Of a stretch of DNA of 64,000 bases, positions 1 through 64,000 are shown piece after piece. This DNA is from Sphingomonas changnyeongensis (GTDB lineage Bacteria; Pseudomonadota; Alphaproteobacteria; Sphingomonadales; Sphingomonadaceae): assembly GCF_009913435.1 (NCBI RefSeq), contig NZ_CP047895.1, positions 628,501 through 692,500 on the forward strand, in the 5' to 3' direction. The notes under the pieces were generated by a model that saw nothing but the letters and a program-made list of their open reading frames with translations, had not been told where the DNA came from and did not search any database. A program made the translations under genes and the position numbers. Positions within the stretch are counted from its first letter, which is position 1. Each line of letters starts with the position of its first letter.

Positions 1-508
1 GGTTGACCGCATAGAGCATCGCCGAGCAGATGATCGCGACCGGCCCCGCAAAGCCGACGCCGCCACTGCCCGCCTGTCCCCGCGCCACCAGGATCAGGCC
101 GACGCCCGCCAGCCCGAGCAGCGAGCCGAGGATCGCCGCCGGCCGCACCTTTTCCCCGAGCAGCACGGCCGCGAGATAGAGCGCGGCGAGCGGCGCAACG
201 AAGGTCAGCGCCACCGCTTCGGCCAGCGGCATCCGCGCAATGCCCCAGAAAAACAGCACCGCCATCACCGCCGTGATCGCGCCGCGCAGCATGTGCAGCC
301 GCAGCGCATGACCGCCCGGCCAGCGCATCCCCGCCGCCCAGAACGCCAGCCCGGTCGGCACCGTGCCGATCAGCGCGCGCCACAGCATCGCGCTATAGGC
401 CCCGATCGCGATCGCCGCCGCCTTCATCGCCGCGTCCATCAGCGCGAACAGCGCGATTCCGGCGCAGGCGGCGGCCAGCGGCAGGGCAAGGGTCGGCGGC
501 ACCGGCAT
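1..508 (-). CDS. EamA/DMT-family transporter, 3' end outside window
   Basis: The first 169 residues of an integral membrane protein are visible, starting at an ATG at 508 and running off the left edge. The sequence is a series of hydrophobic segments rich in Ala, Leu and Gly (for example around residues 6-24, 30-45 and 72-90) with short polar loops, and the stretch with LAEAVALTFVAPL followed by LGEKVRP is typical of one half of an EamA (drug/metabolite exporter) protein, which normally has ten helices in two repeats. It would sit in the inner membrane and move a small metabolite. The substrate cannot be read from the sequence. It lies downstream of ispG on the same strand with a 64-bp gap. 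Family call is good, specific function unknown. Confidence 0.8.
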   Translation of the reverse strand, partial: MPVPPTLALPLAAACAGIALFALMDAAMKAAAIAIGAYSAMLWRALIGTVPTGLAFWAAGMRWPGGHALRLHMLRGAITAVMAVLFFWGIARMPLAEAVALTFVAPLAALYLAAVLLGEKVRPAAILGSLLGLAGVGLILVARGQAGSGGVGFAGPVAIICSAMLYAVN

Positions 509-572
509 GACGTCATGGCCCCGTTCGGGCGGCACGGGGCCGGGGGTTATTCGGCAGCCTGCGCCGCGCCGT

Positions 573-1709
573 TCACCGCTGCGACCGGGCGGCAACGCCG
601 TCGGCCGCCGCATTCGCCGCCTCGATCTCGGCCGCCTTGGCCTCCACCAGCCGGACGATATGGTCGATCATGTCGGCATCGTTCACATGATGGTCGGTGA
701 CGCCCGACAGATAGACCATGTGCTTGCCGGCACCGCCGCCAGTCAGGCCGATATCGGTCTCGCGCGCTTCGCCGGGGCCGTTGACGACACAGCCCAGCAC
801 CGACAGCGACAGCGGCGTGCGGATATGCTGCAGCCGCGCCTCGAGCGTTTCCACGGTGCGGATCACGTCGAACCCCTGGCGCGCGCAGCTGGGGCAGGAG
901 ACGATGCGCACGCCGCGATTGCGGATGCCGAGCGCCTTCAGGATTTCAAAGCCGACGCGCACTTCCTCCTCGGGTTCGGCCGACAGCGAGACGCGGATCG
1001 TGTCGCCGATCCCGAACCACAGCAGCGATCCCAGCCCGATCGCCGACTTGACCGTGCCGCCGATCAGCCCGCCCGCCTCGGTGATGCCCAGATGCAGCGG
1101 ACAGTCGACCGCCTCGGCCAGCTGCTGATAGGCGGCGACCGCCAGAAACACGTCCGACGCCTTCACCGCCACCTTGTATTCGCGGAAATCATGATCCTCG
1201 AGGATGCGGATATGGTCGAGCGCGGATTCGACCAGCGCCTCGGGGCAGGGCTCGCCATATTTTTCCAGCAGATCGCGCTCCAGGCTGCCGGCATTGACGC
1301 CGATGCGGATCGCGCAGCCATTGGCCTTGGCGGCATTGACCACCTCGCGCACCCGGTCGGCCGAGCCGATATTGCCCGGATTGATGCGCAGGCACGCCGC
1401 CCCCGCATCCGCCGCCTCCAGCGCGCGCTGGTAGTGGAAATGGATGTCGGCGACGATCGGCACGCGCGCCGCGCGCACGATCTGCTTCAGCGCCGCCGTG
1501 CTTTCGACATCGGGGCAGGACACGCGGATGATGTCGGCCCCCGCCTCCTCGCAGCGCCGGATCTGGTCGATCGTCGCCTTGACATCGGATGTCGGGGTGT
1601 TGGTCATCGTCTGGACCGTCACCGGGGCGTCGCCGCCGACCGGCACGTTCCCGACCATGATCTGGCGGCACTGACGGCGCGCAATATCGCGCCAGGGACG
1701 TACGGACAT
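573..1709 (-). CDS. ispG: 4-hydroxy-3-methylbut-2-enyl diphosphate synthase
   Basis: IspG (GcpE) converts 2-C-methyl-D-erythritol 2,4-cyclodiphosphate to HMBPP in the non-mevalonate isoprenoid pathway, using a [4Fe-4S] cluster and flavodoxin or ferredoxin electrons in the cytoplasm. The protein shows the N-terminal TIM-barrel part ([31 protein letters not shown]) and the C-terminal cluster ligands: CPSC at about residues 272-275, Cys at about 307 in [10 protein letters not shown], and the following Glu. At 378 residues it matches the short bacterial form. I chose the ATG at 1709, which has a GGGAAC ribosome-binding site. A TTG seven codons upstream at 1730 is possible. The EamA transporter gene lies just downstream on the same strand. 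Confidence 0.97.
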
Positions 1710-1856
1710 GCTGTTCCCGTTCACCTGCAAGGAAGACCCTGCGCGTCATAGCAGGCTGTGCCCGCCCCCGGAAGCAACCGCGCGCCAATGGCCAAAGCCG
1801 GGCGCAAACCGGCAGCCGGGTGGCGCAGGAAACGCAGTGACGCTAGGGCACCCGGC

Positions 1857-2802
1857 ATGACCGAAGCACAAGCAAGATCGCAGGGCCGGTGGAGCCTGGT
1901 CGTCCATGGCGGCGCGGGGATATTGACGCGCGACACCGTGTCTGCCGAACAGGACCGGGCGGCGCGCGCCGGGCTGGCGGCGGCGCTTGATGCCGGGACG
2001 GCGATCCTGGCTGCGGGCGGGACCGCGCTCGATGCCGCCGAGGCGGCGGTGCGCGTGCTGGAGGATGATCCCGCCTTCAATGCGGGGCGCGGCGCGGTGT
2101 TCACCCGTGACGGCCGGATCGAGCTGGACGCGGCGGTGATGGACGGGCGCGACCGCCGCGCCGGCGCGGTGACCGGCGTGACCGCCACCCGCAACCCGGT
2201 CACGCTCGCGCGGCGGGTGATGGAGGCAAGCCCGCATGTGCTGCTGTCGGGCTCGGGGGCCGATCTGTTCGCCCGCGAACAGGGCCTGCCCGAAGCGGGG
2301 CCGGACTGGTTCGCCACGCCCGAACGCCGCCGCCAGCTGGGCGAGCTGCTGAGCAGCGGCGGCGACGCGTTCGATATCGAGATGAAATACGGCACGGTGG
2401 GCGCGGTCGCGTGCGACGGCGACGGCCATGTCGCGGCCGCGACCTCGACCGGCGGGGTGATGGGCAAGATCTGGGGGCGGATCGGCGATTCGCCGCTGAT
2501 CGGGGCCGGCACCTATGCCGATGATCGCGCCGGGGCGGTGTCTTGCACCGGGGCGGGCGAGTTCTTCATCCGCGCCGGGGTCGGCCATGAGATCGCGGCG
2601 CGGGTGCGGCTGGCGGGGAGGATCTGCGCAGCGCCGCCGCCGCCGCCATCGCCGATATGGGGCGCTGGGCGGCACCGGCGGCACGATCGTCGCCGGGCCG
2701 GGGGGCGAAGGCTTCTGGCTGTTCAACAGCCGGGGCATGTACCGGGGCCGCGCCGATGCATCGGGGGCGCGCCAGGTCGCCATCTATGGCGATGAAGGCT
2801 AG
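1857..2802 (+). pseudogene. Isoaspartyl peptidase/L-asparaginase (Ntn hydrolase), two frameshifts
   Basis: The reading frame from the ATG at 1857 encodes a plant-type asparaginase/isoaspartyl peptidase: VVHGGAG near the N terminus, the autocleavage site YGTVGAVA with the nucleophile Thr, and GDSPLIGAGTYAD. It then goes out of frame. The family expects LAGEDLRSAAAAAIADMGALGGTGG here, which is recovered only by stepping through three frames. One G is missing in the G4 run at 2615-2618 and another in the G4 run at 2659-2662. The C-terminal part (GTIVAGPGGEGFWLFNSRGM) follows in the third frame and ends at a TAG at 2800-2802. With both bases restored the product would be about 315 residues, the normal length. 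It is either a recent pseudogene or, quite possibly, an intact gene with consensus errors. Confidence 0.85.
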
Positions 2803-2851
2803 AGCGGTTTCCAGTCAGGTGGAATCACTTGACGGCCCGGAAAACGCGGCA
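2801..2851 (+). repeat. Palindromic intergenic repeat, copy 1
   Basis: The element starts AGAGCGGTTTCCAGTCAGGT and contains the hairpin TCAGGTG-GAAT-CACTTGA (2815-2832, one G-T wobble), then a CGGAAAACGCGGC tail. Its first two bases overlap the TAG stop of the upstream gene. Two more copies lie at 12089 and 19606. It could work as a transcription terminator or be a REP/MITE-like element; nothing in it encodes a protein. Confidence 0.85.
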
Positions 2852-2899
2852 AAACAAACAGCTGGAGCGGTGACGGTCCTGCCGCAGGCGACCTGACCG

Positions 2900-4105
2900 T
2901 CAGACCATCGCCCCGGCAAGCAGCCGGGGCAGATCGCCCGCCTCGCCGCGCGCCTCGGCCATGAACAGCTGCTTGAGCGGGCGCACCCGCTGCACCGCGC
3001 CCAGCCCGAAGCGGCGCACCGCCGATGCCGCTTCGCCGCGAATGCCGAACAGCCGCGCCAGCCCGTCGGTCGATGCCGCGACAAGGAAGGTGTCGAGGCT
3101 GCGCCAGCGGCGATACCGGTCCATCAGCTGCTGATCACCCAGATCAAGCCCCAGCCGCGCGCCATCGACCAGCACCTCGGTGAGCGCGGCGGCGTCGCGC
3201 AGGCCGAGATTGAGGCCCTGCCCGGCAATCGGGTGAATGCCGTGCGCCGCATCGCCGACCAGCGCCAGCCGCTGATCGGTGATGCGCGCGGCATGGTGGA
3301 ACCCGAGCGGATAGCTGGACAGCGGCGCGGCGAGCCTCATGTCGCCGAGCAGCCCGCCCATCTTCTTGTGCAGTTCGGCGACGAAGCCGCGCGGGCCAAG
3401 CTTCAGATAGCCCGGCGCATCGTCGCGGGTGACCGACCAGACCAGCCCCGAACGGTTGCCCGGCAGCATCGGCAGGATCGCGAACGGACCTTCGGGATAG
3501 AAAATCTCATAGGCGATATTGTCGTGCGGGCGTTCATGCTCGATCGCCGCGATGATCGCCACATGCTCATATTGCCAGCGCGCGATGGGAATGCCCGCCG
3601 CCTCGCGCGTCGGCGACTGGCGCCCCTCGGCCGCGATCAGCAGCGGCGCGCGCACCTCGCGGCCATCGGCCAGGCGCACCATGACGCCATGTTCGCCGCG
3701 CTCGGTCGCGACCGGGCGGGCCGGCATCAGCAGCGTGACATTGGCGGCATCGGCGGCGGCAGCGTGGAGCGCGTGGCGCAGCGCCCGGTTTTCGAACATG
3801 ATGCCCAGCGCGCCGTCATCGGCCGCGGGCTCGAAATCCAGCGCGCCCGGTTTCAGCCCGTCCGACACCCGGATCGCGGCGATCGGGCAGCCCTTGCCCT
3901 CCAGCCGCGCGCCAAGACCGATCGCCTCGAGCATCCGCCAGCTCGCCGAGGCGATGGCCGATGCCCGGCCGTCAAACGCCGGGGCAAGCACCGTGGCCGG
4001 CTCGGCCGGATCGATGACCGTCGACGACAGGCCGTGCGCGTCGAGCGCCAGCGCCAGTGTCAGGCCGACAAGGCCGCCGCCGAGGATGATGACGTCGCTA
4101 TCCAT
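2900..4105 (-). CDS. UbiH/UbiF/COQ6-type FAD-dependent monooxygenase
   Basis: A 401-residue flavoprotein hydroxylase of the ubiquinone-biosynthesis class, which adds a hydroxyl group to the polyprenylated ring using NAD(P)H and oxygen. The N-terminal Rossmann motif is LGGGLVGLTLALALD at about residues 8-22. The mid-protein DG fingerprint lies near AEGRQSPTR, and the C-terminal FAD-binding motif GDAAHGIHPIAGQGLNLGLRD is diagnostic for the family. I start it at the ATG at 4105 (MDSDVIILGGG) rather than the in-frame codon at 4129. No other ubiquinone genes sit nearby, so which ring position it hydroxylates (UbiH, UbiF or a combined UbiL/UbiM role, as in other alphaproteobacteria) cannot be decided. 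It is convergent with the gene before it and divergent from ftsK. Confidence 0.9.
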   Translation of the reverse strand: MDSDVIILGGGLVGLTLALALDAHGLSSTVIDPAEPATVLAPAFDGRASAIASASWRMLEAIGLGARLEGKGCPIAAIRVSDGLKPGALDFEPAADDGALGIMFENRALRHALHAAAADAANVTLLMPARPVATERGEHGVMVRLADGREVRAPLLIAAEGRQSPTREAAGIPIARWQYEHVAIIAAIEHERPHDNIAYEIFYPEGPFAILPMLPGNRSGLVWSVTRDDAPGYLKLGPRGFVAELHKKMGGLLGDMRLAAPLSSYPLGFHHAARITDQRLALVGDAAHGIHPIAGQGLNLGLRDAAALTEVLVDGARLGLDLGDQQLMDRYRRWRSLDTFLVAASTDGLARLFGIRGEAASAVRRFGLGAVQRVRPLKQLFMAEARGEAGDLPRLLAGAMV

Positions 4106-4295
4106 GGCCTGACAGATAGCGCCTCGCACACCGCATCACCAGCGGCGATCGCCGGTGCCTCACGCCCCCGAACTTGACGACCGAGTCCGGCTGGGCGACA
4201 TGGGCAGGGCCGGGAACATTTCGCGCACAAAGCCGCCCCATCGTCTCGGTGGCGCGCAGGCGCGGCGCGGGCGATGGACGCGGGAGATGAGGGCG

Positions 4296-6611
4296 ATGGC
4301 GACACAGGTGGCGGACGAGGACATGCCCGGCTGGCGCCAGGCGGTGGCGCGCGGCGTGCAGCGCGGCGCGGCGGTGGCCGGCGCGGTGGCGCTGGCGGCG
4401 CTCGCGCTGCTGCTCGCGCTCGCGCTGATCAGCTACCGTCCCAGTGACGCGGCGCTCAACACCGCCGCCGGCGGGGCCCCCGGCAATTGGATCGGCACCC
4501 CCGGCGCATGGGCCGCCGACCTGTTGCTGACCGGCTTCGGCCCGGCGATCGGCCTGATGCTGCCGATGCTCGGCCTGATGGCGCTGCGCCTCTATCATGA
4601 CCGCGCGGTCGGGCGCTGGCGGCGCAACCTGCCGGTCGCGCTGGTCGGCATCGCGCTGATCGGCGCGGCGGCGACCGGCATCCGCCCGGGGGCCATTCCG
4701 GGCCTGCCGGCGGGGGTTGGCGGCGTGCTCGGCCATCTCGGCGCGCAGCTTGGCCAGCTTGGCCTGTCGGCGATTGCCGACCCGGCGGTGCGCGGCTGGA
4801 CCGGGGCAGGCCTGGTCGCCGTCACCGGGCTGGCCGGGCTGATCGTCTGGACCCTGTGCCTCGAGCTTGACGAGATGGAGCGCGCCTGGCTGCTGCGGCG
4901 GCGCACCCGGCCGGAAATGGATGACGAGATCTGGCACGACGACACGCCCGCCCCGGTCAAGCGCCCGCGCGCCCCGGCGGAAAAGCGCCGGCCGGTCGAG
5001 GCGGACCACCGGCCGCCGCCGGTGATCTCGGTGCCTGAGAAAAAGGACAAGGACCCGCGCCCCCAGCCGCCGGTCCAGGCAAGCCTTGACCTCAAGGACC
5101 GTTACGCCCTGCCCCCGCTCGACCTGCTGCGCCCGGCCCCGCCGGCAAGCGGCGGCACGCTCGACACCGCGGCGCTCGAACGCAATGCCCGGCTGCTCGA
5201 AAGCGTGCTCGACGATTTCCACGTAAAGGGCTCGATCGTCGAGGTCCGGCCCGGCCCGGTCGTCACCATGTATGAGCTGGAGCCCGCCGCCGGCATCAAG
5301 GCTAGCCGCGTGATCCAGCTGGCCGACGACATCGCCCGCAACATGTCGGCGCTGTCGGCGCGCGTCGCGACGATCCCGGGCCGCACGGTAATCGGGATCG
5401 AGCTGCCCAACCAGAAGCGCGAGGCGGTGGTGCTGCATGAACTGGTCGCCAGCAGCGCCTTTGCCGACCAGGCGGGATCGCTGCCGATCATCCTGGGCAA
5501 GAACATCGCCGGCGATCCGGTGATCGCCGATCTGGCCCCGATGCCGCATTTGCTGGTCGCGGGCACCACCGGGTCGGGCAAGTCGGTCGGCCTGAACGCG
5601 ATGATCCTGTCGCTGCTCTACCGGCTGACGCCGGACCAGTGCCGGATGATCATGATCGATCCCAAGATGCTCGAACTCAGCATCTATGACGACATTCCCC
5701 ATCTGCTCGCCCCGGTGGTCACCGAACCGCCCAAGGCGATCCGCGCGCTGCGCTGGGCGGTCGAGCAGATGGAGGAACGCTACCGGATGATGGCCTCGGT
5801 CTCGGTGCGCTCGCTTGCCAGCTTCAACGAGAAGGTGCGGCTCGCCAAGGCCAAGGGCCAGCCGCTCGGCCGCCGCGTGCAGACCGGCTATGACGCCGAG
5901 ACCGGCCAGCCGCTCTATGAGGAAGAGCAGCTGGTCTATGAACCGCTGCCGCAGATCGTCGTGATCGTCGACGAGCTAGCCGACCTGATGATGACCGCGG
6001 GCAAGGAAGTGGAGTTCCTGATCCAGCGGCTGGCGCAGAAGGCGCGCGCGGCGGGCATCCATCTGATCATGGCGACGCAGCGCCCCTCGGTCGATGTCAT
6101 CACCGGGGTCATCAAGGCGAACCTGCCGACGCGGATCAGCTTCCAGGTCACCTCCAAGATCGATTCGCGCACCATCCTGGGCGAACAGGGGGCCGAGCAG
6201 CTGCTCGGCAAGGGCGACATGCTCTATATGCCCGGCGGCAAGCAGATCGCCCGCGTCCATGGCCCGTTCGTGTCGGACGACGAGGTGCGCGCCATTGCCG
6301 ATCACTGGCGTGCACAGGGCAAGCCCGATTACATCCAGGCCGTCACCGAGGAGCCGGAGGATGGCGGCTTCGAACTCGATGGCGCGCCGTCGGGCGACGA
6401 CAGCCCGGAAGACCAGCTCTATCGCCGCGCCGTGCAGATCGTGGCGGAAAGCCAGAAGGCCTCGACCTCCTATGTCCAGCGCCAGCTGCGCATCGGCTAT
6501 AACAGCGCCGCCCGGCTGATCGAGCGGATGGAAAAAGAGGGCAAGGTCGGGCGGCCGGACCATGTCGGCCGCCGCGAAGTGCTGATCGACACCGATGGCA
6601 ATCCGGTCTGA
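4296..6611 (+). CDS. ftsK: DNA translocase FtsK
   Basis: FtsK pumps the chromosome terminus through the closing division septum and activates XerCD recombination. The 771-residue protein has about four N-terminal membrane helices (within the first 185 residues), a basic and proline-rich linker (about 190-265), and the RecA-like motor: Walker A GTTGSGKS at about 422, Walker B VVIVDELADLMM at about 550-560. A C-terminal winged-helix gamma domain (about 705-760, with SYVQRQLRIGYNSAARL) reads KOPS sequences. It is shorter than E. coli FtsK because the linker is short, as usual in alphaproteobacteria. Start at 4296 follows GAGGG. An ATG at 4287 is an alternative. The next gene overlaps its 3' end. 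Confidence 0.95.
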   Translation: MATQVADEDMPGWRQAVARGVQRGAAVAGAVALAALALLLALALISYRPSDAALNTAAGGAPGNWIGTPGAWAADLLLTGFGPAIGLMLPMLGLMALRLYHDRAVGRWRRNLPVALVGIALIGAAATGIRPGAIPGLPAGVGGVLGHLGAQLGQLGLSAIADPAVRGWTGAGLVAVTGLAGLIVWTLCLELDEMERAWLLRRRTRPEMDDEIWHDDTPAPVKRPRAPAEKRRPVEADHRPPPVISVPEKKDKDPRPQPPVQASLDLKDRYALPPLDLLRPAPPASGGTLDTAALERNARLLESVLDDFHVKGSIVEVRPGPVVTMYELEPAAGIKASRVIQLADDIARNMSALSARVATIPGRTVIGIELPNQKREAVVLHELVASSAFADQAGSLPIILGKNIAGDPVIADLAPMPHLLVAGTTGSGKSVGLNAMILSLLYRLTPDQCRMIMIDPKMLELSIYDDIPHLLAPVVTEPPKAIRALRWAVEQMEERYRMMASVSVRSLASFNEKVRLAKAKGQPLGRRVQTGYDAETGQPLYEEEQLVYEPLPQIVVIVDELADLMMTAGKEVEFLIQRLAQKARAAGIHLIMATQRPSVDVITGVIKANLPTRISFQVTSKIDSRTILGEQGAEQLLGKGDMLYMPGGKQIARVHGPFVSDDEVRAIADHWRAQGKPDYIQAVTEEPEDGGFELDGAPSGDDSPEDQLYRRAVQIVAESQKASTSYVQRQLRIGYNSAARLIERMEKEGKVGRPDHVGRREVLIDTDGNPV

Positions 6612-7277
6612 TCTGATTGCGATTGCGGCGGCGCTGAGCGCCCCGTTCGGCGCGGCACCCGCCGCCGCCCAGCCGGCGACAGCGGCTCCGGCCAGCCCCC
6701 AGCCGCAACCGGGCGCAGCATCGGCGGATGAGGCGGCGCTGATCGCCCGCCATGCCGATCTGGTCCGGCGCACCGGGCCGGTGCTCGAGCTGCGCACCGA
6801 CCGGGGTGGGAAAGGCTGGAAAGCAGCGATTGCGCGGCCCTGCCCGACAGCTGCGTGGTCTATACGCTCGACCGGGTCTGGGCGGCTGAGCGCCTGTTCG
6901 GCATCCGGCTGAGTTTCTACGAGGGCATGGATTACATGGTCATCGACAGGATCGGCGCGGGGATCCAGACCGGCGAACGGCCGGTGTTCGCGCCCTCGGG
7001 GCGTTATTTCGCGAGCGCGTTCATCGACCATGCGGGCGGCAATGGCGGCTGGGTGCGGCTGTGGCCGGTCGGCAGCGACCTGCCGGTCCGCGCGGTCGTG
7101 ACCGGCAATGGCGAGCCGGCAGACCTGGTCTGGCATGGCGAGACCTGCCTGTCCTTCAAAGTGACCGGCGGCGGACCGCTGGGCGGGCGGTCAACCGACG
7201 ACACCAGGAACTGGTATCTCGTTGCCGCAGTGCCCGAATGGCGGCTGACCGAGCGGCGGCCGGCTGGCTGCCGCTAG
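6595..7277 (+). pseudogene. Small secreted protein of unknown function, one frameshift
   Basis: The ATG at 6595 overlaps the last codons of ftsK by 17 bp, so the gene is translationally coupled. Residues 1-25 look like a signal peptide ending in an AAAQ-type site, followed by an Ala/Pro linker and a polar domain. The frame is lost at the G4 run 6803-6806. Restoring one G joins TDRG to WERLESSDCAALPDSC and then to the continuation VVYTLDRVWAAERLFGIRLSFYE, which runs on to a TAG at 7275-7277. The restored product would be about 227 residues, periplasmic, with three cysteines in the mature part and a C-terminal Cys. I recognise no family. It is either a pseudogene or a base-calling error. Confidence 0.7.
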
Positions 7278-7379
7278 CAAGAGCAGAATATGCATCGACG
7301 AGGGCCGCATCGACAGCCGCAGCGCCACATTCTACGCCTTGGCCCGAACCAGAACTCAGACACACAGAAGGGAGGGATC

Positions 7380-9299
7380 ATGTTCAAAACCGTGCTGCTT
7401 GGCTGCGCCGCGCTGACCGCGAGCGCCGCCGTCGCGCAAACCGCGGCAAAGCCCGAGGCGCTGACCGCCGATGGCATCCCCGCCGTCCCCGCCGCGCTTG
7501 CCGACCAGACCCGCCCCTATCTGGAGGTCCGTTCGGGCGCGTTTAGGGCGTGGCACCCGACGCGGCGGTCGGCGCTGATCACCACCCGGTTCGGCAATGT
7601 GCCGCAGATCCATGAAGTGGCGCAGCCGATGGGCGCGCGCACGCAGATCAGCTTTGAAGCCGATGCGATTGCCGGCGTGTCGGTCGCGCGCGGGCGGGGC
7701 GATGTCACCGTCGTCCAGAAGGATGTCGGCGGCAGCGAGTTCTGGCAGCTCTATACGCTCGCCGATGGACGGCTGAAGCTGCTGACCGACGGCAAGAGCC
7801 GCAATTCGCTCAACGCATGGAGCCATGACGGGCGGCTGATCGCCTATAGCTCGACACGGCGGAACGGCACGGATTCGGACCTCTATGTGATGGACCCGCG
7901 CGATCCGGCGACCGACCGCATGGTCGCCCAGGTCAAGGGCGGCGGCTGGGCGGTCGCCGATTTCGCGCCCGACGGGAAAAGCGCGATCGTCGCCCAATAT
8001 GTGTCGGTCACCAAGACAAACCTGTTCCGCATGGATCTGGCCAGCGGGGCGATGACGCCGATCGGCGATCATCGCCGCGACATCGCCTATTCGGGCGCGA
8101 AATTCGCCCCCGACGGGGTGTTGTGGGTGACGTCCGACGACGGATCGGATTTCCAGCGGCTCGGCACGCTCGATCCCGCGACCGGCCGGTTCACCCCGGT
8201 GTCGCCCGAACCGCGCTGGGATGTCGACGGGTTCGACATTGCCGCCGATGGCAGCTTCATCGCCTATCTGGTCAACGAGGCGGGGGCCAGCCGGCTGCGC
8301 ATCCTCGACACGCGGACGCGCGCCGTGCGCACCGTCGACGCCCTGCCGCAGGGCGTGGCGGGCGGCATCGAGATCGCGCCCTGGGGCATGATCGGCCTGA
8401 CGCTCAGTTCCGCAACCGCATCGGCCGACATGTATGCGGTCGATCCCGCGACGCTCGCCGTCACCCGCTGGACGCAGAGCGAGACCGGCGGACTCGATCC
8501 GGCGCGCAACCGCCCGGCGGAGCTGGTGACGGTCAGGAGCTTTGACGGGCTTGAGGTGTCGGGCTTTCTCTACCGCCCCGATCCGGCGCGCTTCCCCGGG
8601 CGGCGGCCGCTGATCTTTTCGATCCATGGCGGGCCGGAAGGCCAGTCCCAGCCCGGTTTTCTGGGGCGGAACAATTATTATCTCAACGAACTGGGCGTCG
8701 CCCTATTCTTCCCCAATGTCCGCGGCTCGACCGGCTTCGGCAAGACATTCGTGTCGCTCGACAACGGGCCGTTCAAGCGCGAGGATTCGGTGCGCGACAT
8801 CGGCGCATTCCTCGACGTGCTCGGCCGCGATGCCGGGCTCGATCCGGCGCGGTTCGGCGTGTCGGGCGGCTCTTATGGCGGCTATATGTGCTATGCGAGC
8901 GCGATCCGCTTCGGCGACCGGTTCAAGGCCGCCCAGTGCACGGTCGCGATCTCGAACTTCGTCACCTTCCTCGAAAACACCCAGGGCTATCGCCGCGATC
9001 TGCGCCGCGTCGAATATGGCGACGAACGCGACCCCAAGCAGCGGCAGAAGCTGATCGAGATCTCGCCGATGACCCGGGTGGACGAGCTGCGCATCCCGCT
9101 GATGGTCGTGACCGGCGGTAATGATCCCCGCGTCCCGGCGTCGGAGGCGGACCAGATCGTCAAGGCGGTGCGCGCCAAGGGCCGGACCGCCTGGCACCTG
9201 CTGGCCGCCGACGAGGGCCATGGCTTCGCCAAAAAGGCGAACCAGGACTATCTGATGTGGACCACGCTGATGTTCTGGGATCAGAATCTGCTGAAATAA
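7380..9299 (+). CDS. Secreted S9-family (prolyl oligopeptidase type) peptidase
   Basis: A 639-residue serine peptidase with a signal peptide (MFKTVLLGCAALTASAAVAQ). The N-terminal half (about 40-390) reads as beta-propeller blades of the TolB/WD40-like kind that gate access to the active site. The C-terminal alpha/beta hydrolase domain holds GGSYGGYM with the nucleophile Ser at about 497, an Asp in GGNDPRVP and the His in DEGHGF. Such enzymes cut short peptides in the periplasm. The start at 7380 has a strong AGGGAGGG ribosome-binding site 3-10 bases upstream. The gap before it (7278-7379) probably holds its promoter. Sphingomonads carry many of these peptidases, so the individual substrate is unknown. 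Confidence 0.92.
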   Translation: MFKTVLLGCAALTASAAVAQTAAKPEALTADGIPAVPAALADQTRPYLEVRSGAFRAWHPTRRSALITTRFGNVPQIHEVAQPMGARTQISFEADAIAGVSVARGRGDVTVVQKDVGGSEFWQLYTLADGRLKLLTDGKSRNSLNAWSHDGRLIAYSSTRRNGTDSDLYVMDPRDPATDRMVAQVKGGGWAVADFAPDGKSAIVAQYVSVTKTNLFRMDLASGAMTPIGDHRRDIAYSGAKFAPDGVLWVTSDDGSDFQRLGTLDPATGRFTPVSPEPRWDVDGFDIAADGSFIAYLVNEAGASRLRILDTRTRAVRTVDALPQGVAGGIEIAPWGMIGLTLSSATASADMYAVDPATLAVTRWTQSETGGLDPARNRPAELVTVRSFDGLEVSGFLYRPDPARFPGRRPLIFSIHGGPEGQSQPGFLGRNNYYLNELGVALFFPNVRGSTGFGKTFVSLDNGPFKREDSVRDIGAFLDVLGRDAGLDPARFGVSGGSYGGYMCYASAIRFGDRFKAAQCTVAISNFVTFLENTQGYRRDLRRVEYGDERDPKQRQKLIEISPMTRVDELRIPLMVVTGGNDPRVPASEADQIVKAVRAKGRTAWHLLAADEGHGFAKKANQDYLMWTTLMFWDQNLLK

Positions 9300-9376
9300 G
9301 GCCGTTTGCGGGGGGTTCAGCGCCGGTTCAACGGTGCCGGGCCAGGGTCGGCCCGCCCCCCGCTACAGGAGAAATC

Positions 9377-10051
9377 ATGTCGCTGCGCCCCCGCCAGTTT
9401 CTGCGCCATTGCCTGCGCCCGGCCCTGCGGCTTGCCCTGACGGGCGTCATGCCGGCCCTGCTGGTTCCCGCTATGGCGGCTGCCCAAGCACAGGCGCCTG
9501 CCCAGCCGGGCGGCGATCTTGCCCGGGTCGGCGCGCATCTGCGCGGGCTGGCGGCGATGACCGCCGATTTCACCCAGACCGACCGCACCGGCAAGACGCT
9601 GACCGGCACGCTGTCGCTCAAGCAGCCGGGCAAGATCCGGTTCCAGTATGCGCCGGGCGTGCCGCTGCTCGTCGTCAGCGACGGGCGCGCGCTCAGCTTT
9701 GTCGACTATCAGGTGCGGCAGGTGTCGCGCTGGCCGATCGGCGGGTCGCCGCTCGGCGTGCTGCTCGATCCGCGCAAGGATCTGTCGCGGGTCGCGCGCA
9801 TCGTCCCGTCCGGCCAGTCCGATGTGGTGAACGTGCTGGTCCGCGACCCCAAGCATCCCGAATATGGCGCGATCACCCTGGCCTTCACCCAGCGCGGCGA
9901 CGCGCCCGGCGGGCTGTTGCTGCAGGGCTGGGTGGCGCTCGACGCGCAGAACAACCGCACGACAGTCCGGCTCGCCAACCAGCGGCTCAACCCGCCGCTC
10001 AGCGACACGCTGTTCCGTTTCACCGATCCGCGCCGCGACCGGCAGCGCTGA
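9377..10051 (+). CDS. lolA: Outer-membrane lipoprotein carrier protein LolA
   Basis: LolA carries lipoproteins through the periplasm from the LolCDE exporter to the outer membrane. The 224-residue protein has a long signal sequence ending near AMAAAQAQA at about residue 38, then the LolA half-barrel: MTADFTQTDRTGKTLTGTLSLKQPGKIRFQY, with the conserved pattern of a beta sheet carrying PGKIRF. A later strand has GALSFVDY-type spacing and the FRFTDP ending. The ATG at 9377 follows AGGAGAAATC. It is 78 bp after the S9 peptidase gene and is followed by a strong terminator. Alpha LolA proteins diverge from E. coli LolA, so the call rests on overall pattern. Confidence 0.88.
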   Translation: MSLRPRQFLRHCLRPALRLALTGVMPALLVPAMAAAQAQAPAQPGGDLARVGAHLRGLAAMTADFTQTDRTGKTLTGTLSLKQPGKIRFQYAPGVPLLVVSDGRALSFVDYQVRQVSRWPIGGSPLGVLLDPRKDLSRVARIVPSGQSDVVNVLVRDPKHPEYGAITLAFTQRGDAPGGLLLQGWVALDAQNNRTTVRLANQRLNPPLSDTLFRFTDPRRDRQR

Positions 10052-10176
10052 ACACCCATTCATCGCAGCGACAGCTTGGCCTGCTAGATTGGCTTCGTGG
10101 TCAAAGAGCCCGGCGGGACTTCCCCCTGTTCCCCGCCCCAAGCCTCTGACCCGCCAGCGTGATGACGCTCGGTCGG

Positions 10177-10214
10177 CCCCCGCTCCACGCCCCCGGAGCG
10201 GGGGTCTTTCCTTG
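10177..10214 (+). terminator. Rho-independent terminator after lolA
   Basis: A perfect 10-bp stem, CCCCCGCTCC (10177-10186) with GGAGCGGGGG (10195-10204), is followed by TCTTTCCTT. It lies in the 198-bp gap between lolA and xthA. I see no gene in the rest of that gap. Confidence 0.8.
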
Positions 10215-10249
10215 TCGAACCCGGCCCGGCTCCTTATTGCTCGGCAGCG

Positions 10250-11041
10250 ATGGACAGCCTGAAACTCGCCTCGTGGAACATCAACTCGGTCCGCTTCCGG
10301 CTGGCCATTGTCGAACGCTTCCTGGCCGAGGAATCGCCCGACATCTTGTGCCTGCAGGAAACCAAGGTCGAGGATAGCAGCTTTCCCGCCGCCGCGTTCG
10401 CGGCGCTCGGCTATCCCCATGTGCTGCTCAATGGCCAGCGGATGCATCACGGCGTCGCGATCATCAGCCGCGTGCCGCTGACCGCCGACATGCGCCATGA
10501 CTGGCAGGACAATGGCGAGGCCCGGCATCTGGGCGTGCGCCTGCCCAACGGCGTCAGGCTGGAAAATGTCTATGTGCCCGCCGGGGGCGACGTTCCCGAC
10601 CGCGAGCTCAACCCCAAATTCGGCCAGAAGCTGGATTTCATCGCGCGGATGACGCGCTGGTCGGAAACGGTCGACGCGCCGACGATCATGGTCGGCGATT
10701 TCAACATCGCGCCGCTGGAAAGCGATGTGTGGAGCCACAAGCAGCTGCTCGACGTGGTCAGCCACACGCCCATCGAGGTCGAGGCGCTGACGCGGCTGCA
10801 GGATGCGCATGGCTGGGTGGATCTGGGCCGCCGGTTCATCCCCGCCCCGGCGCGTTATTACAGCTGGTGGAGCTACCGCGCGCGCGACTGGGCGGCGTCC
10901 GACCGTGGCCGGCGGCTCGATCACATGTGGGCCAGCCCCGATCTGGCCGCGACCGCGGTTGCGCACCGCGTCCACGAACCCTGCCGGGGCTGGGAAAAGC
11001 CCTCCGACCATGTCCCGCTGGTGACGGAGTTCCGCTTTTGA
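10250..11041 (+). CDS. xthA: Exodeoxyribonuclease III
   Basis: Exonuclease III / AP endonuclease of the EEP fold, which cuts DNA 5' to abasic sites and degrades 3' ends during base-excision repair. The 263-residue protein starts [14 protein letters not shown] and shows [10 protein letters not shown] (metal-binding Glu), [22 protein letters not shown] (catalytic Asp and Asn) and the C-terminal RLDHMW and PSDHVPL motifs with the catalytic Asp-His pair. All active-site residues are present. The stop TGA at 11039-11041 overlaps the TTG start of the next gene, so the two are coupled. Confidence 0.96.
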
Positions 11042-12090
11042 GCGCCGCGGCGCGGGCGATTGACGGGCTGCGCCGGGGCTGGCCCGTCGTGATCGGCGCA
11101 GACGGGCAGGCGATCGCGCTGCTGCCCGTCGAAACGGCCGATGCCACGCGGCTGGCGGCGTTCGACCCCGATCACCGGGCCGATCTGCTGCTGTCGGCCA
11201 GCCGGGCGGCGACGCTCAGGCTCGCCAACCAGGCGGCGGCGGCCACGCCCGGCCAGGCGGTGCAGGTGATGCGCGCGCCCTGGATCGATTTCGATGTCGC
11301 GGTGGCGCTTGCCGATCCGGCGCTCGACCTGTCGACGCCGCTCAAGGGACCGTTCCGGGCGATCCCGGTCACGTCGCCCCAACTGGCGGCGGCGGCGCTC
11401 GAACTGGCGCGGATCGCCGGGCTGCTGCCGGCATTTTTCGTCAGGGAGGCGGAGGCCAGCGCCGACGCGCTCAGCCCGGCGGACATCGCCGCTGCCGAGG
11501 ATGCCGCCAATCTGCACATCGCCACCCGGGCGCGGCTGCCCGTATCGGCGGCGGAGGGGGCGGAAATCGTCGCCTTCCGCTCGGCCGATGGCGGCGATGT
11601 CCATGTCGCGCTGGTGATCGGCCAGCCCGACGGCACGCCACCGCTCGTGAGGCTGCACAGCGAATGCCTGACCGGCGACGTGTTCGGATCGCTCAAATGC
11701 GATTGCGGGCCGCAGCTTCAGGCCGCACTTCAGGCCATGGCCGGATCGGGCTGGGGCATCCTGCTCTATCTGCGCCAGGAAGGGCGCGGTATCGGCATCG
11801 TCAACAAGCTGCGCGCCTATGCGCTGCAGGATCAGGGCTTCGACACGGTCGATGCCAATGTCCGGCTGGGCTTTGCCGTCGATGCGCGCGATTTCCGCGT
11901 CGCGGCGCGGATGCTGACGTTGCTCGGCCAGACGCGGGTGCGGCTGATGACCAACAATCCCGACAAGGTCGCCGAACTGGGCCGGGCAGGCATCGACGTG
12001 GTCGAGCGCGTGCCCCACCGGATGACGCCCAATCCGCACAATGCCCGCTATCTCGACACCAAGCGGGACCGGACCGGCCACCAGCTCTAG
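11038..12090 (+). CDS. ribA: GTP cyclohydrolase II with degenerate N-terminal DHBP-synthase-like domain
   Basis: The C-terminal 200 residues are a GTP cyclohydrolase II, the first step of riboflavin synthesis: [21 protein letters not shown] with the three zinc cysteines, [23 protein letters not shown] and LMTNNPDKV. The N-terminal 145 residues resemble RibB (DHBP synthase) in order and length, for example [19 protein letters not shown]. They lack the RibB catalytic DRENEGD and GHTEA segments, so this half is probably not an active DHBP synthase. The frame is open far upstream. I place the start at the TTG at 11038, which overlaps the xthA stop; this start is uncertain. The stop TAG at 12088-12090 is supplied by an intergenic repeat. 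Product length about 350. Confidence 0.88.
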
Positions 12091-12138
12091 AGCGGTTTCC
12101 AGTCAGGTGGAATCACCTGACGGCTCGGAAAATGCGGC
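12089..12138 (+). repeat. Palindromic intergenic repeat, copy 2
   Basis: Same orientation as copy 1 and nearly identical to it: AGAGCGGTTTCC, then the perfect hairpin TCAGGTG-GAAT-CACCTGA (12103-12120), then CGGCTCGGAAAATGCGGC. Its first bases form part of the TAG stop of ribA. It sits between two convergent genes (ribA and the HAD phosphatase), so a terminator role is plausible. Confidence 0.85.
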
Positions 12139-12156
12139 GCGATTAGCCCGGTCGGA

Positions 12157-12825
12157 TCAGATCATGCCGATCAGCCGGCGCACCTCGTGGAAATCATGGG
12201 CCACCGCATGCACGCCGCGCGCCCGCAGCCGCGCGTCATGCCCGTCAAGGCAGTGGCTGCCGGCGGCCAGCCCGATCACATGCGCGCCCGATGCGACCGC
12301 GCCGGTCGCGCCGACCTCTGAATCCTCGAGGATGACGGTGCGGGCGATGTCGACGCCCAGCGCGCGGGCGGCGTGCAGATAGATATCCGGGGCCGGCTTG
12401 CCGCGCGCGACATGTTCGCGCCCGCTGAACAGCCGGTCGCCGAACGCATCGGCCAGCCCCAGATGCGCCAGATGGGTGGCGATCCAGTTGACCCGGCTGG
12501 ACGATGCGATGGCGCGCGGCAGATCGGTGGGAAGATCGCGGACGAAATCGACCGCCCCGGCCACCGCCTCCAGCCCCTCGCGCAGCACGCGGGCGTCTTC
12601 CTCGGCACGGCCCTGATGGAACCCCTCGGGCAGTCTGTGGCCGATATGCGCCTCGATCGCGTCGTAAAATGCCTGTCCCGACAGGCCGGAAAAACGCGTC
12701 AGCGCATCCTCGACCGACACCGGATGGCCAAGTTCGGTCAGCAGCCCGGCCAGATGGGCATTGCCGACATATTCGCTTTCGATCAGCACCCCGTCGAAAT
12801 CGAAGATGATCGCATCGAACCTCAT
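12157..12825 (-). CDS. HAD-superfamily phosphatase (beta-phosphoglucomutase-like subfamily)
   Basis: A 222-residue haloacid-dehalogenase-type hydrolase. Motif I is IIFDFDGVLIES at residues 6-17 with both nucleophile and acid Asp. A helical cap follows (about 18-85), then motif II Ser in AIASSSRVNW. Motif III Lys is in ARGKPAPDIYLHAA, and motif IV is VILEDSEVGATGA. The pattern fits phosphatases and mutases acting on sugar phosphates or phosphoglycolate. The exact substrate is not visible. Its ATG at 12825 overlaps the stop of the upstream yggS-type gene by ATGA, so they form one transcription unit. Confidence 0.88.
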   Translation of the reverse strand: MRFDAIIFDFDGVLIESEYVGNAHLAGLLTELGHPVSVEDALTRFSGLSGQAFYDAIEAHIGHRLPEGFHQGRAEEDARVLREGLEAVAGAVDFVRDLPTDLPRAIASSSRVNWIATHLAHLGLADAFGDRLFSGREHVARGKPAPDIYLHAARALGVDIARTVILEDSEVGATGAVASGAHVIGLAAGSHCLDGHDARLRARGVHAVAHDFHEVRRLIGMI

Positions 12826-13553
12826 GCGCGCGGCCCGAACAGTGCGGAGCCAACACGGACATGGGTCGCGCCCAGCGTCACGGCGGTCTCGAAATCGTCC
12901 GACATGCCCATGCTCAGCAGCGGCAGGCCATGGTCGCGCGCGATTTTGGCGAGCAGCGCGAAATAAGGTGCCGGCTCGACGCCCAGCGGCGGCACGCACA
13001 TCAGCCCGGCCGGTGCCAGCCCCGCGCCCCGCGCCTCGCCGAGCAGGCCCGGCAGATCGGCGACCGCACAGCCGCCCTTTTGCGGCTCATCGCCGATATT
13101 GACCTGCACGAACAGCGTCGGCGCGCGCCCCGCCCGGTCGATCGCGCGCGCCAGCGCGGTCACCAGCGACGGGCGATCGAGCGCATGGATCGCGTCGAAC
13201 AGCGCCACCGCCTCGTCGGCCTTGTTCGATTGCAGCTGGCCGACAAGATGCAGCTCGATCCCGTCATGCTCGGCGCGCAGCGCCGGCCATTTCGCCGCCG
13301 CTTCCTGCACGCGGTTTTCGCCGAACCGGCGCTGGCCGGCGGCGATCAGCGGGCGGATCGCCTCGGCCTCATGGGTTTTGGACACGGCAATGAGCGCGAT
13401 GTCGGCCAAGTCGTGCCGCGCGACTTTGGCGGCACGGGCAATGCGCTGCTGCACGGCGGCCAGCCGCGCGGCGGGGCTGTCCGCCGAGGTTGCGGGCGGG
13501 GTTGAGGGCGGGGCTGGAGGCATGTCGCCGGGGGGCGTTGCGGCAAGGGTCAT
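12822..13553 (-). CDS. YggS/PLPBP-type pyridoxal phosphate homeostasis protein
   Basis: A 243-residue PLP-binding protein of the YggS/PROSC family. It is a single alanine-racemase-like TIM barrel without known catalysis that buffers cellular pyridoxal phosphate. Diagnostic segments are LIAVSKTH with the PLP-binding Lys at about residue 59, FGENRVQEA, HLVGQLQSNKA, VQVNIGDEPQKGG, GLMCVPP and LSMGMSDDFETAVTLGATHVRVGSALFG. The N-terminal 25 residues are Pro/Ala-rich and probably disordered. The ATG at 13553 faces the thiE-like gene across 23 bp, so their promoters must overlap. Confidence 0.93.
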   Translation of the reverse strand: MTLAATPPGDMPPAPPSTPPATSADSPAARLAAVQQRIARAAKVARHDLADIALIAVSKTHEAEAIRPLIAAGQRRFGENRVQEAAAKWPALRAEHDGIELHLVGQLQSNKADEAVALFDAIHALDRPSLVTALARAIDRAGRAPTLFVQVNIGDEPQKGGCAVADLPGLLGEARGAGLAPAGLMCVPPLGVEPAPYFALLAKIARDHGLPLLSMGMSDDFETAVTLGATHVRVGSALFGPRA

Positions 13554-13576
13554 GGCCGCTGCTATAGGATAGGCCC

Positions 13577-14146
13577 ATGCCCGAACGCCACCGCCCTTTG
13601 CCCCGGTCCCGTCCCCTGCCGCGCTGCTGGCTGCTCACCGACGAACGGCAGGGCGCGGCGCTGTGGCCGGCGCTGGCGCGGCTGCAGCGCGGCGCGGGCG
13701 TCGTGGTGCGCCATTACGGGCTGGATGCCGGGGCGCGCGGCGCGCTGATCACCCGTATCCGCGCCCTTGCGCGGCGGCGCGGCCTGACCGTCGTGCTGGC
13801 CGGGCCGGCAGAGGACGCGGTGCGCCTCCGGCTCGACGGTGTCTACCAGCATCCCCGGCGGGCGCACCGGCAGCTGATCGAACTGGCGACCGCGCATGAC
13901 CGGGCGGAGCTGGTGGCCGCAGCCCGGCGCGGGGCCGATCAGGTGCTGCTGTCGCCGGTCTTTGCCACCCGCTCCCACCCTGGTGCCGCGACGCTGGGGC
14001 CGGTGCGCTTCGGCCTGCTGGCCCGGCATGCGCGGCTGCCGGTGATCGCACTTGGCGGCATGACGTCAGACCGGGCGCGGCGGCTGGCCGCCCTGGGCGC
14101 GCATGGCTGGGCCGGGATCGATGGCTGGGGCGCGCAAGCGCGTTGA
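13577..14146 (+). CDS. Thiamine-phosphate synthase (ThiE/TenI)-like protein
   Basis: A 189-residue protein of the thiamine monophosphate synthase/TENI fold. Visible family features are the start LLTDERQ, AGPAEDAVRLRLDGVYQHP, the LATAHDRAELVAAARRGADQVLLSPVF segment (the family SPVF phosphate loop), and IALGGMTSDRARRLAALGAHGWAGID near the C terminus. True ThiE condenses HMP-PP with thiazole phosphate. TenI-type and standalone copies often lack HMP-PP contacts, and here the usual QKR-type start is missing and no other thi gene is near. I therefore call the family, not the reaction. Confidence 0.8.
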   Translation: MPERHRPLPRSRPLPRCWLLTDERQGAALWPALARLQRGAGVVVRHYGLDAGARGALITRIRALARRRGLTVVLAGPAEDAVRLRLDGVYQHPRRAHRQLIELATAHDRAELVAAARRGADQVLLSPVFATRSHPGAATLGPVRFGLLARHARLPVIALGGMTSDRARRLAALGAHGWAGIDGWGAQAR

Positions 14147-14173
14147 ATGCCGGGCGCGGAACACCCGCGCGGA

Positions 14174-14872
14174 TCAGAACTTGAACGCGGTGCCGATATA
14201 GACCGCCTGCGCGTCACGCCGGCGATCGTCGACCAGCTTCAGCCGGTCGCGGTCCTCGGCGCGGTAGCGCACGCCCGCCGTCACATCGATGTTGCGCGCG
14301 ATGCGATAGGAGCCGCCCAGATCGAACGAGGTCGACTGGCCACCGGTCAGCTTCGACACCGGATCCATCGGCCGGTCACGCTCCACCTGAATGCGGCCGC
14401 TCCAGCGCGGGGCGTTGTAGCTGAGGCCGAGATCGACGCGCTCACGGCTGCCGGGCATTCCGGCGGTGTCGATGCGGGCGACATCACCCGACAGGGCAAA
14501 GCGTTTCCAGCCCACGGCCACGCCCAGATTATAGGCGATAGGCGTCAGGATGACGGTGCCGGCCGTGCGTGTGCCGTCGGTGCGCCCGGCATTGGATGCG
14601 GCGCGGACGGCGACGGTGACCGACCGGTTGCCGGTGCCGATCGCCGCCGGCGTGAAGCGGAATCCGCTATGGCTGAGCCCGGCCCGGGCGAGCGCGGCGG
14701 CGACGCGCGGATCGGCGGCGGCCGGCGTGAAGGAGCCGATGCCGCCCCGGGCGCTCAGCCGGACGGGACGTTCGGCAGCGGCATGGGGCGCGCCAAAAAC
14801 CGGCGACATCGCGGCGCCGACGACGGCAAGTGCCGCGCCCCCCGCAATCCACCAGTTCCGACTCATTGCCAT
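14174..14872 (-). CDS. Secreted, probable small outer-membrane beta-barrel protein
   Basis: A 232-residue protein with an N-terminal signal peptide (hydrophobic stretch about residues 8-27, cleavage near VFGAPHAAA). The mature part alternates polar and hydrophobic residues in strand-like segments (VDLGLSYNAPRWSGRIQVE, TSFDLGGSYRIARNIDVTAGVRYRA) and ends in AFKF, the terminal Phe that BAM recognises in outer-membrane barrels. No enzyme motif is visible. It has its own AT-rich upstream region with TATAGT on the minus strand about 40 bp before the start. It might be a small porin or surface protein. Function unknown. Confidence 0.7.
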   Translation of the reverse strand: MAMSRNWWIAGGAALAVVGAAMSPVFGAPHAAAERPVRLSARGGIGSFTPAAADPRVAAALARAGLSHSGFRFTPAAIGTGNRSVTVAVRAASNAGRTDGTRTAGTVILTPIAYNLGVAVGWKRFALSGDVARIDTAGMPGSRERVDLGLSYNAPRWSGRIQVERDRPMDPVSKLTGGQSTSFDLGGSYRIARNIDVTAGVRYRAEDRDRLKLVDDRRRDAQAVYIGTAFKF

Positions 14873-14997
14873 CAGCTGTCCAAATGCTCCCGGTTCATAT
14901 TTTCAACTATATGATGTTTTTCGGCTTTGCCACCGCCCGGAGTCGCTTTCCCGGCAGGTGTGGCCGCAAGCCCACAGCACCGGCATGGCAGGGACGC

Positions 14998-15025
14998 TTG
15001 CGGGGGCGGGGCCAGAGCCTATAAC
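14998..15025 (+). promoter_or_regulatory. Sigma70-type promoter for the DUF3576-leuS-lptE-holA unit
   Basis: TTGCGG at 14998-15003, a 16-bp spacer and TATAAC at 15020-15025, 38 bp before the ATG at 15064. The rest of the 191-bp gap 14873-15063 holds the minus-strand promoter region of the barrel gene and no recognisable gene. Confidence 0.6.
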
Positions 15026-15063
15026 GGCGCAAACGCCATAAGCCCCGATCCTGAGGAAAAAGA

Positions 15064-15543
15064 ATGCCGCGCTTGAGCCGTGCCGCCGCGTTGCTGTTGA
15101 CCGCATCCCTGAGCCTGGCGGGATGCCAGTGGATCAAGGACGATCTGTCCAAGGGCCTGGGCGGCGGCAGCAAGAAGGACCGCAGCCGCGAGGCGGACAT
15201 CGCCGCATCCAAGGTGACGACGATCGGCGTCAACGCCTATCTGTGGCGCGCGGCGCTTGAGACGCTGTCGTTCATGCCGCTGGTGCAGACCGATTCCAAT
15301 GGCGGCGTGATCGTCACCGACTGGTATGTGAACCCGGCCGCGCAGAGCGAGCGGATGAAGGTGACCGTCACCATTCTCGACCAGGATCTGCGCGCCGACG
15401 GGCTGCGCGTCGCCGCATCGCGCCAGACGCTGCAGAACGGCCAATGGGTCGATGCGCCCGTGCAGGCGGCGACCGTGCAGAAGCTGGAAGACATCATCCT
15501 GACGCGGGCGCGCGACCTGCGCCGCGCCACCATTGCCGAGTAA
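15064..15543 (+). CDS. DUF3576 lipoprotein
   Basis: A 159-residue predicted lipoprotein. The signal sequence ends in LSLAGC with the lipidated Cys at residue 21. It is followed by a charged Gly/Lys/Asp linker and then the DUF3576 domain, whose hallmark IGVNAYLWRAALETLSFMPL begins at about residue 58. Function is unknown. It sits 6 bp before leuS and shares the operon with lptE and holA, so a role in outer-membrane assembly alongside LptE is possible but is inference only. A promoter and an AAGGA-like Shine-Dalgarno lie just upstream. Confidence 0.88.
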   Translation: MPRLSRAAALLLTASLSLAGCQWIKDDLSKGLGGGSKKDRSREADIAASKVTTIGVNAYLWRAALETLSFMPLVQTDSNGGVIVTDWYVNPAAQSERMKVTVTILDQDLRADGLRVAASRQTLQNGQWVDAPVQAATVQKLEDIILTRARDLRRATIAE

Positions 15544-15549
15544 ATCCCG

Positions 15550-18054
15550 ATGACCGCGCGCTTCAATCCGCGGGCGGCCGATGCACGCTGGCAGAAGGTC
15601 TGGGCCGAACGCGGCACCTTCCATGCGTCGGACGACAGCCCGAAGCCCAAAAGCTATGTGCTCGAGATGTTCCCCTATCCCTCGGGGCGCATCCATATGG
15701 GCCATGTCCGCAACTATACGATGGGCGACGTGCTGGCGCGGTTCCGCCGGATGCAGGGCATGGAAGTGCTGCATCCGATGGGCTGGGACGCCTTTGGCAT
15801 GCCGGCTGAAAATGCCGCGATGGAAAAGGGCGTGCATCCCGGCACCTGGACGCGGGCGAACATCGCCACGATGCGCGACCAGCTGAAATCGCTGGGTTTC
15901 GCGCTCGACTGGAGCCGCGAACTCGCAACCTGCGAGCCCGAATATTATGGCCAGGAACAGGCGCTGTTCCTCGACCTGTTCGAACATGGGCTGGTCTATC
16001 GCAAGGAATCGGCGGTCAACTGGGATCCGGTCGACCAGACGGTGCTCGCCAATGAACAGGTGATCGACGGTCGGGGCTGGCGCTCGGGCGCGCTCGTCGA
16101 AAAGCGCAAGCTCAGCCAGTGGTTTCTGAAGATCACCGATTTCGCCGACGAGCTGATCGACGGGCTGCAGACGCTCGAACATTGGCCCGAAAAGGTCCGG
16201 CTGATGCAGGAAAACTGGATCGGCCGCAGCCAGGGGCTGCAATTCCGCTTCGCCCTGTCGTCGGGCGGCACGGTCGAGGTGTTCACCACCCGGCCCGACA
16301 CGATCTTCGGGGCCAGCTTTGTCGCTGTCGCCGCCGATCATCCGATCGCCGCCGCGCTGGCCGAAACCAACCCGGCGGCCGCCGCCTTCATCGCCGAATG
16401 CCGCGCCGGCGGCACGACCGCGGCCGAGCTGGAAACAGCGGAGAAAAAGGGATTCGATACCGGGCTGACGGCCACCCATCCGTTCGATCCGGAATGGCGC
16501 CTGCCCGTCCATATCGCGAACTTCGTGCTGATGGATTACGGCACCGGGGCGGTGTTCGGCGTGCCGGCGCACGACCAGCGCGACATGGATTTCGCGCGCA
16601 AATACGGCCTGCCGGTCACCCGCGTCGTCGCGGACGGGGACGAGACCGATCCGGTCTTTGTCGGTGACACCGCCTATACCGGGCCGGGGCGGCTGGTAAA
16701 CTCGCGCTTCCTTGACGGGCAGGAGGTCGAGGCCGCCAAGCGGCTGGTGATCGAACGCGCAGAGGCCGGCGGCTGGGGACAGGGAACAACCGTGTTCCGG
16801 CTGCGCGACTGGGGGGTCAGCCGCCAGCGTTACTGGGGCACCCCGATCCCGATCATCCATTGCGACCATTGCGGCGCGGTGCCCGTGCCCAAGGATCAGC
16901 TGCCCGTGGTGCTGCCCGAGGATGTCAGCTTCGACATCCCCGGCAATCCGCTCGACCGCCATCCGAGCTGGAAGCATGTCGACTGCCCCAAATGCGGTGC
17001 AAAGGCGCGGCGGGAAACCGACACGCTCGACACCTTTGTCGATTCCTCCTGGTATTTCATCCGCTTCGCCAGCCAGCCCGCTGACCGGCCGTTCGACAAG
17101 GCGGTGGCCGAAAGCTGGCTGCCGGTCGGCCAGTATATCGGCGGGGTCGAACATGCGATCCTGCATCTGCTCTATGCCCGGTTCTGGACGCGGGCGCTGG
17201 CGCGGATCGGGCGTCTTGACGTCAAGGAGCCGTTCACCGGCCTGTTCACCCAGGGCATGGTGACGCACGAAACCTATCAGGGCCCGGACGGCAAATGGCT
17301 GAGCCCGGACGATATCGAGAAACGCGACGGCGGCTTCGTCACGCGTGACGGCCAGCCGGTAACTGTCGGCCGCGTCGAGAAGATGTCGAAATCCAAGAAG
17401 AACGTCATCGATCCGACCGGCATCATCGACGCCTATGGCGCAGACGCGGTGCGCTGGTTCGTCGTGTCGGATTCGCCGCCGGAGCGTGACCTTGAATGGT
17501 CGGTCAACGGCATCGAGGGCGCATCGCGCTTCGTCAATCGCGTCTGGCGGCTGGTGACGGCGATGGACGCGGCAACGGGGGACGACGAGGCATTGGAACG
17601 CCGGCGCAACCAGACGATCGCGGGCGTCGCCGCCGATATCGAGGCGCTTGCCTTCAACAAGGCGATCGCCAAGTTGTATGAGTTCACCGGGGCCGTTGAA
17701 AAGGCCGCGCCGTCGGCGGCACGCAACATGGCGATCCGCACGCTCGTCCTGCTCGTCGCGCCGATGATGCCGCATCTGGCCGAAGAAGCCTGGGCGCTGC
17801 TGGGCGAAGACGGGCTGGTGGCCGATGCCGCCTGGCCGGCACATGATCCGGCGCTGCTGGTCGACGATCAGGTGACCATTGCCGTGCAGGTCAATGGCAA
17901 GCTGCGCGACACGCTCACCGTGGCGCGCGGCCAGGCGCGCGAGGCGGTCGAGGCGCTGGCGCTCGCCGCGCCCAATGTCGCCCGCGTTCTTGACGGCAAG
18001 CCGCCGCGCAAGGTGATCGTCGTGCCCGACCGGCTGGTCAATCTCGTCGCATGA
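15550..18054 (+). CDS. leuS: Leucyl-tRNA synthetase
   Basis: Charges tRNA-Leu with leucine in the cytoplasm. The 834-residue protein has the class Ia HIGH-type motif as HMGH in [15 protein letters not shown] at about residue 47. It also has the editing (CP1) domain with [10 protein letters not shown] and HPFDPEW, the [16 protein letters not shown] segment, and KMSKS at about residue 611 in [14 protein letters not shown]. The anticodon-binding helical domain and the C-terminal domain ([10 protein letters not shown]) are complete. Length is normal for bacterial LeuRS. Its TGA stop overlaps the lptE ATG (ATGA). Confidence 0.98.
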
Positions 18055-18554
18055 CCCGGTGGGCGCTCTTCGCCGCCGCGGCGCTCGCCATGCTGCTGCC
18101 GGGCTGCGGGCTGCGGCCGCTTTATGGCGGGGGTGGCGGGTCGGGCGTCGTTCAGGCGCTGGGTGATGTCAGCATCGGCCCGATTGCGGGGCGCGATGGC
18201 TGGCTGGTGCGCAGCGCGCTGCAGGACCGGCTGCCGGGGGCGGCGAGCGCCCAGCCGCGCTACCGGCTCGACGTGACGCTTGAGGACAAGATCGAGGGCT
18301 TTGGCGTGCGCGCCGACGATGCCGTGACGCGTGAACGGCGGACGCTGCGCGCCCGTTACCAGCTGGTCGAGTTGGACGGCGGCACCGTGGTGCTCGACGC
18401 CACGGCGGGATCGGATGCCGGCATCGACGTGGTCCGGTCCGAATATGCGACCATCGCGGCGGAGAACAGCGCGCTCGAGCGGCTGGCGGGCGAGGTGGCG
18501 GACCAGATTGTCGCCCGGGTGGCCCTGTTCGCGTCGCGGCAGGCAAAGCCGTGA
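18051..18554 (+). CDS. lptE: LPS-assembly lipoprotein LptE
   Basis: LptE plugs the LptD barrel and helps place lipopolysaccharide (or, in sphingomonads, glycosphingolipid-bearing outer leaflet components) in the outer membrane. The 167-residue protein has a signal peptide ending in LLPGC with the lipid Cys at about 19, directly followed by GLRPLYGG, the family signature. A beta-sandwich domain with [36 protein letters not shown] follows. The gene is coupled to leuS and followed 24 bp later by holA, the usual alphaproteobacterial arrangement. Confidence 0.92.
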
Positions 18555-18578
18555 CGGTGCGTCGTTGATGGTCGGGCG

Positions 18579-19607
18579 ATGAAAGCCGCGAAGCGCCCCG
18601 ATGTCGAACGGGCGATTGAGCGGCTGGACGAGTCGGTCCGGCTGTTCCTGTTTCACGGCCCTGACGAGGCGGGATCGGCGGCGCTGGCCGAACGGGTTGG
18701 GGCGCGGCTGGGCGCGGATGCCGACCGGATCGATGCCGATGGCGCGCAGCTGGCCCGCGACCCGGCCTGGCTGGCCGACGAGGCCGCCGCCCAGTCGCTG
18801 TTCGGCGGACCGCGCTGGATCCGCGTGCGCGCGAGCGGTGATGAGGTGCTGGCAGCCGCGGAGGCGCTGCTCGAAGCCCCGCGCGCGGGCAATCCGGTGG
18901 TGATCCTGGCCGGTGCGCTCAAGCCTGCATCCAAACTGCTCAAGCTCGCGCTGGCATCGCCGCACGCCCTCGCCTTTGCCAGCTATGTGCCCGAAGGCGG
19001 CGACGCCGCGCGGCTGGCGACGGGGCTGGCGGCGGCAAGGGGCCTGACCCTGTCGGGCGAAGGGGCGCGCGCGCTGGTCGAGGCGAGCGGCGGCAACCGG
19101 GCGGTGCTGGAGCGGGAGCTGGACAAGCTGGCCGATTATCTCGACGCCGATGCGCAGACGCCGCGCACGGTTTCTGCTGAAGCGATTGCGGCGGTGATCG
19201 CCAATGACCGGGACGCTGATCCGTTCGACGTCATCGATCCCGTGCTGACCGGCATGGCCCGGCAAGTGGCCGATCAGATCCGGCAAGGTGCAGTCGCCGG
19301 GCCGGAGGCGGTGGCGGTGATCCGGGCGGCATTCCGGCGGGTCTTGCAGCTTGCCGCACTCAGGGTTGAGGCGGATGACCGGCAGAGCATCTCTGCGGCG
19401 TTGGAGGCGGCTGGCAAGTCTTTGTTCTGGAAAGATAAACCAGTGATCGAGGCAGCATTGCGGCGGTGGGACGGACCCGGCCTTGCGACGATCATCGACC
19501 GGCTGACCGACGCTCACGCACAGATGATGGCCCCAGGCAGCCCAGCCGGGCTGATCGCAGCCGAACAGCTGCTGACCATTGCCCGGGCAGCAGCACGGCG
19601 GCGATAG
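18579..19607 (+). CDS. holA: DNA polymerase III subunit delta
   Basis: HolA is the clamp-loader subunit that opens the beta sliding clamp. The 342-residue protein fits the family: an N-terminal domain with VRLFLFHGPDEAGSAALAERV, a degenerate AAA+ core with FGGPRWIRVRASGDEV, and VVILAGALKPASKLLKLAL. It also has GGNRAVLERELDKLADYL and the C-terminal helical collar. No complete Walker A is present, as expected for delta. The stop TAG (19605-19607) lies inside the start of repeat copy 3. The gene is convergent with parB. Confidence 0.93.
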   Translation: MKAAKRPDVERAIERLDESVRLFLFHGPDEAGSAALAERVGARLGADADRIDADGAQLARDPAWLADEAAAQSLFGGPRWIRVRASGDEVLAAAEALLEAPRAGNPVVILAGALKPASKLLKLALASPHALAFASYVPEGGDAARLATGLAAARGLTLSGEGARALVEASGGNRAVLERELDKLADYLDADAQTPRTVSAEAIAAVIANDRDADPFDVIDPVLTGMARQVADQIRQGAVAGPEAVAVIRAAFRRVLQLAALRVEADDRQSISAALEAAGKSLFWKDKPVIEAALRRWDGPGLATIIDRLTDAHAQMMAPGSPAGLIAAEQLLTIARAAARRR

Positions 19608-19665
19608 AGCGGTTTGCCGCGTTTTCCGAACCGTCAGGTGAGTCCACCTGACTGGAAACCGCTCT
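19606..19665 (-). repeat. Palindromic intergenic repeat, copy 3 (inverted, with complete ends)
   Basis: A 60-bp element bounded by a perfect 10-bp terminal inverted repeat, AGAGCGGTTT (19606-19615) and AAACCGCTCT (19656-19665). Inside is the hairpin TCAGGTG-AGTC-CACCTGA (19634-19651). Read on the minus strand it matches copies 1 and 2 over nearly its whole length. It fills the gap between the convergent holA and parB genes and provides the TAG stop of holA. Confidence 0.9.
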
Positions 19666-19671
19666 AACCGG

Positions 19672-20565
19672 TCAGATCCGCTCGCCGGACAGGCGCTGGC
19701 AGATCAGATCGAGCTGATCGAGGCTTGAATAGCCAAGGGTGACGCTGCCGGCGGTGCCGCTATGGCTGATCCTGACCTTCAGGCCCAGCAGATCGCCCAG
19801 CTGCCGCTCGAGCGCGGCGATATCGGCATCGGCCGCCTGCACGCGCGGCGCCGCGCTCTGGGCAGGCGTGCCGCCGGTGCGGACATCGCGGGCCAGCCGC
19901 TCGGTCTCCCGCACCGACAGCCCCTTGTCGATCACCATCTGCGCCAGCTTTTCCGGATCGCGGGCCGTGATCAACGCGCGCGCATGGCCCATGGACAGCC
20001 GCCCATCGGCCACGGCCGCCCGGACCGGCGCGGGCAGATCGAGCAAGCGCAGCAGATTGGCGATATGGCTGCGGCTTTTGTGGACGATCCGCCCCAGCGC
20101 TTCCTGGCTGTGGCCGAAACGGACGATCAGCTTCTTATACGCCTCGGCTTCCTCGATGGCGTTCAGATCCTCGCGCTGAATATTCTCGACCAGCGCCAGT
20201 TCGAGCGTTTCGGCCTCGTCGAAATCGCGGACGATCACCGGCACCTGATGCAGCCGTGCCCGCTGCGCCGCGCGCCAGCGGCGTTCGCCGGCGACGATCT
20301 GATAGCCGCCGCCAAACGGGCGCGCGACGATGGGCTGGATCAGGCCGCGCGATTCGATCGATCGGGCCAGTTCGTCGAGCGCCGCCTCGTCAAAATGGCG
20401 GCGCGGCTGCTCCGGATGCGGCTGCAGTTCCGCAACCGGGACCATGAGGATTCCGCGCGACCGCTCGCCAGCGGGCGCGACCGGTTCCTCGCGCACCGCC
20501 TCACCCAGCAGAGCCGACAGGCCGCGACCAAGCCCGGCAGGCCGTTTACGATTGCCCTCGCTCAT
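19672..20565 (-). CDS. parB: Chromosome-partitioning protein ParB
   Basis: ParB loads at parS sites, spreads as a CTP-gated clamp and guides origin segregation with ParA. The 297-residue protein has the N-terminal CTPase domain (HPEQPRRHFDEAALDELARSI, then IVAGERRWRAAQRA with the GERRxRA motif), an ENIQREDLNAIEEAEAY helix, and the HTH RFGHSQEALGRIVHKSRSHIANLLRLLDLP. It ends in a dimerisation domain. The first 45 residues are a flexible Gly/Ala-rich stretch typical of the ParA-contact region. It follows parA by 47 bp and two parS-like sites lie within 4 kb. Confidence 0.97.
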   Translation of the reverse strand: MSEGNRKRPAGLGRGLSALLGEAVREEPVAPAGERSRGILMVPVAELQPHPEQPRRHFDEAALDELARSIESRGLIQPIVARPFGGGYQIVAGERRWRAAQRARLHQVPVIVRDFDEAETLELALVENIQREDLNAIEEAEAYKKLIVRFGHSQEALGRIVHKSRSHIANLLRLLDLPAPVRAAVADGRLSMGHARALITARDPEKLAQMVIDKGLSVRETERLARDVRTGGTPAQSAAPRVQAADADIAALERQLGDLLGLKVRISHSGTAGSVTLGYSSLDQLDLICQRLSGERI

Positions 20566-20612
20566 CCCCTTCCCCCGATCATGCGCCTGCCCCGGTCAAA
20601 CTCTGGCCCCGG

Positions 20613-21392
20613 TCATGCGGCGCGGGCGCTGGGCGGCAGCCGGCCGATCAGCTCGCGGGCCAGCGCGATATAGGCTTCGGACCCCGGACAGCGATGGTCA
20701 TAGATCAGCGCCGGTACCCCATGGCTTGGCGCTTCCGACAGACGGACATTGCGCGGAATGACGGTGTCGAACACCACTCCGCCCAGACAGGTGCGGACAT
20801 CTTCGGCGACCTGCTCGGTCAAATTGTTGCGCCGGTCATACATGGTCAGCGCAACGCCGAGGATCGCCAGCGCCGGATTGAAGCGCGCGCGGATGCGGTC
20901 GATGGTCTGAAGAAGCTGGCTCAGCCCCTCCAGCGCGAAAAACTCGCATTGCAGCGGCACGAGCAGCGAATCCGCCGCCACCATCGCGTTGATCGTCAGC
21001 AAACCCAGCGAAGGCGGGCAGTCGATCAGGCAAATGTCCCAACGGCCCGGCGCGCCGGCAAGCGCATTGCGCAACCGGTGGGTGCGCTGGTCCATCTCGA
21101 CCAGCTCGATCTCGGCACCCGACAGATCGACCGTTGCCGGCACCAGATCGAGGCGCGGCACCTTGGTCGGCACCACCGCATCGGCAAGGCTGCACTGCGC
21201 CGTCAGCAGATCATAGCTCGAATGGCTGCGCTGAGCCTGACCGACGCCAAGACCGGTGGACGCATTGCCCTGCGGATCGAGATCGACCAGCAGCACGCGC
21301 CAGCCGGTTGCGGCCAATGCGGTGGCGACGTTGATCGCGGTGGTCGTTTTGCCCACCCCGCCCTTCTGATTTGCCACGCCGATACAGATCAT
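20613..21392 (-). CDS. parA: Chromosome-partitioning ATPase ParA
   Basis: ParA forms the nucleoid-bound gradient that pulls ParB-parS complexes apart. The 259-residue ATPase starts [17 protein letters not shown] with the deviant Walker A at residues 10-17. It has LLVDLDPQGNASTGLG (Walker A'), the switch segment DICLIDCPPSLGLLTINAM, and LPLQCEFFALEGL. I chose the ATG at 21392, which overlaps the rsmG stop (ATGA), over longer upstream readings that run antisense-like into rsmG. Part of the mnmG-rsmG-parA-parB unit. Confidence 0.97.
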   Translation of the reverse strand: MICIGVANQKGGVGKTTTAINVATALAATGWRVLLVDLDPQGNASTGLGVGQAQRSHSSYDLLTAQCSLADAVVPTKVPRLDLVPATVDLSGAEIELVEMDQRTHRLRNALAGAPGRWDICLIDCPPSLGLLTINAMVAADSLLVPLQCEFFALEGLSQLLQTIDRIRARFNPALAILGVALTMYDRRNNLTEQVAEDVRTCLGGVVFDTVIPRNVRLSEAPSHGVPALIYDHRCPGSEAYIALARELIGRLPPSARAA

Positions 21393-22006
21393 CGTGCCGT
21401 CCGCCTGACCTGGGTCGCGACAACGATCTGTGCCTGATCGTCCGTCACGCTCTGTTTCACGTGGAACACACCCTGCCATGCCGCGCGCGCAGCTTCCAGT
21501 TCAGACTGCGCGCTGCGCCCCTTGGGCAGGATCCAGACTGTGGATAAGTCCGCAACATGGGCAGCCGATGCGAAGATCTGCGGCAGCGGCGCATAAGCGC
21601 GGGCGGTGATCGCCCGGTGCGGGCCGGGCACAAGCTTCTCGACCGTCATCTGATGGACGCTGACATGACCGAGCCCGAGCATCTCGGTCGCATCGCGAAG
21701 AAACGTCACCCGGCGCGCCCGCGGCTCGACCAATGTCATCGGCTGGTCGGCCAGAATAGCGAGCACCAGCCCCGGCAACCCCGGCCCCGACCCGATATCG
21801 AGCCAGCTGGCGGCGTCGGGCGCATGGGTGAGCAGCTGGGCCGAATCAACGATATGCCGCCCCCAGACCACCGCCTCACTGGCGCGCGCGATCAGATTCT
21901 GCCGGCCATTCTCGGCCAGCAGCAGATCGACATAAAGCTCAAGCCGGGCACAGGCGGCCTGTGGCCAGCGGGCGGCGAGCCACGCCCGCGCTTCCTCCTC
22001 GGTCAC
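21389..22006 (-). CDS. rsmG: 16S rRNA (guanine527-N7)-methyltransferase RsmG (GidB)
   Basis: RsmG methylates G527 of 16S rRNA using S-adenosylmethionine; its loss gives low-level streptomycin resistance. The 205-residue protein shows [19 protein letters not shown], the HIVDSAQLL segment, the SAM loop [28 protein letters not shown] and [11 protein letters not shown]. It starts with GTG at 22006, overlapping the mnmG stop (GTGA). A parS-like palindrome is embedded in the codons for the C-terminal VFHVKQ segment at 21453-21468, so this coding stretch serves two purposes. Confidence 0.96.
21453..21468. promoter_or_regulatory. parS: parS-like ParB-binding site 1 (inside rsmG)
   Basis: TGTTTCACGTGGAACA matches the 16-bp bacterial parS consensus with one asymmetric position between its half-sites. 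It encodes the FHVK part of RsmG. Location next to parAB supports function as a centromere site. Confidence 0.88.
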
Positions 22007-23838
22007 GCGGCGCGCTTCTGGCGATGCGCGAGAATCGTGGCGAGCGCCGCCGGGGTCACCCCCCGGATGCGGCGGGCGGCCTCGAAATCGGCAGGACGCG
22101 CGGCTTCCAGGCGCTCGACCATCTCGTTCGACAGGCCAGGGATCGACCGATAATCGAGATCCACCGGCAGGCTCACCGATCCGGCCTGGCGGAGCGCGCG
22201 GACCTCTGCATCCTGGCGCTCGAGATAGGGCGCATAGCGGGCATCCTCGATCGCCCCATCAACGATCGCGCGGTCGACCTTTTCCAGTTCCGGCACAGCC
22301 CGCACCAGCGCAGGCGCATCGACACCGGCATGACGCACCCATTCCGCCAGCGGGCGCGGCGCGCCGTCTGCGGGCAGACCCGCCACGCCAAGCACCTCGG
22401 CGCGAACCTTGCGCGCCAGCACCATCGCGATTTCGGCGCGGGCAGCGGCGCGCTGATCGAACAAGGCCCGGCGCGGCGCACCCACACAGCCCAGCGCCAC
22501 ACCGATCGGGGTCAGCCGCTCTATGGCATTGTCCGCCCGCAGCCTCAGCCGGTATTCGGCGCGTGCGGTCAGCATCCGGTAAGGCTCGGTCACGCCCTGA
22601 AGGGTCAGATCGTCGATCATCACGCCGATATAGGATTCGGCGCGGTCGAATATGCATGGATCCTGGCCGCCGGCATGGCGCGCGGCGTTGAGGCCCGCGA
22701 CCAGCCCCTGCGCTGCGGCCTCTTCATAGCCGGTGGTTCCATTGATCTGCCCGGCAAGGAACAGCCCGGGGAGCGCGCGCAGTTGCAGATCGGCGGTCAA
22801 CGCACGTGGATCGATATGGTCATATTCGACCGCATATCCGGGCTGCACGATCTCCGCGCGCTCCAGCCCGGCAATCGTGCGGACAAAGGCGAGCTGGCTG
22901 GCCGCCGAAAGCGAGGTCGAAATGCCATTGGGATAGACGGTCGCGTCGTCCAGCCCCTCCGGCTCCAGAAAAATCTGATGGCCGTCACGGTCGCCGAAGC
23001 GGACGATCTTGTCCTCGATCGAGGGGCAATATCGCGGGCCCTGCCCTTCAATCGCCCCGCTGAACAGCGGCGATTCATCAAGGGCCGCGCGGATGACATC
23101 ATGCGTCGCCGCATTGGTGCGGGTGATCCCGCAGGCAATGGCCGGATTGGGGCGGTCAGCGACCATCGCGGACATCGTCCAGCCCGGCGCGTCGGAGGGC
23201 TGGCTGTCCAGCGCTGCCCAGTCAATGGTCCGCCCATCAAGGCGCGGTGGGGTGCCCGTCTTCAGCCGCGCGATCGGCAGGCCAAGCGCGCGCAGCTGAT
23301 CACCCAGCAATTGCGCTGCCGGCTCGCTGGTGCGCCCGCCGGTCTGGGTTTCCCGACCACAGAACATGCGGCCGTTGAGGAAGGTGCCGGTCGCGATCAC
23401 CACTGCCCCGGCACCAAGATCACGGCCATCGGCAAGGCGAACACCGGCGATCCGCCCGCCGTCCACGAGCAGCGACGCGACCTCGGCCTGGACAATGTCC
23501 AGCCCCGGCTGATCGGCCAGCATCTGCTGGATCGCCGCGCGGTACAGGCGTCGGTCAGCCTGCACGCGGGGGCCGCGCACGGCAGCGCCCTTCGAGGCAT
23601 TGAGCATCCGGTAGTGGATGGCCGCTGCATCGGCGGCACGGGCGATCAGGCCGTCAAGCGCATCGACCTCGCGCACCAGATGGCCCTTGCCCAGGCCACC
23701 GATTGCCGGGTTGCACGACATCGCGCCGATGGTTGCGTGCGAAAATGTGACCAGCGCCGTCGGCGCGCCGACACGCGCGCTGGCCGCTGCCGCCTCGCAG
23801 CCGGCATGGCCGCCGCCGATGACGATCACGTCAAACAT
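22003..23838 (-). CDS. mnmG: tRNA uridine-5-carboxymethylaminomethyl modification enzyme MnmG (GidA)
   Basis: MnmG works with MnmE to add the carboxymethylaminomethyl group to U34 of certain tRNAs, using FAD, NADH and methylene-THF. The 611-residue protein begins [15 protein letters not shown] (FAD-binding motif) and shows [34 protein letters not shown] with a catalytic Cys, [15 protein letters not shown], and PGYAVEYDH. The C-terminal helical domain contacts tRNA ([17 protein letters not shown]). Length and motifs are normal. It heads the unit with rsmG, parA and parB; a parS-like site sits just upstream. Confidence 0.98.
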
Positions 23839-23876
23839 GCCGCCCTAAAGCCCCGAACGGACCCAAAAGTCAAAAA

Positions 23877-23892
23877 TGTTCCACGTGGAACG
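23877..23892. promoter_or_regulatory. parS: parS-like ParB-binding site 2 (mnmG-mnmE gap)
   Basis: TGTTCCACGTGGAACG contains the perfect 14-bp palindrome GTTCCACGTGGAAC (23878-23891). It lies in the 56-bp gap between mnmE and mnmG, about 2.4 kb from site 1. Confidence 0.88.
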
Positions 23893-23894
23893 GC

Positions 23895-25190
23895 CTATTT
23901 GCCGACACAAAAGGTGCTGAACAGCGCGTCGAGCATGTCCTCGGTGCCGGCCCTTCCGGTCAGCGCATCCAAGGCCTGCCGGCACCGTCGCAGCAATTCG
24001 GCCCGGATCAGCTCATCGGGCTCGCCCCGAAAGGCGACGATCAACTCGTGACATTCCGCAACCAGCGCGCGCTGCCGCCGATTGAGCGCCGCCTCCCCTT
24101 CCACCGGCAACAATGTCCGTGCCGTGGCGACAAGCCGGTCCGCCAGCGCGCCCAGCCCCTCCCCCGTCATGGCCGACACCGCGAGCCGACCTGCCGGCAG
24201 GGTCTCCCGCCCGGCCATGTCGGCCCGGGCATGAACGAGAATGACGGCATCAGGCCCGTCTTCCCCCACTGTCTCCGGGTCCGGTTCGGCATCGTCGAGC
24301 CAGACCAGAATATCGGCACCCCGCAGCCGCTCGCGTGCGCGCTCGATCCCGATCCGTTCGATCGCATCCCCGGCTTCGGCCCGCAGCCCGGCGGTGTCGG
24401 TCAGCACAAATGCGACGCCGCCGATCCGCACCGGCGCTTCGATCACGTCGCGGGTGGTGCCGGCCACCGGCGAGGTAATCGCCACGTCCCGGCCTGCCAG
24501 AGCGTTGATCAAGCTTGATTTTCCGGCGTTCGGCGGTCCGGCGAACACGACCCTGATCCCGTCGTGCAGCCGTTCCGCCTCGGGCCTCGCGCGCAGCGCT
24601 GCCATGTCCGCGTCCAGCGCCGCCGCCAGTGCGGCGATCCGCCCGTCCTCGACCGGAACATCATCCTCGTCCGACTGGTCGAGCGCCGCCTCGACCAGCG
24701 CCGACAGCATCAGGATCTGCTGGCGCCAGCCTTCGACCTGCGCCGACAGCCGGTTGCCGGCCAACGCGGCCCGCCTCTGTCCCTCAGTCTCGGCACGCAG
24801 CAGATCGGACAGCGCCTCGACCTGCACCAGATCCATGCGGCCATTCTCGAACGCCCGCCATGTGAACTCACCGGCGCGCGCCGCGCGCACGCCAGGCATC
24901 GCGCCCAGCGTGCGTTCGACAGCGGCCACCACCGCACGCCCGCCATGCAGATGCAGCTCGACCAGATCCTCACCGGTCACCGACGATGCTGCCGGGAAAA
25001 ACGCCACCAGCGCCCGGTCCAGCACCTCTCCGGCTGCATCGCGCAGCGTCCGCAGCGACAGGCGCTGGGGTTCGGGAACCACCCCGGCCAGCCGGTCGAG
25101 CACCTGCTGCGCCGCCGGGCCGCTGATCCGCATCACCGCAATCGCTGACGGCGGCGAACCGCTCGACAGCGCAAAGATCGTGTCCGTCAC
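23895..25190 (-). CDS. mnmE: tRNA modification GTPase MnmE (TrmE)
   Basis: The GTPase partner of MnmG in wobble-uridine modification. The 431-residue protein has the N-terminal folate-binding domain (TIFALSSGSPPSAIAVMRISGP, GEDLVELHLHGG, GEFTWRAFENGRMDL), a helical domain, and the inserted G domain. The G domain has GPPNAGKSSLINAL (G1), TSPVAGTTRDVIEAPV (G2) and TDTAGLR (G3). The expected NKxD (G4) region reads LVHARADM, which departs from the consensus. The C terminus is FCVGK, the catalytic CxGK. It starts with GTG at 25190, overlapping the DUF6489 gene stop (GTGA). Confidence 0.97.
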   Translation of the reverse strand: MTDTIFALSSGSPPSAIAVMRISGPAAQQVLDRLAGVVPEPQRLSLRTLRDAAGEVLDRALVAFFPAASSVTGEDLVELHLHGGRAVVAAVERTLGAMPGVRAARAGEFTWRAFENGRMDLVQVEALSDLLRAETEGQRRAALAGNRLSAQVEGWRQQILMLSALVEAALDQSDEDDVPVEDGRIAALAAALDADMAALRARPEAERLHDGIRVVFAGPPNAGKSSLINALAGRDVAITSPVAGTTRDVIEAPVRIGGVAFVLTDTAGLRAEAGDAIERIGIERARERLRGADILVWLDDAEPDPETVGEDGPDAVILVHARADMAGRETLPAGRLAVSAMTGEGLGALADRLVATARTLLPVEGEAALNRRQRALVAECHELIVAFRGEPDELIRAELLRRCRQALDALTGRAGTEDMLDALFSTFCVGK

Positions 25191-25420
25191 GGCTTGCGAC
25201 CGCTCATCCCGTCAAGCAGCTGCTGCCACATGCGAAAGCCGGCATCGCTCATCGGGCCCCAGCTTTTGAACATCGCCTCCACCGCCTCGCCGCTCACGCC
25301 ATTCTTCACCGTGTCGACCAGCTGGGCGACATAGGCTTCGTGCACCGGCGTCAGATCGGGCAGGCCCAGAAAGCGGCGCGCCTCTTCGGGCGTGCAATCC
25401 ACCTCGACATTGAACTTCAT
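25187..25420 (-). CDS. DUF6489-type small protein
   Basis: A 77-residue soluble protein beginning MKFNVEVDCTPEEARRFLGLPDL and ending in MSGRKP. It has no signal peptide or membrane segment. The composition suggests a small helical protein with a possible contact helix DAGFRMWQQLLDGM. I recognise it as the conserved alphaproteobacterial DUF6489 family, whose function is not known to me. It has a strong GGAGGACAGG Shine-Dalgarno before the ATG at 25420 and is translationally coupled to mnmE through a GTGA overlap, suggesting co-expression with the tRNA modification GTPase. Confidence 0.82.
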   Translation of the reverse strand: MKFNVEVDCTPEEARRFLGLPDLTPVHEAYVAQLVDTVKNGVSGEAVEAMFKSWGPMSDAGFRMWQQLLDGMSGRKP

Positions 25421-25512
25421 CCTGTCCTCCCGCTTGAGCCGCGCCGGGCCGCGCTGCTAACGCCGAAACAGTGACGCGGGGGCGCGCGATCCGCAAGCAA
25501 GGGAGAGATTGG

Positions 25513-26208
25513 ATGGGCCGCATGATCAGCATCGACACCCTGGCCGGCGACGGCAGTTTCAGCGCCTATGCCGCCGAACCGGCGGGCACGCCGCGCGCGG
25601 CGATCATCGTGATCCAGGAAATCTTCGGCGTGAACGAAGGCATCCGCCGCAAATGCGACCATTGGGCAAGCCTTGGCTATCTGGCCATCGCACCTGACCT
25701 GTTCTGGCGGCTGGAAAAGGGCATCGAGCTTGATCCCGATGTGCCCGACCAGTTTCAGCGCGCCCTCGGCCTGTTCGGGCAGTTCGACCAGAATGCCGGG
25801 GTTGCCGATATCGAAGCGACGATCCGCGCCGCGCGGGCGATGGGGGCGGCCAAGACCGGCTGTGTCGGCTATTGCCTAGGTGGGCGGCTGGCGTTCATGG
25901 CGGCCGCGCGCACCGATATCGACGCCAGTGTCGGCTATTATGGCGTCGGCATCGACAATCTGCTGGATGAGCGCCACGCGATCGCCAACCCGCTGATGCT
26001 GCACATCCCGACTGCCGACCATTTTGTCGGCCCCGAGGTGCAACAGGCGATGCATGACGCGCTGGATGATCATCCGCGCGTCGTGCTGCATGATTATGTC
26101 GGGCTCGACCACGGCTTTGCCGCCGAAATGGGCCAGCGGCGCAATGACGAGGCGGCCCGGCTGGCCGACAGCCGCACCGAAGCCTTTTTCGCCGAACATC
26201 TGGGCTGA
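25513..26208 (+). CDS. Dienelactone hydrolase family protein
   Basis: A 231-residue alpha/beta hydrolase of the dienelactone hydrolase family. It carries the typical Cys nucleophile in GYCLGGR at residue 121, the acid Asp at about 169 (IPTADHFVG) and the His at 200 (YVGLDHGFA). The early VIQEIFGVNEGIRRKCDHWASLGYLAIAPDLF segment, with the conserved Glu, is diagnostic. Classical members open dienelactone in chlorocatechol breakdown. No catabolic cluster is nearby, so this is probably a general esterase or carboxymethylenebutenolidase homologue. ATG at 25513 follows GGGAGAGATTGG. Followed by a strong terminator. Confidence 0.9.
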   Translation: MGRMISIDTLAGDGSFSAYAAEPAGTPRAAIIVIQEIFGVNEGIRRKCDHWASLGYLAIAPDLFWRLEKGIELDPDVPDQFQRALGLFGQFDQNAGVADIEATIRAARAMGAAKTGCVGYCLGGRLAFMAAARTDIDASVGYYGVGIDNLLDERHAIANPLMLHIPTADHFVGPEVQQAMHDALDDHPRVVLHDYVGLDHGFAAEMGQRRNDEAARLADSRTEAFFAEHLG

Positions 26209-26230
26209 CACGACTGGCCGAGACATGAAA

Positions 26231-26268
26231 ACGGCCCCGGAGCTCCTGCTCCGGGGCCGTTGTCATTT
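26231..26268. terminator. Bidirectional terminator between dienelactone hydrolase and TerC genes
   Basis: Stem ACGGCCCCGGAG (26231-26242) pairs with CTCCGGGGCCGT (26249-26260) over 12 bp with a 6-base loop. TGTCATTT follows on the plus strand and the minus strand has TTTTC after the stem, so it can serve both convergent genes. Confidence 0.85.
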
Positions 26269-26281
26269 CGGGGCGTTCACC

Positions 26282-26983
26282 TCAGCCGAACAGCGTGCCG
26301 ATGCCCACCTTCGGATCGACGACGCCTTCATAGACCATCGTCCCCGCGACATAGAGGATCACGACCAGGCCGATATAGGCGATCCAGCGATACCGCTCGA
26401 TATATTTGGCGATCACATTCGCCGCGATGCCCATCAGCACCACCGACAGCAGCAGGCCGACAATCAGGATCCCCGGATGGTCACGCGCCGCGCCCGCGAC
26501 GGCCAGCACATTGTCGAGGCTCATGCTGACATCGGCAACCGCGACCGCCCAGGCCGCGGCGGCAAAGCTCTTGGCCGGGGCAACGCCCGAATCCTCGTCA
26601 CCGGCGATTTCGGGTGAATCACCGCTCTGCCCTGCCGGACGCAGCTCGCGGAACAGCTTCCACGACACCCAGAGCAGCAACAGACCGCCGGCAAAGATCA
26701 GGCCGACAATCTGCATCAGCTGGGTGACGATCAGTGCAAAGGCGATGCGCAGCACCAGCGCCGCGATGATGCCGATCATGATCACCTTGCGGCGCTGATC
26801 GGCAGGCAGGCCGGCGGCCAGCGAGCCGACGACGATCGCATTGTCGCCGGCCAGCATGATGTCGATCATCAGCACCTGGCCGAACGCCGCCAGCGCGGCG
26901 GGAGAGCCCAGATTGGAAAAATCGGCCACCACATGCGCCCAGATTCCGCCGGTCGCAGCGGTCATCATCAGCATTTCAAACAT
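26282..26983 (-). CDS. TerC/YjbE-family integral membrane protein (putative metal transporter)
   Basis: A 233-residue inner-membrane protein with about seven hydrophobic helices. Family hallmarks are the paired acidic motifs LMIDIMLAGDNAIVVG in the first half and VADVSMSLDNVLAVAGAA in the second half, which form the metal site in TerC-like proteins. The inner loop carries an acidic stretch (GDSPEIAGDEDSG). The YjbE/YkoY branch is linked to Mn2+ efflux or loading of exported metalloenzymes in other bacteria; the metal here is inferred. I start at the ATG at 26983 (MFEMLMM). It lies 91 bp downstream of rho on the same strand. Confidence 0.85.
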   Translation of the reverse strand: MFEMLMMTAATGGIWAHVVADFSNLGSPAALAAFGQVLMIDIMLAGDNAIVVGSLAAGLPADQRRKVIMIGIIAALVLRIAFALIVTQLMQIVGLIFAGGLLLLWVSWKLFRELRPAGQSGDSPEIAGDEDSGVAPAKSFAAAAWAVAVADVSMSLDNVLAVAGAARDHPGILIVGLLLSVVLMGIAANVIAKYIERYRWIAYIGLVVILYVAGTMVYEGVVDPKVGIGTLFG

Positions 26984-27074
26984 TGTTTCCGTCGATCCCC
27001 ACAGGCTGTGCAGCCGGGCTGCAGAAACCGTCGGCAGCCGCCCCGACATTCCGGAGCGGCGGTGCCGCGGATCC

Positions 27075-28331
27075 TTACTGGTTCATCGAATCGAAGAAAT
27101 CCTCGTTGGTCTTCGAATCCTTCATCTTGTCGAGCAGGAACTCCATCGCGTCGACCGTGCCCATCTGCATCAGGATGCGGCGCAGCACCCACATCTTGCT
27201 GAGCGTCGACTTGTCGACCAGCAGCTCTTCCTTGCGGGTGCCGGATTTGCCGACGTCCATCGCCGGGAAGATGCGCTTGTCGGCGACCTTGCGGTCAAGG
27301 ACGATTTCCGAGTTGCCGGTGCCCTTGAACTCTTCGAAGATCACCTCGTCCATGCGGCTGCCGGTATCGATCAGCGCGGTGGCGATGATCGACAGCGACC
27401 CGCCTTCCTCGATGTTGCGCGCCGCACCGAAGAAACGCTTCGGCCGCTGCAGCGCATTGGCATCGACGCCGCCGGTCAGCACCTTGCCCGAGCTGGGCAC
27501 GACAGTGTTGTAGGCGCGGCCCAGACGGGTGATCGAATCGAGCAGGATCACCACGTCCTTTTTGTGCTCGACCAGGCGCTTGGCCTTTTCGATCACCATT
27601 TCGGCGACCTGCACATGGCGCGACGCCGGTTCGTCGAAGGTCGAGCTGATCACCTCGCCCTTCACCGACCGCTGCATGTCGGTCACTTCCTCGGGCCGCT
27701 CGTCGATCAGCAGCACGATCAGGAACACTTCGGGATGGTTGGCGGTGATCGAGCGGGCGATGTTCTGGAGCAGCACCGTCTTGCCGACGCGCGGCGGCGC
27801 GACGATCAGCGCGCGCTGGCCCTTGCCCTGCGGCGCGATGATGTCGATCACCCGCGCCGACTTATCCTTGACCGTCGGATCGCCCAGGTCGAGCTTCAGC
27901 TTCTGTTCGGGATAGAGCGGGGTCAGATTGTCGAAATTGACCCGGTGGCGCACCACCTCGGGATCGTCGAAGTTCACCGCGACCAGCCGGGTGAGCGCGA
28001 AATAACGCTCGCCATCCTTGGGTCCGCGCACCTCGCCCTCGACCGTGTCACCGGTGCGCAGGCCGTATTTGCGCACCTGGTTGGGCGACACATAAATGTC
28101 GTCGGGACCGGCGAGGTAGTTGGCCTCCGGGCTGCGCAGAAAGCCGAAGCCGTCGGGCAGCACCTCGATCGTGCCCTCGCCCATGATCTGGACGCCATTT
28201 TCGGCCTCGGCCTTCAGGATGGCGAACATCAGATCCTGTTTGCGCAGCGTCGACGCCCCTTCGACGCCCAGCCGCTCGGCCATTTCGACCAATTCGGCCG
28301 GCGATTTTTTCTTCAGATCCTTGAGGTGCAT
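27075..28331 (-). CDS. rho: Transcription termination factor Rho
   Basis: Hexameric RNA helicase that ends transcription at C-rich rut sites. The 418-residue protein has the Rho N-terminal helical domain ([17 protein letters not shown]), the cold-shock-like RNA-binding domain ([18 protein letters not shown] and [19 protein letters not shown]), and Walker [16 protein letters not shown]. It also has [17 protein letters not shown], Walker [17 protein letters not shown], the Q-loop/R-loop region, and a C-terminal KMWVLRRIL. All motifs are intact. A 254-bp upstream leader (28332-28585) may carry Rho-dependent self-regulation as in other bacteria. rho precedes hemJ and hemE in reverse order toward the origin. 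Confidence 0.98.
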
Positions 28332-28491
28332 GTAAAGTCCGGTGGCTAGGGGCTTGGGGGTGGAGCGATCGTCTCGGACCGGAGCCGGTCAACAGCCGGT
28401 CATCGGGCGACGACACAAGCAGACGAACGACACAGACGCGGATCGACGATGCCCGGTGCGGCGCAGGACGCGTCCGCAGGCAGATGCCAAC

Positions 28492-28520
28492 GAGTTAGGC
28501 AGCGGTCCAAGGCGAGTCAA
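28492..28520 (-). promoter_or_regulatory. Possible promoter of rho in the hemJ-rho gap
   Basis: On the minus strand TTGACT (28515-28520), a 17-bp spacer and TAACTC (28492-28497). The -35 is good and the -10 is poor. A GCCGGGG/CCCCGGC hairpin at 28521-28537 lies just upstream and could end the hemJ transcript. The rest of the 254-bp gap is GC-rich leader with no gene seen. Confidence 0.35.
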
Positions 28521-28585
28521 GCCGGGGCGTCCCCGGCAGCCAGAGCCCCCGGCCAGCACCTGACGGGGAGGCAGAAGCCGCTGCG

Positions 28586-29029
28586 TCAGAACGGCTTCAG
28601 CACCACCAGCCAGACGATCAGCACGACGCCCAGCGCGGGCAGCTCGTTGAGCATCCGCAGCCGGCGATCCGGCAGCGTCGCCCGCCCCTCACTGAGCTTG
28701 CGCGCATAGCCGACCGCCCAGCCATGAAAGCCGCTCAGCCCGAAAACGAGCGCCATCTTGGCATGCAGCCAGCCCGACGCCCACCACTGGCCCCCGGCGG
28801 CAAGCAGCAGCCCGAACAGCCAGACCGCGATCAGCGCCGGCGTCAGGATGATCCGGCGCAGCCGCGCCTCGCGCTCCACCCAGCGCGCCGCCTCGTCCGG
28901 CCGGCTGAGCGCATCCTGATGATGGATCAGATAGCGGGGGAAAATGAACAGCCCCGCCATCCAGAAAATCACGAAGATGATGTGCGCGGCCTTCAGCCAG
29001 TCATAGGCGGGCGCAAGCCAGGCTGCCAT
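28586..29029 (-). CDS. hemJ: HemJ-type protoporphyrinogen IX oxidase
   Basis: A 147-residue membrane protein of the HemJ (UPF0093) family, which oxidises protoporphyrinogen IX to protoporphyrin IX in bacteria without HemG or HemY. It has about four hydrophobic helices. The conserved N-terminal His is in LKAAHIIFVIFWMAGLFIFPRYL, and the family Lys is in WLHAKMALVFGLSGFHGW, the two residues shown to be essential in characterised HemJ. It is placed between hemE and rho, a typical alphaproteobacterial haem neighbourhood. The ATG at 29029 overlaps the hemE stop by one base (TGATG), so translation is coupled. Confidence 0.93.
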   Translation of the reverse strand: MAAWLAPAYDWLKAAHIIFVIFWMAGLFIFPRYLIHHQDALSRPDEAARWVEREARLRRIILTPALIAVWLFGLLLAAGGQWWASGWLHAKMALVFGLSGFHGWAVGYARKLSEGRATLPDRRLRMLNELPALGVVLIVWLVVLKPF

Positions 29030-30057
29030 CAGCCGCCTTTCCGCACGCGGGCCAGCAATTGTTCGACACGCTCGATCGGGGTGTCGAGCAGAATGCCGTG
29101 CCCGAGGTTGAACACATGCGGCCGACCGGCAAAGGCATCCAGCACCCGGTCAATCGCCGCATCGAGCGGGGCGCCGCCTGCGATCAGCGCCAGCGGATCG
29201 AGATTGCCCTGCACCGGCAACCCTTCGGGCAGATTGGCGTTCGCCCAGGCCGGATCGACCGTCTCGTCCAGCCCGACCGCATCGACGCCGGTTTCACGCG
29301 CATAAGCGGGCAGCTTGCCCCCCGACCCTTTGGGAAAGCCGATGATCGGCGTGTCGGGATGCCGCGCCCGCAGCGCCTTCACGATCCGTTCGGTCGGCGC
29401 GATGACCCAGGTCTCATACTGATCGGGCGACAGGCTGCCGGCCCAGCTGTCGAACAGCTGCACGGCATGGACGCCCGCCTGAATCTGGCGGTCGAGATAA
29501 TCGATGGTCGCCTGCTCGATCGCGGTGATGATCGCGCCAAAGGCTTGAGGGTCGCGATACGCCATGCGCCGCGCCTCGGCCTGTTCGCGGCTGCCCTCGC
29601 CCGCCACCATATAGGTCGCGACCGTCCAGGGGCTGCCGGCAAAGCCGAGAAACGTCACCGCCGGATCGAGCGCGCCTGCGACCAGCCGGACCGTTTCATA
29701 GACCGGATCGAGTCGCGCCGGCACCGGGGCCAGTTGTTCAAGCGCGGTGTCGACCAGCCTGGGGCTCAGCTGCGGCCCTTCGCCCGCCAGGAAGCGCAGA
29801 TCCTGCCCCAGCGCATGGGGAATGACGAGAATGTCAGAAAACAGGATCGCCCCGTCGAATCCGAACCGGCGCAGCGGCTGCAGCGTGACTTCGGCAGCCG
29901 CCGCGCTGTCATGCACAAGCTCGAGAAAACCGCCCTTTTCCGCCCGCAAGGCGCGATATTCGGGAAGGTAACGGCCGGCCTGGCGCATGAGCCAGACGGG
30001 CGGGGGATCACGGCGCTCGCCCCGCAGGACGGCAAGCAAGGGACGATCGCTCTTCAT
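29029..30057 (-). CDS. hemE: Uroporphyrinogen decarboxylase
   Basis: HemE removes four acetate carboxyls from uroporphyrinogen III to give coproporphyrinogen III in haem synthesis. The 342-residue protein shows the active-site motif WLMRQAGRYLPEYR near residue 23-36, the invariant Asp in LFSDILVIPHALGQ, GFAGSPWTVATYMV, LFDSWAGSLSPDQYE and the C-terminal FNLGHGILLDTPIE. Length and motifs are normal. The ATG at 30057 follows AAGGAT. Upstream lies the probable replication origin, the same gene-origin arrangement as in Caulobacter. Confidence 0.97.
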   Translation of the reverse strand: MKSDRPLLAVLRGERRDPPPVWLMRQAGRYLPEYRALRAEKGGFLELVHDSAAAAEVTLQPLRRFGFDGAILFSDILVIPHALGQDLRFLAGEGPQLSPRLVDTALEQLAPVPARLDPVYETVRLVAGALDPAVTFLGFAGSPWTVATYMVAGEGSREQAEARRMAYRDPQAFGAIITAIEQATIDYLDRQIQAGVHAVQLFDSWAGSLSPDQYETWVIAPTERIVKALRARHPDTPIIGFPKGSGGKLPAYARETGVDAVGLDETVDPAWANANLPEGLPVQGNLDPLALIAGGAPLDAAIDRVLDAFAGRPHVFNLGHGILLDTPIERVEQLLARVRKGG

Positions 30058-30102
30058 CTTATCCTTTTCTTAAGGTTCGGGTGGTTGATGATGTTAGAGC
30101 GC

Positions 30103-30274
30103 GAGTCATGGGAATTCAGGACGCATCCTGATCCTGCCAACAATTTGACGGCGTGGGAATCCGCAAAAGCGCCGCGAGTCGTTTCGCTCCTCCCCATTAT
30201 CCACATGGTCTGGATGAAAATTCGGGGCTGTGGACGGCATGGTGTGCGAATCACCGGACAGCGGGGCCTGAATC
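30103..30274. promoter_or_regulatory. Cluster of five GANTC (CcrM) methylation sites in the origin region
   Basis: GAGTC at 30103 and 30176 and GAATC at 30157, 30248 and 30270. At this base composition roughly one would be expected. In Caulobacter CcrM methylates GANTC to time origin-linked functions. Confidence 0.6.
30197..30205 (+). promoter_or_regulatory. DnaA box, perfect consensus
   Basis: TTATCCACA, a 9 of 9 match to the DnaA consensus, in the middle of the hemE-ppsR gap. Confidence 0.8.
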
Positions 30275-30309
30275 GCCCGTTCGATGCTTCCCCTTGCGTG
30301 TCACGCGGC

Positions 30310-30318
30310 TTTTCCACA
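30310..30318 (+). promoter_or_regulatory. DnaA box, one mismatch
   Basis: TTTTCCACA, 8 of 9 to consensus, 13 bp before the ppsR start codon. Confidence 0.6.
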
Positions 30319-30330
30319 GGGATATGCCCC

Positions 30331-31146
30331 GTGACCACGCGCCTGCACCTTCATCTGCTGTCGGATTCGACCGGCGAGACGCTTGAGACCATCGCCAAGG
30401 CGGCGCTTGCCCAGTTCGACGGGGTGGAAACGATCAGGCATTTCTGGCCGATGGTCCGCTCCGAGGCCAATCTGGAGCGCATTCTCGAGGAAATCGGCCA
30501 GAATCCGGGGCTGGTGCTGTTCACCCTGGTCAATCCCGAAACGCGGCAGCGGCTGGAGACGCGCTGCCGCACGCTCGGCCTGCCGATCGTCGCCGCGCTC
30601 GATCCGGTGACCGATGCGCTGTCGTCGATGCTGGGGCAGGCGGCCAAGGCGCGGCCGGGGCGGCAGCATGCGCTCGACGCTGCTTATTTCGCGCGGGTCG
30701 AGGCGATCCAGTTCACCATCGCCCATGATGACGGCATCGGTGCCGAGGATTGGGAAGATGCCGATATCGTGCTCGCCGGCATTTCGCGCACGTCGAAGAC
30801 GCCGACGTCCATCTATCTGGCCAACAAGGGTTATAAGGTCGCGAACATTCCGCTGGTCGTCGAATCGCCGCCGCCTGACAGCCTTTACCGGCTGCGTCGC
30901 CCGCTGGTCGTCGGGCTGACGACCAGCGTCGAGCGGCTGGTCGCGGTGCGCCGCAACCGGCTGCTGTCGCTCAATCAGACGCCCGAGACCGATTATGTCG
31001 ATCAGGATGCGGTGCGCGCCGAGCTGGCGTTCGCCCGGCGCATCTTCGCCGATCATGACTGGCCGGTGATCGACGTCACCCGCCGTTCGATCGAGGAAAC
31101 CGCAGCCGCGGTCATCAACTTCGTCAATGAGCGCAGGCCATGCTGA
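30331..31146 (+). CDS. ppsR: Bifunctional kinase/pyrophosphorylase PpsR (DUF299), PPDK/PEP synthase regulator
   Basis: DUF299 proteins switch pyruvate phosphate dikinase or PEP synthase off and on by ADP-dependent phosphorylation and Pi-dependent dephosphorylation of a Thr. The 271-residue protein begins LHLHLLSDSTGETLE, the family signature, and carries the P-loop VLAGISRTSKTPTS at about residue 150, followed by IYLANKGYKVANIPLV. I start at GTG 30331. The ORF is open far upstream into the origin gap, but the family start coincides with this GTG. It is the first gene on the plus-strand side of the origin, the place of CC0001 in Caulobacter. Confidence 0.93.
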   Translation: MTTRLHLHLLSDSTGETLETIAKAALAQFDGVETIRHFWPMVRSEANLERILEEIGQNPGLVLFTLVNPETRQRLETRCRTLGLPIVAALDPVTDALSSMLGQAAKARPGRQHALDAAYFARVEAIQFTIAHDDGIGAEDWEDADIVLAGISRTSKTPTSIYLANKGYKVANIPLVVESPPPDSLYRLRRPLVVGLTTSVERLVAVRRNRLLSLNQTPETDYVDQDAVRAELAFARRIFADHDWPVIDVTRRSIEETAAAVINFVNERRPC

Positions 31147-31733
31147 TCCTTGCCTCGCAAAGCGCCGCGCGGCGGGCGATGCTGACCGCCGCCGGGGTGG
31201 CGTTTGCCGCCGAAAGCCCGGGGGTCGATGAGGATGCCGCCAAGCAGGGGCTGCGCGCCGAGGGGCTGGACCCCCGCGCGCTCGCCGATGCGCTGGCCGA
31301 GCTGAAGGCGATGCGCCTGTCGCTGCGCCATCCGGGGGCGCTGGTGCTCGGCTGTGATTCGGTGGTCGCGCTCGACGATGGCACGGTGCTCGACAAGCCC
31401 GCCGACCGGGCCGAGGCCGCCGCCCATCTGCGCGCCATGTCGGGCCGCGTCCATCAGCTGCATTCGGCGGCGGTGATCTGCGAAAATGGCCGTCCCGTGT
31501 GGCGGGTCGTCGACCGCGCCGCGATGCATGTGCGCAAGCTGTCCGACGCGTTCATCGCGGACTATCTCGATCAGGACTGGGAAGCGGTGCGCTGGTGCGT
31601 CGGCGTCTACCGGATCGAAGGGCCGGGGGCGCAGCTGTTCACGCGGATCGACGGCAGCCATTTCACCATCATGGGCCTGCCGCTGCTGCCGCTGCTCGAT
31701 TATCTGCGCATCCGGGGACTGTTGACGTCATGA
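31140..31733 (+). CDS. Maf-like nucleoside-triphosphate pyrophosphatase
   Basis: A 197-residue Maf/HAM1-like protein that hydrolyses non-canonical or canonical nucleoside triphosphates as a house-cleaning enzyme. Features: LILASQSAARRAML at the N terminus (family SxSxxRR), the LGCDSVVALDDGTVLDKPADRAEA metal site with the catalytic Asp, MSGRVHQLHSAAVI and IDGSHFTIMGLPLLPLLDYL. The sequence fits the maf-2 type more than the YhdE dTTPase. It overlaps the end of ppsR by 7 bp and the aroE start by ATGA, as in the Caulobacter CC0001-CC0005 run. Confidence 0.9.
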   Translation: MLILASQSAARRAMLTAAGVAFAAESPGVDEDAAKQGLRAEGLDPRALADALAELKAMRLSLRHPGALVLGCDSVVALDDGTVLDKPADRAEAAAHLRAMSGRVHQLHSAAVICENGRPVWRVVDRAAMHVRKLSDAFIADYLDQDWEAVRWCVGVYRIEGPGAQLFTRIDGSHFTIMGLPLLPLLDYLRIRGLLTS

Positions 31734-32539
31734 CGCCTTATGCCGAGGTGATCGGGGATCCGATCGCCCATTCCAAATCGCCGCTGATCCATGGCTTCTG
31801 GCTCGAACGGCTCGGCCTCGACGGTGCCTATCGCGCCGCCCATGTCCGCCCCGAGGACCTTGCCGGCTATTTCGCCGGGCGCGCTGCCGATCCCGCATGG
31901 CGCGGGTGCAACATCACCGTGCCGCACAAGGAAGCGGCGCTGGCGCATGTGCTCGACCGCGGCGATGTCCGCGGCACGATCGGCGCGATCAACCTTGCCT
32001 ATCGTGACCGCGACGGCGCGATCGTCGGCGCGAACACCGATGCGGCGGGGTTTTATGATCCGATTTCCGCGCTCGACCTGACCGGTGAGCCGGTGACGGT
32101 GATCGGTGCGGGTGGCGCGGCGCGCGCCGTGCTGTTCGCGCTCGCGCGGATGGGGGCGGGGCCGGTCACGATCCTCAACCGCACGCCGATGCGCGGTGCC
32201 GCGCTGCTTGCCGCTTTCGGGCTGAAGGGCCGCGCCCTTCCATTGTCCGCGCCGCTGCCGCCGGCGCGGCTGCTCGTCAACGCCTCCACCCTCGGCATGA
32301 CCGGCCAGCCGCCGCTCGACATCGATCTGTCGCCGCTGCCCGGCGATGCCATCGTCTATGACATTGTCTATGCCCCGCGCGAGACGGCACTGCTGCGCGC
32401 GGCGGCGGCACGCGGGCTCGACATTGTCGACGGGCTGGCGATGCTGATCGGCCAGGCGGCCTATGCGTTTGAAATCCTGTTCGGCCAGCCCGCCCCGCGC
32501 GAGCATGACGACGCGCTGCGGGATCTGCTCGGCGCATGA
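31730..32539 (+). CDS. aroE: Shikimate dehydrogenase
   Basis: AroE reduces 3-dehydroshikimate to shikimate with NADPH in aromatic amino acid synthesis. The 269-residue protein starts YAEVIGDPIAHSKSPLIHGFWL with the substrate Ser pair. It has CNITVPHKEAA with the catalytic Lys, GANTDAAGFYD with the catalytic Asp, the Rossmann loop VIGAGGAARAVLFAL, ILNRTPMRGAALL, and VNASTLGMTG. I start at the ATG at 31730, overlapping the maf stop. The upstream in-frame extension overlaps maf and is not needed. Coupled to coaE by an ATGA overlap. Confidence 0.96.
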   Translation: MTPYAEVIGDPIAHSKSPLIHGFWLERLGLDGAYRAAHVRPEDLAGYFAGRAADPAWRGCNITVPHKEAALAHVLDRGDVRGTIGAINLAYRDRDGAIVGANTDAAGFYDPISALDLTGEPVTVIGAGGAARAVLFALARMGAGPVTILNRTPMRGAALLAAFGLKGRALPLSAPLPPARLLVNASTLGMTGQPPLDIDLSPLPGDAIVYDIVYAPRETALLRAAAARGLDIVDGLAMLIGQAAYAFEILFGQPAPREHDDALRDLLGA

Positions 32540-33225
32540 TCCTGCTCGGGCTGACCGGCTCCATCGGCATGGGCAAATCGACGGTCGCGGCGATGTTCCG
32601 CCGGCTGGGCGTGCCGGTGTTCGATGCCGATCAGGAGGTGCACCGGCTGCAGGGGCCGGGCGGGGCGCTGGTCGCCGAGATCGAGGCGCTTTTTCCGGGG
32701 ACGACGGGTCCGCTTGGCGTCGACCGTCAGGCGCTGGGCCGGGTGGTGCTGCACGACAAGGCCGCGCTTCACCGCCTCGAATCGCTCATCCACCCGGCGG
32801 TCGCGCGGGCGCGGGCGCGGTTCCTGCGCCGCCATGCGGCCCGGCGGCTGGCGGTGCTCGACATTCCGCTTCTCTATGAAAAACAGGGCTGGCGCGCCGT
32901 CGATGCCGTGGTCGTGGTGTCCGCCCCGGCCTGGATGCAGCGCCGCCGGGTGCTGGCGCGGCCGGGCATGACCCCGGCCAAACTCGCCCGTGTCCGCGCG
33001 CTCCAGCTGCCCGATGCCGAAAAACGCCGCCGCGCGGATTTCGTCATCGACACCGGCGGGCTGATCGATCGCACGCGCGCCGATGTTTACCGTCTCGTCA
33101 CTTGCCTCCGCGCGCACGGCGTCCGATATTGCCGCCAATGCGCGAGATCGTCTTCGACACCGAAACCACCGGCATCCAGGTCTCAGAAGGGCACCGGATG
33201 GTCGAGATCGGGTGCGTCGAGCTGA
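32536..33225 (+). CDS. coaE: Dephospho-CoA kinase, with C-terminal extension overlapping dnaQ
   Basis: CoaE phosphorylates dephospho-CoA as the last step of coenzyme A synthesis. It has the P-loop GLTGSIGMGKST at residues 5-16, FDADQEVH, LIHPAVARARARF, VLDIPLLYE and a LID/CoA segment with RARALQLPDAEKRRRADFVIDTGG. Homologues end near residue 195 (LVTCLRA). Here the frame runs 33 residues further, to 229, with an Arg/Ser-rich tail read through the first 88 bp of dnaQ in another frame. I see no stop in any frame near the usual end, so this may be the true gene or a small sequence error. The aroE-coaE overlap is ATGA. Confidence 0.92.
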   Translation: MILLGLTGSIGMGKSTVAAMFRRLGVPVFDADQEVHRLQGPGGALVAEIEALFPGTTGPLGVDRQALGRVVLHDKAALHRLESLIHPAVARARARFLRRHAARRLAVLDIPLLYEKQGWRAVDAVVVVSAPAWMQRRRVLARPGMTPAKLARVRALQLPDAEKRRRADFVIDTGGLIDRTRADVYRLVTCLRAHGVRYCRQCARSSSTPKPPASRSQKGTGWSRSGASS

Positions 33226-33851
33226 TCAACCGAGTCGAGACCGGCCGGGTGTTCCATGCCTATTTCAACCCCGAACGCTCGATGCCGCCCGAGGCGCAGG
33301 CGGTCCACGGCCTGTCGGAAAGCTTCCTGTCGGGTCAGAAGCTGTTCGTCGAGCTGTGCGAGGAGCTGCTCGACTTTCTGGAGGACAGCCCGCTCGTCGC
33401 GCACAATGCGGCGTTCGATTTCGCCTTTCTGAACCATGAGCTGGGCGTGGCCGGGCGGCTGCACATCCCGCGCGCGCGGATGGTCGACACGCTTGCCTTG
33501 TCGCGCGCCAAGCATCCGGGTGCCAAGCACAGCCTTGATGCGCTGTGCACGCGCTACGGCGTCGATCGCAGCCACCGGATCAAGCATGGCGCGCTGCTCG
33601 ACGCGCAGCTGCTTGCGCAATGCTATGTCGAACTGACCGGTGGCCGGCAGATCGGCCTTTCTCTCGGCGCCGAGGCCGTGGCCGGCCCCGGGCCTGCGCC
33701 CGCGCCCGCAACCGGGCAGCCGGCGTCGCGCCCGGCGCGGCCGCCCCGGCCGCACGCCGCTTCGCATGACGAGCTTGCCCGTCATGCGGCCTTTCTCCAG
33801 CAGATCAGCAATCCGTTGTGGCTGGAGGGTGCGGCGGCCCCGGCCGCCTGA
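33138..33851 (+). CDS. dnaQ: DNA polymerase III epsilon subunit (3'-5' exonuclease)
   Basis: The proofreading exonuclease of the replicative polymerase. The 237-residue protein has Exo I MREIVFDTETTG at residues 1-12, an HGLSESFL segment, Exo II VAHNAAFDFAFLNHEL with the catalytic Asp, and Exo III HSLDALCTRYGVD with a catalytic His and Asp nearby in HGALLDAQLLAQCYVELTGGRQ. The C-terminal 45 residues are Pro/Ala-rich and would bind the alpha subunit. I chose the ATG at 33138. A longer reading to 33102 is possible but less family-like. It lies 88 bp inside the coaE frame. Confidence 0.95.
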   Translation: MREIVFDTETTGIQVSEGHRMVEIGCVELINRVETGRVFHAYFNPERSMPPEAQAVHGLSESFLSGQKLFVELCEELLDFLEDSPLVAHNAAFDFAFLNHELGVAGRLHIPRARMVDTLALSRAKHPGAKHSLDALCTRYGVDRSHRIKHGALLDAQLLAQCYVELTGGRQIGLSLGAEAVAGPGPAPAPATGQPASRPARPPRPHAASHDELARHAAFLQQISNPLWLEGAAAPAA

Positions 33852-33901
33852 GTGAAAGACGCCGGCAGCCACCCGGTTCCGGCGTGGTGAAGGAGAGAAA
33901 G

Positions 33902-34483
33902 ATGGAAGTCCGCGTCTCAGGCCATCAGGTCGATGTGGGAGAATCGCTGCGCTCGCACGCCGAGGAGCGCGTCCACAGCATCGCCGAAAAGTACTTCGCC
34001 CGCGCGATTTCCGCCCAGGTCCGGTTCGGCAAGGGGCCGCATGACCATCGGTTCGACTGCGAAATCGTGATCTATGTGCCCGGCGGTGTCGTGCTGAAGG
34101 GCAGCACGCGGGCGAACGAGGCGCAGCCGGCGTTCGAGGAAGCGCTCGCCAAGATCGAAAAGCAGCTGCGCCGGCATCACCGCCGGATCAAGGACCGCGC
34201 CGGCCAGGCCGCGGCGGTTCAGGCAGCATTCGACGATGCCGGCTATACGGTGTTCAGCCTGCCTGAGCCGGAAGAGGATGAACAGCTTGCCGACAATGCG
34301 CCGATCATTGCCGAAACCCGGGTCGATGTGCCCGATGCCAGCGTGTCCGACGCCGTGCTGATGCTGGACCTGCGCAACACCAATGCGCTTTTGTTCAAGA
34401 ACAGCGCGACAGGCATATTGAATATGGTCTATCGGCGCGGCGACGGCACGATCGGCTGGGTGGAGCCAGAGCGCACCGCCTGA
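33902..34483 (+). CDS. hpf: Long-form ribosome hibernation promoting factor
   Basis: HPF binds idle 30S subunits and, in the long form, pairs two ribosomes into 100S dimers in stationary phase. The 193-residue protein has the N-terminal S30AE domain (MEVRVSGHQVDVGESLRSHAEERV, FGKGPHDHRFDCEIVIYVPGG, EALAKIEKQLRRHHRRIKDR) and the C-terminal dimerisation domain (MLDLRNTNALLFKNSATGILNMVYRRGDGTIGWVEP). The ATG at 33902 has a strong AAGGAGAG Shine-Dalgarno. It is followed by tandem hairpins and ptsN. No rpoN gene is next to it, unlike the usual rpoN-hpf-ptsN order. Confidence 0.95.
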   Translation: MEVRVSGHQVDVGESLRSHAEERVHSIAEKYFARAISAQVRFGKGPHDHRFDCEIVIYVPGGVVLKGSTRANEAQPAFEEALAKIEKQLRRHHRRIKDRAGQAAAVQAAFDDAGYTVFSLPEPEEDEQLADNAPIIAETRVDVPDASVSDAVLMLDLRNTNALLFKNSATGILNMVYRRGDGTIGWVEPERTA

Positions 34484-34506
34484 TGCCGGTTCAGGCCTGA
34501 TTCGGA

Positions 34507-34558
34507 GGGCCGGGCGCAATCCCGGCCCTGACGCAATCTTAACGATTGCGTTTCCTCA
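34507..34558 (+). terminator. Tandem hairpins between hpf and ptsN
   Basis: First hairpin GGGCCGGG (34507-34514) with CCCGGCCC (34521-34528). Second hairpin ACGCAATC (34531-34538) with GATTGCGT (34544-34551) followed by TTCCTCATTT. The second looks like a modest Rho-independent terminator, so ptsN may have its own promoter or be expressed by partial read-through. Confidence 0.5.
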
Positions 34559-34596
34559 TTTGCGCGCCCGGCTGTTTCGGGCGCTTGGGTTGTGTG

Positions 34597-35064
34597 ATGG
34601 ACGATTTCAGCCGGTTCCTGCCCCATGAGGCGGTCATGGCCGACTTGGCGGCGGCCAATAAGAAAACGCTGTTCCAGTCGCTTTCATCGCTTGCCGAACG
34701 GGTGATGGGCCTGGATGGCAAGCAGGTGCTCGACCGGCTGAACGAGCGGGAGCGGCTTGGCACCACCGGTTTCGGCGGCGGCGTCGCCATTCCCCATGGC
34801 CGGATGCCGGGGCTGGACCGGGTGCGCGGTGCCTTTGTGCGGCTGGCACGGCCGATTGATTATGGTGCGATCGACGATCTGCCGGTCGACATGGTGTTCA
34901 TGCTGATGTCGCCCGCCGATGCCGGGGCCGACCATCTGAAGGCGCTGGCGCAGGTCAGCCGCAGGATGCGCGACCGTGCCTTTCTTGCCAAGCTGCGCGG
35001 TGCTGCCTCCCCCGATGCGCTCTATGCGCTGTTCACGGCGACCGAAACCCGCGATGCAGCCTGA
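34597..35064 (+). CDS. ptsN: PTS IIA-type nitrogen regulatory protein PtsN
   Basis: EIIA-Ntr, the last phosphate acceptor of the nitrogen-related phosphotransferase chain, which modulates potassium and nitrogen responses. The 155-residue protein has the EIIA fold with the active-site His in GGVAIPHGRMPGL at about residue 66-78. It also has RGAFVRLARPIDYGAIDDLPVDMVFMLMSPADAGADHLKALAQVSR, the characteristic EIIA-Ntr stretch. I start at ATG 34597 (MDDFSRFLPHEAVM). The thioesterase ATG at 35054 lies inside its last codons, an 11-bp overlap, so the two are coupled. Confidence 0.93.
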   Translation: MDDFSRFLPHEAVMADLAAANKKTLFQSLSSLAERVMGLDGKQVLDRLNERERLGTTGFGGGVAIPHGRMPGLDRVRGAFVRLARPIDYGAIDDLPVDMVFMLMSPADAGADHLKALAQVSRRMRDRAFLAKLRGAASPDALYALFTATETRDAA

Positions 35065-35527
35065 CGGCGGGCGTGGCGGCGGGGGCGCGGAGGCGCATTA
35101 CCGGGCGCTTGAAAGCCTGTATCTCGCGGCGCCGATCAACCGGCTGTTCCGCTCGCGCCTCGAGATCCCCGAAGAGGGCGTGGCGCGCATCCATTTCGAC
35201 ATTGACGAGACCGTCTATCACGCCGCCGGTGCCGCCCATGGCACCAGCTATTTCAAGATGCTGGACGATGCCGCCTTTTACGCGGCGAACAGCCTGGTGA
35301 CCGACCGGTTTCTGCTCACCACCGCCTTCAACCTGCTGTTCACCCGGCCGCTTCATGCCGGCCCGGTGATTGCCGAAGGCCGCTGGGTCAGCGGCCGCCG
35401 CCGCGTGCTCGTCGCCGATGCCCGGCTGATCGGGCCGGACGGCGAGGAAGCGGCGCGCGGCACCGGCACGTTCATGCGCTCGCGCATGGCGCTGTCGTCG
35501 CTGCCCGGCTATGCGGACGGGGCATGA
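35054..35527 (+). CDS. PaaI-type hotdog-fold thioesterase
   Basis: A 157-residue hotdog-fold protein: HYRALESLYLAAPINRLF, then VARIHFDIDETVYHAAGAAHGTSYFKMLDDAAFYAANSLV with the helix typical of the PaaI/YbgC hotdog family, and a strand-rich second half with AEGRWVSGRRRVLVADARLIGPDGEEAARGTGTFM. Such proteins hydrolyse acyl-CoA. The chain length and physiological substrate cannot be read. It overlaps ptsN upstream and the DUF1491 gene downstream (ATGA at 35524-35527), suggesting one transcription unit. Confidence 0.85.
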   Translation: MQPDGGRGGGGAEAHYRALESLYLAAPINRLFRSRLEIPEEGVARIHFDIDETVYHAAGAAHGTSYFKMLDDAAFYAANSLVTDRFLLTTAFNLLFTRPLHAGPVIAEGRWVSGRRRVLVADARLIGPDGEEAARGTGTFMRSRMALSSLPGYADGA

Positions 35528-35865
35528 CGCCCCGGCTGTCCAGCCGGATGACGATCGACGCGCTGTGCCGCCGGGTCGCGGCCGAGGGCGGGTTTGCGAC
35601 CGTGCTTGCCCGTGGTGACGATCAGGCCGGGGCGATCCTGATCGCCTGTGCCGAGCGCGGCGTCGTGCGCCAGCTGCTCGAACGGGCGCTCGATCCGGCC
35701 GGCGCCTATCGCTGGAGCCCGTGCGGACCACAGGATATGGCGTCTGCGCAGGCGCTGTCCGACTATATGGCGCGCCGGCGCGCCCGCGATCCCGACCTTT
35801 GGTTAATCGAACTGGACGTCGCACAAGCCGAACGGTTCGCCGCTGAAATGACCGCGACGGATTGA
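35524..35865 (+). CDS. DUF1491 family protein
   Basis: A 113-residue protein of the DUF1491 family found in alphaproteobacteria. The domain is recognised from CRRVAAEGGFATVLARGDDQAGAILI near the N terminus, the R-x-W region AYRWSPCGP and the C-terminal RRRARDPDLWLIELDVAQAERFAAEM. It has no signal sequence or membrane segment. Function is not known. It is translationally coupled to the thioesterase before it. The 169-bp gap after it (35866-36034) holds no gene and should contain the promoter of the SleB hydrolase. Confidence 0.85.
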   Translation: MTPRLSSRMTIDALCRRVAAEGGFATVLARGDDQAGAILIACAERGVVRQLLERALDPAGAYRWSPCGPQDMASAQALSDYMARRRARDPDLWLIELDVAQAERFAAEMTATD

Positions 35866-36034
35866 CCCCCGGCCCGGTTGGGCAGAAAGCGCGCCATCCG
35901 CATTGCGCCAGATCGCCCGCCGAACACCAGCCTGTTCCGGAGCGATAGCGTAGTCGGGGGGAAGATCAGCAGGGCACCGCCCGTATCTCGCGGCCCTGTC
36001 AGTCGATCGACCCACCGCACAGAACGAATTCGGA

Positions 36035-36700
36035 ATGAGTAACGCCCAGCGCATCGCCGGCCTCATGGCCATGACGATCGCCACCATTTTCGGAATCGCC
36101 GGGGCTCCGGGCCTGGCACTTCCCGCCGACCAGAAGGTCGGCCCCCTGACGGCCCAGACCCTTCAGGGCCAATCGCTTCAGGGCCAGTCGGTTCCGGCCG
36201 ATGTGACCGTCTCGACCGACGGCATCGTGCCCAGCCTGGCGGTCGACGCCAGCGCGCTTCAGGATTCTCCGTCCGCCGCCCAGCCGGCGAGCCTTGCCGA
36301 GATGGTCGCCGCCCAGCCGGTTCCGGCGCGGCTCGACCGCGAGCTCGAATGTCTGGCGGCCTCCGTCTATTTCGAATCAAAGAGCGAACCGCTCGAAGGC
36401 CAGCTGGCGGTTGCCGAAGTGGTGCTCAACCGCGCCAACTCCGGCGGACGCTTCCCGTCGTCGATCTGCGGCGTCGTGTTCCAGCCGAGCCAGTTCTCCT
36501 TCGTCCGCGGCAACGGCTTTCCGCCGATCAACCGGACCAGCACCGCATGGGAAACCGCGGTCGCCATCGCCCAGATCGCCATTGCCGAGCGCTGGGAATC
36601 GCGCGCGGCCGACGCGCTGTTCTTTCACGCGGCCCATGTCCGCCCGTCCTGGCGCAAGACGCGCGTGGCGACGCTCGGCAACCATCATTTCTATCGCTGA
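36035..36700 (+). CDS. Cell wall hydrolase of the SleB family
   Basis: A 221-residue secreted protein with a signal peptide (hydrophobic stretch about 8-27, cleavage near ALA-LPA). A low-complexity linker of Gln/Gly/Ser repeats (QGQSLQGQS and similar, about 44-60) follows. The C-terminal SleB/hydrolase-2 domain is about 107-221: LECLAASVYFESKSEPLEGQLAVAEVVLNRANSGGRFPSSICGVVFQPSQFSF, with the catalytic Glu in the YFESK segment. SleB proteins cut peptidoglycan. In proteobacteria they are thought to act in cell-wall turnover. No cortex or spore context exists here. Confidence 0.92.
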   Translation: MSNAQRIAGLMAMTIATIFGIAGAPGLALPADQKVGPLTAQTLQGQSLQGQSVPADVTVSTDGIVPSLAVDASALQDSPSAAQPASLAEMVAAQPVPARLDRELECLAASVYFESKSEPLEGQLAVAEVVLNRANSGGRFPSSICGVVFQPSQFSFVRGNGFPPINRTSTAWETAVAIAQIAIAERWESRAADALFFHAAHVRPSWRKTRVATLGNHHFYR

Positions 36701-36705
36701 TCCGC

Positions 36706-36740
36706 ACCGGCCGGCGCCTTGGGGTGTCGGCCGGGCTTTT
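36706..36740 (+). terminator. Terminator-like hairpin after SleB gene
   Basis: CCGGCCG (36707-36713) pairs with CGGCCGG (36728-36734) across a 14-base loop and is followed by GCTTTT. It sits directly upstream of the mmcB SOS box. Confidence 0.5.
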
Positions 36741-36744
36741 CAGT

Positions 36745-36759
36745 GTTCCTGACATGTTC
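36745..36759. promoter_or_regulatory. LexA (SOS) box upstream of mmcB
   Basis: GTTC-CTGACAT-GTTC is a perfect match to the alphaproteobacterial LexA consensus GTTC-N7-GTTC, located 12 bp before the mmcB start codon, where LexA would block transcription. Confidence 0.85.
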
Positions 36760-36771
36760 TAGACTTTTGGG

Positions 36772-37281
36772 ATGGTCGATGCCCATCCCGAACGCCATGT
36801 CGTGGCCGATCTTCGGCCAGCCCCGGCCGGTGCGGCGATCCCGGCGGCCGATGTCGCGCGCGGCGTTGCGCGGATGTTGCTGCGGCATGATTATGCCGCG
36901 CTCACCGAAGTGCCGCTCGGCAATGGCCGCCGCGCCGACATCATGGCGATCAACAGCCGCGGCCAGATCCTGATCGTCGAGATCAAGGTGTCGCGCGCCG
37001 ATCTGCTCGGCGACGGCAAATGGCCCGAATATCTCGATTATTGCGACCGGTTCTGCTGGGCGGTGCCGGCCGGCTTCCCGCTCGATCCGTTCGATGCGCC
37101 TGCCCTCAGGCCCGATCTGGCCGGGCTGATCGTCGCTGACCGCTATGACGCGCAATATTGGCGCGAGGCCGGGGTACAGGCCATGCCCCCGGCGCGTCGC
37201 CGGGCCGAAACGCTGCGTTTCGCCCGGCGGGCGGCGCACCGGCTGATCGGCCATCTCGATCCCGACGCCGCGCAGTTCTGA
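36772..37281 (+). CDS. mmcB: MmcB family putative DNA repair endonuclease
   Basis: A 169-residue protein of the MmcB family, named for mitomycin C sensitivity in Caulobacter, where it is SOS-induced and acts in repair of damaged DNA. It has a PD-(D/E)XK-type nuclease fold: LGNGRRADIMAINSRGQILIVEIKVSRADLLGDGKWPEYLDYCDRFCWAVP, in which the Asp and the EIK motif match catalytic residues. The C-terminal half is basic and helical. The perfect LexA box a few bases upstream strongly supports DNA-damage control. It is convergent with the ankyrin gene. Confidence 0.92.
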   Translation: MVDAHPERHVVADLRPAPAGAAIPAADVARGVARMLLRHDYAALTEVPLGNGRRADIMAINSRGQILIVEIKVSRADLLGDGKWPEYLDYCDRFCWAVPAGFPLDPFDAPALRPDLAGLIVADRYDAQYWREAGVQAMPPARRRAETLRFARRAAHRLIGHLDPDAAQF

Positions 37282-37309
37282 CCGGCCGCCGGGCGGCTGC
37301 CGGATATGG

Positions 37310-37900
37310 TCACATCGGCCCGGCGGCGGGCTTTTTCGTCTTGGGCTTGATGTCGTCCATCAGCTTCAAAATCACCTGCGACCGGCCGTCGCGTTCGGCA
37401 TATTGGCGCGCCGACATGCCCGTCGCGGTGTCGCGCTTGGCCGGATTTGCGCCCTCGGTCAGCAACAGCCGGGTCATCGCAATGTCGCGCCGCTGCACGG
37501 CAAGGATCAGCGGCGTTTCGCCCTGACCATTGGGCAGGTCGACCTGCGCGCCGCGCAGGATCAGCAGTTCCGCCCCTTCGGTATAGCCGATGCTGGCCGC
37601 GATGCTGAGCGGGGTCTGGCCGCGCCCGTCCTTGGCATTGGGGTTCGCCCCTTTCTGCAGCAGAAAGGCCAGCCAGCTGCTGTCGCGCGCGCGGGTGACG
37701 ATATGCACGGCGCGTTCGCCGGTCGACACATCGCGGGTGTCGATCAGCGTCGAGGGGTTGTTGCCCAGCAATTCCTGTGCCTTGCCGCCATCACGGTCGC
37801 GGACCGCCTTCAGGAAGTTGTAGCTGTCGGAAAACTGCGCGACCGCTGGCGCCGCGATGATCAGTGCCGCGACGGCGGGAATGAGACGTGCTGCGTTCAC
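37310..37900 (-). CDS. Secreted ankyrin-repeat protein
   Basis: A 196-residue protein with a signal peptide (about residues 1-22, ending in AVAQ) and at least three ankyrin repeats. These are GERAVHIVTRARDSSWLAFLLQKGANPNAK, GQTPLSIAASIGYTEGAELLILRGAQVDLPN and GETPLILAVQRRDIAMTRLLLTEGANPAKR, each with the TPL helix-turn-helix pattern. The C terminus is Lys/Pro-rich (KPKTKKPAAGPM). It would be a periplasmic protein-binding scaffold; the partner is unknown. It starts with GTG at 37900. The next plus-strand gene starts 47 bp away in the divergent direction. Confidence 0.88.
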   Translation of the reverse strand: MNAARLIPAVAALIIAAPAVAQFSDSYNFLKAVRDRDGGKAQELLGNNPSTLIDTRDVSTGERAVHIVTRARDSSWLAFLLQKGANPNAKDGRGQTPLSIAASIGYTEGAELLILRGAQVDLPNGQGETPLILAVQRRDIAMTRLLLTEGANPAKRDTATGMSARQYAERDGRSQVILKLMDDIKPKTKKPAAGPM

Positions 37901-37946
37901 GGGCCTACTCGTCTGGTTACACTTGAAACCATGCGCCTAGCACAGC

Positions 37947-38558
37947 ATGTGTCCGGGCGCGATGACCTTCCCCCTGTTCCGCCGCGCCGCCTGCGCCGCT
38001 TTTGCGCCGCTGCTGATGATCGCCGCCTGCTCGGCCCCAGCACCTGCGCCGCCGCTGGCCGATGCCCGCATCGGCGGGCCGCTCATGCTCACCACCCAGG
38101 ACGGCCAGAGGCTGACCGACGCCGATCTCGCCGGCAAATACCGGCTGATCTATTTCGGCTACAGCTATTGCCCCGATGTCTGCCCGGTCGATCTGCAGAA
38201 TCTGATGGCCGGCTTTGCCGCGCTTGAGAAAAGCGACCCGGCGGTCGCCGCGCGCATCCAGCCGATCTTCGTCAGCATCGATCCGGCGCGTGACACGCCC
38301 GCCCAGCTCAAAACCTATGTCCGCGCTTTTCATCCCCGGCTGATCGGGCTGACCGGCACCGACGCCGAAATCGCCCGCGTCGCCAAGGATTATGCGGTCT
38401 TCTACCAGCGCGAGGGCAAGCCGGGGGCGGCCGATTATCTGATGAACCACAGCCGCATCGCCTATCTGATGGGCCCGGACGGCAAGCCGATCGCGCTCGC
38501 GCCCCATGATGCCAAGCCGGAGGCGATCGCCGCCGAGCTCAAGCAATGGGTGCGCTGA
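37947..38558 (+). CDS. SCO1/SenC family copper chaperone lipoprotein
   Basis: A 203-residue thioredoxin-fold protein of the SCO family, which helps load copper into cytochrome oxidase CuA. A lipoprotein signal is apparent: MIAAC with Cys at about 28. The copper site is CPDVC at about 75-79 in IYFGYSYCPDVCPVDLQNL, and the distal His is expected in MNHSRIAYLM. FVSIDPARDTPAQLKTYV is the family's diagnostic segment. The ATG at 37962 (MTFPLF) is an alternative start. It is immediately followed by a YcgN family gene. Confidence 0.94.
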   Translation: MCPGAMTFPLFRRAACAAFAPLLMIAACSAPAPAPPLADARIGGPLMLTTQDGQRLTDADLAGKYRLIYFGYSYCPDVCPVDLQNLMAGFAALEKSDPAVAARIQPIFVSIDPARDTPAQLKTYVRAFHPRLIGLTGTDAEIARVAKDYAVFYQREGKPGAADYLMNHSRIAYLMGPDGKPIALAPHDAKPEAIAAELKQWVR

Positions 38559-38559
38559 G

Positions 38560-38997
38560 TTGGGGGCGGATGCCGGCCGTTTCTGGGAAGACCAGCCGCT
38601 CGAGGCGCTCGACCGCGCCCAGTGGGAGGCGCTGTGCGATGGCTGCGGCAAATGCTGCGTCCACAAGCTGGAAGACGAAGAGACCGGCGAAATGTTCGCG
38701 ACCAATGTCGCGTGCAAGCTGCTCGACCGGCACAAGGGCCAGTGCCGCGACTATCGCCATCGCCGCGCCTATGTGCCCGAATGCGTGCGGCTGACCCCGC
38801 GGCTGGCGCGGACGCTCGACTGGCTGCCCGGGACATGCGCCTATCGGCTGCGCGCCGCCGGCCAGCCTTTGCCCGAATGGCATTATCTGGTGTGCGGGGA
38901 CCGTGAGGCGGTGCACCGCGCCGGCATGTCGGTGCGCGGCTGGACGATCTCAGAAGACGATGCCGGCGAGCTGGAAGACCATATTCTCCCGGGCTGA
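38560..38997 (+). CDS. YcgN family cysteine cluster protein
   Basis: A 145-residue protein of the YcgN/UPF0260 group with a Cys-rich metal-binding core: EALCDGCGKCCVHKLEDE and a later HKGQCRDYRHRRAYVPECV and GTCAYRL. The full set of about eight Cys is consistent with an iron-sulfur or zinc cluster. In Sphingomonas-like genomes this protein often follows a SCO-like gene. I place the start at TTG 38560, just after the SCO stop at 38558, because the only upstream ATG (38506) would make the protein overlap SCO by 50 bp. Function is not established. Confidence 0.85.
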   Translation: MGADAGRFWEDQPLEALDRAQWEALCDGCGKCCVHKLEDEETGEMFATNVACKLLDRHKGQCRDYRHRRAYVPECVRLTPRLARTLDWLPGTCAYRLRAAGQPLPEWHYLVCGDREAVHRAGMSVRGWTISEDDAGELEDHILPG

Positions 38998-39718
38998 GCC
39001 GCGCTTCGGGCCGGCGGACACGCCGCTGCGGATCGTCCGCAACGCCCGCGCCCGCGCGCTGAGGCTCAGGGTCGATCCGCGCGACGGCAGCATCCGCCTG
39101 ACCGTGCCGGCGCGCGCCAGCCTCCGCGCCGCCTGTGCCTGGGCCGAAAGCCAGCGGGACTGGATCGAGGCGCAGCTGGCCGCCATCCCCGCGCCTTGCG
39201 TCTTTGTCCCCGGTGCAACGATCCCGTTTCGCGGCGGCAGCCTGTTGCTGGTCCATGTGCCGGGCCGGCGCGGCGCGCGGATGACTGGCGATCCGGTCGG
39301 CGATCAGCCTGGCGGGGCGCAGCTGGAGCTGGGCGGGCCGGACGACATGTTCGCGGCCGCCGTCATGCGCTGGCTGCGGCGCGAGGCGCTGAACCTGCTC
39401 GATGCCGAAACCCGCCTGCTGGCGGCGGGCATTCCCGTCGCGGTGGGGCGCGTCGGTGTCGGTGATCCGCGCACGCGCTGGGGCAGTTGCAGCGCCGATG
39501 GCGACATCCGTTACAGCTGGCGGCTGATCCTTGCGCCCGATGCGGTGCGCCGGTCGGTCGTCGCGCATGAGGTCGCCCACCGGCTGCACATGGATCACGG
39601 GCCGGGCTTTCGCGCGCTCGAGGCGCGGCTGGCCGGCCCGGACCTGTCAGCGGGGCGTGACTGGCTCCGCCGGCACGGGGCGGCGTTGCACCGCTGGGGC
39701 GCGCTCCGCCGGGCGTAG
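38960..39718 (+). CDS. YgjP-like (DUF45/M48-type) metal-dependent hydrolase
   Basis: A 252-residue zinc metallopeptidase-like protein. The metal motif is VVAHEVAHRLHMDHGPGF near residue 212 (HExxH and a downstream H), after the segment RWGSCSADGDIRYSWRLILAP, which is diagnostic for YgjP/DUF45. The N-terminal third is basic with RIVRNARARALRLRVDPRDG. These proteins are found beside RNA and DNA processing genes and their substrate is unclear. The ATG at 38960 overlaps the YcgN gene by 38 bp. The last 72 bp overlap the 3' end of the minus-strand PBP1A gene. Confidence 0.85.
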   Translation: MPASWKTIFSRAEPRFGPADTPLRIVRNARARALRLRVDPRDGSIRLTVPARASLRAACAWAESQRDWIEAQLAAIPAPCVFVPGATIPFRGGSLLLVHVPGRRGARMTGDPVGDQPGGAQLELGGPDDMFAAAVMRWLRREALNLLDAETRLLAAGIPVAVGRVGVGDPRTRWGSCSADGDIRYSWRLILAPDAVRRSVVAHEVAHRLHMDHGPGFRALEARLAGPDLSAGRDWLRRHGAALHRWGALRRA

Positions 39719-41764
39719 CACCGCCTCGGGCCGTGGCCGGTCGCGCGGCTGGGCGGGATCGACCGGCGCGTCGCGCGGGGCGCGGCCAAGCGCGCGGTCG
39801 ATGAAGTTTTCGTCGAGCCGTTCGGGTGACCCGGCGGCCGGATCCTCGATCGCCGGCCCGTCCTCGGGCTGCACCGGGTTGCCATCCTCGTCCACCAGCG
39901 GCGGATCGCCTTCGCCCAGATAGGCCTCGGCATCGGGTTCCAGCTGCCATTCGGGCAGCTTCGCCTCGGTTTCGAACTGTTCGACCGGGCGGCGGGCGAC
40001 GGCGGTGCGCATGAAATCGGCAAAGGCGCGCGCCGGGGCGGTGCCGCCCTGCAACCCGCGCACCGGGCGGGCATCGTCGCGGCCCATCCACACCCCCGTG
40101 GTCAGGCCCGAGGAAAAGCCCATGAACCAGCCATCCTTGTTGGAACTGGTGGTGCCGGTCTTGCCGGCAACGGGCCGCCCGATCTGCGCCGCGCGCCCGG
40201 TGCCGGCGCTGACCGCGCTCTGCATCAGATCGGTCATCCCGGCCGCCACCCAGGGCGCGACGAGCACGCGCGAACTGTCCGTCTGATGGCGGTAGAGCAC
40301 GCGCCCGCCGGTCGTCGTCACCTTGGTGATGCCATAGGGCGCAACTGCAACGCCCTTGGCCGCCACTGCCGCATAGGCGCGCGTCATGTCGATCAGCCGC
40401 ACGTCGGACGTGCCAAGCACCATCGAGGGTTCAAGATTGATCGGCGTCGAAATGCCGAACCGCCGCGCCATGTCGGCGATCGTGCCGGTGCCGACATCCT
40501 GGCCGATCTTCGCCGCCACGGTGTTGATCGAATAGGTGAAGGCGGTGCGCAGCGAGATCGACCCCGAGAAGCGGCCGGAGTTGTTGCGCGGGCTCCAGCC
40601 GTCGATCGTCACCGGCTCGTCGACCACCTGGTCCTCGGGCTTATACCCGGCCTCGAGCGCGGCCAGATAGACGAACAGCTTGAACGCCGATCCCGGCTGG
40701 CGCGTCGCCTGCGCGGCGCGGTTGTAGATCGAGGTGACATAATCCTTGCCGCCGATCATCGCCCGCACCGCGCCGTCGCGGTCGAGCGCGACCAGCGCGC
40801 CCTGCGCCGCCTCGGGCGTATGGGCGCGGATCGCGGCATCGGCCGCTTTCTGCATCGTGGGATCAAGCGTTGTCCACACGTCGAGCGGCTCGACCGTCTC
40901 GTCGATCAGCACTTCGAGCTGGGGCAGCGCCCAGTCGGTGAAATAGCGGACGCTGTTCTGGTTCGCATCCTCGTTCAGCCGGACATTGGCGGCATCGGCC
41001 GCGCGCATGTCCGCCGCGCTGATCACCCCCGCCTCGCGCATCTCGCTGAGCACGATTTCGGCGCGGGCGAGCGCGGCTTCGGCATCGGCGGTCGGCGAAT
41101 AGCGCGACGGCGCCTTGACCAGCCCCGCGATCACCGCCGCCTCGCCCAGCGACAGCTGGTTGCCGGGATGGCCGAAAAAGCGCCGCGCCGCCGCGTCGAT
41201 GCCGAACGACCCGCCGCCGAAATAAACCTTGTTCAGATAGAGTTCGAGGATCTGGTCCTTGGAGAATTTGCGCTCCATCGCCAGCGCCAGCAGCCATTCA
41301 CGCGCCTTGCGCCCGAAGGTGCGGGTGTTGCTGAGGAACAGGTTGCGGGCAAGCTGCTGGGTGATCGTCGACCCGCCCTGCACCCAGCGGCCGCGCTGAA
41401 CCCGGACCATCGCCGACCGAGCGATGCCGATCGGATCGACACCGGGATGATAGCGGAAGCGCCGGTCCTCGACCGACACCATCGCATCCTTCATCACCTG
41501 CGGAATCTGGTCATAGGGCAGCCATTCGCCATAGCTTGGCCCCAGCGAAACGAGCACCGTGCCATCGGCGGCGCGCACGCGGATCATCTGCCCGTTGGGC
41601 GAGGATTTGAGCTCCGAAAAGCTCGGCAGCGTCGAGGCCTGCAGATAGACGGCGACGACCAGCGCGATGAAGCCGGCAAGGGCGAGGCCCAGCCCGATCT
41701 GCACCGACCGGACGAACACGCGCCGCGCGCGGGGTTTCTGACTGCGGGGACGCTGGGCCGGCAT
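39647..41764 (-). CDS. Class A penicillin-binding protein (PBP1A-like)
   Basis: A bifunctional peptidoglycan synthase anchored in the inner membrane. After a short basic tail and one helix (about residues 19-42), the GT51 transglycosylase domain carries the catalytic Glu99 in AMVSVEDRRFRYHPG and GGSTITQQLARNLFLS. The transpeptidase domain has SAFK (catalytic Ser and Lys) in QPGSAFKLFVYLAALE, SINT and KTGTT in VAGKTGTTSSNKDGWFMGF. The C-terminal 100 residues are an acidic, Pro-rich tail (DEDGNPVQPEDGP and similar), likely disordered. The gene's 3' end overlaps the ygjP-like gene on the other strand by 72 bp. Confidence 0.95.
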   Translation of the reverse strand: MPAQRPRSQKPRARRVFVRSVQIGLGLALAGFIALVVAVYLQASTLPSFSELKSSPNGQMIRVRAADGTVLVSLGPSYGEWLPYDQIPQVMKDAMVSVEDRRFRYHPGVDPIGIARSAMVRVQRGRWVQGGSTITQQLARNLFLSNTRTFGRKAREWLLALAMERKFSKDQILELYLNKVYFGGGSFGIDAAARRFFGHPGNQLSLGEAAVIAGLVKAPSRYSPTADAEAALARAEIVLSEMREAGVISAADMRAADAANVRLNEDANQNSVRYFTDWALPQLEVLIDETVEPLDVWTTLDPTMQKAADAAIRAHTPEAAQGALVALDRDGAVRAMIGGKDYVTSIYNRAAQATRQPGSAFKLFVYLAALEAGYKPEDQVVDEPVTIDGWSPRNNSGRFSGSISLRTAFTYSINTVAAKIGQDVGTGTIADMARRFGISTPINLEPSMVLGTSDVRLIDMTRAYAAVAAKGVAVAPYGITKVTTTGGRVLYRHQTDSSRVLVAPWVAAGMTDLMQSAVSAGTGRAAQIGRPVAGKTGTTSSNKDGWFMGFSSGLTTGVWMGRDDARPVRGLQGGTAPARAFADFMRTAVARRPVEQFETEAKLPEWQLEPDAEAYLGEGDPPLVDEDGNPVQPEDGPAIEDPAAGSPERLDENFIDRALGRAPRDAPVDPAQPRDRPRPEAVLRPAERAPAVQRRPVPAEPVTPR

Positions 41765-41867
41765 GGGTGATCCCGGTGCTAGCGGGTCAGCCGCCGGGCG
41801 ACAAGTGCGGGGCGGCCCGGAGCCTGACGGCGAGCCTGCCGGCGGGCCCGCCGCCTATCCGCGTGCG

Positions 41868-42263
41868 TCATTCATGCGGTGCAAAGCTGAGCGCGGCGCT
41901 GTTAATGCAGAAGCGCAGGCCCGTCGGCTCCGGCCCGTCGGGAAACACATGGCCCAGATGCCCGCCGCAGCCGGCGCAGCGCACCTCGATCCGCCGCATG
42001 CCGTGTGACACGTCTTCATGGCCGGTCACGGCCTCCGGCGCAAAGGGGTGGGTGAAGCTGGGCCAGCCCGAGCCGGATTCATATTTCGCGCTGCTGTCGA
42101 ACAGGTCGGCACCGCAGCCGGCGCAGCGATAGGTGCCATCGCCATGATGGTCCCAATAGGCGCCGGTAAAGGCGCGCTCGGTCCCCGCCTCGCGCAGCAC
42201 ATGATATTGCTCGGGCGTCAGCTTTTCGCGCCACGCCGACTCGGGCAGCTCGTCCTTGTCCAT
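41868..42263 (-). CDS. msrB: Peptide methionine (R)-S-oxide reductase
   Basis: MsrB reduces methionine-R-sulfoxide in oxidised proteins using thioredoxin. The 131-residue protein has the zinc pairs CAGC (Cys47, Cys50) and CAGC (Cys96, Cys99), the WPSF segment (SGSGWPSF), [18 protein letters not shown] and the catalytic Cys119 in RFCINSAAL. It lacks a signal peptide, so it is cytoplasmic. It lies 64 bp downstream of the FAD oxidoreductase of the polyketide operon on the same strand. It may be an independent stress gene. Confidence 0.96.
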
Positions 42264-42326
42264 GGCGGCAATGTGGGCGTGTCTGCCTGTGGCTTCAATG
42301 GCCGCGCGCTGTCGGCAGACGCCCGT

Positions 42327-43415
42327 TCACGCGCCGATCCGCGTCGCCCGCGCGACCAGCCCCGCCAGCCCCGGCGCCAGCCGGGTCAGCGCCAGCAGCG
42401 CCGGGGCGAGGGAGGGGCGTTCGGCGACCATCAGCACCGTGCGCGCGACCAGGATCGGGCGCCGGGTGCGCGCGGCGAACCCGGCCTGGAACTGTTCCGC
42501 GCCGTGCCCGGCGGTAAGCGCGCGGGCGGCGGCGATGCCGCTTGCCAGCGCAATGCCCATCCCCTCGCCGGCCAGTGACGGAATGACGCCACATTGATCG
42601 CCCAGCCGGAAAATGCCCGGCGTCGTGCGCCCTGTCCGCCAGCCATAGGGGACGGCGGCGATCGCATCGATCGGCTGGCCGGGGGCAAGATGGGCGATGC
42701 GGTCGGCGAGCGCCGGGCTTTCCCGGCCGATCGCCGCCAGCAGCCCCGCCGGGCCGCCGGTCTCGATCAGCCGCGACTTGCGCAGCGCGAGGCACAGATT
42801 GGCGCTGCCATCTTCCTGCAGCGACAGCCCGGCATAGCCCCGGTCGAACAGATGCAGCTCGATTGCGCTGCCCACCAGCCGCGACAGCCCGGCTGCCGGG
42901 CCGAGCCGCACGCGCAGGCCGAGCGACGGGTCGGCGTCGTCGCGCGGCCGGCCATGGCCGCGCAGATCATGCTTGCCGGTCGCGAGCAGCAGCGTGTCGG
43001 CGGCAAGCTGGGTCCCGTCGGCCAGCCAGAGCTGCCGGCCCTCGGCCCGCGCGACGGCGACGCCGCGTTCCACCGCCGCCCCGGCGCTGGTCGCCAGATC
43101 GAGCAGCGCCGAATCGAGCTGGCGGCGCGACACGCCCAGCGCCGGGCGCGGCAGCGGCGCATCGGCACGGCCCCGCGGCGTGAACAGGCGCAGATGATCA
43201 AGAGTCGCGCCGCGCAACTTTGTCAGCCCCAGCCGGTCGAGCGCCGCCAGGCTCTGCCACGACAGAAAACCGCCGCAGATCGCATCGCCCATCTCGCGCT
43301 GCCGTTCGATCAGCAGCGGGCGCGCCGATGGGTCGATGCCGCCCTGCACCAGCGCGATCGCGGCGGCCGACCCTGCCGGGCCGCCGCCCAGGATCAGCGT
43401 TCCGCCGCGACGCAC
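42327..43415 (-). CDS. FAD-dependent oxidoreductase of the type III PKS operon
   Basis: A 362-residue flavoprotein of the geranylgeranyl-reductase/PHBH-like class. The N-terminal FAD loop is GTLILGGGPAGSAAAIALV at about residues 4-22, a Cys-containing DAICGGFLSWQSLAALDRLGL segment follows, and the C-terminal DG motif is RLGDQCGVIPSLAGEGMGIALASG. No ATG is in reach of the family start. The GTG at 43415 sits inside the last codons of the methyltransferase gene (22-bp overlap), so the pair is coupled. I infer that it hydroxylates or reduces the polyketide made by the upstream synthase. Substrate unknown. Confidence 0.85.
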   Translation of the reverse strand: MRRGGTLILGGGPAGSAAAIALVQGGIDPSARPLLIERQREMGDAICGGFLSWQSLAALDRLGLTKLRGATLDHLRLFTPRGRADAPLPRPALGVSRRQLDSALLDLATSAGAAVERGVAVARAEGRQLWLADGTQLAADTLLLATGKHDLRGHGRPRDDADPSLGLRVRLGPAAGLSRLVGSAIELHLFDRGYAGLSLQEDGSANLCLALRKSRLIETGGPAGLLAAIGRESPALADRIAHLAPGQPIDAIAAVPYGWRTGRTTPGIFRLGDQCGVIPSLAGEGMGIALASGIAAARALTAGHGAEQFQAGFAARTRRPILVARTVLMVAERPSLAPALLALTRLAPGLAGLVARATRIGA

Positions 43416-44098
43416 AGGCGGAACGGGAAGACGCGCATGACCCGGGCGGTCACGCCGGCATCGGCCAGAATGGGCGGCCATTCGGCGGGGCGATAGGCGC
43501 GGGCAATCGACAGCCGCCCGTCGGCGCGGACGATCGGGTGCCAGCGCATCAGCGCGGCGAGCAGCGGATAGCCGTGATAGGCAAAGCCGTGCCGGTGCAG
43601 ATCGTTGATCAGCCACCCCATCCGCGCATGCCGGTCCATGAAGCGCAGGAATGCGCGCAGCTGGTCCGCATCCATGTGATGGGCGACCAGGCTCGACACG
43701 ACCATATCCCATGGCTCGCCGGCCAGATCGGCATAGTCGCCGGTTAGATAGCGGATCGGCAGCCCGGCGGGCGTGGCGGCCGCCGCGGCCGGCGCGCTGC
43801 GCGGATTGAGATCGACGCCCACCAGTTCGCAGGGCTGGCCGCGCCGCGCCGCATCGCGGGCGATGGCGCGCAGCATGTCGCCCTGACCGAACCCGACATC
43901 GAGCAGCCGGAATGGCCGCCCCCGGCTCACCCGGCGCACGAAGCCGAGCGTCGGCCGCGCCGCCAGCGTCACCCGGTTCACCCGCGCCAGATCGGCGAGC
44001 ACGGCGGCATAGACACTGGCCGGCAGATCGGGGGCGTCCATCTGCTCCTCCGCCTCGCTGCGCACCGCGAGGCTGCGGACAGGTGCGGCCCCGCTCAT
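43394..44098 (-). CDS. Class I SAM-dependent methyltransferase of the type III PKS operon
   Basis: A 234-residue methyltransferase. The SAM-binding motif I is FRLLDVGFGQGDMLRAIARDA at about residues 63-83, motif II is near CELVGVDLNPRS, and VVSSLVAHHMDADQLRAFLRF is a typical post-I catalytic helix and loop. It ends in YRPAEWPPILADAGVTARVMRVFPFRLCVAAER. The ATG at 44098 overlaps the stop of the polyketide synthase (ATGA). By position and class I infer O- or C-methylation of the product of the upstream synthase. No membrane segment is obvious. Confidence 0.88.
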   Translation of the reverse strand: MSGAAPVRSLAVRSEAEEQMDAPDLPASVYAAVLADLARVNRVTLAARPTLGFVRRVSRGRPFRLLDVGFGQGDMLRAIARDAARRGQPCELVGVDLNPRSAPAAAAATPAGLPIRYLTGDYADLAGEPWDMVVSSLVAHHMDADQLRAFLRFMDRHARMGWLINDLHRHGFAYHGYPLLAALMRWHPIVRADGRLSIARAYRPAEWPPILADAGVTARVMRVFPFRLCVAAER

Positions 44099-45210
44099 GC
44101 CGCGCGGAACCTGAACCCTTCGGCGGCCAGCCCCGGCCCGAAGGCGAGGGCGACGCCGTTTGCGATCGGCTGGCCGATCATGCGGGCCAGGACGAACATC
44201 AGCGTCGCCGACGACATGTTGCCATGGCTGCGCAGCACCGCACGCGAGGCATCCAGCGCATCGTCCGGCAGGCCGAGCGCGGCCTCCACCGCATCGAGGA
44301 TCGACCGGCCACCGGCATGGACGGCCCAGCCGTCGACGGGCGGCACGGCCTCGATCACGTCTGGCCCGTCCCTATCTGCCCCCTTCCCATCTGGTCCCTC
44401 CCCAAGCAGCAGGGCGCGCAGATCGGCGGCGGCGAGTGCGCGGGCGATGCGGCCCGGCACCTCGCCCGACAGGTGCATCGCAAAGCCCTGATCGCCAATG
44501 TCCCAGCGAATGAGGTCGGCCGAATCGGGCAGGGTCGCGGCAAAGGGCGCATCGATCCGCAGCCCCCGCGCCTCGCCCGACACCAGCGCGGCAGCCGCGC
44601 CATCGCCGAACTGCAGCATCGCCAGCAGCGGTTCCAGCGCCGGCGTGTCCTGCAGATGCAGCGAGGACAGCTCGACCGTGACGACCAGCACGCGCGCCCC
44701 CGGCACCGACCGGACGATGTGGCGCGCGCTGCGCAGCGCCGTCACCGCCGCATAACAGCCCATAAAGCCGATCAGCAGCCGTTCGACCGTTGGCGCAAGG
44801 CCAAGCGCCCGCGCGATGATCTGGTCGATGCCGGGGGCGGTGAAGCCGGTGCAGCTGGCAACGACAATATGGGTGATCGCCCCCGGATCCGCGCTGACCG
44901 CCGGGCCGAGAGCGGCAATGGCCCTGAGCGCCAGCGCCGGGGCGGCATCGGCGTAAACGGCCATGCGCGCGGCGGTGCCCGGCAACACCGGATCGGCATA
45001 GAAACCGCCGGGGGCAACCGGGCTGGCGCCGTCCGGGCCGATGGGCAGCACCGAGAAACGGTGGTCGATCCCGGCGCGGGCCGCCATCCGGTCGAACAGC
45101 CGGCGTTCACGCGGATCGGGGATGCGGGCCGATGCCCAGCCGACAAATGCCCGGTGGATGTCATGGCCCGGCGTCGCCGTCCCGATCGCGTTCAGATAGA
45201 CGTCAGGCAA
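44095..45210 (-). CDS. Type III polyketide synthase (chalcone/stilbene synthase family)
   Basis: A 371-residue homodimeric-type ketosynthase that extends an acyl-CoA starter with malonyl-CoA and cyclises it. The catalytic triad is complete: Cys120 in VVASCTGFTAPGIDQ, His298 in GWAVHAGG and Asn331 in SHGNMSS. Other family features are LLIGFMGCYAAVTALR and MLQFGDGAAAALVSGE. About 30 residues at 265-290 (EGPDGKGADRDGPD) are an insertion of unusual composition. There is no ATG near the family start; an in-frame TAA lies just upstream, so the TTG at 45210 must be used. First gene of a coupled three-gene operon. Confidence 0.93.
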   Translation of the reverse strand: MPDVYLNAIGTATPGHDIHRAFVGWASARIPDPRERRLFDRMAARAGIDHRFSVLPIGPDGASPVAPGGFYADPVLPGTAARMAVYADAAPALALRAIAALGPAVSADPGAITHIVVASCTGFTAPGIDQIIARALGLAPTVERLLIGFMGCYAAVTALRSARHIVRSVPGARVLVVTVELSSLHLQDTPALEPLLAMLQFGDGAAAALVSGEARGLRIDAPFAATLPDSADLIRWDIGDQGFAMHLSGEVPGRIARALAAADLRALLLGEGPDGKGADRDGPDVIEAVPPVDGWAVHAGGRSILDAVEAALGLPDDALDASRAVLRSHGNMSSATLMFVLARMIGQPIANGVALAFGPGLAAEGFRFRAA

Positions 45211-45294
45211 GGGCGCTGTCCCGATTGACCTGTGTTACACTGCCCGACAACGCACCGGTTGGAAAGCCGGGTCCGCCGCGCTAATCGCCAGCGG

Positions 45295-47892
45295 ATGACG
45301 AGCGCCCCCACGCCGATGATGGCCCAGTATCTTCGGCTCAAGGCAGAAGCCGGCGACTGCCTGTTGTTCTACCGCATGGGCGATTTTTTCGAGCTGTTCT
45401 TCGACGATGCCCGCCGGGCCGCCGCGGCGCTCGACATCGCGCTCACCGCGCGCGGCGAGCATGACGGGCAGAAGGTGCCGATGTGCGGCGTCCCCGTCCA
45501 TGCTGCGGAGACCTATCTCGCCCGGCTGATCAAGGCCGGGTTCAGCGTCGCCATCGCCGAGCAGACCGAAAGCCCCGCCGAGGCGCGGGCGCGCGGATCC
45601 AAGGCGCTCGTTGAACGCGCGATCGTGCGGTTCGTGACCGCAGGCACGCTGACCGAGGATGCGCTGCTCGACGCGCGGCGCGCCAACTGGCTGGTCGCGC
45701 TCGCCGACGCGGGGGGGCAGACCGGGCTGGCGGCGGCCGATATCTCGACCGGCCGGTTCGAGATTGTCGAGCTGCCCCCCGAGCTGCTCGACGCCGAACT
45801 TGCCCATTATGCCGCCGCCGAGCTGATCGCGCCCGAGGGCTGGCCGCGCGGCGACGTGCAGCCGCGTCCCCGCGCCGATTTCGACAGCGTGGCCGGGGAA
45901 AGGCGGCTGTGCGACCTGTTCGGCGTGGCGACGCCCGACGGGCTGGGCGGCTTTGGCCGCGCCGGGCTGGCGGCGGCGGGCGGGCTGATCGCCTATCTCG
46001 ACCATGTCGGGCGCGGGCGGCTGCCGTTTCTCCAGCGGCCGCAGCAGCGCATGGTCGCGCAGCACATGCTGATCGATGCGGCGACGCGCGACAGCCTGGA
46101 AATCGTCCAGGCCCAGGGCGGCGGCCGCGCCGGCAGCCTGCTCGATGCCGTCGATCGCACGGTGACGGGGGCGGGGGCGCGGCTGCTCGCCGCCGATCTC
46201 GGCGCGCCGCTCACCGACCGGGGGGCGATCGAGGCGCGGCTCGATCTGGTCGGCCTGTTCCATGATCCCGCGCTGCGCCATGATGTCCGCGCGACGCTGC
46301 GCGCGCTGCCGGATCTGGGCCGCGCGCTGGGCCGGCTGGTCGCGGGACGCGGCGGCCCGCGCGAGCTGGCGCAGCTGCGCGACGGGCTGGCCGAGGCGCG
46401 GCGGCTGCGCGACCGGCTGGACCGGCTGCCCGATCCGCCGGCGCTGCTTGCCGCGCTGCTGCCGGCGCTTGGCGGCCATGCCGCCTTTGTCGATCTGCTG
46501 AGCCGTGCGCTGGTGCCCAGCCCGCCGCTCGATGCCGCGCAGGGCGGTTACATCGCCGAAGGCTATGACGCCGCGCTCGACGCGCTGCGCGGGCTTGGCG
46601 GGGAAGGGCGGCGGGCCATTGCCGCGCTGGAGGCGCGCTTCCGCGACCAGACGGGGATCGCCGCGCTCAAGATCCGCCACAATGCGGTGCTCGGCTATCA
46701 TATCGAGGTGCCGGCCCGGCATGCCGACCGGCTGATGGCGGCCGATTCGGGCTTTACCCATCGCCAGACGCTGGCCGGGGTCGTCCGCTTCAACGCGCCC
46801 GAGCTGCACGATCAGGCGCAGAAGGTCGCCCATGCCGGGGCGCATGCGCTCGCCGCCGAGGCCGCGCATCTGGAGGAGCTGACCGCCGAGGCGCTCGGCC
46901 GGCGCGAGCCGATTGCGGCGGCGGCGGATGCGCTGGCGCGGCTCGATGTCGCAGCGGGGCTTGCCGAACGCGCGGTCGAGGGCGGCTGGACGCGCCCGGC
47001 GCTCGCCGACCGGCCGGTGCTGGAGATTGGCGGGGGCCGGCATCCGGTGGTCGAAGCGGCGGTCGCGGCGACCGGCGGCCGGTTTGTCGCCAATGACTGC
47101 GCGCTTGGCGACGAGTCGCGGCTGTGGCTGGTCACCGGGCCGAACATGGGCGGCAAATCGACCTTTCTGCGCCAGAATGCGCTGATCGTGCTGCTCGCCC
47201 AGGCGGGCAGCCATGTGCCGGCGGAAACGGCGCGGCTGGGCATTGTCGACCGGCTGTTCAGCCGTGTCGGCGCGTCCGACAATCTGGCGCGCGGGCGTTC
47301 GACCTTCATGGTCGAAATGGTCGAAACCGCCGCCATCCTGGCGCAGGCGACGCCGAACAGCTTCGTGATCCTGGACGAGGTCGGCCGCGGCACCTCGACC
47401 TATGACGGGCTGGCGATCGCCTGGGCGGTTGTCGAGGCGGTACACGGCCTCAACCGCAGCCGCTGCCTGTTCGCCACCCATTATCACGAGCTGACGCGGC
47501 TCGCCGGCAGCCTTGAGTCGCTGTCGCTCCACCATGTCCGCGCGCGCGAATGGAAGGGCGATCTGGTGCTGCTGCACGAGGTTGCGCCGGGGCCGGCCGA
47601 CCGTTCCTATGGCCTCGCGGTCGCCAAGCTTGCCGGGTTGCCGCCGGCGGTGCTGGCGCGCGCCCGCGACGTGCTGGGGCGGCTGGAGGCGGGGCGCGCG
47701 CGCACCGGGGGGATTGCGGCCGGGCTCGATGATCTGCCGTTGTTCGCCGCCGCGCCGCCCGAGGCCCCGGCGGCCGATCCGCTGGCCGATGCGCTGGACG
47801 CGCTTGATCCTGACGCCATGACGCCGCGCGAGGCGCTCGATGCGCTTTATGCGCTCAAACGGCTGGCGCGCGCGGCGGCACGGGACGGCTGA
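45295..47892 (+). CDS. mutS: DNA mismatch repair protein MutS
   Basis: MutS finds base mismatches and recruits MutL. The 865-residue protein has the mismatch-binding domain with DFFELFF near residue 23-30 ([20 protein letters not shown], containing the Phe-x-Glu motif), connector, lever and clamp regions. The C-terminal ATPase has Walker [13 protein letters not shown] at about 617 and [18 protein letters not shown], then [11 protein letters not shown] dimerisation helix-turn-helix region ends the protein. I start at ATG 45295, which gives the family-like [16 protein letters not shown]. It is divergent from the polyketide operon across an 84-bp gap. Confidence 0.98.
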
Positions 47893-47962
47893 ACTGGCCC
47901 GGCCGGCACGAAAGCCGGCCCTGCCGGTTGGGCTTTGCCGGCAAAGCGCCTAAAGCTCTGGC

Positions 47963-50713
47963 ATGGCCGCGCGTCTTGAAACCCTCGCCAATCGCCGGGC
48001 GATCATCGACCGGCGTGCTTTGTCCGACGCGCTGGCGGCGCTTGACGGCGACGGCCCGGCGCTCAGGGCGCAGATGGTCGCGCTGCTCAAACAGGCGCTT
48101 GAGGCCGGGCGGGCGGAAATCGCCCGGCGGCTGGAGGCGCGGCCCTCGCAGGGGCTGGAGGCGGCAGCCGGCCAGGCATTTCTGATCGACCAGCTGCTGC
48201 GGCTGGTCTTCGACCTCACGACCAAGCGGCTCTATCCGGTCAGCAACCCGACCGCCGGGGAACGGCTCTGCCTGTTGGCGGTCGGCGGCTATGGCCGGGG
48301 CGAAATGGCCCCCTATTCGGACGTCGACATCGCCTTTCTCACCCCCTGGAAGCAGACCGGGTGGAGCGAGCAGGTGATCGAATCGATGCTCTACACGCTC
48401 TGGGATCTGGGGCTGACGGTCGGCCATTCCAGCCGGTCGCTCGACGATATGGTGCGGCTGGCGCGCGCCGACCTCACAATCCGCACCGCGCTGCTCGAAT
48501 CCCGTTATGTCTGGGGCGATCAGGCGCTGGCCGACGAGGCGCAGGCGCGGTTCCGCCGCGAGGTCGTGGCCGGCACCGACCGCGCCTTTGTCGCCGCCAA
48601 GCTCGCCGAGCGTGACGAGCGGCATAAGCGGATGGGCGACAGCCGCTATGTCGTTGAACCCAACATCAAGGAGGGCAAGGGCGGGCTGCGCGACCTGCAT
48701 ACCCTGTTCTGGATCGGCAAATATGTGAACCGGCTCGACCGCGTCGAAGGGCTGGTCGATGCCGGGCTGCTGACGCCGACCGAGCTGCGCCAGTTCCAGC
48801 GGGCGGAAAACTTTCTGTGGGCGGTGCGCTGTCACCTGCATCTGGCCGCCCGCCGGGCCGAGGAGCGGCTGACCTTCGATCTGCAGCGCGAGATTGCCGA
48901 GCGCATGCATTATGCGCAGCGCCCCGGCCGTGCCCCAGTCGAACGGTTCATGCAGCATTATTTCCTGCAGGCGAAGATGGTGGGCGACCTGACCGGGGTG
49001 TTCCTGGCCCATCTGGACGAGCAATTCGCGCGTGCCGGCCGGCGGTTCACCCTAGCCGCGATCCCGCGCCGGCCGCGCAAGCTCAACGGCTTCCGGCTCG
49101 AACGCGGGCGGCTGGCGCTGCCCGATGACGGTTTCTTTGCCGAGGATCCGGTGCGTCTGGTCGAGCTGTTCGCGCTGGCCGACCGGCACGGGCTGGAAAT
49201 CCATCCCCAGGCGATGCGCGCCGCGCGGCGCGATGCGCGGCTGATCGATGCGCGGGTGCGCGCCGATGCGCGCGCCAATGCGCTGTTCCTCGATGTGCTG
49301 ACCAGCCCGCGCGATCCCGAAACCGTGCTGCGCTGGATGAACGAGGCGGAGGTGTTCGGCCGCTTCGTGCCCGATTTCGGCCGCGTCGTCGCGCAGATGC
49401 AGTTCGACATGTATCATCATTATACGGTCGACGAGCATTCGATCCGCGCGATCGGCCTGTTGGCGCGGATCGAGGCCGGGCAGCTCAGGGCCGATCATCC
49501 GATCGCCAGCCAGATCATCCACCAGATCGTGTCGCGCCGCGTGCTCTATGTCGCCGTGCTGCTGCACGACATCGCCAAGGGCCGGGGGGGCGATCACAGC
49601 GTGCTGGGGGCCGAGGTCGCGATGCGGCTGTGCCCGCGTCTGGGGCTGAGCCCGGCGGAAACCGAAATGGTCGCCTGGCTGGTGCGCCACCATCTGCTGA
49701 TGTCGGCCACCGCGTTCAAGCGCGACCTGGCCGATTTCAAGACCATCCTCGATTTCGCCGAAACCGTGCAGAGCCCGGAGCGGCTGCGGCTGCTGATGCT
49801 GCTGACCATCGTCGACATCCGCGCCGTCGGCCCCGGCGTGTGGAACGGGTGGAAGCGCCAGCTGCTCGCCGATCTGTTCGAAGCCGCCGAGGAGGTGCTG
49901 CGGCTCGGCCACAAGCAGACCGGGCGGCGCGAGCGGATCGCCGCCAAGCAGGCGGAGCTGAAGGAGCGGCTGGGCTGGAGTGCTGCGGCCTTTGCCGCCT
50001 TTGCCGACCGGCTGCCCGAGCCTTACTGGATCGCGGAGCCGGCCGACATCCTTGAACGCAATGCCCGCCATGTCGCCGATGCCGGCGACGGCACGCTGTC
50101 GATCGCGGCGCAGGTCTATCCCGAACGCGGGGCGACTTTGGTCACCGTCTATGCCGCCGACCATCCGGGGCTGTTCTACCGGATCGCCGGTGCCATCCAT
50201 CTGGCCGGCGCGACCATCATCGATGCGCGCATCCACACCACGCGCGACGGCATGGCGCTCGACAATTTTCTCGTCCAGGATCCGTTCGGACGGCCGTTTG
50301 ACGAAGACGACCGGCTGGCGCGGCTGCGTGCGGCGATCGAGGATGCGCTCGCCAACCGCAACCGGCTGGCCGACCGGCTGGCCGCCAAGCCGCTGCCGCG
50401 CCCGCGCGCCGATGCCTTCCGCATCGAACCGGTGGTGCTGATCGACAACAAGGCGTCGAACCGCTTCACGGTGATCGAGGTCAATGCCCGCGACCGCCCG
50501 GCGCTGCTCAACGCGCTCGCCTATGCGCTGTTCCAGTCGAAGGTGACGATCCATTCCGCGCACATCGCCACCTATGGCGAACGTGCGGTCGATACCTTCT
50601 ATCTGACCGATCTGATCGGCGACAAGATCAGCGCGCCGCAGCGGCTGAAGGCGCTGGAGCGGCGGCTGCTCGAAGCTGCAGAGGGCGCACCGCCCGACCG
50701 CGCGGCAGCCTGA
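47963..50713 (+). CDS. glnD: [Protein-PII] uridylyltransferase/uridylyl-removing enzyme
   Basis: GlnD senses glutamine and modifies PII proteins by adding or removing UMP, steering nitrogen assimilation. The 916-residue protein has the nucleotidyltransferase domain with VGGYGRGEMAPYSDVDIAFL at about 107 and two metal Asp, and a PII-uridylyltransferase helical domain. The HD hydrolase domain follows (HSIRAIGLLARIE and LLHDIAKGRGGDHS, about 480-600). Two C-terminal ACT domains bind glutamine (around 715 and 835, with YAADHPGLFYRIAGAIHLAGATIIDARIHTT). Domain order and length are complete. It starts 70 bp after mutS. Confidence 0.96.
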   Translation: MAARLETLANRRAIIDRRALSDALAALDGDGPALRAQMVALLKQALEAGRAEIARRLEARPSQGLEAAAGQAFLIDQLLRLVFDLTTKRLYPVSNPTAGERLCLLAVGGYGRGEMAPYSDVDIAFLTPWKQTGWSEQVIESMLYTLWDLGLTVGHSSRSLDDMVRLARADLTIRTALLESRYVWGDQALADEAQARFRREVVAGTDRAFVAAKLAERDERHKRMGDSRYVVEPNIKEGKGGLRDLHTLFWIGKYVNRLDRVEGLVDAGLLTPTELRQFQRAENFLWAVRCHLHLAARRAEERLTFDLQREIAERMHYAQRPGRAPVERFMQHYFLQAKMVGDLTGVFLAHLDEQFARAGRRFTLAAIPRRPRKLNGFRLERGRLALPDDGFFAEDPVRLVELFALADRHGLEIHPQAMRAARRDARLIDARVRADARANALFLDVLTSPRDPETVLRWMNEAEVFGRFVPDFGRVVAQMQFDMYHHYTVDEHSIRAIGLLARIEAGQLRADHPIASQIIHQIVSRRVLYVAVLLHDIAKGRGGDHSVLGAEVAMRLCPRLGLSPAETEMVAWLVRHHLLMSATAFKRDLADFKTILDFAETVQSPERLRLLMLLTIVDIRAVGPGVWNGWKRQLLADLFEAAEEVLRLGHKQTGRRERIAAKQAELKERLGWSAAAFAAFADRLPEPYWIAEPADILERNARHVADAGDGTLSIAAQVYPERGATLVTVYAADHPGLFYRIAGAIHLAGATIIDARIHTTRDGMALDNFLVQDPFGRPFDEDDRLARLRAAIEDALANRNRLADRLAAKPLPRPRADAFRIEPVVLIDNKASNRFTVIEVNARDRPALLNALAYALFQSKVTIHSAHIATYGERAVDTFYLTDLIGDKISAPQRLKALERRLLEAAEGAPPDRAAA

Positions 50714-50776
50714 CGGGCAGGAACGGCTTTCGATCCGGTCGCACCGCCGCGACGACGCTTGTTGAGCCATGAAAAA

Positions 50777-50810
50777 GGGGGCGGCACTCGGGTGCCGCCC
50801 CCTTGTTTCG
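50777..50810. terminator. Strong terminator between glnD and TonB receptor
   Basis: GGGGGCGGCAC (50777-50787) pairs with GTGCCGCCCCC (50792-50802) over 11 bp with a 4-base loop. It has AAAAA before and TTGTTT after, so it can end both convergent genes. Confidence 0.88.
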
Positions 50811-50835
50811 TTCCGGCCGGTCGGGCCGGCGCCGC

Positions 50836-53559
50836 TCAGAAGCGGCTGCGCAGCGTCAGGCCATAGGTGCGCGGTTCGCCGAGGAACGCCGAGAAGATCT
50901 GCGTGCCGCCGGGGAACTGCGCCGCCGGGAAGGCGGTCAGGTTGGTGCCGCCCGCCTGGAAGGGCGAGTTGAACGCCACCTGGGTGAAGCGGGTGTTGAA
51001 CAGGTTCTGCGCCCACAGTTCGAGCGACCAGAGCTCATCCTTGCCGCGCAGGCCGATACGGGCATTCACCACCGTGAAGCCATCCTGTTCCTTTTGCGGG
51101 AACAGGTCGGAGCCGGTGTTGAAGTCGTTCTGCGTGCGCGCGTCGAAATAGACGAGGCCCGACATGCCGTTGCTGCCGATCGGCGGCGTCCAGCTGAGCG
51201 AGGCGGTCGCGACCGACTGCGGCGCGAGCGACAGCTGCTGACCCGGCAGCAGGCGCAGCGCCGGATCGAGCGGAGCGCCATTGTCGGTGCCGACAAGGTT
51301 CGATTCGAACTTGGTGTCGGCATAGGTATAGCCAAGGCCGATCGACAGATAGCGGGTCGGCCGCAGCGAGGCTTCGAGTTCGACACCCTGGCTGAGCACG
51401 CCCGGAACGATGTCGTTGGCACCGCACTGACCGGTGGTCGCGCTCGTGTCACGATCCGCGCCGCCCAGATCGCTGCCGCAGCCATTGATGTTCTGGACGA
51501 TGAAGAACGCGCCGTTGAACGTGTTGAGCTGGAAGTTCTGGAATTCCTGCCGGAAGATCGCCGCGTTGAGCGAGAAGGTGCGGGTGGAATATTTCAGGCC
51601 CAGTTCGAAGGCGTCGTTGATTTCCTGGTCGAACTGCAGGTTGCGGACCAGCGCCTGCGCGCCGCCCAGGCTGGCAAAGGTCGCGACCGGCGCCTTCAGG
51701 CCCGAACGGTCGAGGTTGAAGCCGCCCGCCTTATAGCCGCGCGAATAGCTGCCATAGACGAGCAGGTCGTCGGTCGGCTTCCACGACAGCACGCCGGTGC
51801 CGGTGAACTCGCTTTCGTTGCGGCGATCGTTGATCGTCACCCCATTCAGCTCGGCGGTCGAGTTGCCCTGGCAGCTCAGGCCGAGGATCCCGCTCGCCAC
51901 GCTGGCAAGCGGCGTCGCCAGCAGGCCGCTGAGCAGCGCCTGGTTCTGGGTGCAGACGGTGTTGTCGTTGGCGAAGCTGGCGTTCAGCCGCTTGCGTTCA
52001 TTGGTGTAGCGCAGGCCGATCGTCAGATCGAGCTTGCTGGTGATGTGGAAGATGTTGTGGGTGAACAGCGCCCAGTTGCGGCTGTTCTGGAAATAACGGT
52101 CGCGGATGGTGCCCCGGTCGTTGAGCGTGTCGAGCCGGTCGAGCCCGGCCACCGCCAGCGCGCCGCCCGCGCCGAGCGATGTCAGCCCCGCATTGAGCGC
52201 GGCACGGCCGGTCGGCGACAGACAGCCGGTGTTGCCCGGCGAGAAGAAGGGCGACAGCGCCGCATTCACGAAGCGGCAGCTGGCGAACCGGCCATATTGC
52301 GCGCCGAAGCGCAGATTGTCGGTCAGCGTCAGGTCTTCATCCGAGAAAAAGCCGCCGACGAGCCAGTCCAGCTTGTCGTCGAACGCCGAGCCGTTGAGGC
52401 GCAGTTCCTGGGTGAAGGTCTTGAACTCGCGCTGCTGGGCGCTGTTGCCCGGGGCGCGGTAGAGAATGTCGACAAAGCCATAGTCGACATCGCCCGCCTG
52501 GTTGGTGCGATAGCTGCGATAGGCGGTGATCGAGGTCAGCGTGGTGTTGCCGAGGTTCCAGTTCACTTCGCCCGACAGGCCCCAATCCTTGGTGATGCCG
52601 GCATAGGACCGGCCCGGGGTGATGGCGATATCGCGCGAATAGGGATTGCTGAACCGAGCGGTCGGCTGGCCGAGCGCGGTCAGCACCGGAATGATCGAGT
52701 TGGCGTTGCTGAGCAGCCCGCCGACCTGCGGCACGGTCGCCTGGTCGAGATAGACGGCGGCGCAGCATTCCTCGTTGCGGTCGGTATAGTCGCCGATCAG
52801 GCGGACGGTCAGGTCCTCGCTCGGCTCGAACAGCAGCTGGCCGCGCAGGAACAGGCGGTCGCGGTTGTTGAGATCGCGCCCGCTGACCGTGTCGCGCAGA
52901 AAGCCGTCGCGCTTCGAATAGACCGCGTCGAGCCGCGCCGCGAGGGTGTCGGTCAGCCCGCCGGTGATCGCGCCCGCCAGGCGGTAGTAATCATAATTGC
53001 CGTACTCGCCCTCGACATAGCCGCCCAGATCGAAGCTCGGCTTTTTCGAGATGACATGGATGAGACCGGCCGAGGCGTTGCGGCCGAACAGCGTGCCCTG
53101 CGGGCCGCGCAGCACTTCGATCCGCTCGATCTCGCCGAGTTCGTTCAGACCGATGCCAGAGCGTGAGCGATAGACCCCGTCGATGAACACCGCGACCGAG
53201 CTTTCAAGGCCGGGATTGTCGCCGACCGTGCCGATGCCGCGGATACGGGCCGAGCCGTTCGCTTCGGTGCCGGTCGACGACACGAGCAGCGACGGAGCGA
53301 TCTGGTTGAGCTGGCGGATGTCGAACGCGCCCGAGTTGCGCAGCGATTCCCCGGTCACGGCGGACACGGCGATCGGAATGTCGGACAGCGCCTCGGCGCG
53401 GCGGGTGGCGGTGACGACGATGTCGCCGGCATTCAGCCCGCGATCATCCTGTGCGGACGCCGCCTGGTCCTGCCCGGCGCCCGTCTGGGCTTCCTGGGCA
53501 AAGGCCGGGGCGGCCGTGAACAGGCAGGCAGCAGAGATCAGCCAAGATGCTTTTTTCAT
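50836..53559 (-). CDS. TonB-dependent outer-membrane receptor
   Basis: A 907-residue active-transport barrel powered by TonB-ExbB-ExbD. Signal peptide MKKASWLISAACLFTAAPAFAQ, then the TonB box IVVTATRR at about residue 47, and the plug domain with SARIRGIGTVGDNPGLESSVAVFIDGVYRSR and RIEVLRGPQGTLFGRNASAGLIHVISKKP. A 22-stranded barrel follows, ending in TYGLTLRSRF with the terminal Phe. The ligand is not visible. Sphingomonads have many such receptors for siderophores, sugars and complex organics. Start at 53559 has GGAGGGG six bases before it; an upstream ATG at 53571 is less likely. Followed by a strong terminator. Confidence 0.94.
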   Translation of the reverse strand: MKKASWLISAACLFTAAPAFAQEAQTGAGQDQAASAQDDRGLNAGDIVVTATRRAEALSDIPIAVSAVTGESLRNSGAFDIRQLNQIAPSLLVSSTGTEANGSARIRGIGTVGDNPGLESSVAVFIDGVYRSRSGIGLNELGEIERIEVLRGPQGTLFGRNASAGLIHVISKKPSFDLGGYVEGEYGNYDYYRLAGAITGGLTDTLAARLDAVYSKRDGFLRDTVSGRDLNNRDRLFLRGQLLFEPSEDLTVRLIGDYTDRNEECCAAVYLDQATVPQVGGLLSNANSIIPVLTALGQPTARFSNPYSRDIAITPGRSYAGITKDWGLSGEVNWNLGNTTLTSITAYRSYRTNQAGDVDYGFVDILYRAPGNSAQQREFKTFTQELRLNGSAFDDKLDWLVGGFFSDEDLTLTDNLRFGAQYGRFASCRFVNAALSPFFSPGNTGCLSPTGRAALNAGLTSLGAGGALAVAGLDRLDTLNDRGTIRDRYFQNSRNWALFTHNIFHITSKLDLTIGLRYTNERKRLNASFANDNTVCTQNQALLSGLLATPLASVASGILGLSCQGNSTAELNGVTINDRRNESEFTGTGVLSWKPTDDLLVYGSYSRGYKAGGFNLDRSGLKAPVATFASLGGAQALVRNLQFDQEINDAFELGLKYSTRTFSLNAAIFRQEFQNFQLNTFNGAFFIVQNINGCGSDLGGADRDTSATTGQCGANDIVPGVLSQGVELEASLRPTRYLSIGLGYTYADTKFESNLVGTDNGAPLDPALRLLPGQQLSLAPQSVATASLSWTPPIGSNGMSGLVYFDARTQNDFNTGSDLFPQKEQDGFTVVNARIGLRGKDELWSLELWAQNLFNTRFTQVAFNSPFQAGGTNLTAFPAAQFPGGTQIFSAFLGEPRTYGLTLRSRF

Positions 53560-53727
53560 CAACCCCTCCATAGGATTTCTTGTTCTTTGGGGAGAAAACC
53601 TAGAGGCGGTCGTCTCCCATATCCAGCGCCGTCAGCGTCTGGGCGCATGAAATTCCGCCCCGGCGCGGCGTTTTTGCCACACTGAGGGATCGGGATCACG
53701 TCTGACGCTACGGCAACGGTCGGATGG

Positions 53728-53758
53728 CCGGGGTGCGGGAGGCCCTCCCGCACCCCGG
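53728..53758 (-). terminator. Long hairpin downstream of the S10 peptidase gene
   Basis: A 14-bp stem, CCGGGGTGCGGGAG (53728-53741) with CTCCCGCACCCCGG (53745-53758), lies 7 bp past the stop of the minus-strand S10 gene. No T-run follows on the minus strand, so termination may be weak or Rho-assisted. The rest of the gap 53560-53764 holds the TonB receptor promoter region; no gene seen. Confidence 0.5.
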
Positions 53759-53764
53759 TCAGCG

Positions 53765-55282
53765 TCAACGGCTGCGGATAAAGGCGCGGATGTCGCGGGT
53801 CAGCTTGGCCCGGTCCTCGTCGCGCACATACATCATGTGGCCGGATTCATAATATTCGAACTTGATCCGGTCGGCCGGAAAGCCGGTGCGGCTGAGGGCA
53901 TATTCGGCCCCGAAGAACGGGGTGGCGAAGTCATAATAGCCCTGGCCGACGAAGATCCTGAGACCGCTATTCTCGCGCAGCGACCGGCCCAGATAGGGCG
54001 CGACCGACTTGTAATAGACGTCCTCGCCCCGGCCCAGATCCCAGTCCCAGGGCTGGACCGAACCGATGGTCACATATTGGCGGTCGGTCTTGAACCCCAG
54101 ATCGTCGCGCACATAGGCGTTGATCGCCGCCGCATAGCCGGCATCGATGCCGTAGAAGCTCGGGTCATTGTCGAACCCCTCGCCGGCATTGTCGCGGTCG
54201 CGGCCGGTATAGCGGCTGTCGAGCCGCCCGACGACGAGCCCCCGGTCGCGCAGCAGCTCCTTCCAGAACCGGCCGGGCGCGGGCCGCAGATCGGTGCGTT
54301 CCAGAAACTCTTCCGACAGACCGGTGAAGCGGGCGAGCTGGCGACGCACCGCCGCGCGTTCCTCGCCGGCCAGCGCCACGCCCTTGAGCAGCGCGGTGGC
54401 GTAGGGGCCGGTGGCAAAGGCGCGCGCCTCGGCAACGAACGCGGCAAGGCTCGCCGGCCGGTCGGCGACCTTGTTGTGATACCAGGCGACCGCCGCCATC
54501 GACGGCACGGCGATGACATAGGGCATGTCATTGCCCTCGACCTCGGCCTGCGCGCCGAAATCGAGAATGGCCGAGATCAGGATGATCCCGTTGAGCCCGA
54601 CATCGTTATACTGGCCCTCCAGCTCGTTCGCGACCGCGGCCGAACGGGTGGTGCCATAGCTTTCGCCGCCGAGGAATTTCGGGCTGTTCCACCGGCCATT
54701 GTCATTGAGCCACAGGCGGATGAACTGGGCGACGGCTTTCGCGTCCTTGGTCACGCCCCAATATTCCTTGGGGTCGGTCTTGCCGAGCGCATGGCTGAAG
54801 CCGGTGCCGACCGGATCGATGAACACGATGTCGGTGACGTCGAGCAGCGAATCCGGATTGTCGACGATCGGATAGGGCGGGGCGCCGTCGTCACGGCCAT
54901 CCGACGGGATGGCGACCCGCTTGGGGCCGAACGCGCCCATGTGCAGCCAGACCGAGCCGGAGCCGGGGCCGCCGTTGAACAGGAAGGTCACGGGCCGGCT
55001 GGGGTCGCGCGGTTCCTTGACATAGCTGTAGTAATTGATCGCCGCCTTGGGCGTGCCGTCATTGTCCTTCAGGAACATTTCGCCGGCGGTCGCGGCATAG
55101 CTGATGCGCTGGCCGCCAAAGGTGCCGGTGCGGCGCACGGTCACGATCTGGGGCGCGCGTTCGGCGGACTTTTCGGCGCGGCTTTCGTCCTTGGGCTTGT
55201 CCTGCGCGGCAAGCGGGGCACCAAGCGGGGTGGCCAGCAGGCTTGCGGCGAGCAAGGCGGCGATCCTGTTCTGCAACATCAT
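53765..55282 (-). CDS. Secreted S10 family serine carboxypeptidase
   Basis: A 505-residue serine carboxypeptidase. A signal peptide (hydrophobic stretch about 6-27, PLGAPLAAQ site) and a charged linker ([16 protein letters not shown]) precede the catalytic domain. [18 protein letters not shown] forms the oxyanion region, the nucleophile Ser208 is in [16 protein letters not shown], and the Asp and His lie near the end ([11 protein letters not shown] and [10 protein letters not shown]). It would remove C-terminal residues from peptides in the periplasm. Two adjacent ATGs exist (55282 and 55279); the second has better Shine-Dalgarno spacing. It sits upstream of the TonB receptor on the same strand. 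Confidence 0.92.
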
Positions 55283-55442
55283 CTCTCCCTTTTCGCCGCG
55301 GCATCGGCCCGGCGGCGCGCAGCCTATGTGTCATCGGCCGGGCGCGGGCAAAAGCCCATTTTCGACGAACCACAAGCCGCAGGCCGCCTGCCGGGTCCGG
55401 CGCAGGTTTGGCGCACGCCGCGAAAGCCGCTATGGGCCGGGC

Positions 55443-55913
55443 ATGACCCCCCTTCATCTTGGCCAGACCTCCGCCCTGCCCGCCCGGCCCGAGGATGCGG
55501 TGCTCGATTACGTGCCCAATCCGCGCCCGGGCCGCCCCTATCTGGTGCGCTTCACCGCGCCGGAGTTCACCTCGCTGTGCCCGGTCACCGGCCAGCCGGA
55601 TTTCGCGCACATCGTCATCGATTATGCGCCCGCCGCCACGATCGTCGAATCCAAGTCGCTGAAGCTGTTCCTGGGCGCGTTCCGCAACCATTCCGGCTTT
55701 CACGAGGATTGCACGGTCGGCATCGCCGAGCGGCTGGTGGCGGAAATGCAGCCGCTCTGGCTGCGCATCGGCGGCTATTGGTATCCGCGCGGCGGCATTC
55801 CGATCGACGTGTTCTGGCAGTCCGGCCCGCCGCCCGAGGGCTGTGGCTGCCCGATCAGGGCGTGCCCGGCTATCGCGGCCGCGGGTGATGACCCGTTAAT
55901 GACAATGGTGTAA
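55443..55913 (+). CDS. queF: NADPH-dependent 7-cyano-7-deazaguanine reductase QueF
   Basis: QueF reduces preQ0 to preQ1, the last small-molecule step before queuine is put into tRNA. The 156-residue protein is the unimodular (YkvM-type) form: [20 protein letters not shown] holds the thioimide-forming Cys46 and the nearby Asp53, and [24 protein letters not shown] carries the family ESKSLK motif and substrate Glu. I start at ATG 55443; the open frame continues far upstream into the 160-bp gap 55283-55442, which should hold the promoter. The C-terminal [12 protein letters not shown] is Cys-rich and somewhat unusual. Followed after 10 bp by a thioesterase gene. Confidence 0.95.
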
Positions 55914-55923
55914 GCTGCCGGAC

Positions 55924-56346
55924 ATGACGACCGCCGCCCCGCACGAGCACCCGATTCGCATCCTGCCCGACGACATTGATTTCATGGGCCATGTGAACAA
56001 CAGCCGTTATCTGAACTGGGTGCAGGATGCGGTCGTCAGCCATTGGCGGCGCTTCGCCCCGGCGGACGAGGTGGCGGCCAAGCTGTGGGTCGCGCTCAAG
56101 CACGAGATCACCTATCGCAAGCCCGCCTTCATCGACGATCAGGTGATCGCGACGGTGATGCTGGAAAAGGTCGAAGGCGCGCGCGCCTTTTACGAGACGC
56201 TGATCAAGCGCGGCGAGGAGGTGCTGGCCGAAGTGCGCTCGAGCTGGTGCTGCATCGACGTCAACACCCGGCGTCCTGTGCGGCTGGCCGCCGATCTGAT
56301 CGCCCGCTTCATGCAGCGGATGGAAGAGGTCGGCGACCGCGCCTGA
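55924..56346 (+). CDS. Hotdog-fold acyl-CoA thioesterase (FadM/YbgC-like)
   Basis: A 140-residue hotdog-fold thioesterase. The motif DDIDFMGHVNNSRYLNWVQDA near residues 16-36 is the YbgC/FadM signature, with the catalytic Asp in DIDFMGHVNN. A conserved central helix and the AFIDDQVIATVMLEKVEGARAFYETLIKRGEEVLAEVRSSWCCID strand region follow. It hydrolyses acyl-CoA thioesters. Chain preference is not visible. Ten bases downstream of queF, so possibly co-transcribed, although the two functions are unrelated. Convergent with the small secreted-protein gene. Confidence 0.88.
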   Translation: MTTAAPHEHPIRILPDDIDFMGHVNNSRYLNWVQDAVVSHWRRFAPADEVAAKLWVALKHEITYRKPAFIDDQVIATVMLEKVEGARAFYETLIKRGEEVLAEVRSSWCCIDVNTRRPVRLAADLIARFMQRMEEVGDRA

Positions 56347-56352
56347 CCGGCG

Positions 56353-56985
56353 TTACCGGCCTTCGCGGTCCAGCCGGATCGCCCGGCCATGGCGCGTCAG
56401 GACGAGCGCGCCGCCTTCCACCGCCAGTCTCTCGCCCCTGAAATCGGCGACACCCATGTCATTGGGTTCGAACCGGAACTGGATCCGCCGCGCCGGCCCG
56501 GCCAGGGGGTGCGCGGCGAGCGGCACCGGAAAGACCGGCAGGTCGGGGACGATCGCCACCACCCGGCGCGCCGGATCGAGCGGCACGCGGCCATCCTCCT
56601 CCGCCTCGACGAACACCGGCCGCGGGGCATCGGCATAGGTGACGGCAAGCGTCAGCGGCGCGCCCTGCAGCAGATCGGGGTCGCTGAGCGACACATGCAG
56701 CGCACCGTCCGTGCTGGCGAGGTCGCTGACCACGGCAAAGCGCGGCGGCCTGACCGCCGGCTCGGTGGTCAGCACGATCCCGCCATCCGCCGCCGCCCAG
56801 CGCCCGCGCGCTGCCTCGTCCAGCCCGCCATAGCTGAGCGCGAAGCGGAACCGGCCATCGGCCCCCAGATCGAGCTGGGCGGCGATTTCGGGCTGGTGGG
56901 CGACATAGATGCCCGGCCCCGCCGCCTCCGTCGGCGCAGCCGCAAGCACTGCCAGCATCGCGCCGATCTGCACGCCGCTCATCAT
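56353..56985 (-). CDS. Secreted protein of unknown function downstream of the HerA-like gene
   Basis: A 210-residue protein with a signal peptide (MMSGVQIGAMLAVLAAAPTEA) and a mature part rich in beta-strand patterns: RFRFALSYGGLDEAARGRWAAADGGIVLTTEPAV, PLTLAVTYADAPRPVF and RRIQFRFEPNDMGVADFRGERLAVEGGALVLTRHGRAIRLDR. It reads like two or more beta-sandwich modules. I recognise no family. It starts 41 bp after the stop of the HerA-like ATPase gene on the same strand and may be co-transcribed. Function unknown. Confidence 0.6.
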   Translation of the reverse strand: MMSGVQIGAMLAVLAAAPTEAAGPGIYVAHQPEIAAQLDLGADGRFRFALSYGGLDEAARGRWAAADGGIVLTTEPAVRPPRFAVVSDLASTDGALHVSLSDPDLLQGAPLTLAVTYADAPRPVFVEAEEDGRVPLDPARRVVAIVPDLPVFPVPLAAHPLAGPARRIQFRFEPNDMGVADFRGERLAVEGGALVLTRHGRAIRLDREGR

Positions 56986-57026
56986 CGCGCCTTGGTCTCC
57001 ATATCGGTTGTCATCGCCTCCCGGTC

Positions 57027-58586
57027 CTATTTGAGCAGCGTGCCCAGCATCCCGCGCAGCAGCTGGCCCGCCAGCCCGCCTTCGCTGCGCCGTCGCCGTC
57101 CACCGCCGCCAAACATGGCGCGGCCGATTTCGTTCGCGACCTGCCGGCCGAGCGACGAGGATGCAGCGCGCGCCGCCGAGCGCAGCGCGATGTCGAGCGT
57201 GCCCTGACCCGATCCGCGCGCATCGTCCGGCTCCTCGTTTGCCGTCCTCGTCTGCGCGGCCCGCGCCGCTGCCGCCTCGGCCCGGGCGGCCAGCATTTCC
57301 TCGGCCGATTCGCGGTCGATGCGCGTCGCATATCGCCCGCCAATCGCATCGGCGGCACGCACCGCCGCCCGTTCCTCCGCCGTCAGCGGGCCGACGCGCG
57401 AGGCGGGCGGCTTGATCAGCGTGCGCGCGACCGGGCTCGGCGCGCCATCGGGCTGGAGCAGCGACACCAGCGCCTCCCCGACCTTCAGCTCGGTGATCGC
57501 GGTTGCGACATCGACGCCGGGATTGGCGCGAAACGTCTCGGCGGCGGCGCGGATCGCCTTCTGGTCGCGCGGGGTGAAGGCGCGCAGCGCATGCTGGACG
57601 CGGTTGCCCAGCTGCCCGGCGACGGTGTCGGGAATATCCACGGGATTCTGGGTGATGAAATAGACGCCGACGCCCTTGGAGCGGATCAGCCGCACCACCT
57701 GCTCGATCTTCTCGATCAGCGCAGGCGGGGCCTCGTTGAACAGCAGGTGCGCCTCGTCGAAAAAGAACACCAGCTTCGGCCGGTCCGGATCGCCGACTTC
57801 GGGCAGCCGCTCGAACAGTTCGGACAGCAACCACAGCAAAAAGGTCGAATAGAGGCGCGGGCTCGCCATCAGCCGGTCGGCGGCGAGCAGATTGACGACA
57901 CCGCGCCCGGCCTCGTCGGTCTTCAGGAAATCGGCGAGGTCGAGCGCCGGTTCGCCGAAGAAATGGTCGCCCCCCTGCGCGCGCAGCTGCAGCAGCGCGC
58001 GCTGGATGGCGCCCACGCTCTGCTTCGACACATTGCCGAAGCTGGTCGTCAGCTCGGCCGCCCGTTCCGCGCAATGGGCGAGCATCGCCTGCAGATCATC
58101 AAGGTCGAGCAGCAGCAGCCCGTCCTGATCGGCGACGTGAAAGGCGATGGTCAGCACGCCTTCCTGCGTGTCGTTGAGGTTCATCAGCCGGGCGAGCAGC
58201 ACCGGCCCCATGTCCGACACGGTGGCGCGCACCGGATGCCCCTGTTCGCCGAACAGGTCCCAGAACTGCACCGGCGTGTCGGCATAGGCCCAGTCGGTCA
58301 TGCCGATCTCGGCGGCGCGCGCGGCGAAGATCGCATGGGTCTTGGCGAGTGGCGATCCCGGCATGGCCAGCCCGGCCAGATCGCCCTTCACATCGGCGAC
58401 GAAGGACGGAACGCCCGCCCTGCTGAACCCTTCGACCAGCCCCTGCAGCGTCACGGTCTTGCCGGTTCCGGTCGCCCCCGCGATCAGCCCGTGGCGGTTC
58501 GCGCGGCGGAAGTTGAGCAGCTGCGGGCTGTCGGCCAGACCCGTCGCGCCCATCGCTGCGCCGATGAAGATCCCGTCTTCGGCCAT
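57027..58586 (-). CDS. DUF853/HerA-like ATPase
   Basis: A 519-residue ATPase of the HerA/VirD4-type superfamily (DUF853). Walker A is [11 protein letters not shown] at about residue 37 in [28 protein letters not shown]. Later come VADVKGDL, Walker [43 protein letters not shown] with the catalytic Glu, and the [20 protein letters not shown] sensor region. The C-terminal 100 residues are a disordered, Gly/Arg/Ser-rich tail. HerA proteins translocate DNA, usually with a NurA nuclease, which is not encoded nearby. I start at ATG 58586. Function in the cell is not established for this subgroup. Confidence 0.85.
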
Positions 58587-58660
58587 CGCCCTTCGCTCCC
58601 CCTTGCCCGGCCGCAATCGTCCAGCTTCTCTTGGTAGCGCCGGGGGGTGACGGGGGCAAA

Positions 58661-58697
58661 GAAAAACCCTCCCCCGCACCGGGCGGGAGAGGGCTTT
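58661..58697 (-). terminator. Terminator after the Do-type protease gene
   Basis: On the minus strand the stem formed by GCCCTCTCCCGC and GCGGGGGAGGG (with one bulged T) is followed by TTTTTC. It lies in the 128-bp gap between the degP-like gene and the HerA-like gene, in the right place and orientation to end the degP-like transcript. Confidence 0.75.
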
Positions 58698-58714
58698 CGT
58701 GCCGGATTGCGGCG

Positions 58715-60220
58715 TTACTTCTTGATGCGCACGCCGATATAGCGCGGCGGATTGGCCCCGCGCTGGACGAGCAGCAGCACGCTGCCGCGCTCGGCGGCCT
58801 TGGCCTCGGCCACGGCCGCCCGGACATCGTCCAGGCTCGCCGCCGGACGGCGGTTGATCGCGATGATGATGTCGCCGCGCTGCAGCCCCTTGGTCGCCGC
58901 ATCGCTCGACGGATCGATGCCGCCGATCACCAACCCGCGCGTGTTCGCCGGCGCGCCGACCTGACGCGCGATCGCCGGGGTCAGCGGCTGCACGGCAAGC
59001 CCGATCGCCGCCTGCGCGGCGGCCTGGGTGTCTTCGTCATTCTCCTCATTGCCGAACTGGCCGTCTTCGCCGCCGAAGCGCTGTGCCAGCTGCTCTTCGG
59101 GCGGACGCTCGCCGACCGTGACCGTCACCGTCATGCGGCGGCCGTCGCGGAGCAGCTCGATCGGCACCTTGGCCCCGATGGCGCTGTTCGAGACGAGATA
59201 GGACAGGGTCTGGTCCGGGGTCACCGGCTCGCCGCCGACCGACACGACGACGTCGCCCTGGCGGATGCCGGCGCGTTCGGCGGCCTGGCCGGGCTCGACG
59301 CCGGCGATCAGCTCGCCCCGGTTCTTTTCAAGGCCGAGCGATTCCGCGATCGTCTCGTCGATCGGCTGGATCTGGACGCCCAGATAGCCGCGCTTGACGC
59401 GCCCGCCCTTCATCAGCTGGTCGATCACCGGCTTCGCCTGTTCGGCGGGAATCGCAAAGCCGATGCCGACATTGCCGCCGGAGGGCGAGAAGATCGCGGT
59501 GTTGATGCCGATGACATTGCCATTGAGGTCGAACATCGGCCCGCCCGAATTGCCCTGATTGATCGAGGCATCGGTCTGGATGTAGCGGTCATAGGCGCCG
59601 CCCTGGCCGGTGTTGCGATGCAGCGCCGAGACGATGCCCGCGGTCACCGTGCCGCCAAGGCCGAACGGGTTGCCGATCGCAAGCACCCAGTCGCCGACGC
59701 GGGTGCGCGTCGAATCGCCGAACTGGACGAACGGCATGTTGGCCGCATCGATCTTGAGCACCGCGAGGTCCGACGCGAGGTCGCGGCCGATCAGCCGCGC
59801 CTTGAACTCGCGCCGGTCGGGCAGGGTGACGGTGATGGTTTCGACCACCGCGCCCTCACGCCCCGGGGCGACGACGTGATTGTTGGTGACGATGTACCCG
59901 TCGGCCGAAATGATGAAGCCGGAGCCGAGCGACTGGGCCTGACGGGTGACCGGCCGGCCGGCTTCGCCGCCGCCGAACAGATCGGCAAAGGGCGTGCCCG
60001 CAAAGGGATTGGCGGAGCGGACCTGGACCCGCTGGGTGGTCGAGATGTTGACGACCGCAGGCTGCAGGCGCGCCGCGAGATCGGCAAAGCTCTGCGGCGC
60101 GCCGCGCGGCGCGGCAGCCGCCGTCTGGGCCTGCTGGGCGCCCAGCGGCTGATGCAGCGTCAGCGAAGAGGCGACACCGCCAAGCAGCAGCGCGGAAGTG
60201 ATGGCATAGGCGTAGCGCAC
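58715..60220 (-). CDS. Do family periplasmic serine protease/chaperone (DegP/HtrA)
   Basis: A 501-residue HtrA protease that refolds or degrades damaged envelope proteins. A signal-like segment (residues 6-23) precedes the trypsin-like domain with the catalytic triad His115 ([10 protein letters not shown]), Asp151 ([10 protein letters not shown]) and Ser225 ([12 protein letters not shown]). Two PDZ domains follow: [12 protein letters not shown] around 275-370 and [30 protein letters not shown] to the end. An acidic linker ([16 protein letters not shown]) separates them. It starts with GTG at 60220 with AGAGGA upstream. Close to hflC and hflK (110-bp gap), which also guard membrane protein quality. 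Confidence 0.93.
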
Positions 60221-60330
60221 GTGATCTTATCCTCTCGTGTCACAGCGGTGCGGACCGGAACCGCAGCCTCTTCCCCGTGGAACAGGGCGGCTGAACGGAT
60301 TTTGAATGACGTTTGTCATCGACATGAACG

Positions 60331-61197
60331 TCACCGGCCGCGCCCGTTGAACTCCCGCAGATAGGCATTGCCGGGCGACAGGATGATGTTTGTCGCCGCT
60401 TCCGGGGTCTGGCCATTGGCGCCGAAGGTCTGGCGATAGGACTGCATTGCCCGGTAGAATTCATAGAAATCTGCATCCTTGCCGAAACTGGCGGCATAGG
60501 TGCGTGCCGCTTCGGCATCGGCTTCGGCGCGGATGATCTGCGCCTGTTTGCGGCCCTGGGCGTCGATGGTGAGCGCCTCCTGCTCGCGCGCCGAGCGCAT
60601 CCGCTCGAACGCCGAATCGAGCGGCGTGCCCTCGGGCAGGTCGGCGCGCTTGATCCGCACATCGACGATTTCCGCGCCATATTGGCGCGCGACCCGGTTC
60701 AGCCCGGCCTGGATATTGTCCATGATCTGGCCGCGTTCCGGGCTGAGCAGCCGCGCGAACGGCACCTTGCCCAGTTCGTTGCGCAGCGCCGAACCGAGAA
60801 TCGGGCGCAGCTGATCGGCGACGCGGCGCTCATTGCCGGCAGTGATGTAGGTGCGCAGCGGATCGATGATGCGGAACCGCGCATAGGCATCGACATTCAG
60901 CCGCAGCTGGTCGGTCGACAGCACCTGCTGCCGGTCCATCTCGATATCCATCACCCGCTTGTCGACCCAGACGATCTGGTCGACGAACGGCAGCCGCGCG
61001 ATCAGGCCGGCACCCGATGTGCCGAAGTTTTCGCCGGGGCGGTAACGGTTGACGATGCTGATCGGCTCGCCGAAGCGGACGATCACCGCCTGCCGCGTTT
61101 CGGGAACCACGGCCAGCGTCGAGGCGAGGATGACGAGCAGGGCGATCGCCGCGACCGCCAGCACCGCCGGGTTGCGCCAGTTCAGGGCCGGGTTCAC
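60331..61197 (-). CDS. hflC: Protease modulator HflC
   Basis: HflC forms, with HflK, a membrane complex that surrounds and restrains the FtsH protease. The 288-residue band-7/SPFH protein has an N-terminal membrane anchor (about residues 13-31) and SPFH domain with VPETRQAVIVRFGEPISIVNRYRPG, then IMDNIQAGLNRVARQYGAEIVDVRIKRADLPEG, and a C-terminal coiled-coil-like helix (MRSAREQEALTIDAQGRKQAQIIRAEADAEAARTYAASFG). Starts with GTG at 61197, overlapping the HflK stop (GTGA), so the two are made together. Good match in length. Confidence 0.95.
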   Translation of the reverse strand: MNPALNWRNPAVLAVAAIALLVILASTLAVVPETRQAVIVRFGEPISIVNRYRPGENFGTSGAGLIARLPFVDQIVWVDKRVMDIEMDRQQVLSTDQLRLNVDAYARFRIIDPLRTYITAGNERRVADQLRPILGSALRNELGKVPFARLLSPERGQIMDNIQAGLNRVARQYGAEIVDVRIKRADLPEGTPLDSAFERMRSAREQEALTIDAQGRKQAQIIRAEADAEAARTYAASFGKDADFYEFYRAMQSYRQTFGANGQTPEAATNIILSPGNAYLREFNGRGR

Positions 61198-62297
61198 TGC
61201 GCCGGCTCCTCGACCGGACGGGCGCGGCGCGCGGCCTCGGGCAACGGCAGATAGGGCACGACGCCCGGTGCTTCGACGATCGTCTTGTCGACCTTGGACA
61301 GAACCTGCTCCATCGTCTCGTAATACATGCGCCGGCGGGTCACGTCGGGCGCCAGCCGGTATTCGGCATACACCTTGTCGAACGACGCCGCCTCGCCCTG
61401 GGCGCGGGCCGTCACCTGCTGCGCATAGGCGCGGGCATCGTTCAGATAGCGGATCGCCTGCTGCTGCGAGGCGGACACGCGCTTGAAGCTTTCATTGACC
61501 GCCTGGGGCGGATCGGCCTGGCGGATGGCGACACCCTGGATGCGCACCCCGGCACGATAATCGTTCAGGATTTCCTGCATCCGCTGCGCGACCTGGGTCT
61601 CGATCGCGGTGCGGCCGGAGCCGATCGCATCGTTCAGATTGACCGTGCCGATCACCGCGCGCATCGCGCTTTCGCCGACCTCGCGGATGGTTTCCTCGGG
61701 CTCTGCGAGCTGGAACAGGAACAGCGCCGGGTCGCTGATGTTCCAGCGCACCGAATAGGCGAGATCGACGATGTTCTGGTCGCCGGTCAGCATCAGATTT
61801 TCCGATTCGGCGGAGGGTGAGCCGATATCGACGGTGCGGATCGCCTCGATGTCCTGCTTGACCACCCGGTCGATGGGGGCCGGGAAACTGATGTTGACGC
61901 CCGGACCCATGGTGCCGGCATAGCTGCCCAGCCTCAGGATCACGCCGCGTTCCTGCGGCCCGATGCGGTGCAGGCTGGTGAACAGCACCCACGCCCCGGC
62001 AAGGGCGAGCACCGCATAGAGCCAGATCGGCCGTCCGCCGAAATCGGGCATCCCGCCGCGGCCAAAGCCCGCGCGCCCGCGGCGCAGCAGCTCGTCCAGC
62101 GCAGTGGGTCCGCCGGGCCGGGGTCCGCGGGGCCGACCGCCCGGGGGCGTGCTCCACGGGTTGCGCGGGGGGCCGCCGTCACCGCCCCCGTTGCCGCCGC
62201 TGCCATTATTGTTGCCGCCTTGCCCGCCGCCCCAGGGACCGCCAGCATCGTTCAACATCGCGCCTCGTGGCCTGAACCACCCCGTCGTCCTGCTCAT
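61194..62297 (-). CDS. hflK: FtsH protease activity modulator HflK
   Basis: HflK, partner of HflC in restraining FtsH. The 367-residue protein has a glycine- and asparagine-rich N-terminal cytoplasmic stretch (MLNDAGGPWGGGQGGNNNG and further Gly/Pro-rich segments, about residues 14-75). One membrane helix follows (about 91-110, LYAVLALAGAWVLFTSL), then the band-7 domain with RIGPQERGVILRLGSYAGTMGPGVNISFPAPI and NLNDAIGSGRTAIETQVAQRMQEIL. Start at 62297 gives MSRTTGWF; an ATG at 62258 (MLNDAGG) is also possible. It is divergent from mrp across 73 bp. Confidence 0.95.
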   Translation of the reverse strand: MSRTTGWFRPRGAMLNDAGGPWGGGQGGNNNGSGGNGGGDGGPPRNPWSTPPGGRPRGPRPGGPTALDELLRRGRAGFGRGGMPDFGGRPIWLYAVLALAGAWVLFTSLHRIGPQERGVILRLGSYAGTMGPGVNISFPAPIDRVVKQDIEAIRTVDIGSPSAESENLMLTGDQNIVDLAYSVRWNISDPALFLFQLAEPEETIREVGESAMRAVIGTVNLNDAIGSGRTAIETQVAQRMQEILNDYRAGVRIQGVAIRQADPPQAVNESFKRVSASQQQAIRYLNDARAYAQQVTARAQGEAASFDKVYAEYRLAPDVTRRRMYYETMEQVLSKVDKTIVEAPGVVPYLPLPEAARRARPVEEPAQ

Positions 62298-62370
62298 GTG
62301 ACCCTTTATAGGGAGCGGGTTTCAGAAAAACAGTGTTCCGTGGCGCATCCCCGTCGCTTATCGGCAGATC

Positions 62371-63360
62371 ATGGACATTCCCGCTCCCACGCCCGACCAG
62401 TTGCTGGCCGCGATCGCCCCGATCACCGGCAGCCGCGCCGCCGCCCCGCGCATTCATCAGGGGCGGGTCAGCCTGATCCTCGACGTGACCGGCCTGAGCG
62501 CGGCGGGCCGCGACGGTATGGCCGAGGCCGCGACCGCTGCGCTGCGCGCGGTGCCGGGCGTCGCCGAGGTGCGCGTGGCGATGACCAGCGAACGGGTCGA
62601 CCGCCGCATCATTGCCGTCGGCAGCGGCAAGGGCGGGGTCGGCAAATCGACGCTGGCGGCCAATCTCGCGGTCGCGCTGGCGCGCGCCGGCCGCCGGGTC
62701 GGGCTGGTTGACGCCGATATCTATGGTCCGTCGGTCCCCCGGCTGATGGCGGTCGAAGGCACGCGGCCCGAGGCTGAGGACAAGACGCTGATCCCGGTGA
62801 TGACGCCGGCGGGGATCCCGGTGCTGTCGATGGGGCAGCTTGTGCGCCCCGGCCAGGCGCTGGCCTGGCGCGGCCCGATGGCGGCAAGCGCGCTCGGCCA
62901 GCTGATCGACTCCGCCTGGGGCGATGTCGAGCTGCTGGTCGTCGATCTGCCGCCGGGCACCGGCGATGTGCAGCTGTCGATGATCAGCAAATGGCGGCCG
63001 GCGGGCGCGGTGATCGTGTCGACGCCGCAGGATCTGGCGCTGATCGACGCCACCCGCGCGATCGATCTGTTCAATCAGGCCAATGTGCCGGTGATCGGGC
63101 TGGTCGAGAATATGGCCGGCTATCTCTGCCCGCATTGCGGCAAGGGCAGCGACCCGTTCGGCCAGGGCGGGGCCGAGGCGGCGGCGGCGCGGCTTGGCAT
63201 CGGCTTTCTAGGGCGCATCCCGCTCGACATCGCGCTCCGCACCGCATCCGACGCCGGCCAGCCCCCGGCGGCGGGTGACGATGCGCTGGCGACGCTGTTC
63301 GCCGGGCTGGCGGGGCAGGTGAATGACTGGCTGGATCGCACGCCCCGTCCGGGCGTTTGA
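62371..63360 (+). CDS. Mrp/ApbC iron-sulfur cluster carrier ATPase
   Basis: Mrp carries and delivers [4Fe-4S] clusters to target enzymes. The 329-residue protein has an N-terminal MIP18/DUF59-like domain (first about 80 residues), and the ParA-like NTPase core with the deviant Walker A GKGGVGKSTLAANLAVAL at about residue 90 and VGLVDADIYGPSVPR. The cluster-binding CPHCG sits in ENMAGYLCPHCGKGSDPFG at about residue 253. All motifs are intact. It faces hflK in the opposite direction. It is 63 bp from the end of the fumarase gene on the other strand. Confidence 0.95.
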   Translation: MDIPAPTPDQLLAAIAPITGSRAAAPRIHQGRVSLILDVTGLSAAGRDGMAEAATAALRAVPGVAEVRVAMTSERVDRRIIAVGSGKGGVGKSTLAANLAVALARAGRRVGLVDADIYGPSVPRLMAVEGTRPEAEDKTLIPVMTPAGIPVLSMGQLVRPGQALAWRGPMAASALGQLIDSAWGDVELLVVDLPPGTGDVQLSMISKWRPAGAVIVSTPQDLALIDATRAIDLFNQANVPVIGLVENMAGYLCPHCGKGSDPFGQGGAEAAAARLGIGFLGRIPLDIALRTASDAGQPPAAGDDALATLFAGLAGQVNDWLDRTPRPGV

Positions 63361-63423
63361 CGCCGCAGTCCCCGCGCCGCGCGCGGCGGATCTGCTGCGC
63401 CATCCCCCGGGCGTGCCGCCCGC

Positions 63424-64000
63424 TCAGGCCCCGGCGAGCAGGCCTTCGCGGGCGATCTTTTCCCGCCAGACGAGCGGCGCGGTGTGGTGGACGCTTTCGC
63501 CGGTCGCGTCCACGGCGACGGTGACCGGCATGTCCTTCACGTCGAACTCGTAGATCGCTTCCATGCCCAGATCTTCAAAGCCGACGACCTTCGCGCCCTT
63601 GATCGCGCGCGCGACCAGATAGGCGGCCCCGCCGACCGCCATCAGATAGGCGGCCTTGGCACCCTTGATCGCCTCGATCGCCACCGCGCCGCGCTCGGCC
63701 TTGCCGACCATGGCGAGCAGCCCCTGATCGAGCATCATGCCGGTGAATTTGTCCATCCGCGTCGCGGTCGTGGGGCCGGCCGGGCCGACCACCTCGTCAC
63801 CGACCGGATCGACCGGACCGACATAATAAATGACCCGCCCGCGGAAGCTGACCGGCAGCTCCTCGCCCTTGGCCAGCATGTCCTGGATGCGCTTGTGCGC
63901 GGCATCGCGGCCGGTGAGCATCCGGCCATTCAGCAGCAGCCGGTCGCCCGGCTTCCAGCTGGCGACGATCTCCGGCGTCAGCGTGTCGAGGTCGACGCGG
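63424..64000 (-). CDS. Class I fumarate hydratase, C-terminal part
   Basis: The visible 192 residues are the C-terminal domain of a class I, oxygen-sensitive [4Fe-4S] fumarase of the TCA cycle. Recognised from DTLTPEIVASWKPGDRLLLNGRM, RDAAHKRIQDMLAKGEELPVSFRGRVIYYVGPVDPVGDEVVGPAGPTTATRMDKF, the MLDQGLLAMVGKAERG segment and the ending DATGESVHHTAPLVWREKIAREGL. Class I enzymes are about 500-550 residues, so the start lies beyond the right edge. The paired Mrp iron-sulfur carrier next door could help load its cluster, but this is suggestion only. Confidence 0.93.
   Translation of the reverse strand, partial: RVDLDTLTPEIVASWKPGDRLLLNGRMLTGRDAAHKRIQDMLAKGEELPVSFRGRVIYYVGPVDPVGDEVVGPAGPTTATRMDKFTGMMLDQGLLAMVGKAERGAVAIEAIKGAKAAYLMAVGGAAYLVARAIKGAKVVGFEDLGMEAIYEFDVKDMPVTVAVDATGESVHHTAPLVWREKIAREGLLAGA

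Follow-up and report, generated by a model that had tools for sequence, protein, structure and literature searches.

The hemE-ppsR gap of Sphingomonas changnyeongensis as a predicted DnaA-dependent chromosome origin with a dense GANTC cluster and a conserved 15-bp element

Background

The DnaA origin of Escherichia coli, oriC, is densely supplied with sites of an orphan adenine methylase, in the system formed by GATC, Dam and SeqA. In Sphingopyxis granuli TFA and other Sphingomonadaceae an oriC carrying conserved DnaA boxes and a putative DUE was predicted near hemE with DoriC/Ori-Finder, according to passages of PMC4741004, and the dnaA gene is described in part of PMC8116508 as lying away from ori in Sphingomonadales. 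Several GANTC sites occur at the Caulobacter origin, as stated in a passage of PMC3973325 that cites a comparison from 2009, and the same passages report a general enrichment of this motif in alphaproteobacterial intergenic regions. Methylation of GANTC by CcrM has been described for a Sphingomonas strain (excerpt of PMC8067484). In passages of PMC6090056 CcrM of Caulobacter is not required for initiation, while its overexpression disturbs the chromosome number; depletion of CcrM had no obvious effect on the DnaA-dependent ori1 of Agrobacterium (excerpt of PMC11514494), and methylation affects initiation at ori2 of the same bacterium (excerpts of PMC6090056 and PMC11514494).

In this work, we present an analysis of the gap between hemE and ppsR in a 64,000-nucleotide stretch of DNA, called here the window, and conclude that this gap is very probably a DnaA-dependent bidirectional origin of the Caulobacter (Cori) hemE/COG1806 kind. 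Since an origin at this locus was already the published expectation for sphingomonads (passages of PMC4741004), the placement has less novelty than the original prediction had implied.

Methods

The window corresponds to positions 628501-692500 of a 2,869,229-bp contig (C1), which places the gap at about 658.6 kb; the assembly contains one more contig, of 135,864 bp. Window positions are given unless a contig is named. Strand skews were computed from samples of 20 kb per 40 kb as detrended cumulative curves, and the change-point fits fully covered 280-1000 kb except for 7,500 masked letters. For KOPS, dif and parS we applied general patterns, and stability was computed with general nearest-neighbour values. 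Triplet repeats were compared with the general DnaA-trio rule.

The set of 102 family gaps was composed of the window, 29 loci from the relatives search and 80 loci kept as the best of 567 relatives, after six exact duplicates and two loci that lacked hemE had been removed; close relatives (e.g. those of the S. sanguinis/paucimobilis group) were counted separately, and the family gaps are not independent events. Twenty further gaps (L108-L127, with one same-family genome included: L108, G034) represent 20 of the 24 relatives-search matches beyond the 30 with loci. The gap alignment contained 32 sequences chosen from the 122 gaps. As a control we used the neighbouring rho-hemJ intergenic gap, which was usable after filtering in 72 of 81 loci, the other 9 being dropped.

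DnaA boxes were searched as TTWTNCACA, a widened version of TTATNCACA given in passages of PMC1914354, from which the CtrA and IHF consensuses were also taken. Single sites in the window were scored against TTATCCACA.

Results

Gene neighbourhood

The sequence features, their conservation and the chromosome geometry given in this section were observed directly. The gap, which we predict to be oriC from synteny, DnaA boxes, skew/KOPS/dif geometry and family conservation, has 273 bp (30058-30330). It separates hemE, encoding uroporphyrinogen decarboxylase (29029-30057, minus strand; TIGR01464 above cut-off), from ppsR (DUF299/COG1806; 30331-31146, plus strand, GTG start; NF003742 above cut-off). 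Downstream of ppsR, profile matches to maf, aroE, coaE and dnaQ follow in this order, those to maf and aroE being strong, yet under the curated cut-offs; the gene order on which the original prediction relied was thus recovered by profile searches. The gap was flanked by ppsR and an upstream divergent hemE in 128 of 130 loci, with the window and six exact duplicates counted. In two loci no hemE was found: in L162 the sequence ends 303 bases upstream, and in L087 the search covered 1,500 bases upstream. The latter locus (G032:C2) retains both ppsR and the 15-bp element described below, a possible local rearrangement at an origin.

The relatives search covered 59 genomes, including that of the window itself, and found ppsR in 54 of them. 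Among the best 80 of 567 relatives the closest ppsR product was that of Sphingomonas sp. UBA1000 (96% protein identity), and those of S. changbaiensis and S. horti showed 85% identity. In one single-contig genome ppsR begins at base 60 (G047:C1:60-845), and therefore its depositors probably cut the circle at the hemE-ppsR origin.

On the other side of hemE lie parB (19672-20565, minus strand; TIGR00180 above cut-off) and a gene for a parA-like ATPase (20613-21479, minus strand). None of the 25 families shown for the latter exceeded its curated cut-off, and because the ParA-family matches begin near residue 29-33, its real start is probably further inside the open reading frame. A parS-like site, TGTTTCACGTGGAACA, was found at 21453-21468, within the rsmG frame near its 3' end; with as many as 2 mismatches allowed, the genome has no other copy. 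It is 8.6 kb from the gap, and parS, parA and parB together span distances of 8.6-10.4 kb; their expected proximity was therefore borne out, at slightly more than the 6-10 kb first proposed. We also noticed that parS and a perfect DnaA box on the minus strand (21453-21547 together) are about 70 bp apart, both in the rsmG frame and upstream of parA.

Chromosome geometry

The detrended cumulative TA skew had its minimum in the sample with its centre at 650 kb, and when one change point was fitted to this skew, it was best placed at 655-660 kb (bootstrap 5-95%, 505-810 kb). GC skew was less informative. Its cumulative curve forms a flat trough at about 330-770 kb, within about 0.02 of the lowest value, with the lowest sample at 490 kb and the maximum at about 2.13-2.17 Mb, and its change point alone prefers 330 kb; with both skews the change point fell at 570 kb (505-735 kb). 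By the change-point fit and the cumulative curve, GC skew alone did not localise the strand switch. The GC-skew minimum that had been expected at the gap is thus compatible with a trough spanning it, but the trough is too flat to decide, and its lowest sample lies at 490 kb against 658.6 kb for the gap.

The KOPS-type motif GGGNAGGG occurred 98 times in forward and 25 times in reverse orientation right of the gap (36 samples), and 18 and 123 times, respectively, left of it (35 samples). The switch of its polarity was best placed at 699-704 kb and stayed within 2 lnL over 566-730 kb, so that the likeliest breakpoint is 40 kb right of the gap and the gap itself is 1.7 lnL worse. One dif-like site, with 3 mismatches in 18, was found at 2,131,873, opposite 697 kb on the circle. 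TA skew, KOPS and the dif-like antipode give best estimates that are each no more than about 50 kb away from the gap, but their error ranges are wide; these lines agree on one zone, not one base. A strand-asymmetry switch opposite the dif-like terminus was found in this way by TA skew, KOPS and the dif antipode. In two relatives, G031 and G022 (20 samples of 20 kb each), the skews were noisy; KOPS polarity was clear in G031 (right arm 30:12, left arm 12:36) and not clean in G022 (23:19 and 6:19). The dnaA gene lies about 950 kb from the gap, in keeping with what is described for Sphingomonadales in part of PMC8116508.

DnaA boxes

The gap contains a perfect DnaA box, TTATCCACA, at 30197-30205 and an 8/9 box, TTTTCCACA, at 30310-30318, both on the plus strand, together with two weak box-like sites on the minus strand, at 30209-30217 (7/9) and at 30229-30237 (6/9, with a TCCACA core). 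All four had been noted before, and their positions and scores were reproduced. In the 32-sequence alignment the 30209-30217 site showed no clear conservation, and the TGTGGA-like core of the 30229-30237 site returned in many rows. At least two TTWTNCACA boxes, as present here, were matched by only 1 of 20,000 dinucleotide shuffles of the gap. In 72 samples of 20 kb, covering half of the chromosome (142,056 windows of 273 bp), the gap was the sole locus with a perfect box and a second one of at least 8/9, and 25 windows had two 8/9 boxes but none perfect. Genome-wide, TTWTNCACA was matched 28 times and its reversed control 32 times, and because of this the boxes alone are weak evidence. Five exact matches lie within 550-800 kb, where only the pair in the hemE gap is less than 300 bp apart.

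The 102 family gaps contained 119 boxes, compared with a mean of 1.25 in shuffles, and 98 of the 119 fall at two places upstream of ppsR: 46 boxes (in 46/102 gaps) at 128-152 bases, on either strand, comparable with the window box at 30197, and 52 boxes (in 52/102 gaps) at 15-33 bases, comparable with that at 30310. At least one box was present in 75 family gaps and two or more in 39; for all 122 unique gaps these numbers were 92 and at least two in 54. No TTWTNCACA box was found in 27/102 family gaps and 3/20 further gaps, 30 in all. In the 72 loci compared, the origin gap had 91 boxes and the rho-hemJ gap 1.

Upstream of dnaA (C1:2575711-2575759) we also observed a pair of DnaA boxes with a spacing of 40 bp, accompanied by four GANTC sites, a pattern that suggests self-regulation of dnaA.

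The AT-rich zone beside hemE

Nearest-neighbour stability points to 30057-30098 as the AT-rich, least stable stretch of the gap and a candidate unwinding element. The AT-rich patch which had been indicated at 30058-30077 is therefore real, and its hemE-side position is conserved in relatives: the least stable 30-mer begins at most 50 bp from hemE in 95/102 family gaps and at most 70 bp from it in 19/20 further gaps, and the AT content on the ppsR side of family gaps is no higher than in mid-gap. The stretch is one of four in the window that are so unstable, and chromosome samples, which are GC-rich, contain about 4.7 per 100 kb of such low stability. An AT zone fixed on the hemE side has the expected look of an unwinding element, and its role as the unwinding site is therefore supported as a prediction; its conservation could also be translational, because the patch, as read from the sequence, overlaps the hemE Shine-Dalgarno region.

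Runs of GNT-type triplets occurred on the AT-rich side in 29/102 family gaps, compared with 8.3 in mononucleotide shuffles. They were not accepted as DnaA-trio repeats, since neither the polarity of the triplets nor the way the nearest box is oriented agrees with the rule.

Other sites were searched as well. A strict CtrA site (TTAA-N7-TTAA) was absent from the gap, and one loose CtrA-like site, TTAT-N7-TTAA at 30059, lies inside the AT-rich/Shine-Dalgarno stretch; in the family 24 loose sites (TTWW-N7-TTWW) were found in 21/102 gaps, against 5.4 in mononucleotide shuffles, which ignore clustered AT. The IHF consensus WATCAN5WTR had no match in the gap, and across the 102 family gaps it was found 4 times, where shuffles gave 4.2. 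A scan of 30000-30400 predicted neither a sigma-70 promoter nor a terminator, and an Rfam search of 27000-34000 gave no match.

The GANTC cluster

By motif search, five GANTC sites were found in the 273 bp of the gap: GAGTC at 30103-30107 and 30176-30180, the latter being the best conserved in the family alignment, and GAATC at 30157-30161, 30248-30252 and 30270-30274. The densest 273-bp GANTC window of the sampled 1.8 Mb, with six sites, overlaps the gap, and the genome sample as a whole has 0.90 sites per kb. In G031 and G022 (20 samples of 20 kb each) the top 300-bp window, with seven sites, likewise overlaps the origin gap, so that the densest GANTC window is at the gap in 3/3 chromosomes (sampled 1.8, 0.4 and 0.4 Mb). 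Only one other sampled locus, L073:15640-15990 (C1, about 2,775.6 kb), has five GANTC sites in 273 bp.

The cluster extends through the family. The 102 family gaps contain 592 GANTC sites (18.5 per kb), whereas dinucleotide shuffles had a mean of 158 and a maximum of 180, and seven motifs of the same composition reached 1.3-4.8 per kb; at least three sites were present in 94/102 gaps. In 72 loci the origin gap had 19.2 sites per kb and the rho-hemJ gap 5.1, a nearly fourfold difference, the latter itself being above the genome value of 0.90; per locus the origin gap had more sites in 71, an equal number in 1 and fewer in none. Outside the family the density was lower: in the 20 further gaps, of which 19 belong to other families within the order, it was only 5.3 sites per kb, and 26 of their 44 sites came from the near-identical pair L118/L119, 17/20 gaps having 0-2 sites. 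The gaps of this pair (G050, G038; another family of the order) have 13 GANTC sites each.

A ccrM-family open reading frame of 331 aa scored 534.5 bits with NF050803, below the cut-off of 830. In this ccrM-like gene (C1:2059866-2063024; L230:521-1659) the 331-aa methylase frame is accompanied by a matching C-terminal RAMA end in another frame, which is either a genuine frameshift or an assembly error. The family match of gcrA (C1:1814281-1814972; L231, L232) was also divided into two parts that lie in different frames. It is curious that one assembly has both genes split; errors made in sequencing GC-rich runs may be the dull explanation. With ccrM and gcrA each split over two frames in this assembly, active methylation in this organism is putative.

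The 15-bp element

The best conserved block of the gap, TGCCAACAATTTGAC (30135-30149, plus strand), was recognised in family gaps and in a genome pattern search, and is near origin-exclusive. Its core GCCAACA-N2-TTGAC was present in 68/102 family gaps and 0/20 further gaps. The exact form TGCCAACAN2TTGAC had 33 matches in 32 of 119 family genomes, while the reversed control had 4, and 28 of the 33 lay at most 400 bp upstream of ppsR and on its strand. The five off-origin matches (a second copy in G099, and G123, G129, G135, where no ppsR was found, and G141) are about the number predicted by the reversed control. The tag thus marks the origin in 28/119 Sphingomonadaceae genomes, about one in four of those searched.

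In family gaps no conserved -10 was found at the proper distance after TTGAC, and the 15-mer was rejected as the -35 of ppsR for lack of one at the right spacing. On its reverse strand the element reads TTGGCA and is followed 15-17 bp on by an ATAAG-like block, which is also a degenerate DnaA box, and a perfect one in L084 and L174. Judging from these letters, the element is probably either a binding site for a further factor or the -35 of the hemE promoter, which TTGGCA and the ATAAG-like block could make up together. Among the literature matches listed, only its short form TGCCAACAG was found, in papers with unrelated titles.

Discussion

The original prediction that the gap is the chromosome origin is supported by TA skew, KOPS, the dif antipode, parS, synteny and the conserved boxes. 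From these data we infer a course of events of which each binding, opening and regulatory step is conditional. DnaA would bind at 30197 and 30310, the two good boxes, as well as at the weaker sites that lie between; the AT-rich stretch next to hemE (30057-30098) would open, and the helicase would be loaded there. After firing, the GANTC sites of the gap would be left hemimethylated until CcrM acts, and their methylation state is a plausible timing signal.

Three other explanations were weighed. That the origin adjoins dnaA (2,574-2,576 kb), the hemE gap being merely a divergent promoter regulated by DnaA, could draw on the two TTWTNCACA boxes 40 bp apart and the four GANTC sites within 552 bp upstream of dnaA, but this region has a mid-arm place, negative GC skew and reverse KOPS, lacks parS and is about 950 kb off the skew switch, all of which makes it extremely unlikely. 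An origin elsewhere in the 560-730 kb zone, for example in the parS/rsmG-parA region, would agree with the resolution of KOPS and skew, which is about 100 kb or worse, and this region has its own perfect box (21539-21547), about 70 bp from parS. That box, however, is inside the rsmG frame, only the two hemE-gap boxes among the five TTWTNCACA matches of 550-800 kb are within 300 bp of each other, and it is the hemE gap that has the family-wide conservation and, within the 1.8 Mb sampled, the highest GANTC count; we regard this placement as very unlikely.

The features might also belong to a divergent hemE-ppsR promoter regulated by GcrA and CcrM, with origin activity being incidental. TGCCAA and TTGAC may be read as resembling back-to-back -35 hexamers, GANTC is commonly enriched in alphaproteobacterial intergenic regions (passages of PMC3973325), and the rho-hemJ gap, too, exceeds the genome average (5.1 versus 0.90 per kb). 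Against this, neither a sigma-70-like promoter within 30000-30400 nor a conserved -10 after TTGAC was found, GANTC sites are about a fourth as dense in the rho-hemJ gap, where DnaA boxes number 1 versus 91, and the chromosome geometry indicates the gap independently. Moreover, the roles of promoter and origin are compatible, transcription of hemE being described as important for Caulobacter replication in part of PMC8959179. An explanation by promoter function is therefore most improbable, and a DnaA-dependent origin in the hemE-ppsR gap is preferred.

Within this preferred placement, a further and more speculative possibility is that the sphingomonad origin is gated by methylation. The GANTC cluster, selected for number and not exact position, would render the hemimethylated origin refractory or active and replace the missing CtrA and IHF sites in limiting initiation to once per cycle, and a protein recognising the near single-copy TGCCAACAN2TTGAC would mark the origin. 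We consider this rather unlikely, and it is made less likely by the lack of any obvious effect of CcrM depletion at ori1 of Agrobacterium (excerpt of PMC11514494). Among the matches listed, none described GANTC sites clustered at the oriC of a sphingomonad.

Placing the origin in the gap fixes the coordinate origin of the chromosome, and whole-chromosome signals now back what was only predicted for sphingomonads. Of greater use than the placement itself are two features that the original prediction had not mentioned, the GANTC cluster and the 15-bp element; a dense cluster shared throughout the family makes CcrM control of a primary DnaA origin directly testable. For Caulobacter (PMC6090056) and for ori1 of Agrobacterium (PMC11514494) the published statements argue against such control.

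The closest described system is Cori of Caulobacter crescentus, which by its published description shares with the gap the flanking hemE and DUF299/COG1806 genes, DnaA boxes, an AT-rich stretch and several GANTC sites (passages of PMC1914354, PMC8959179 and PMC3973325). Cori differs in having five TTAA-N7-TTAA CtrA sites, whereas the gap has no strict site of this kind and no IHF consensus, and, unlike at Cori, dnaA of this chromosome is about 950 kb from the origin gap. Position, DnaA boxes and AT-rich zone make the gap a hemE/COG1806 origin; as the IHF consensus was not found, it is filed as an origin of the hemE/COG1806 position which does not share all Cori regulatory sites. The GATC-based arrangement of E. 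coli oriC uses a different methylase and a different site. The repABC origins of rhizobial chromids and plasmids resemble the gap in their unusual wealth of GANTC sites, both within the origin and next to it (excerpts of PMC6090056 and PMC11514494), but they are driven by RepC, unlike the gap, which is of the DnaA/hemE type. The oriC of Sphingopyxis granuli TFA has the same position near hemE, boxes and a putative DUE; the main-text passages of PMC4741004 mention neither a GANTC cluster nor the 15-bp element, the two features that stand out in the gap described here.
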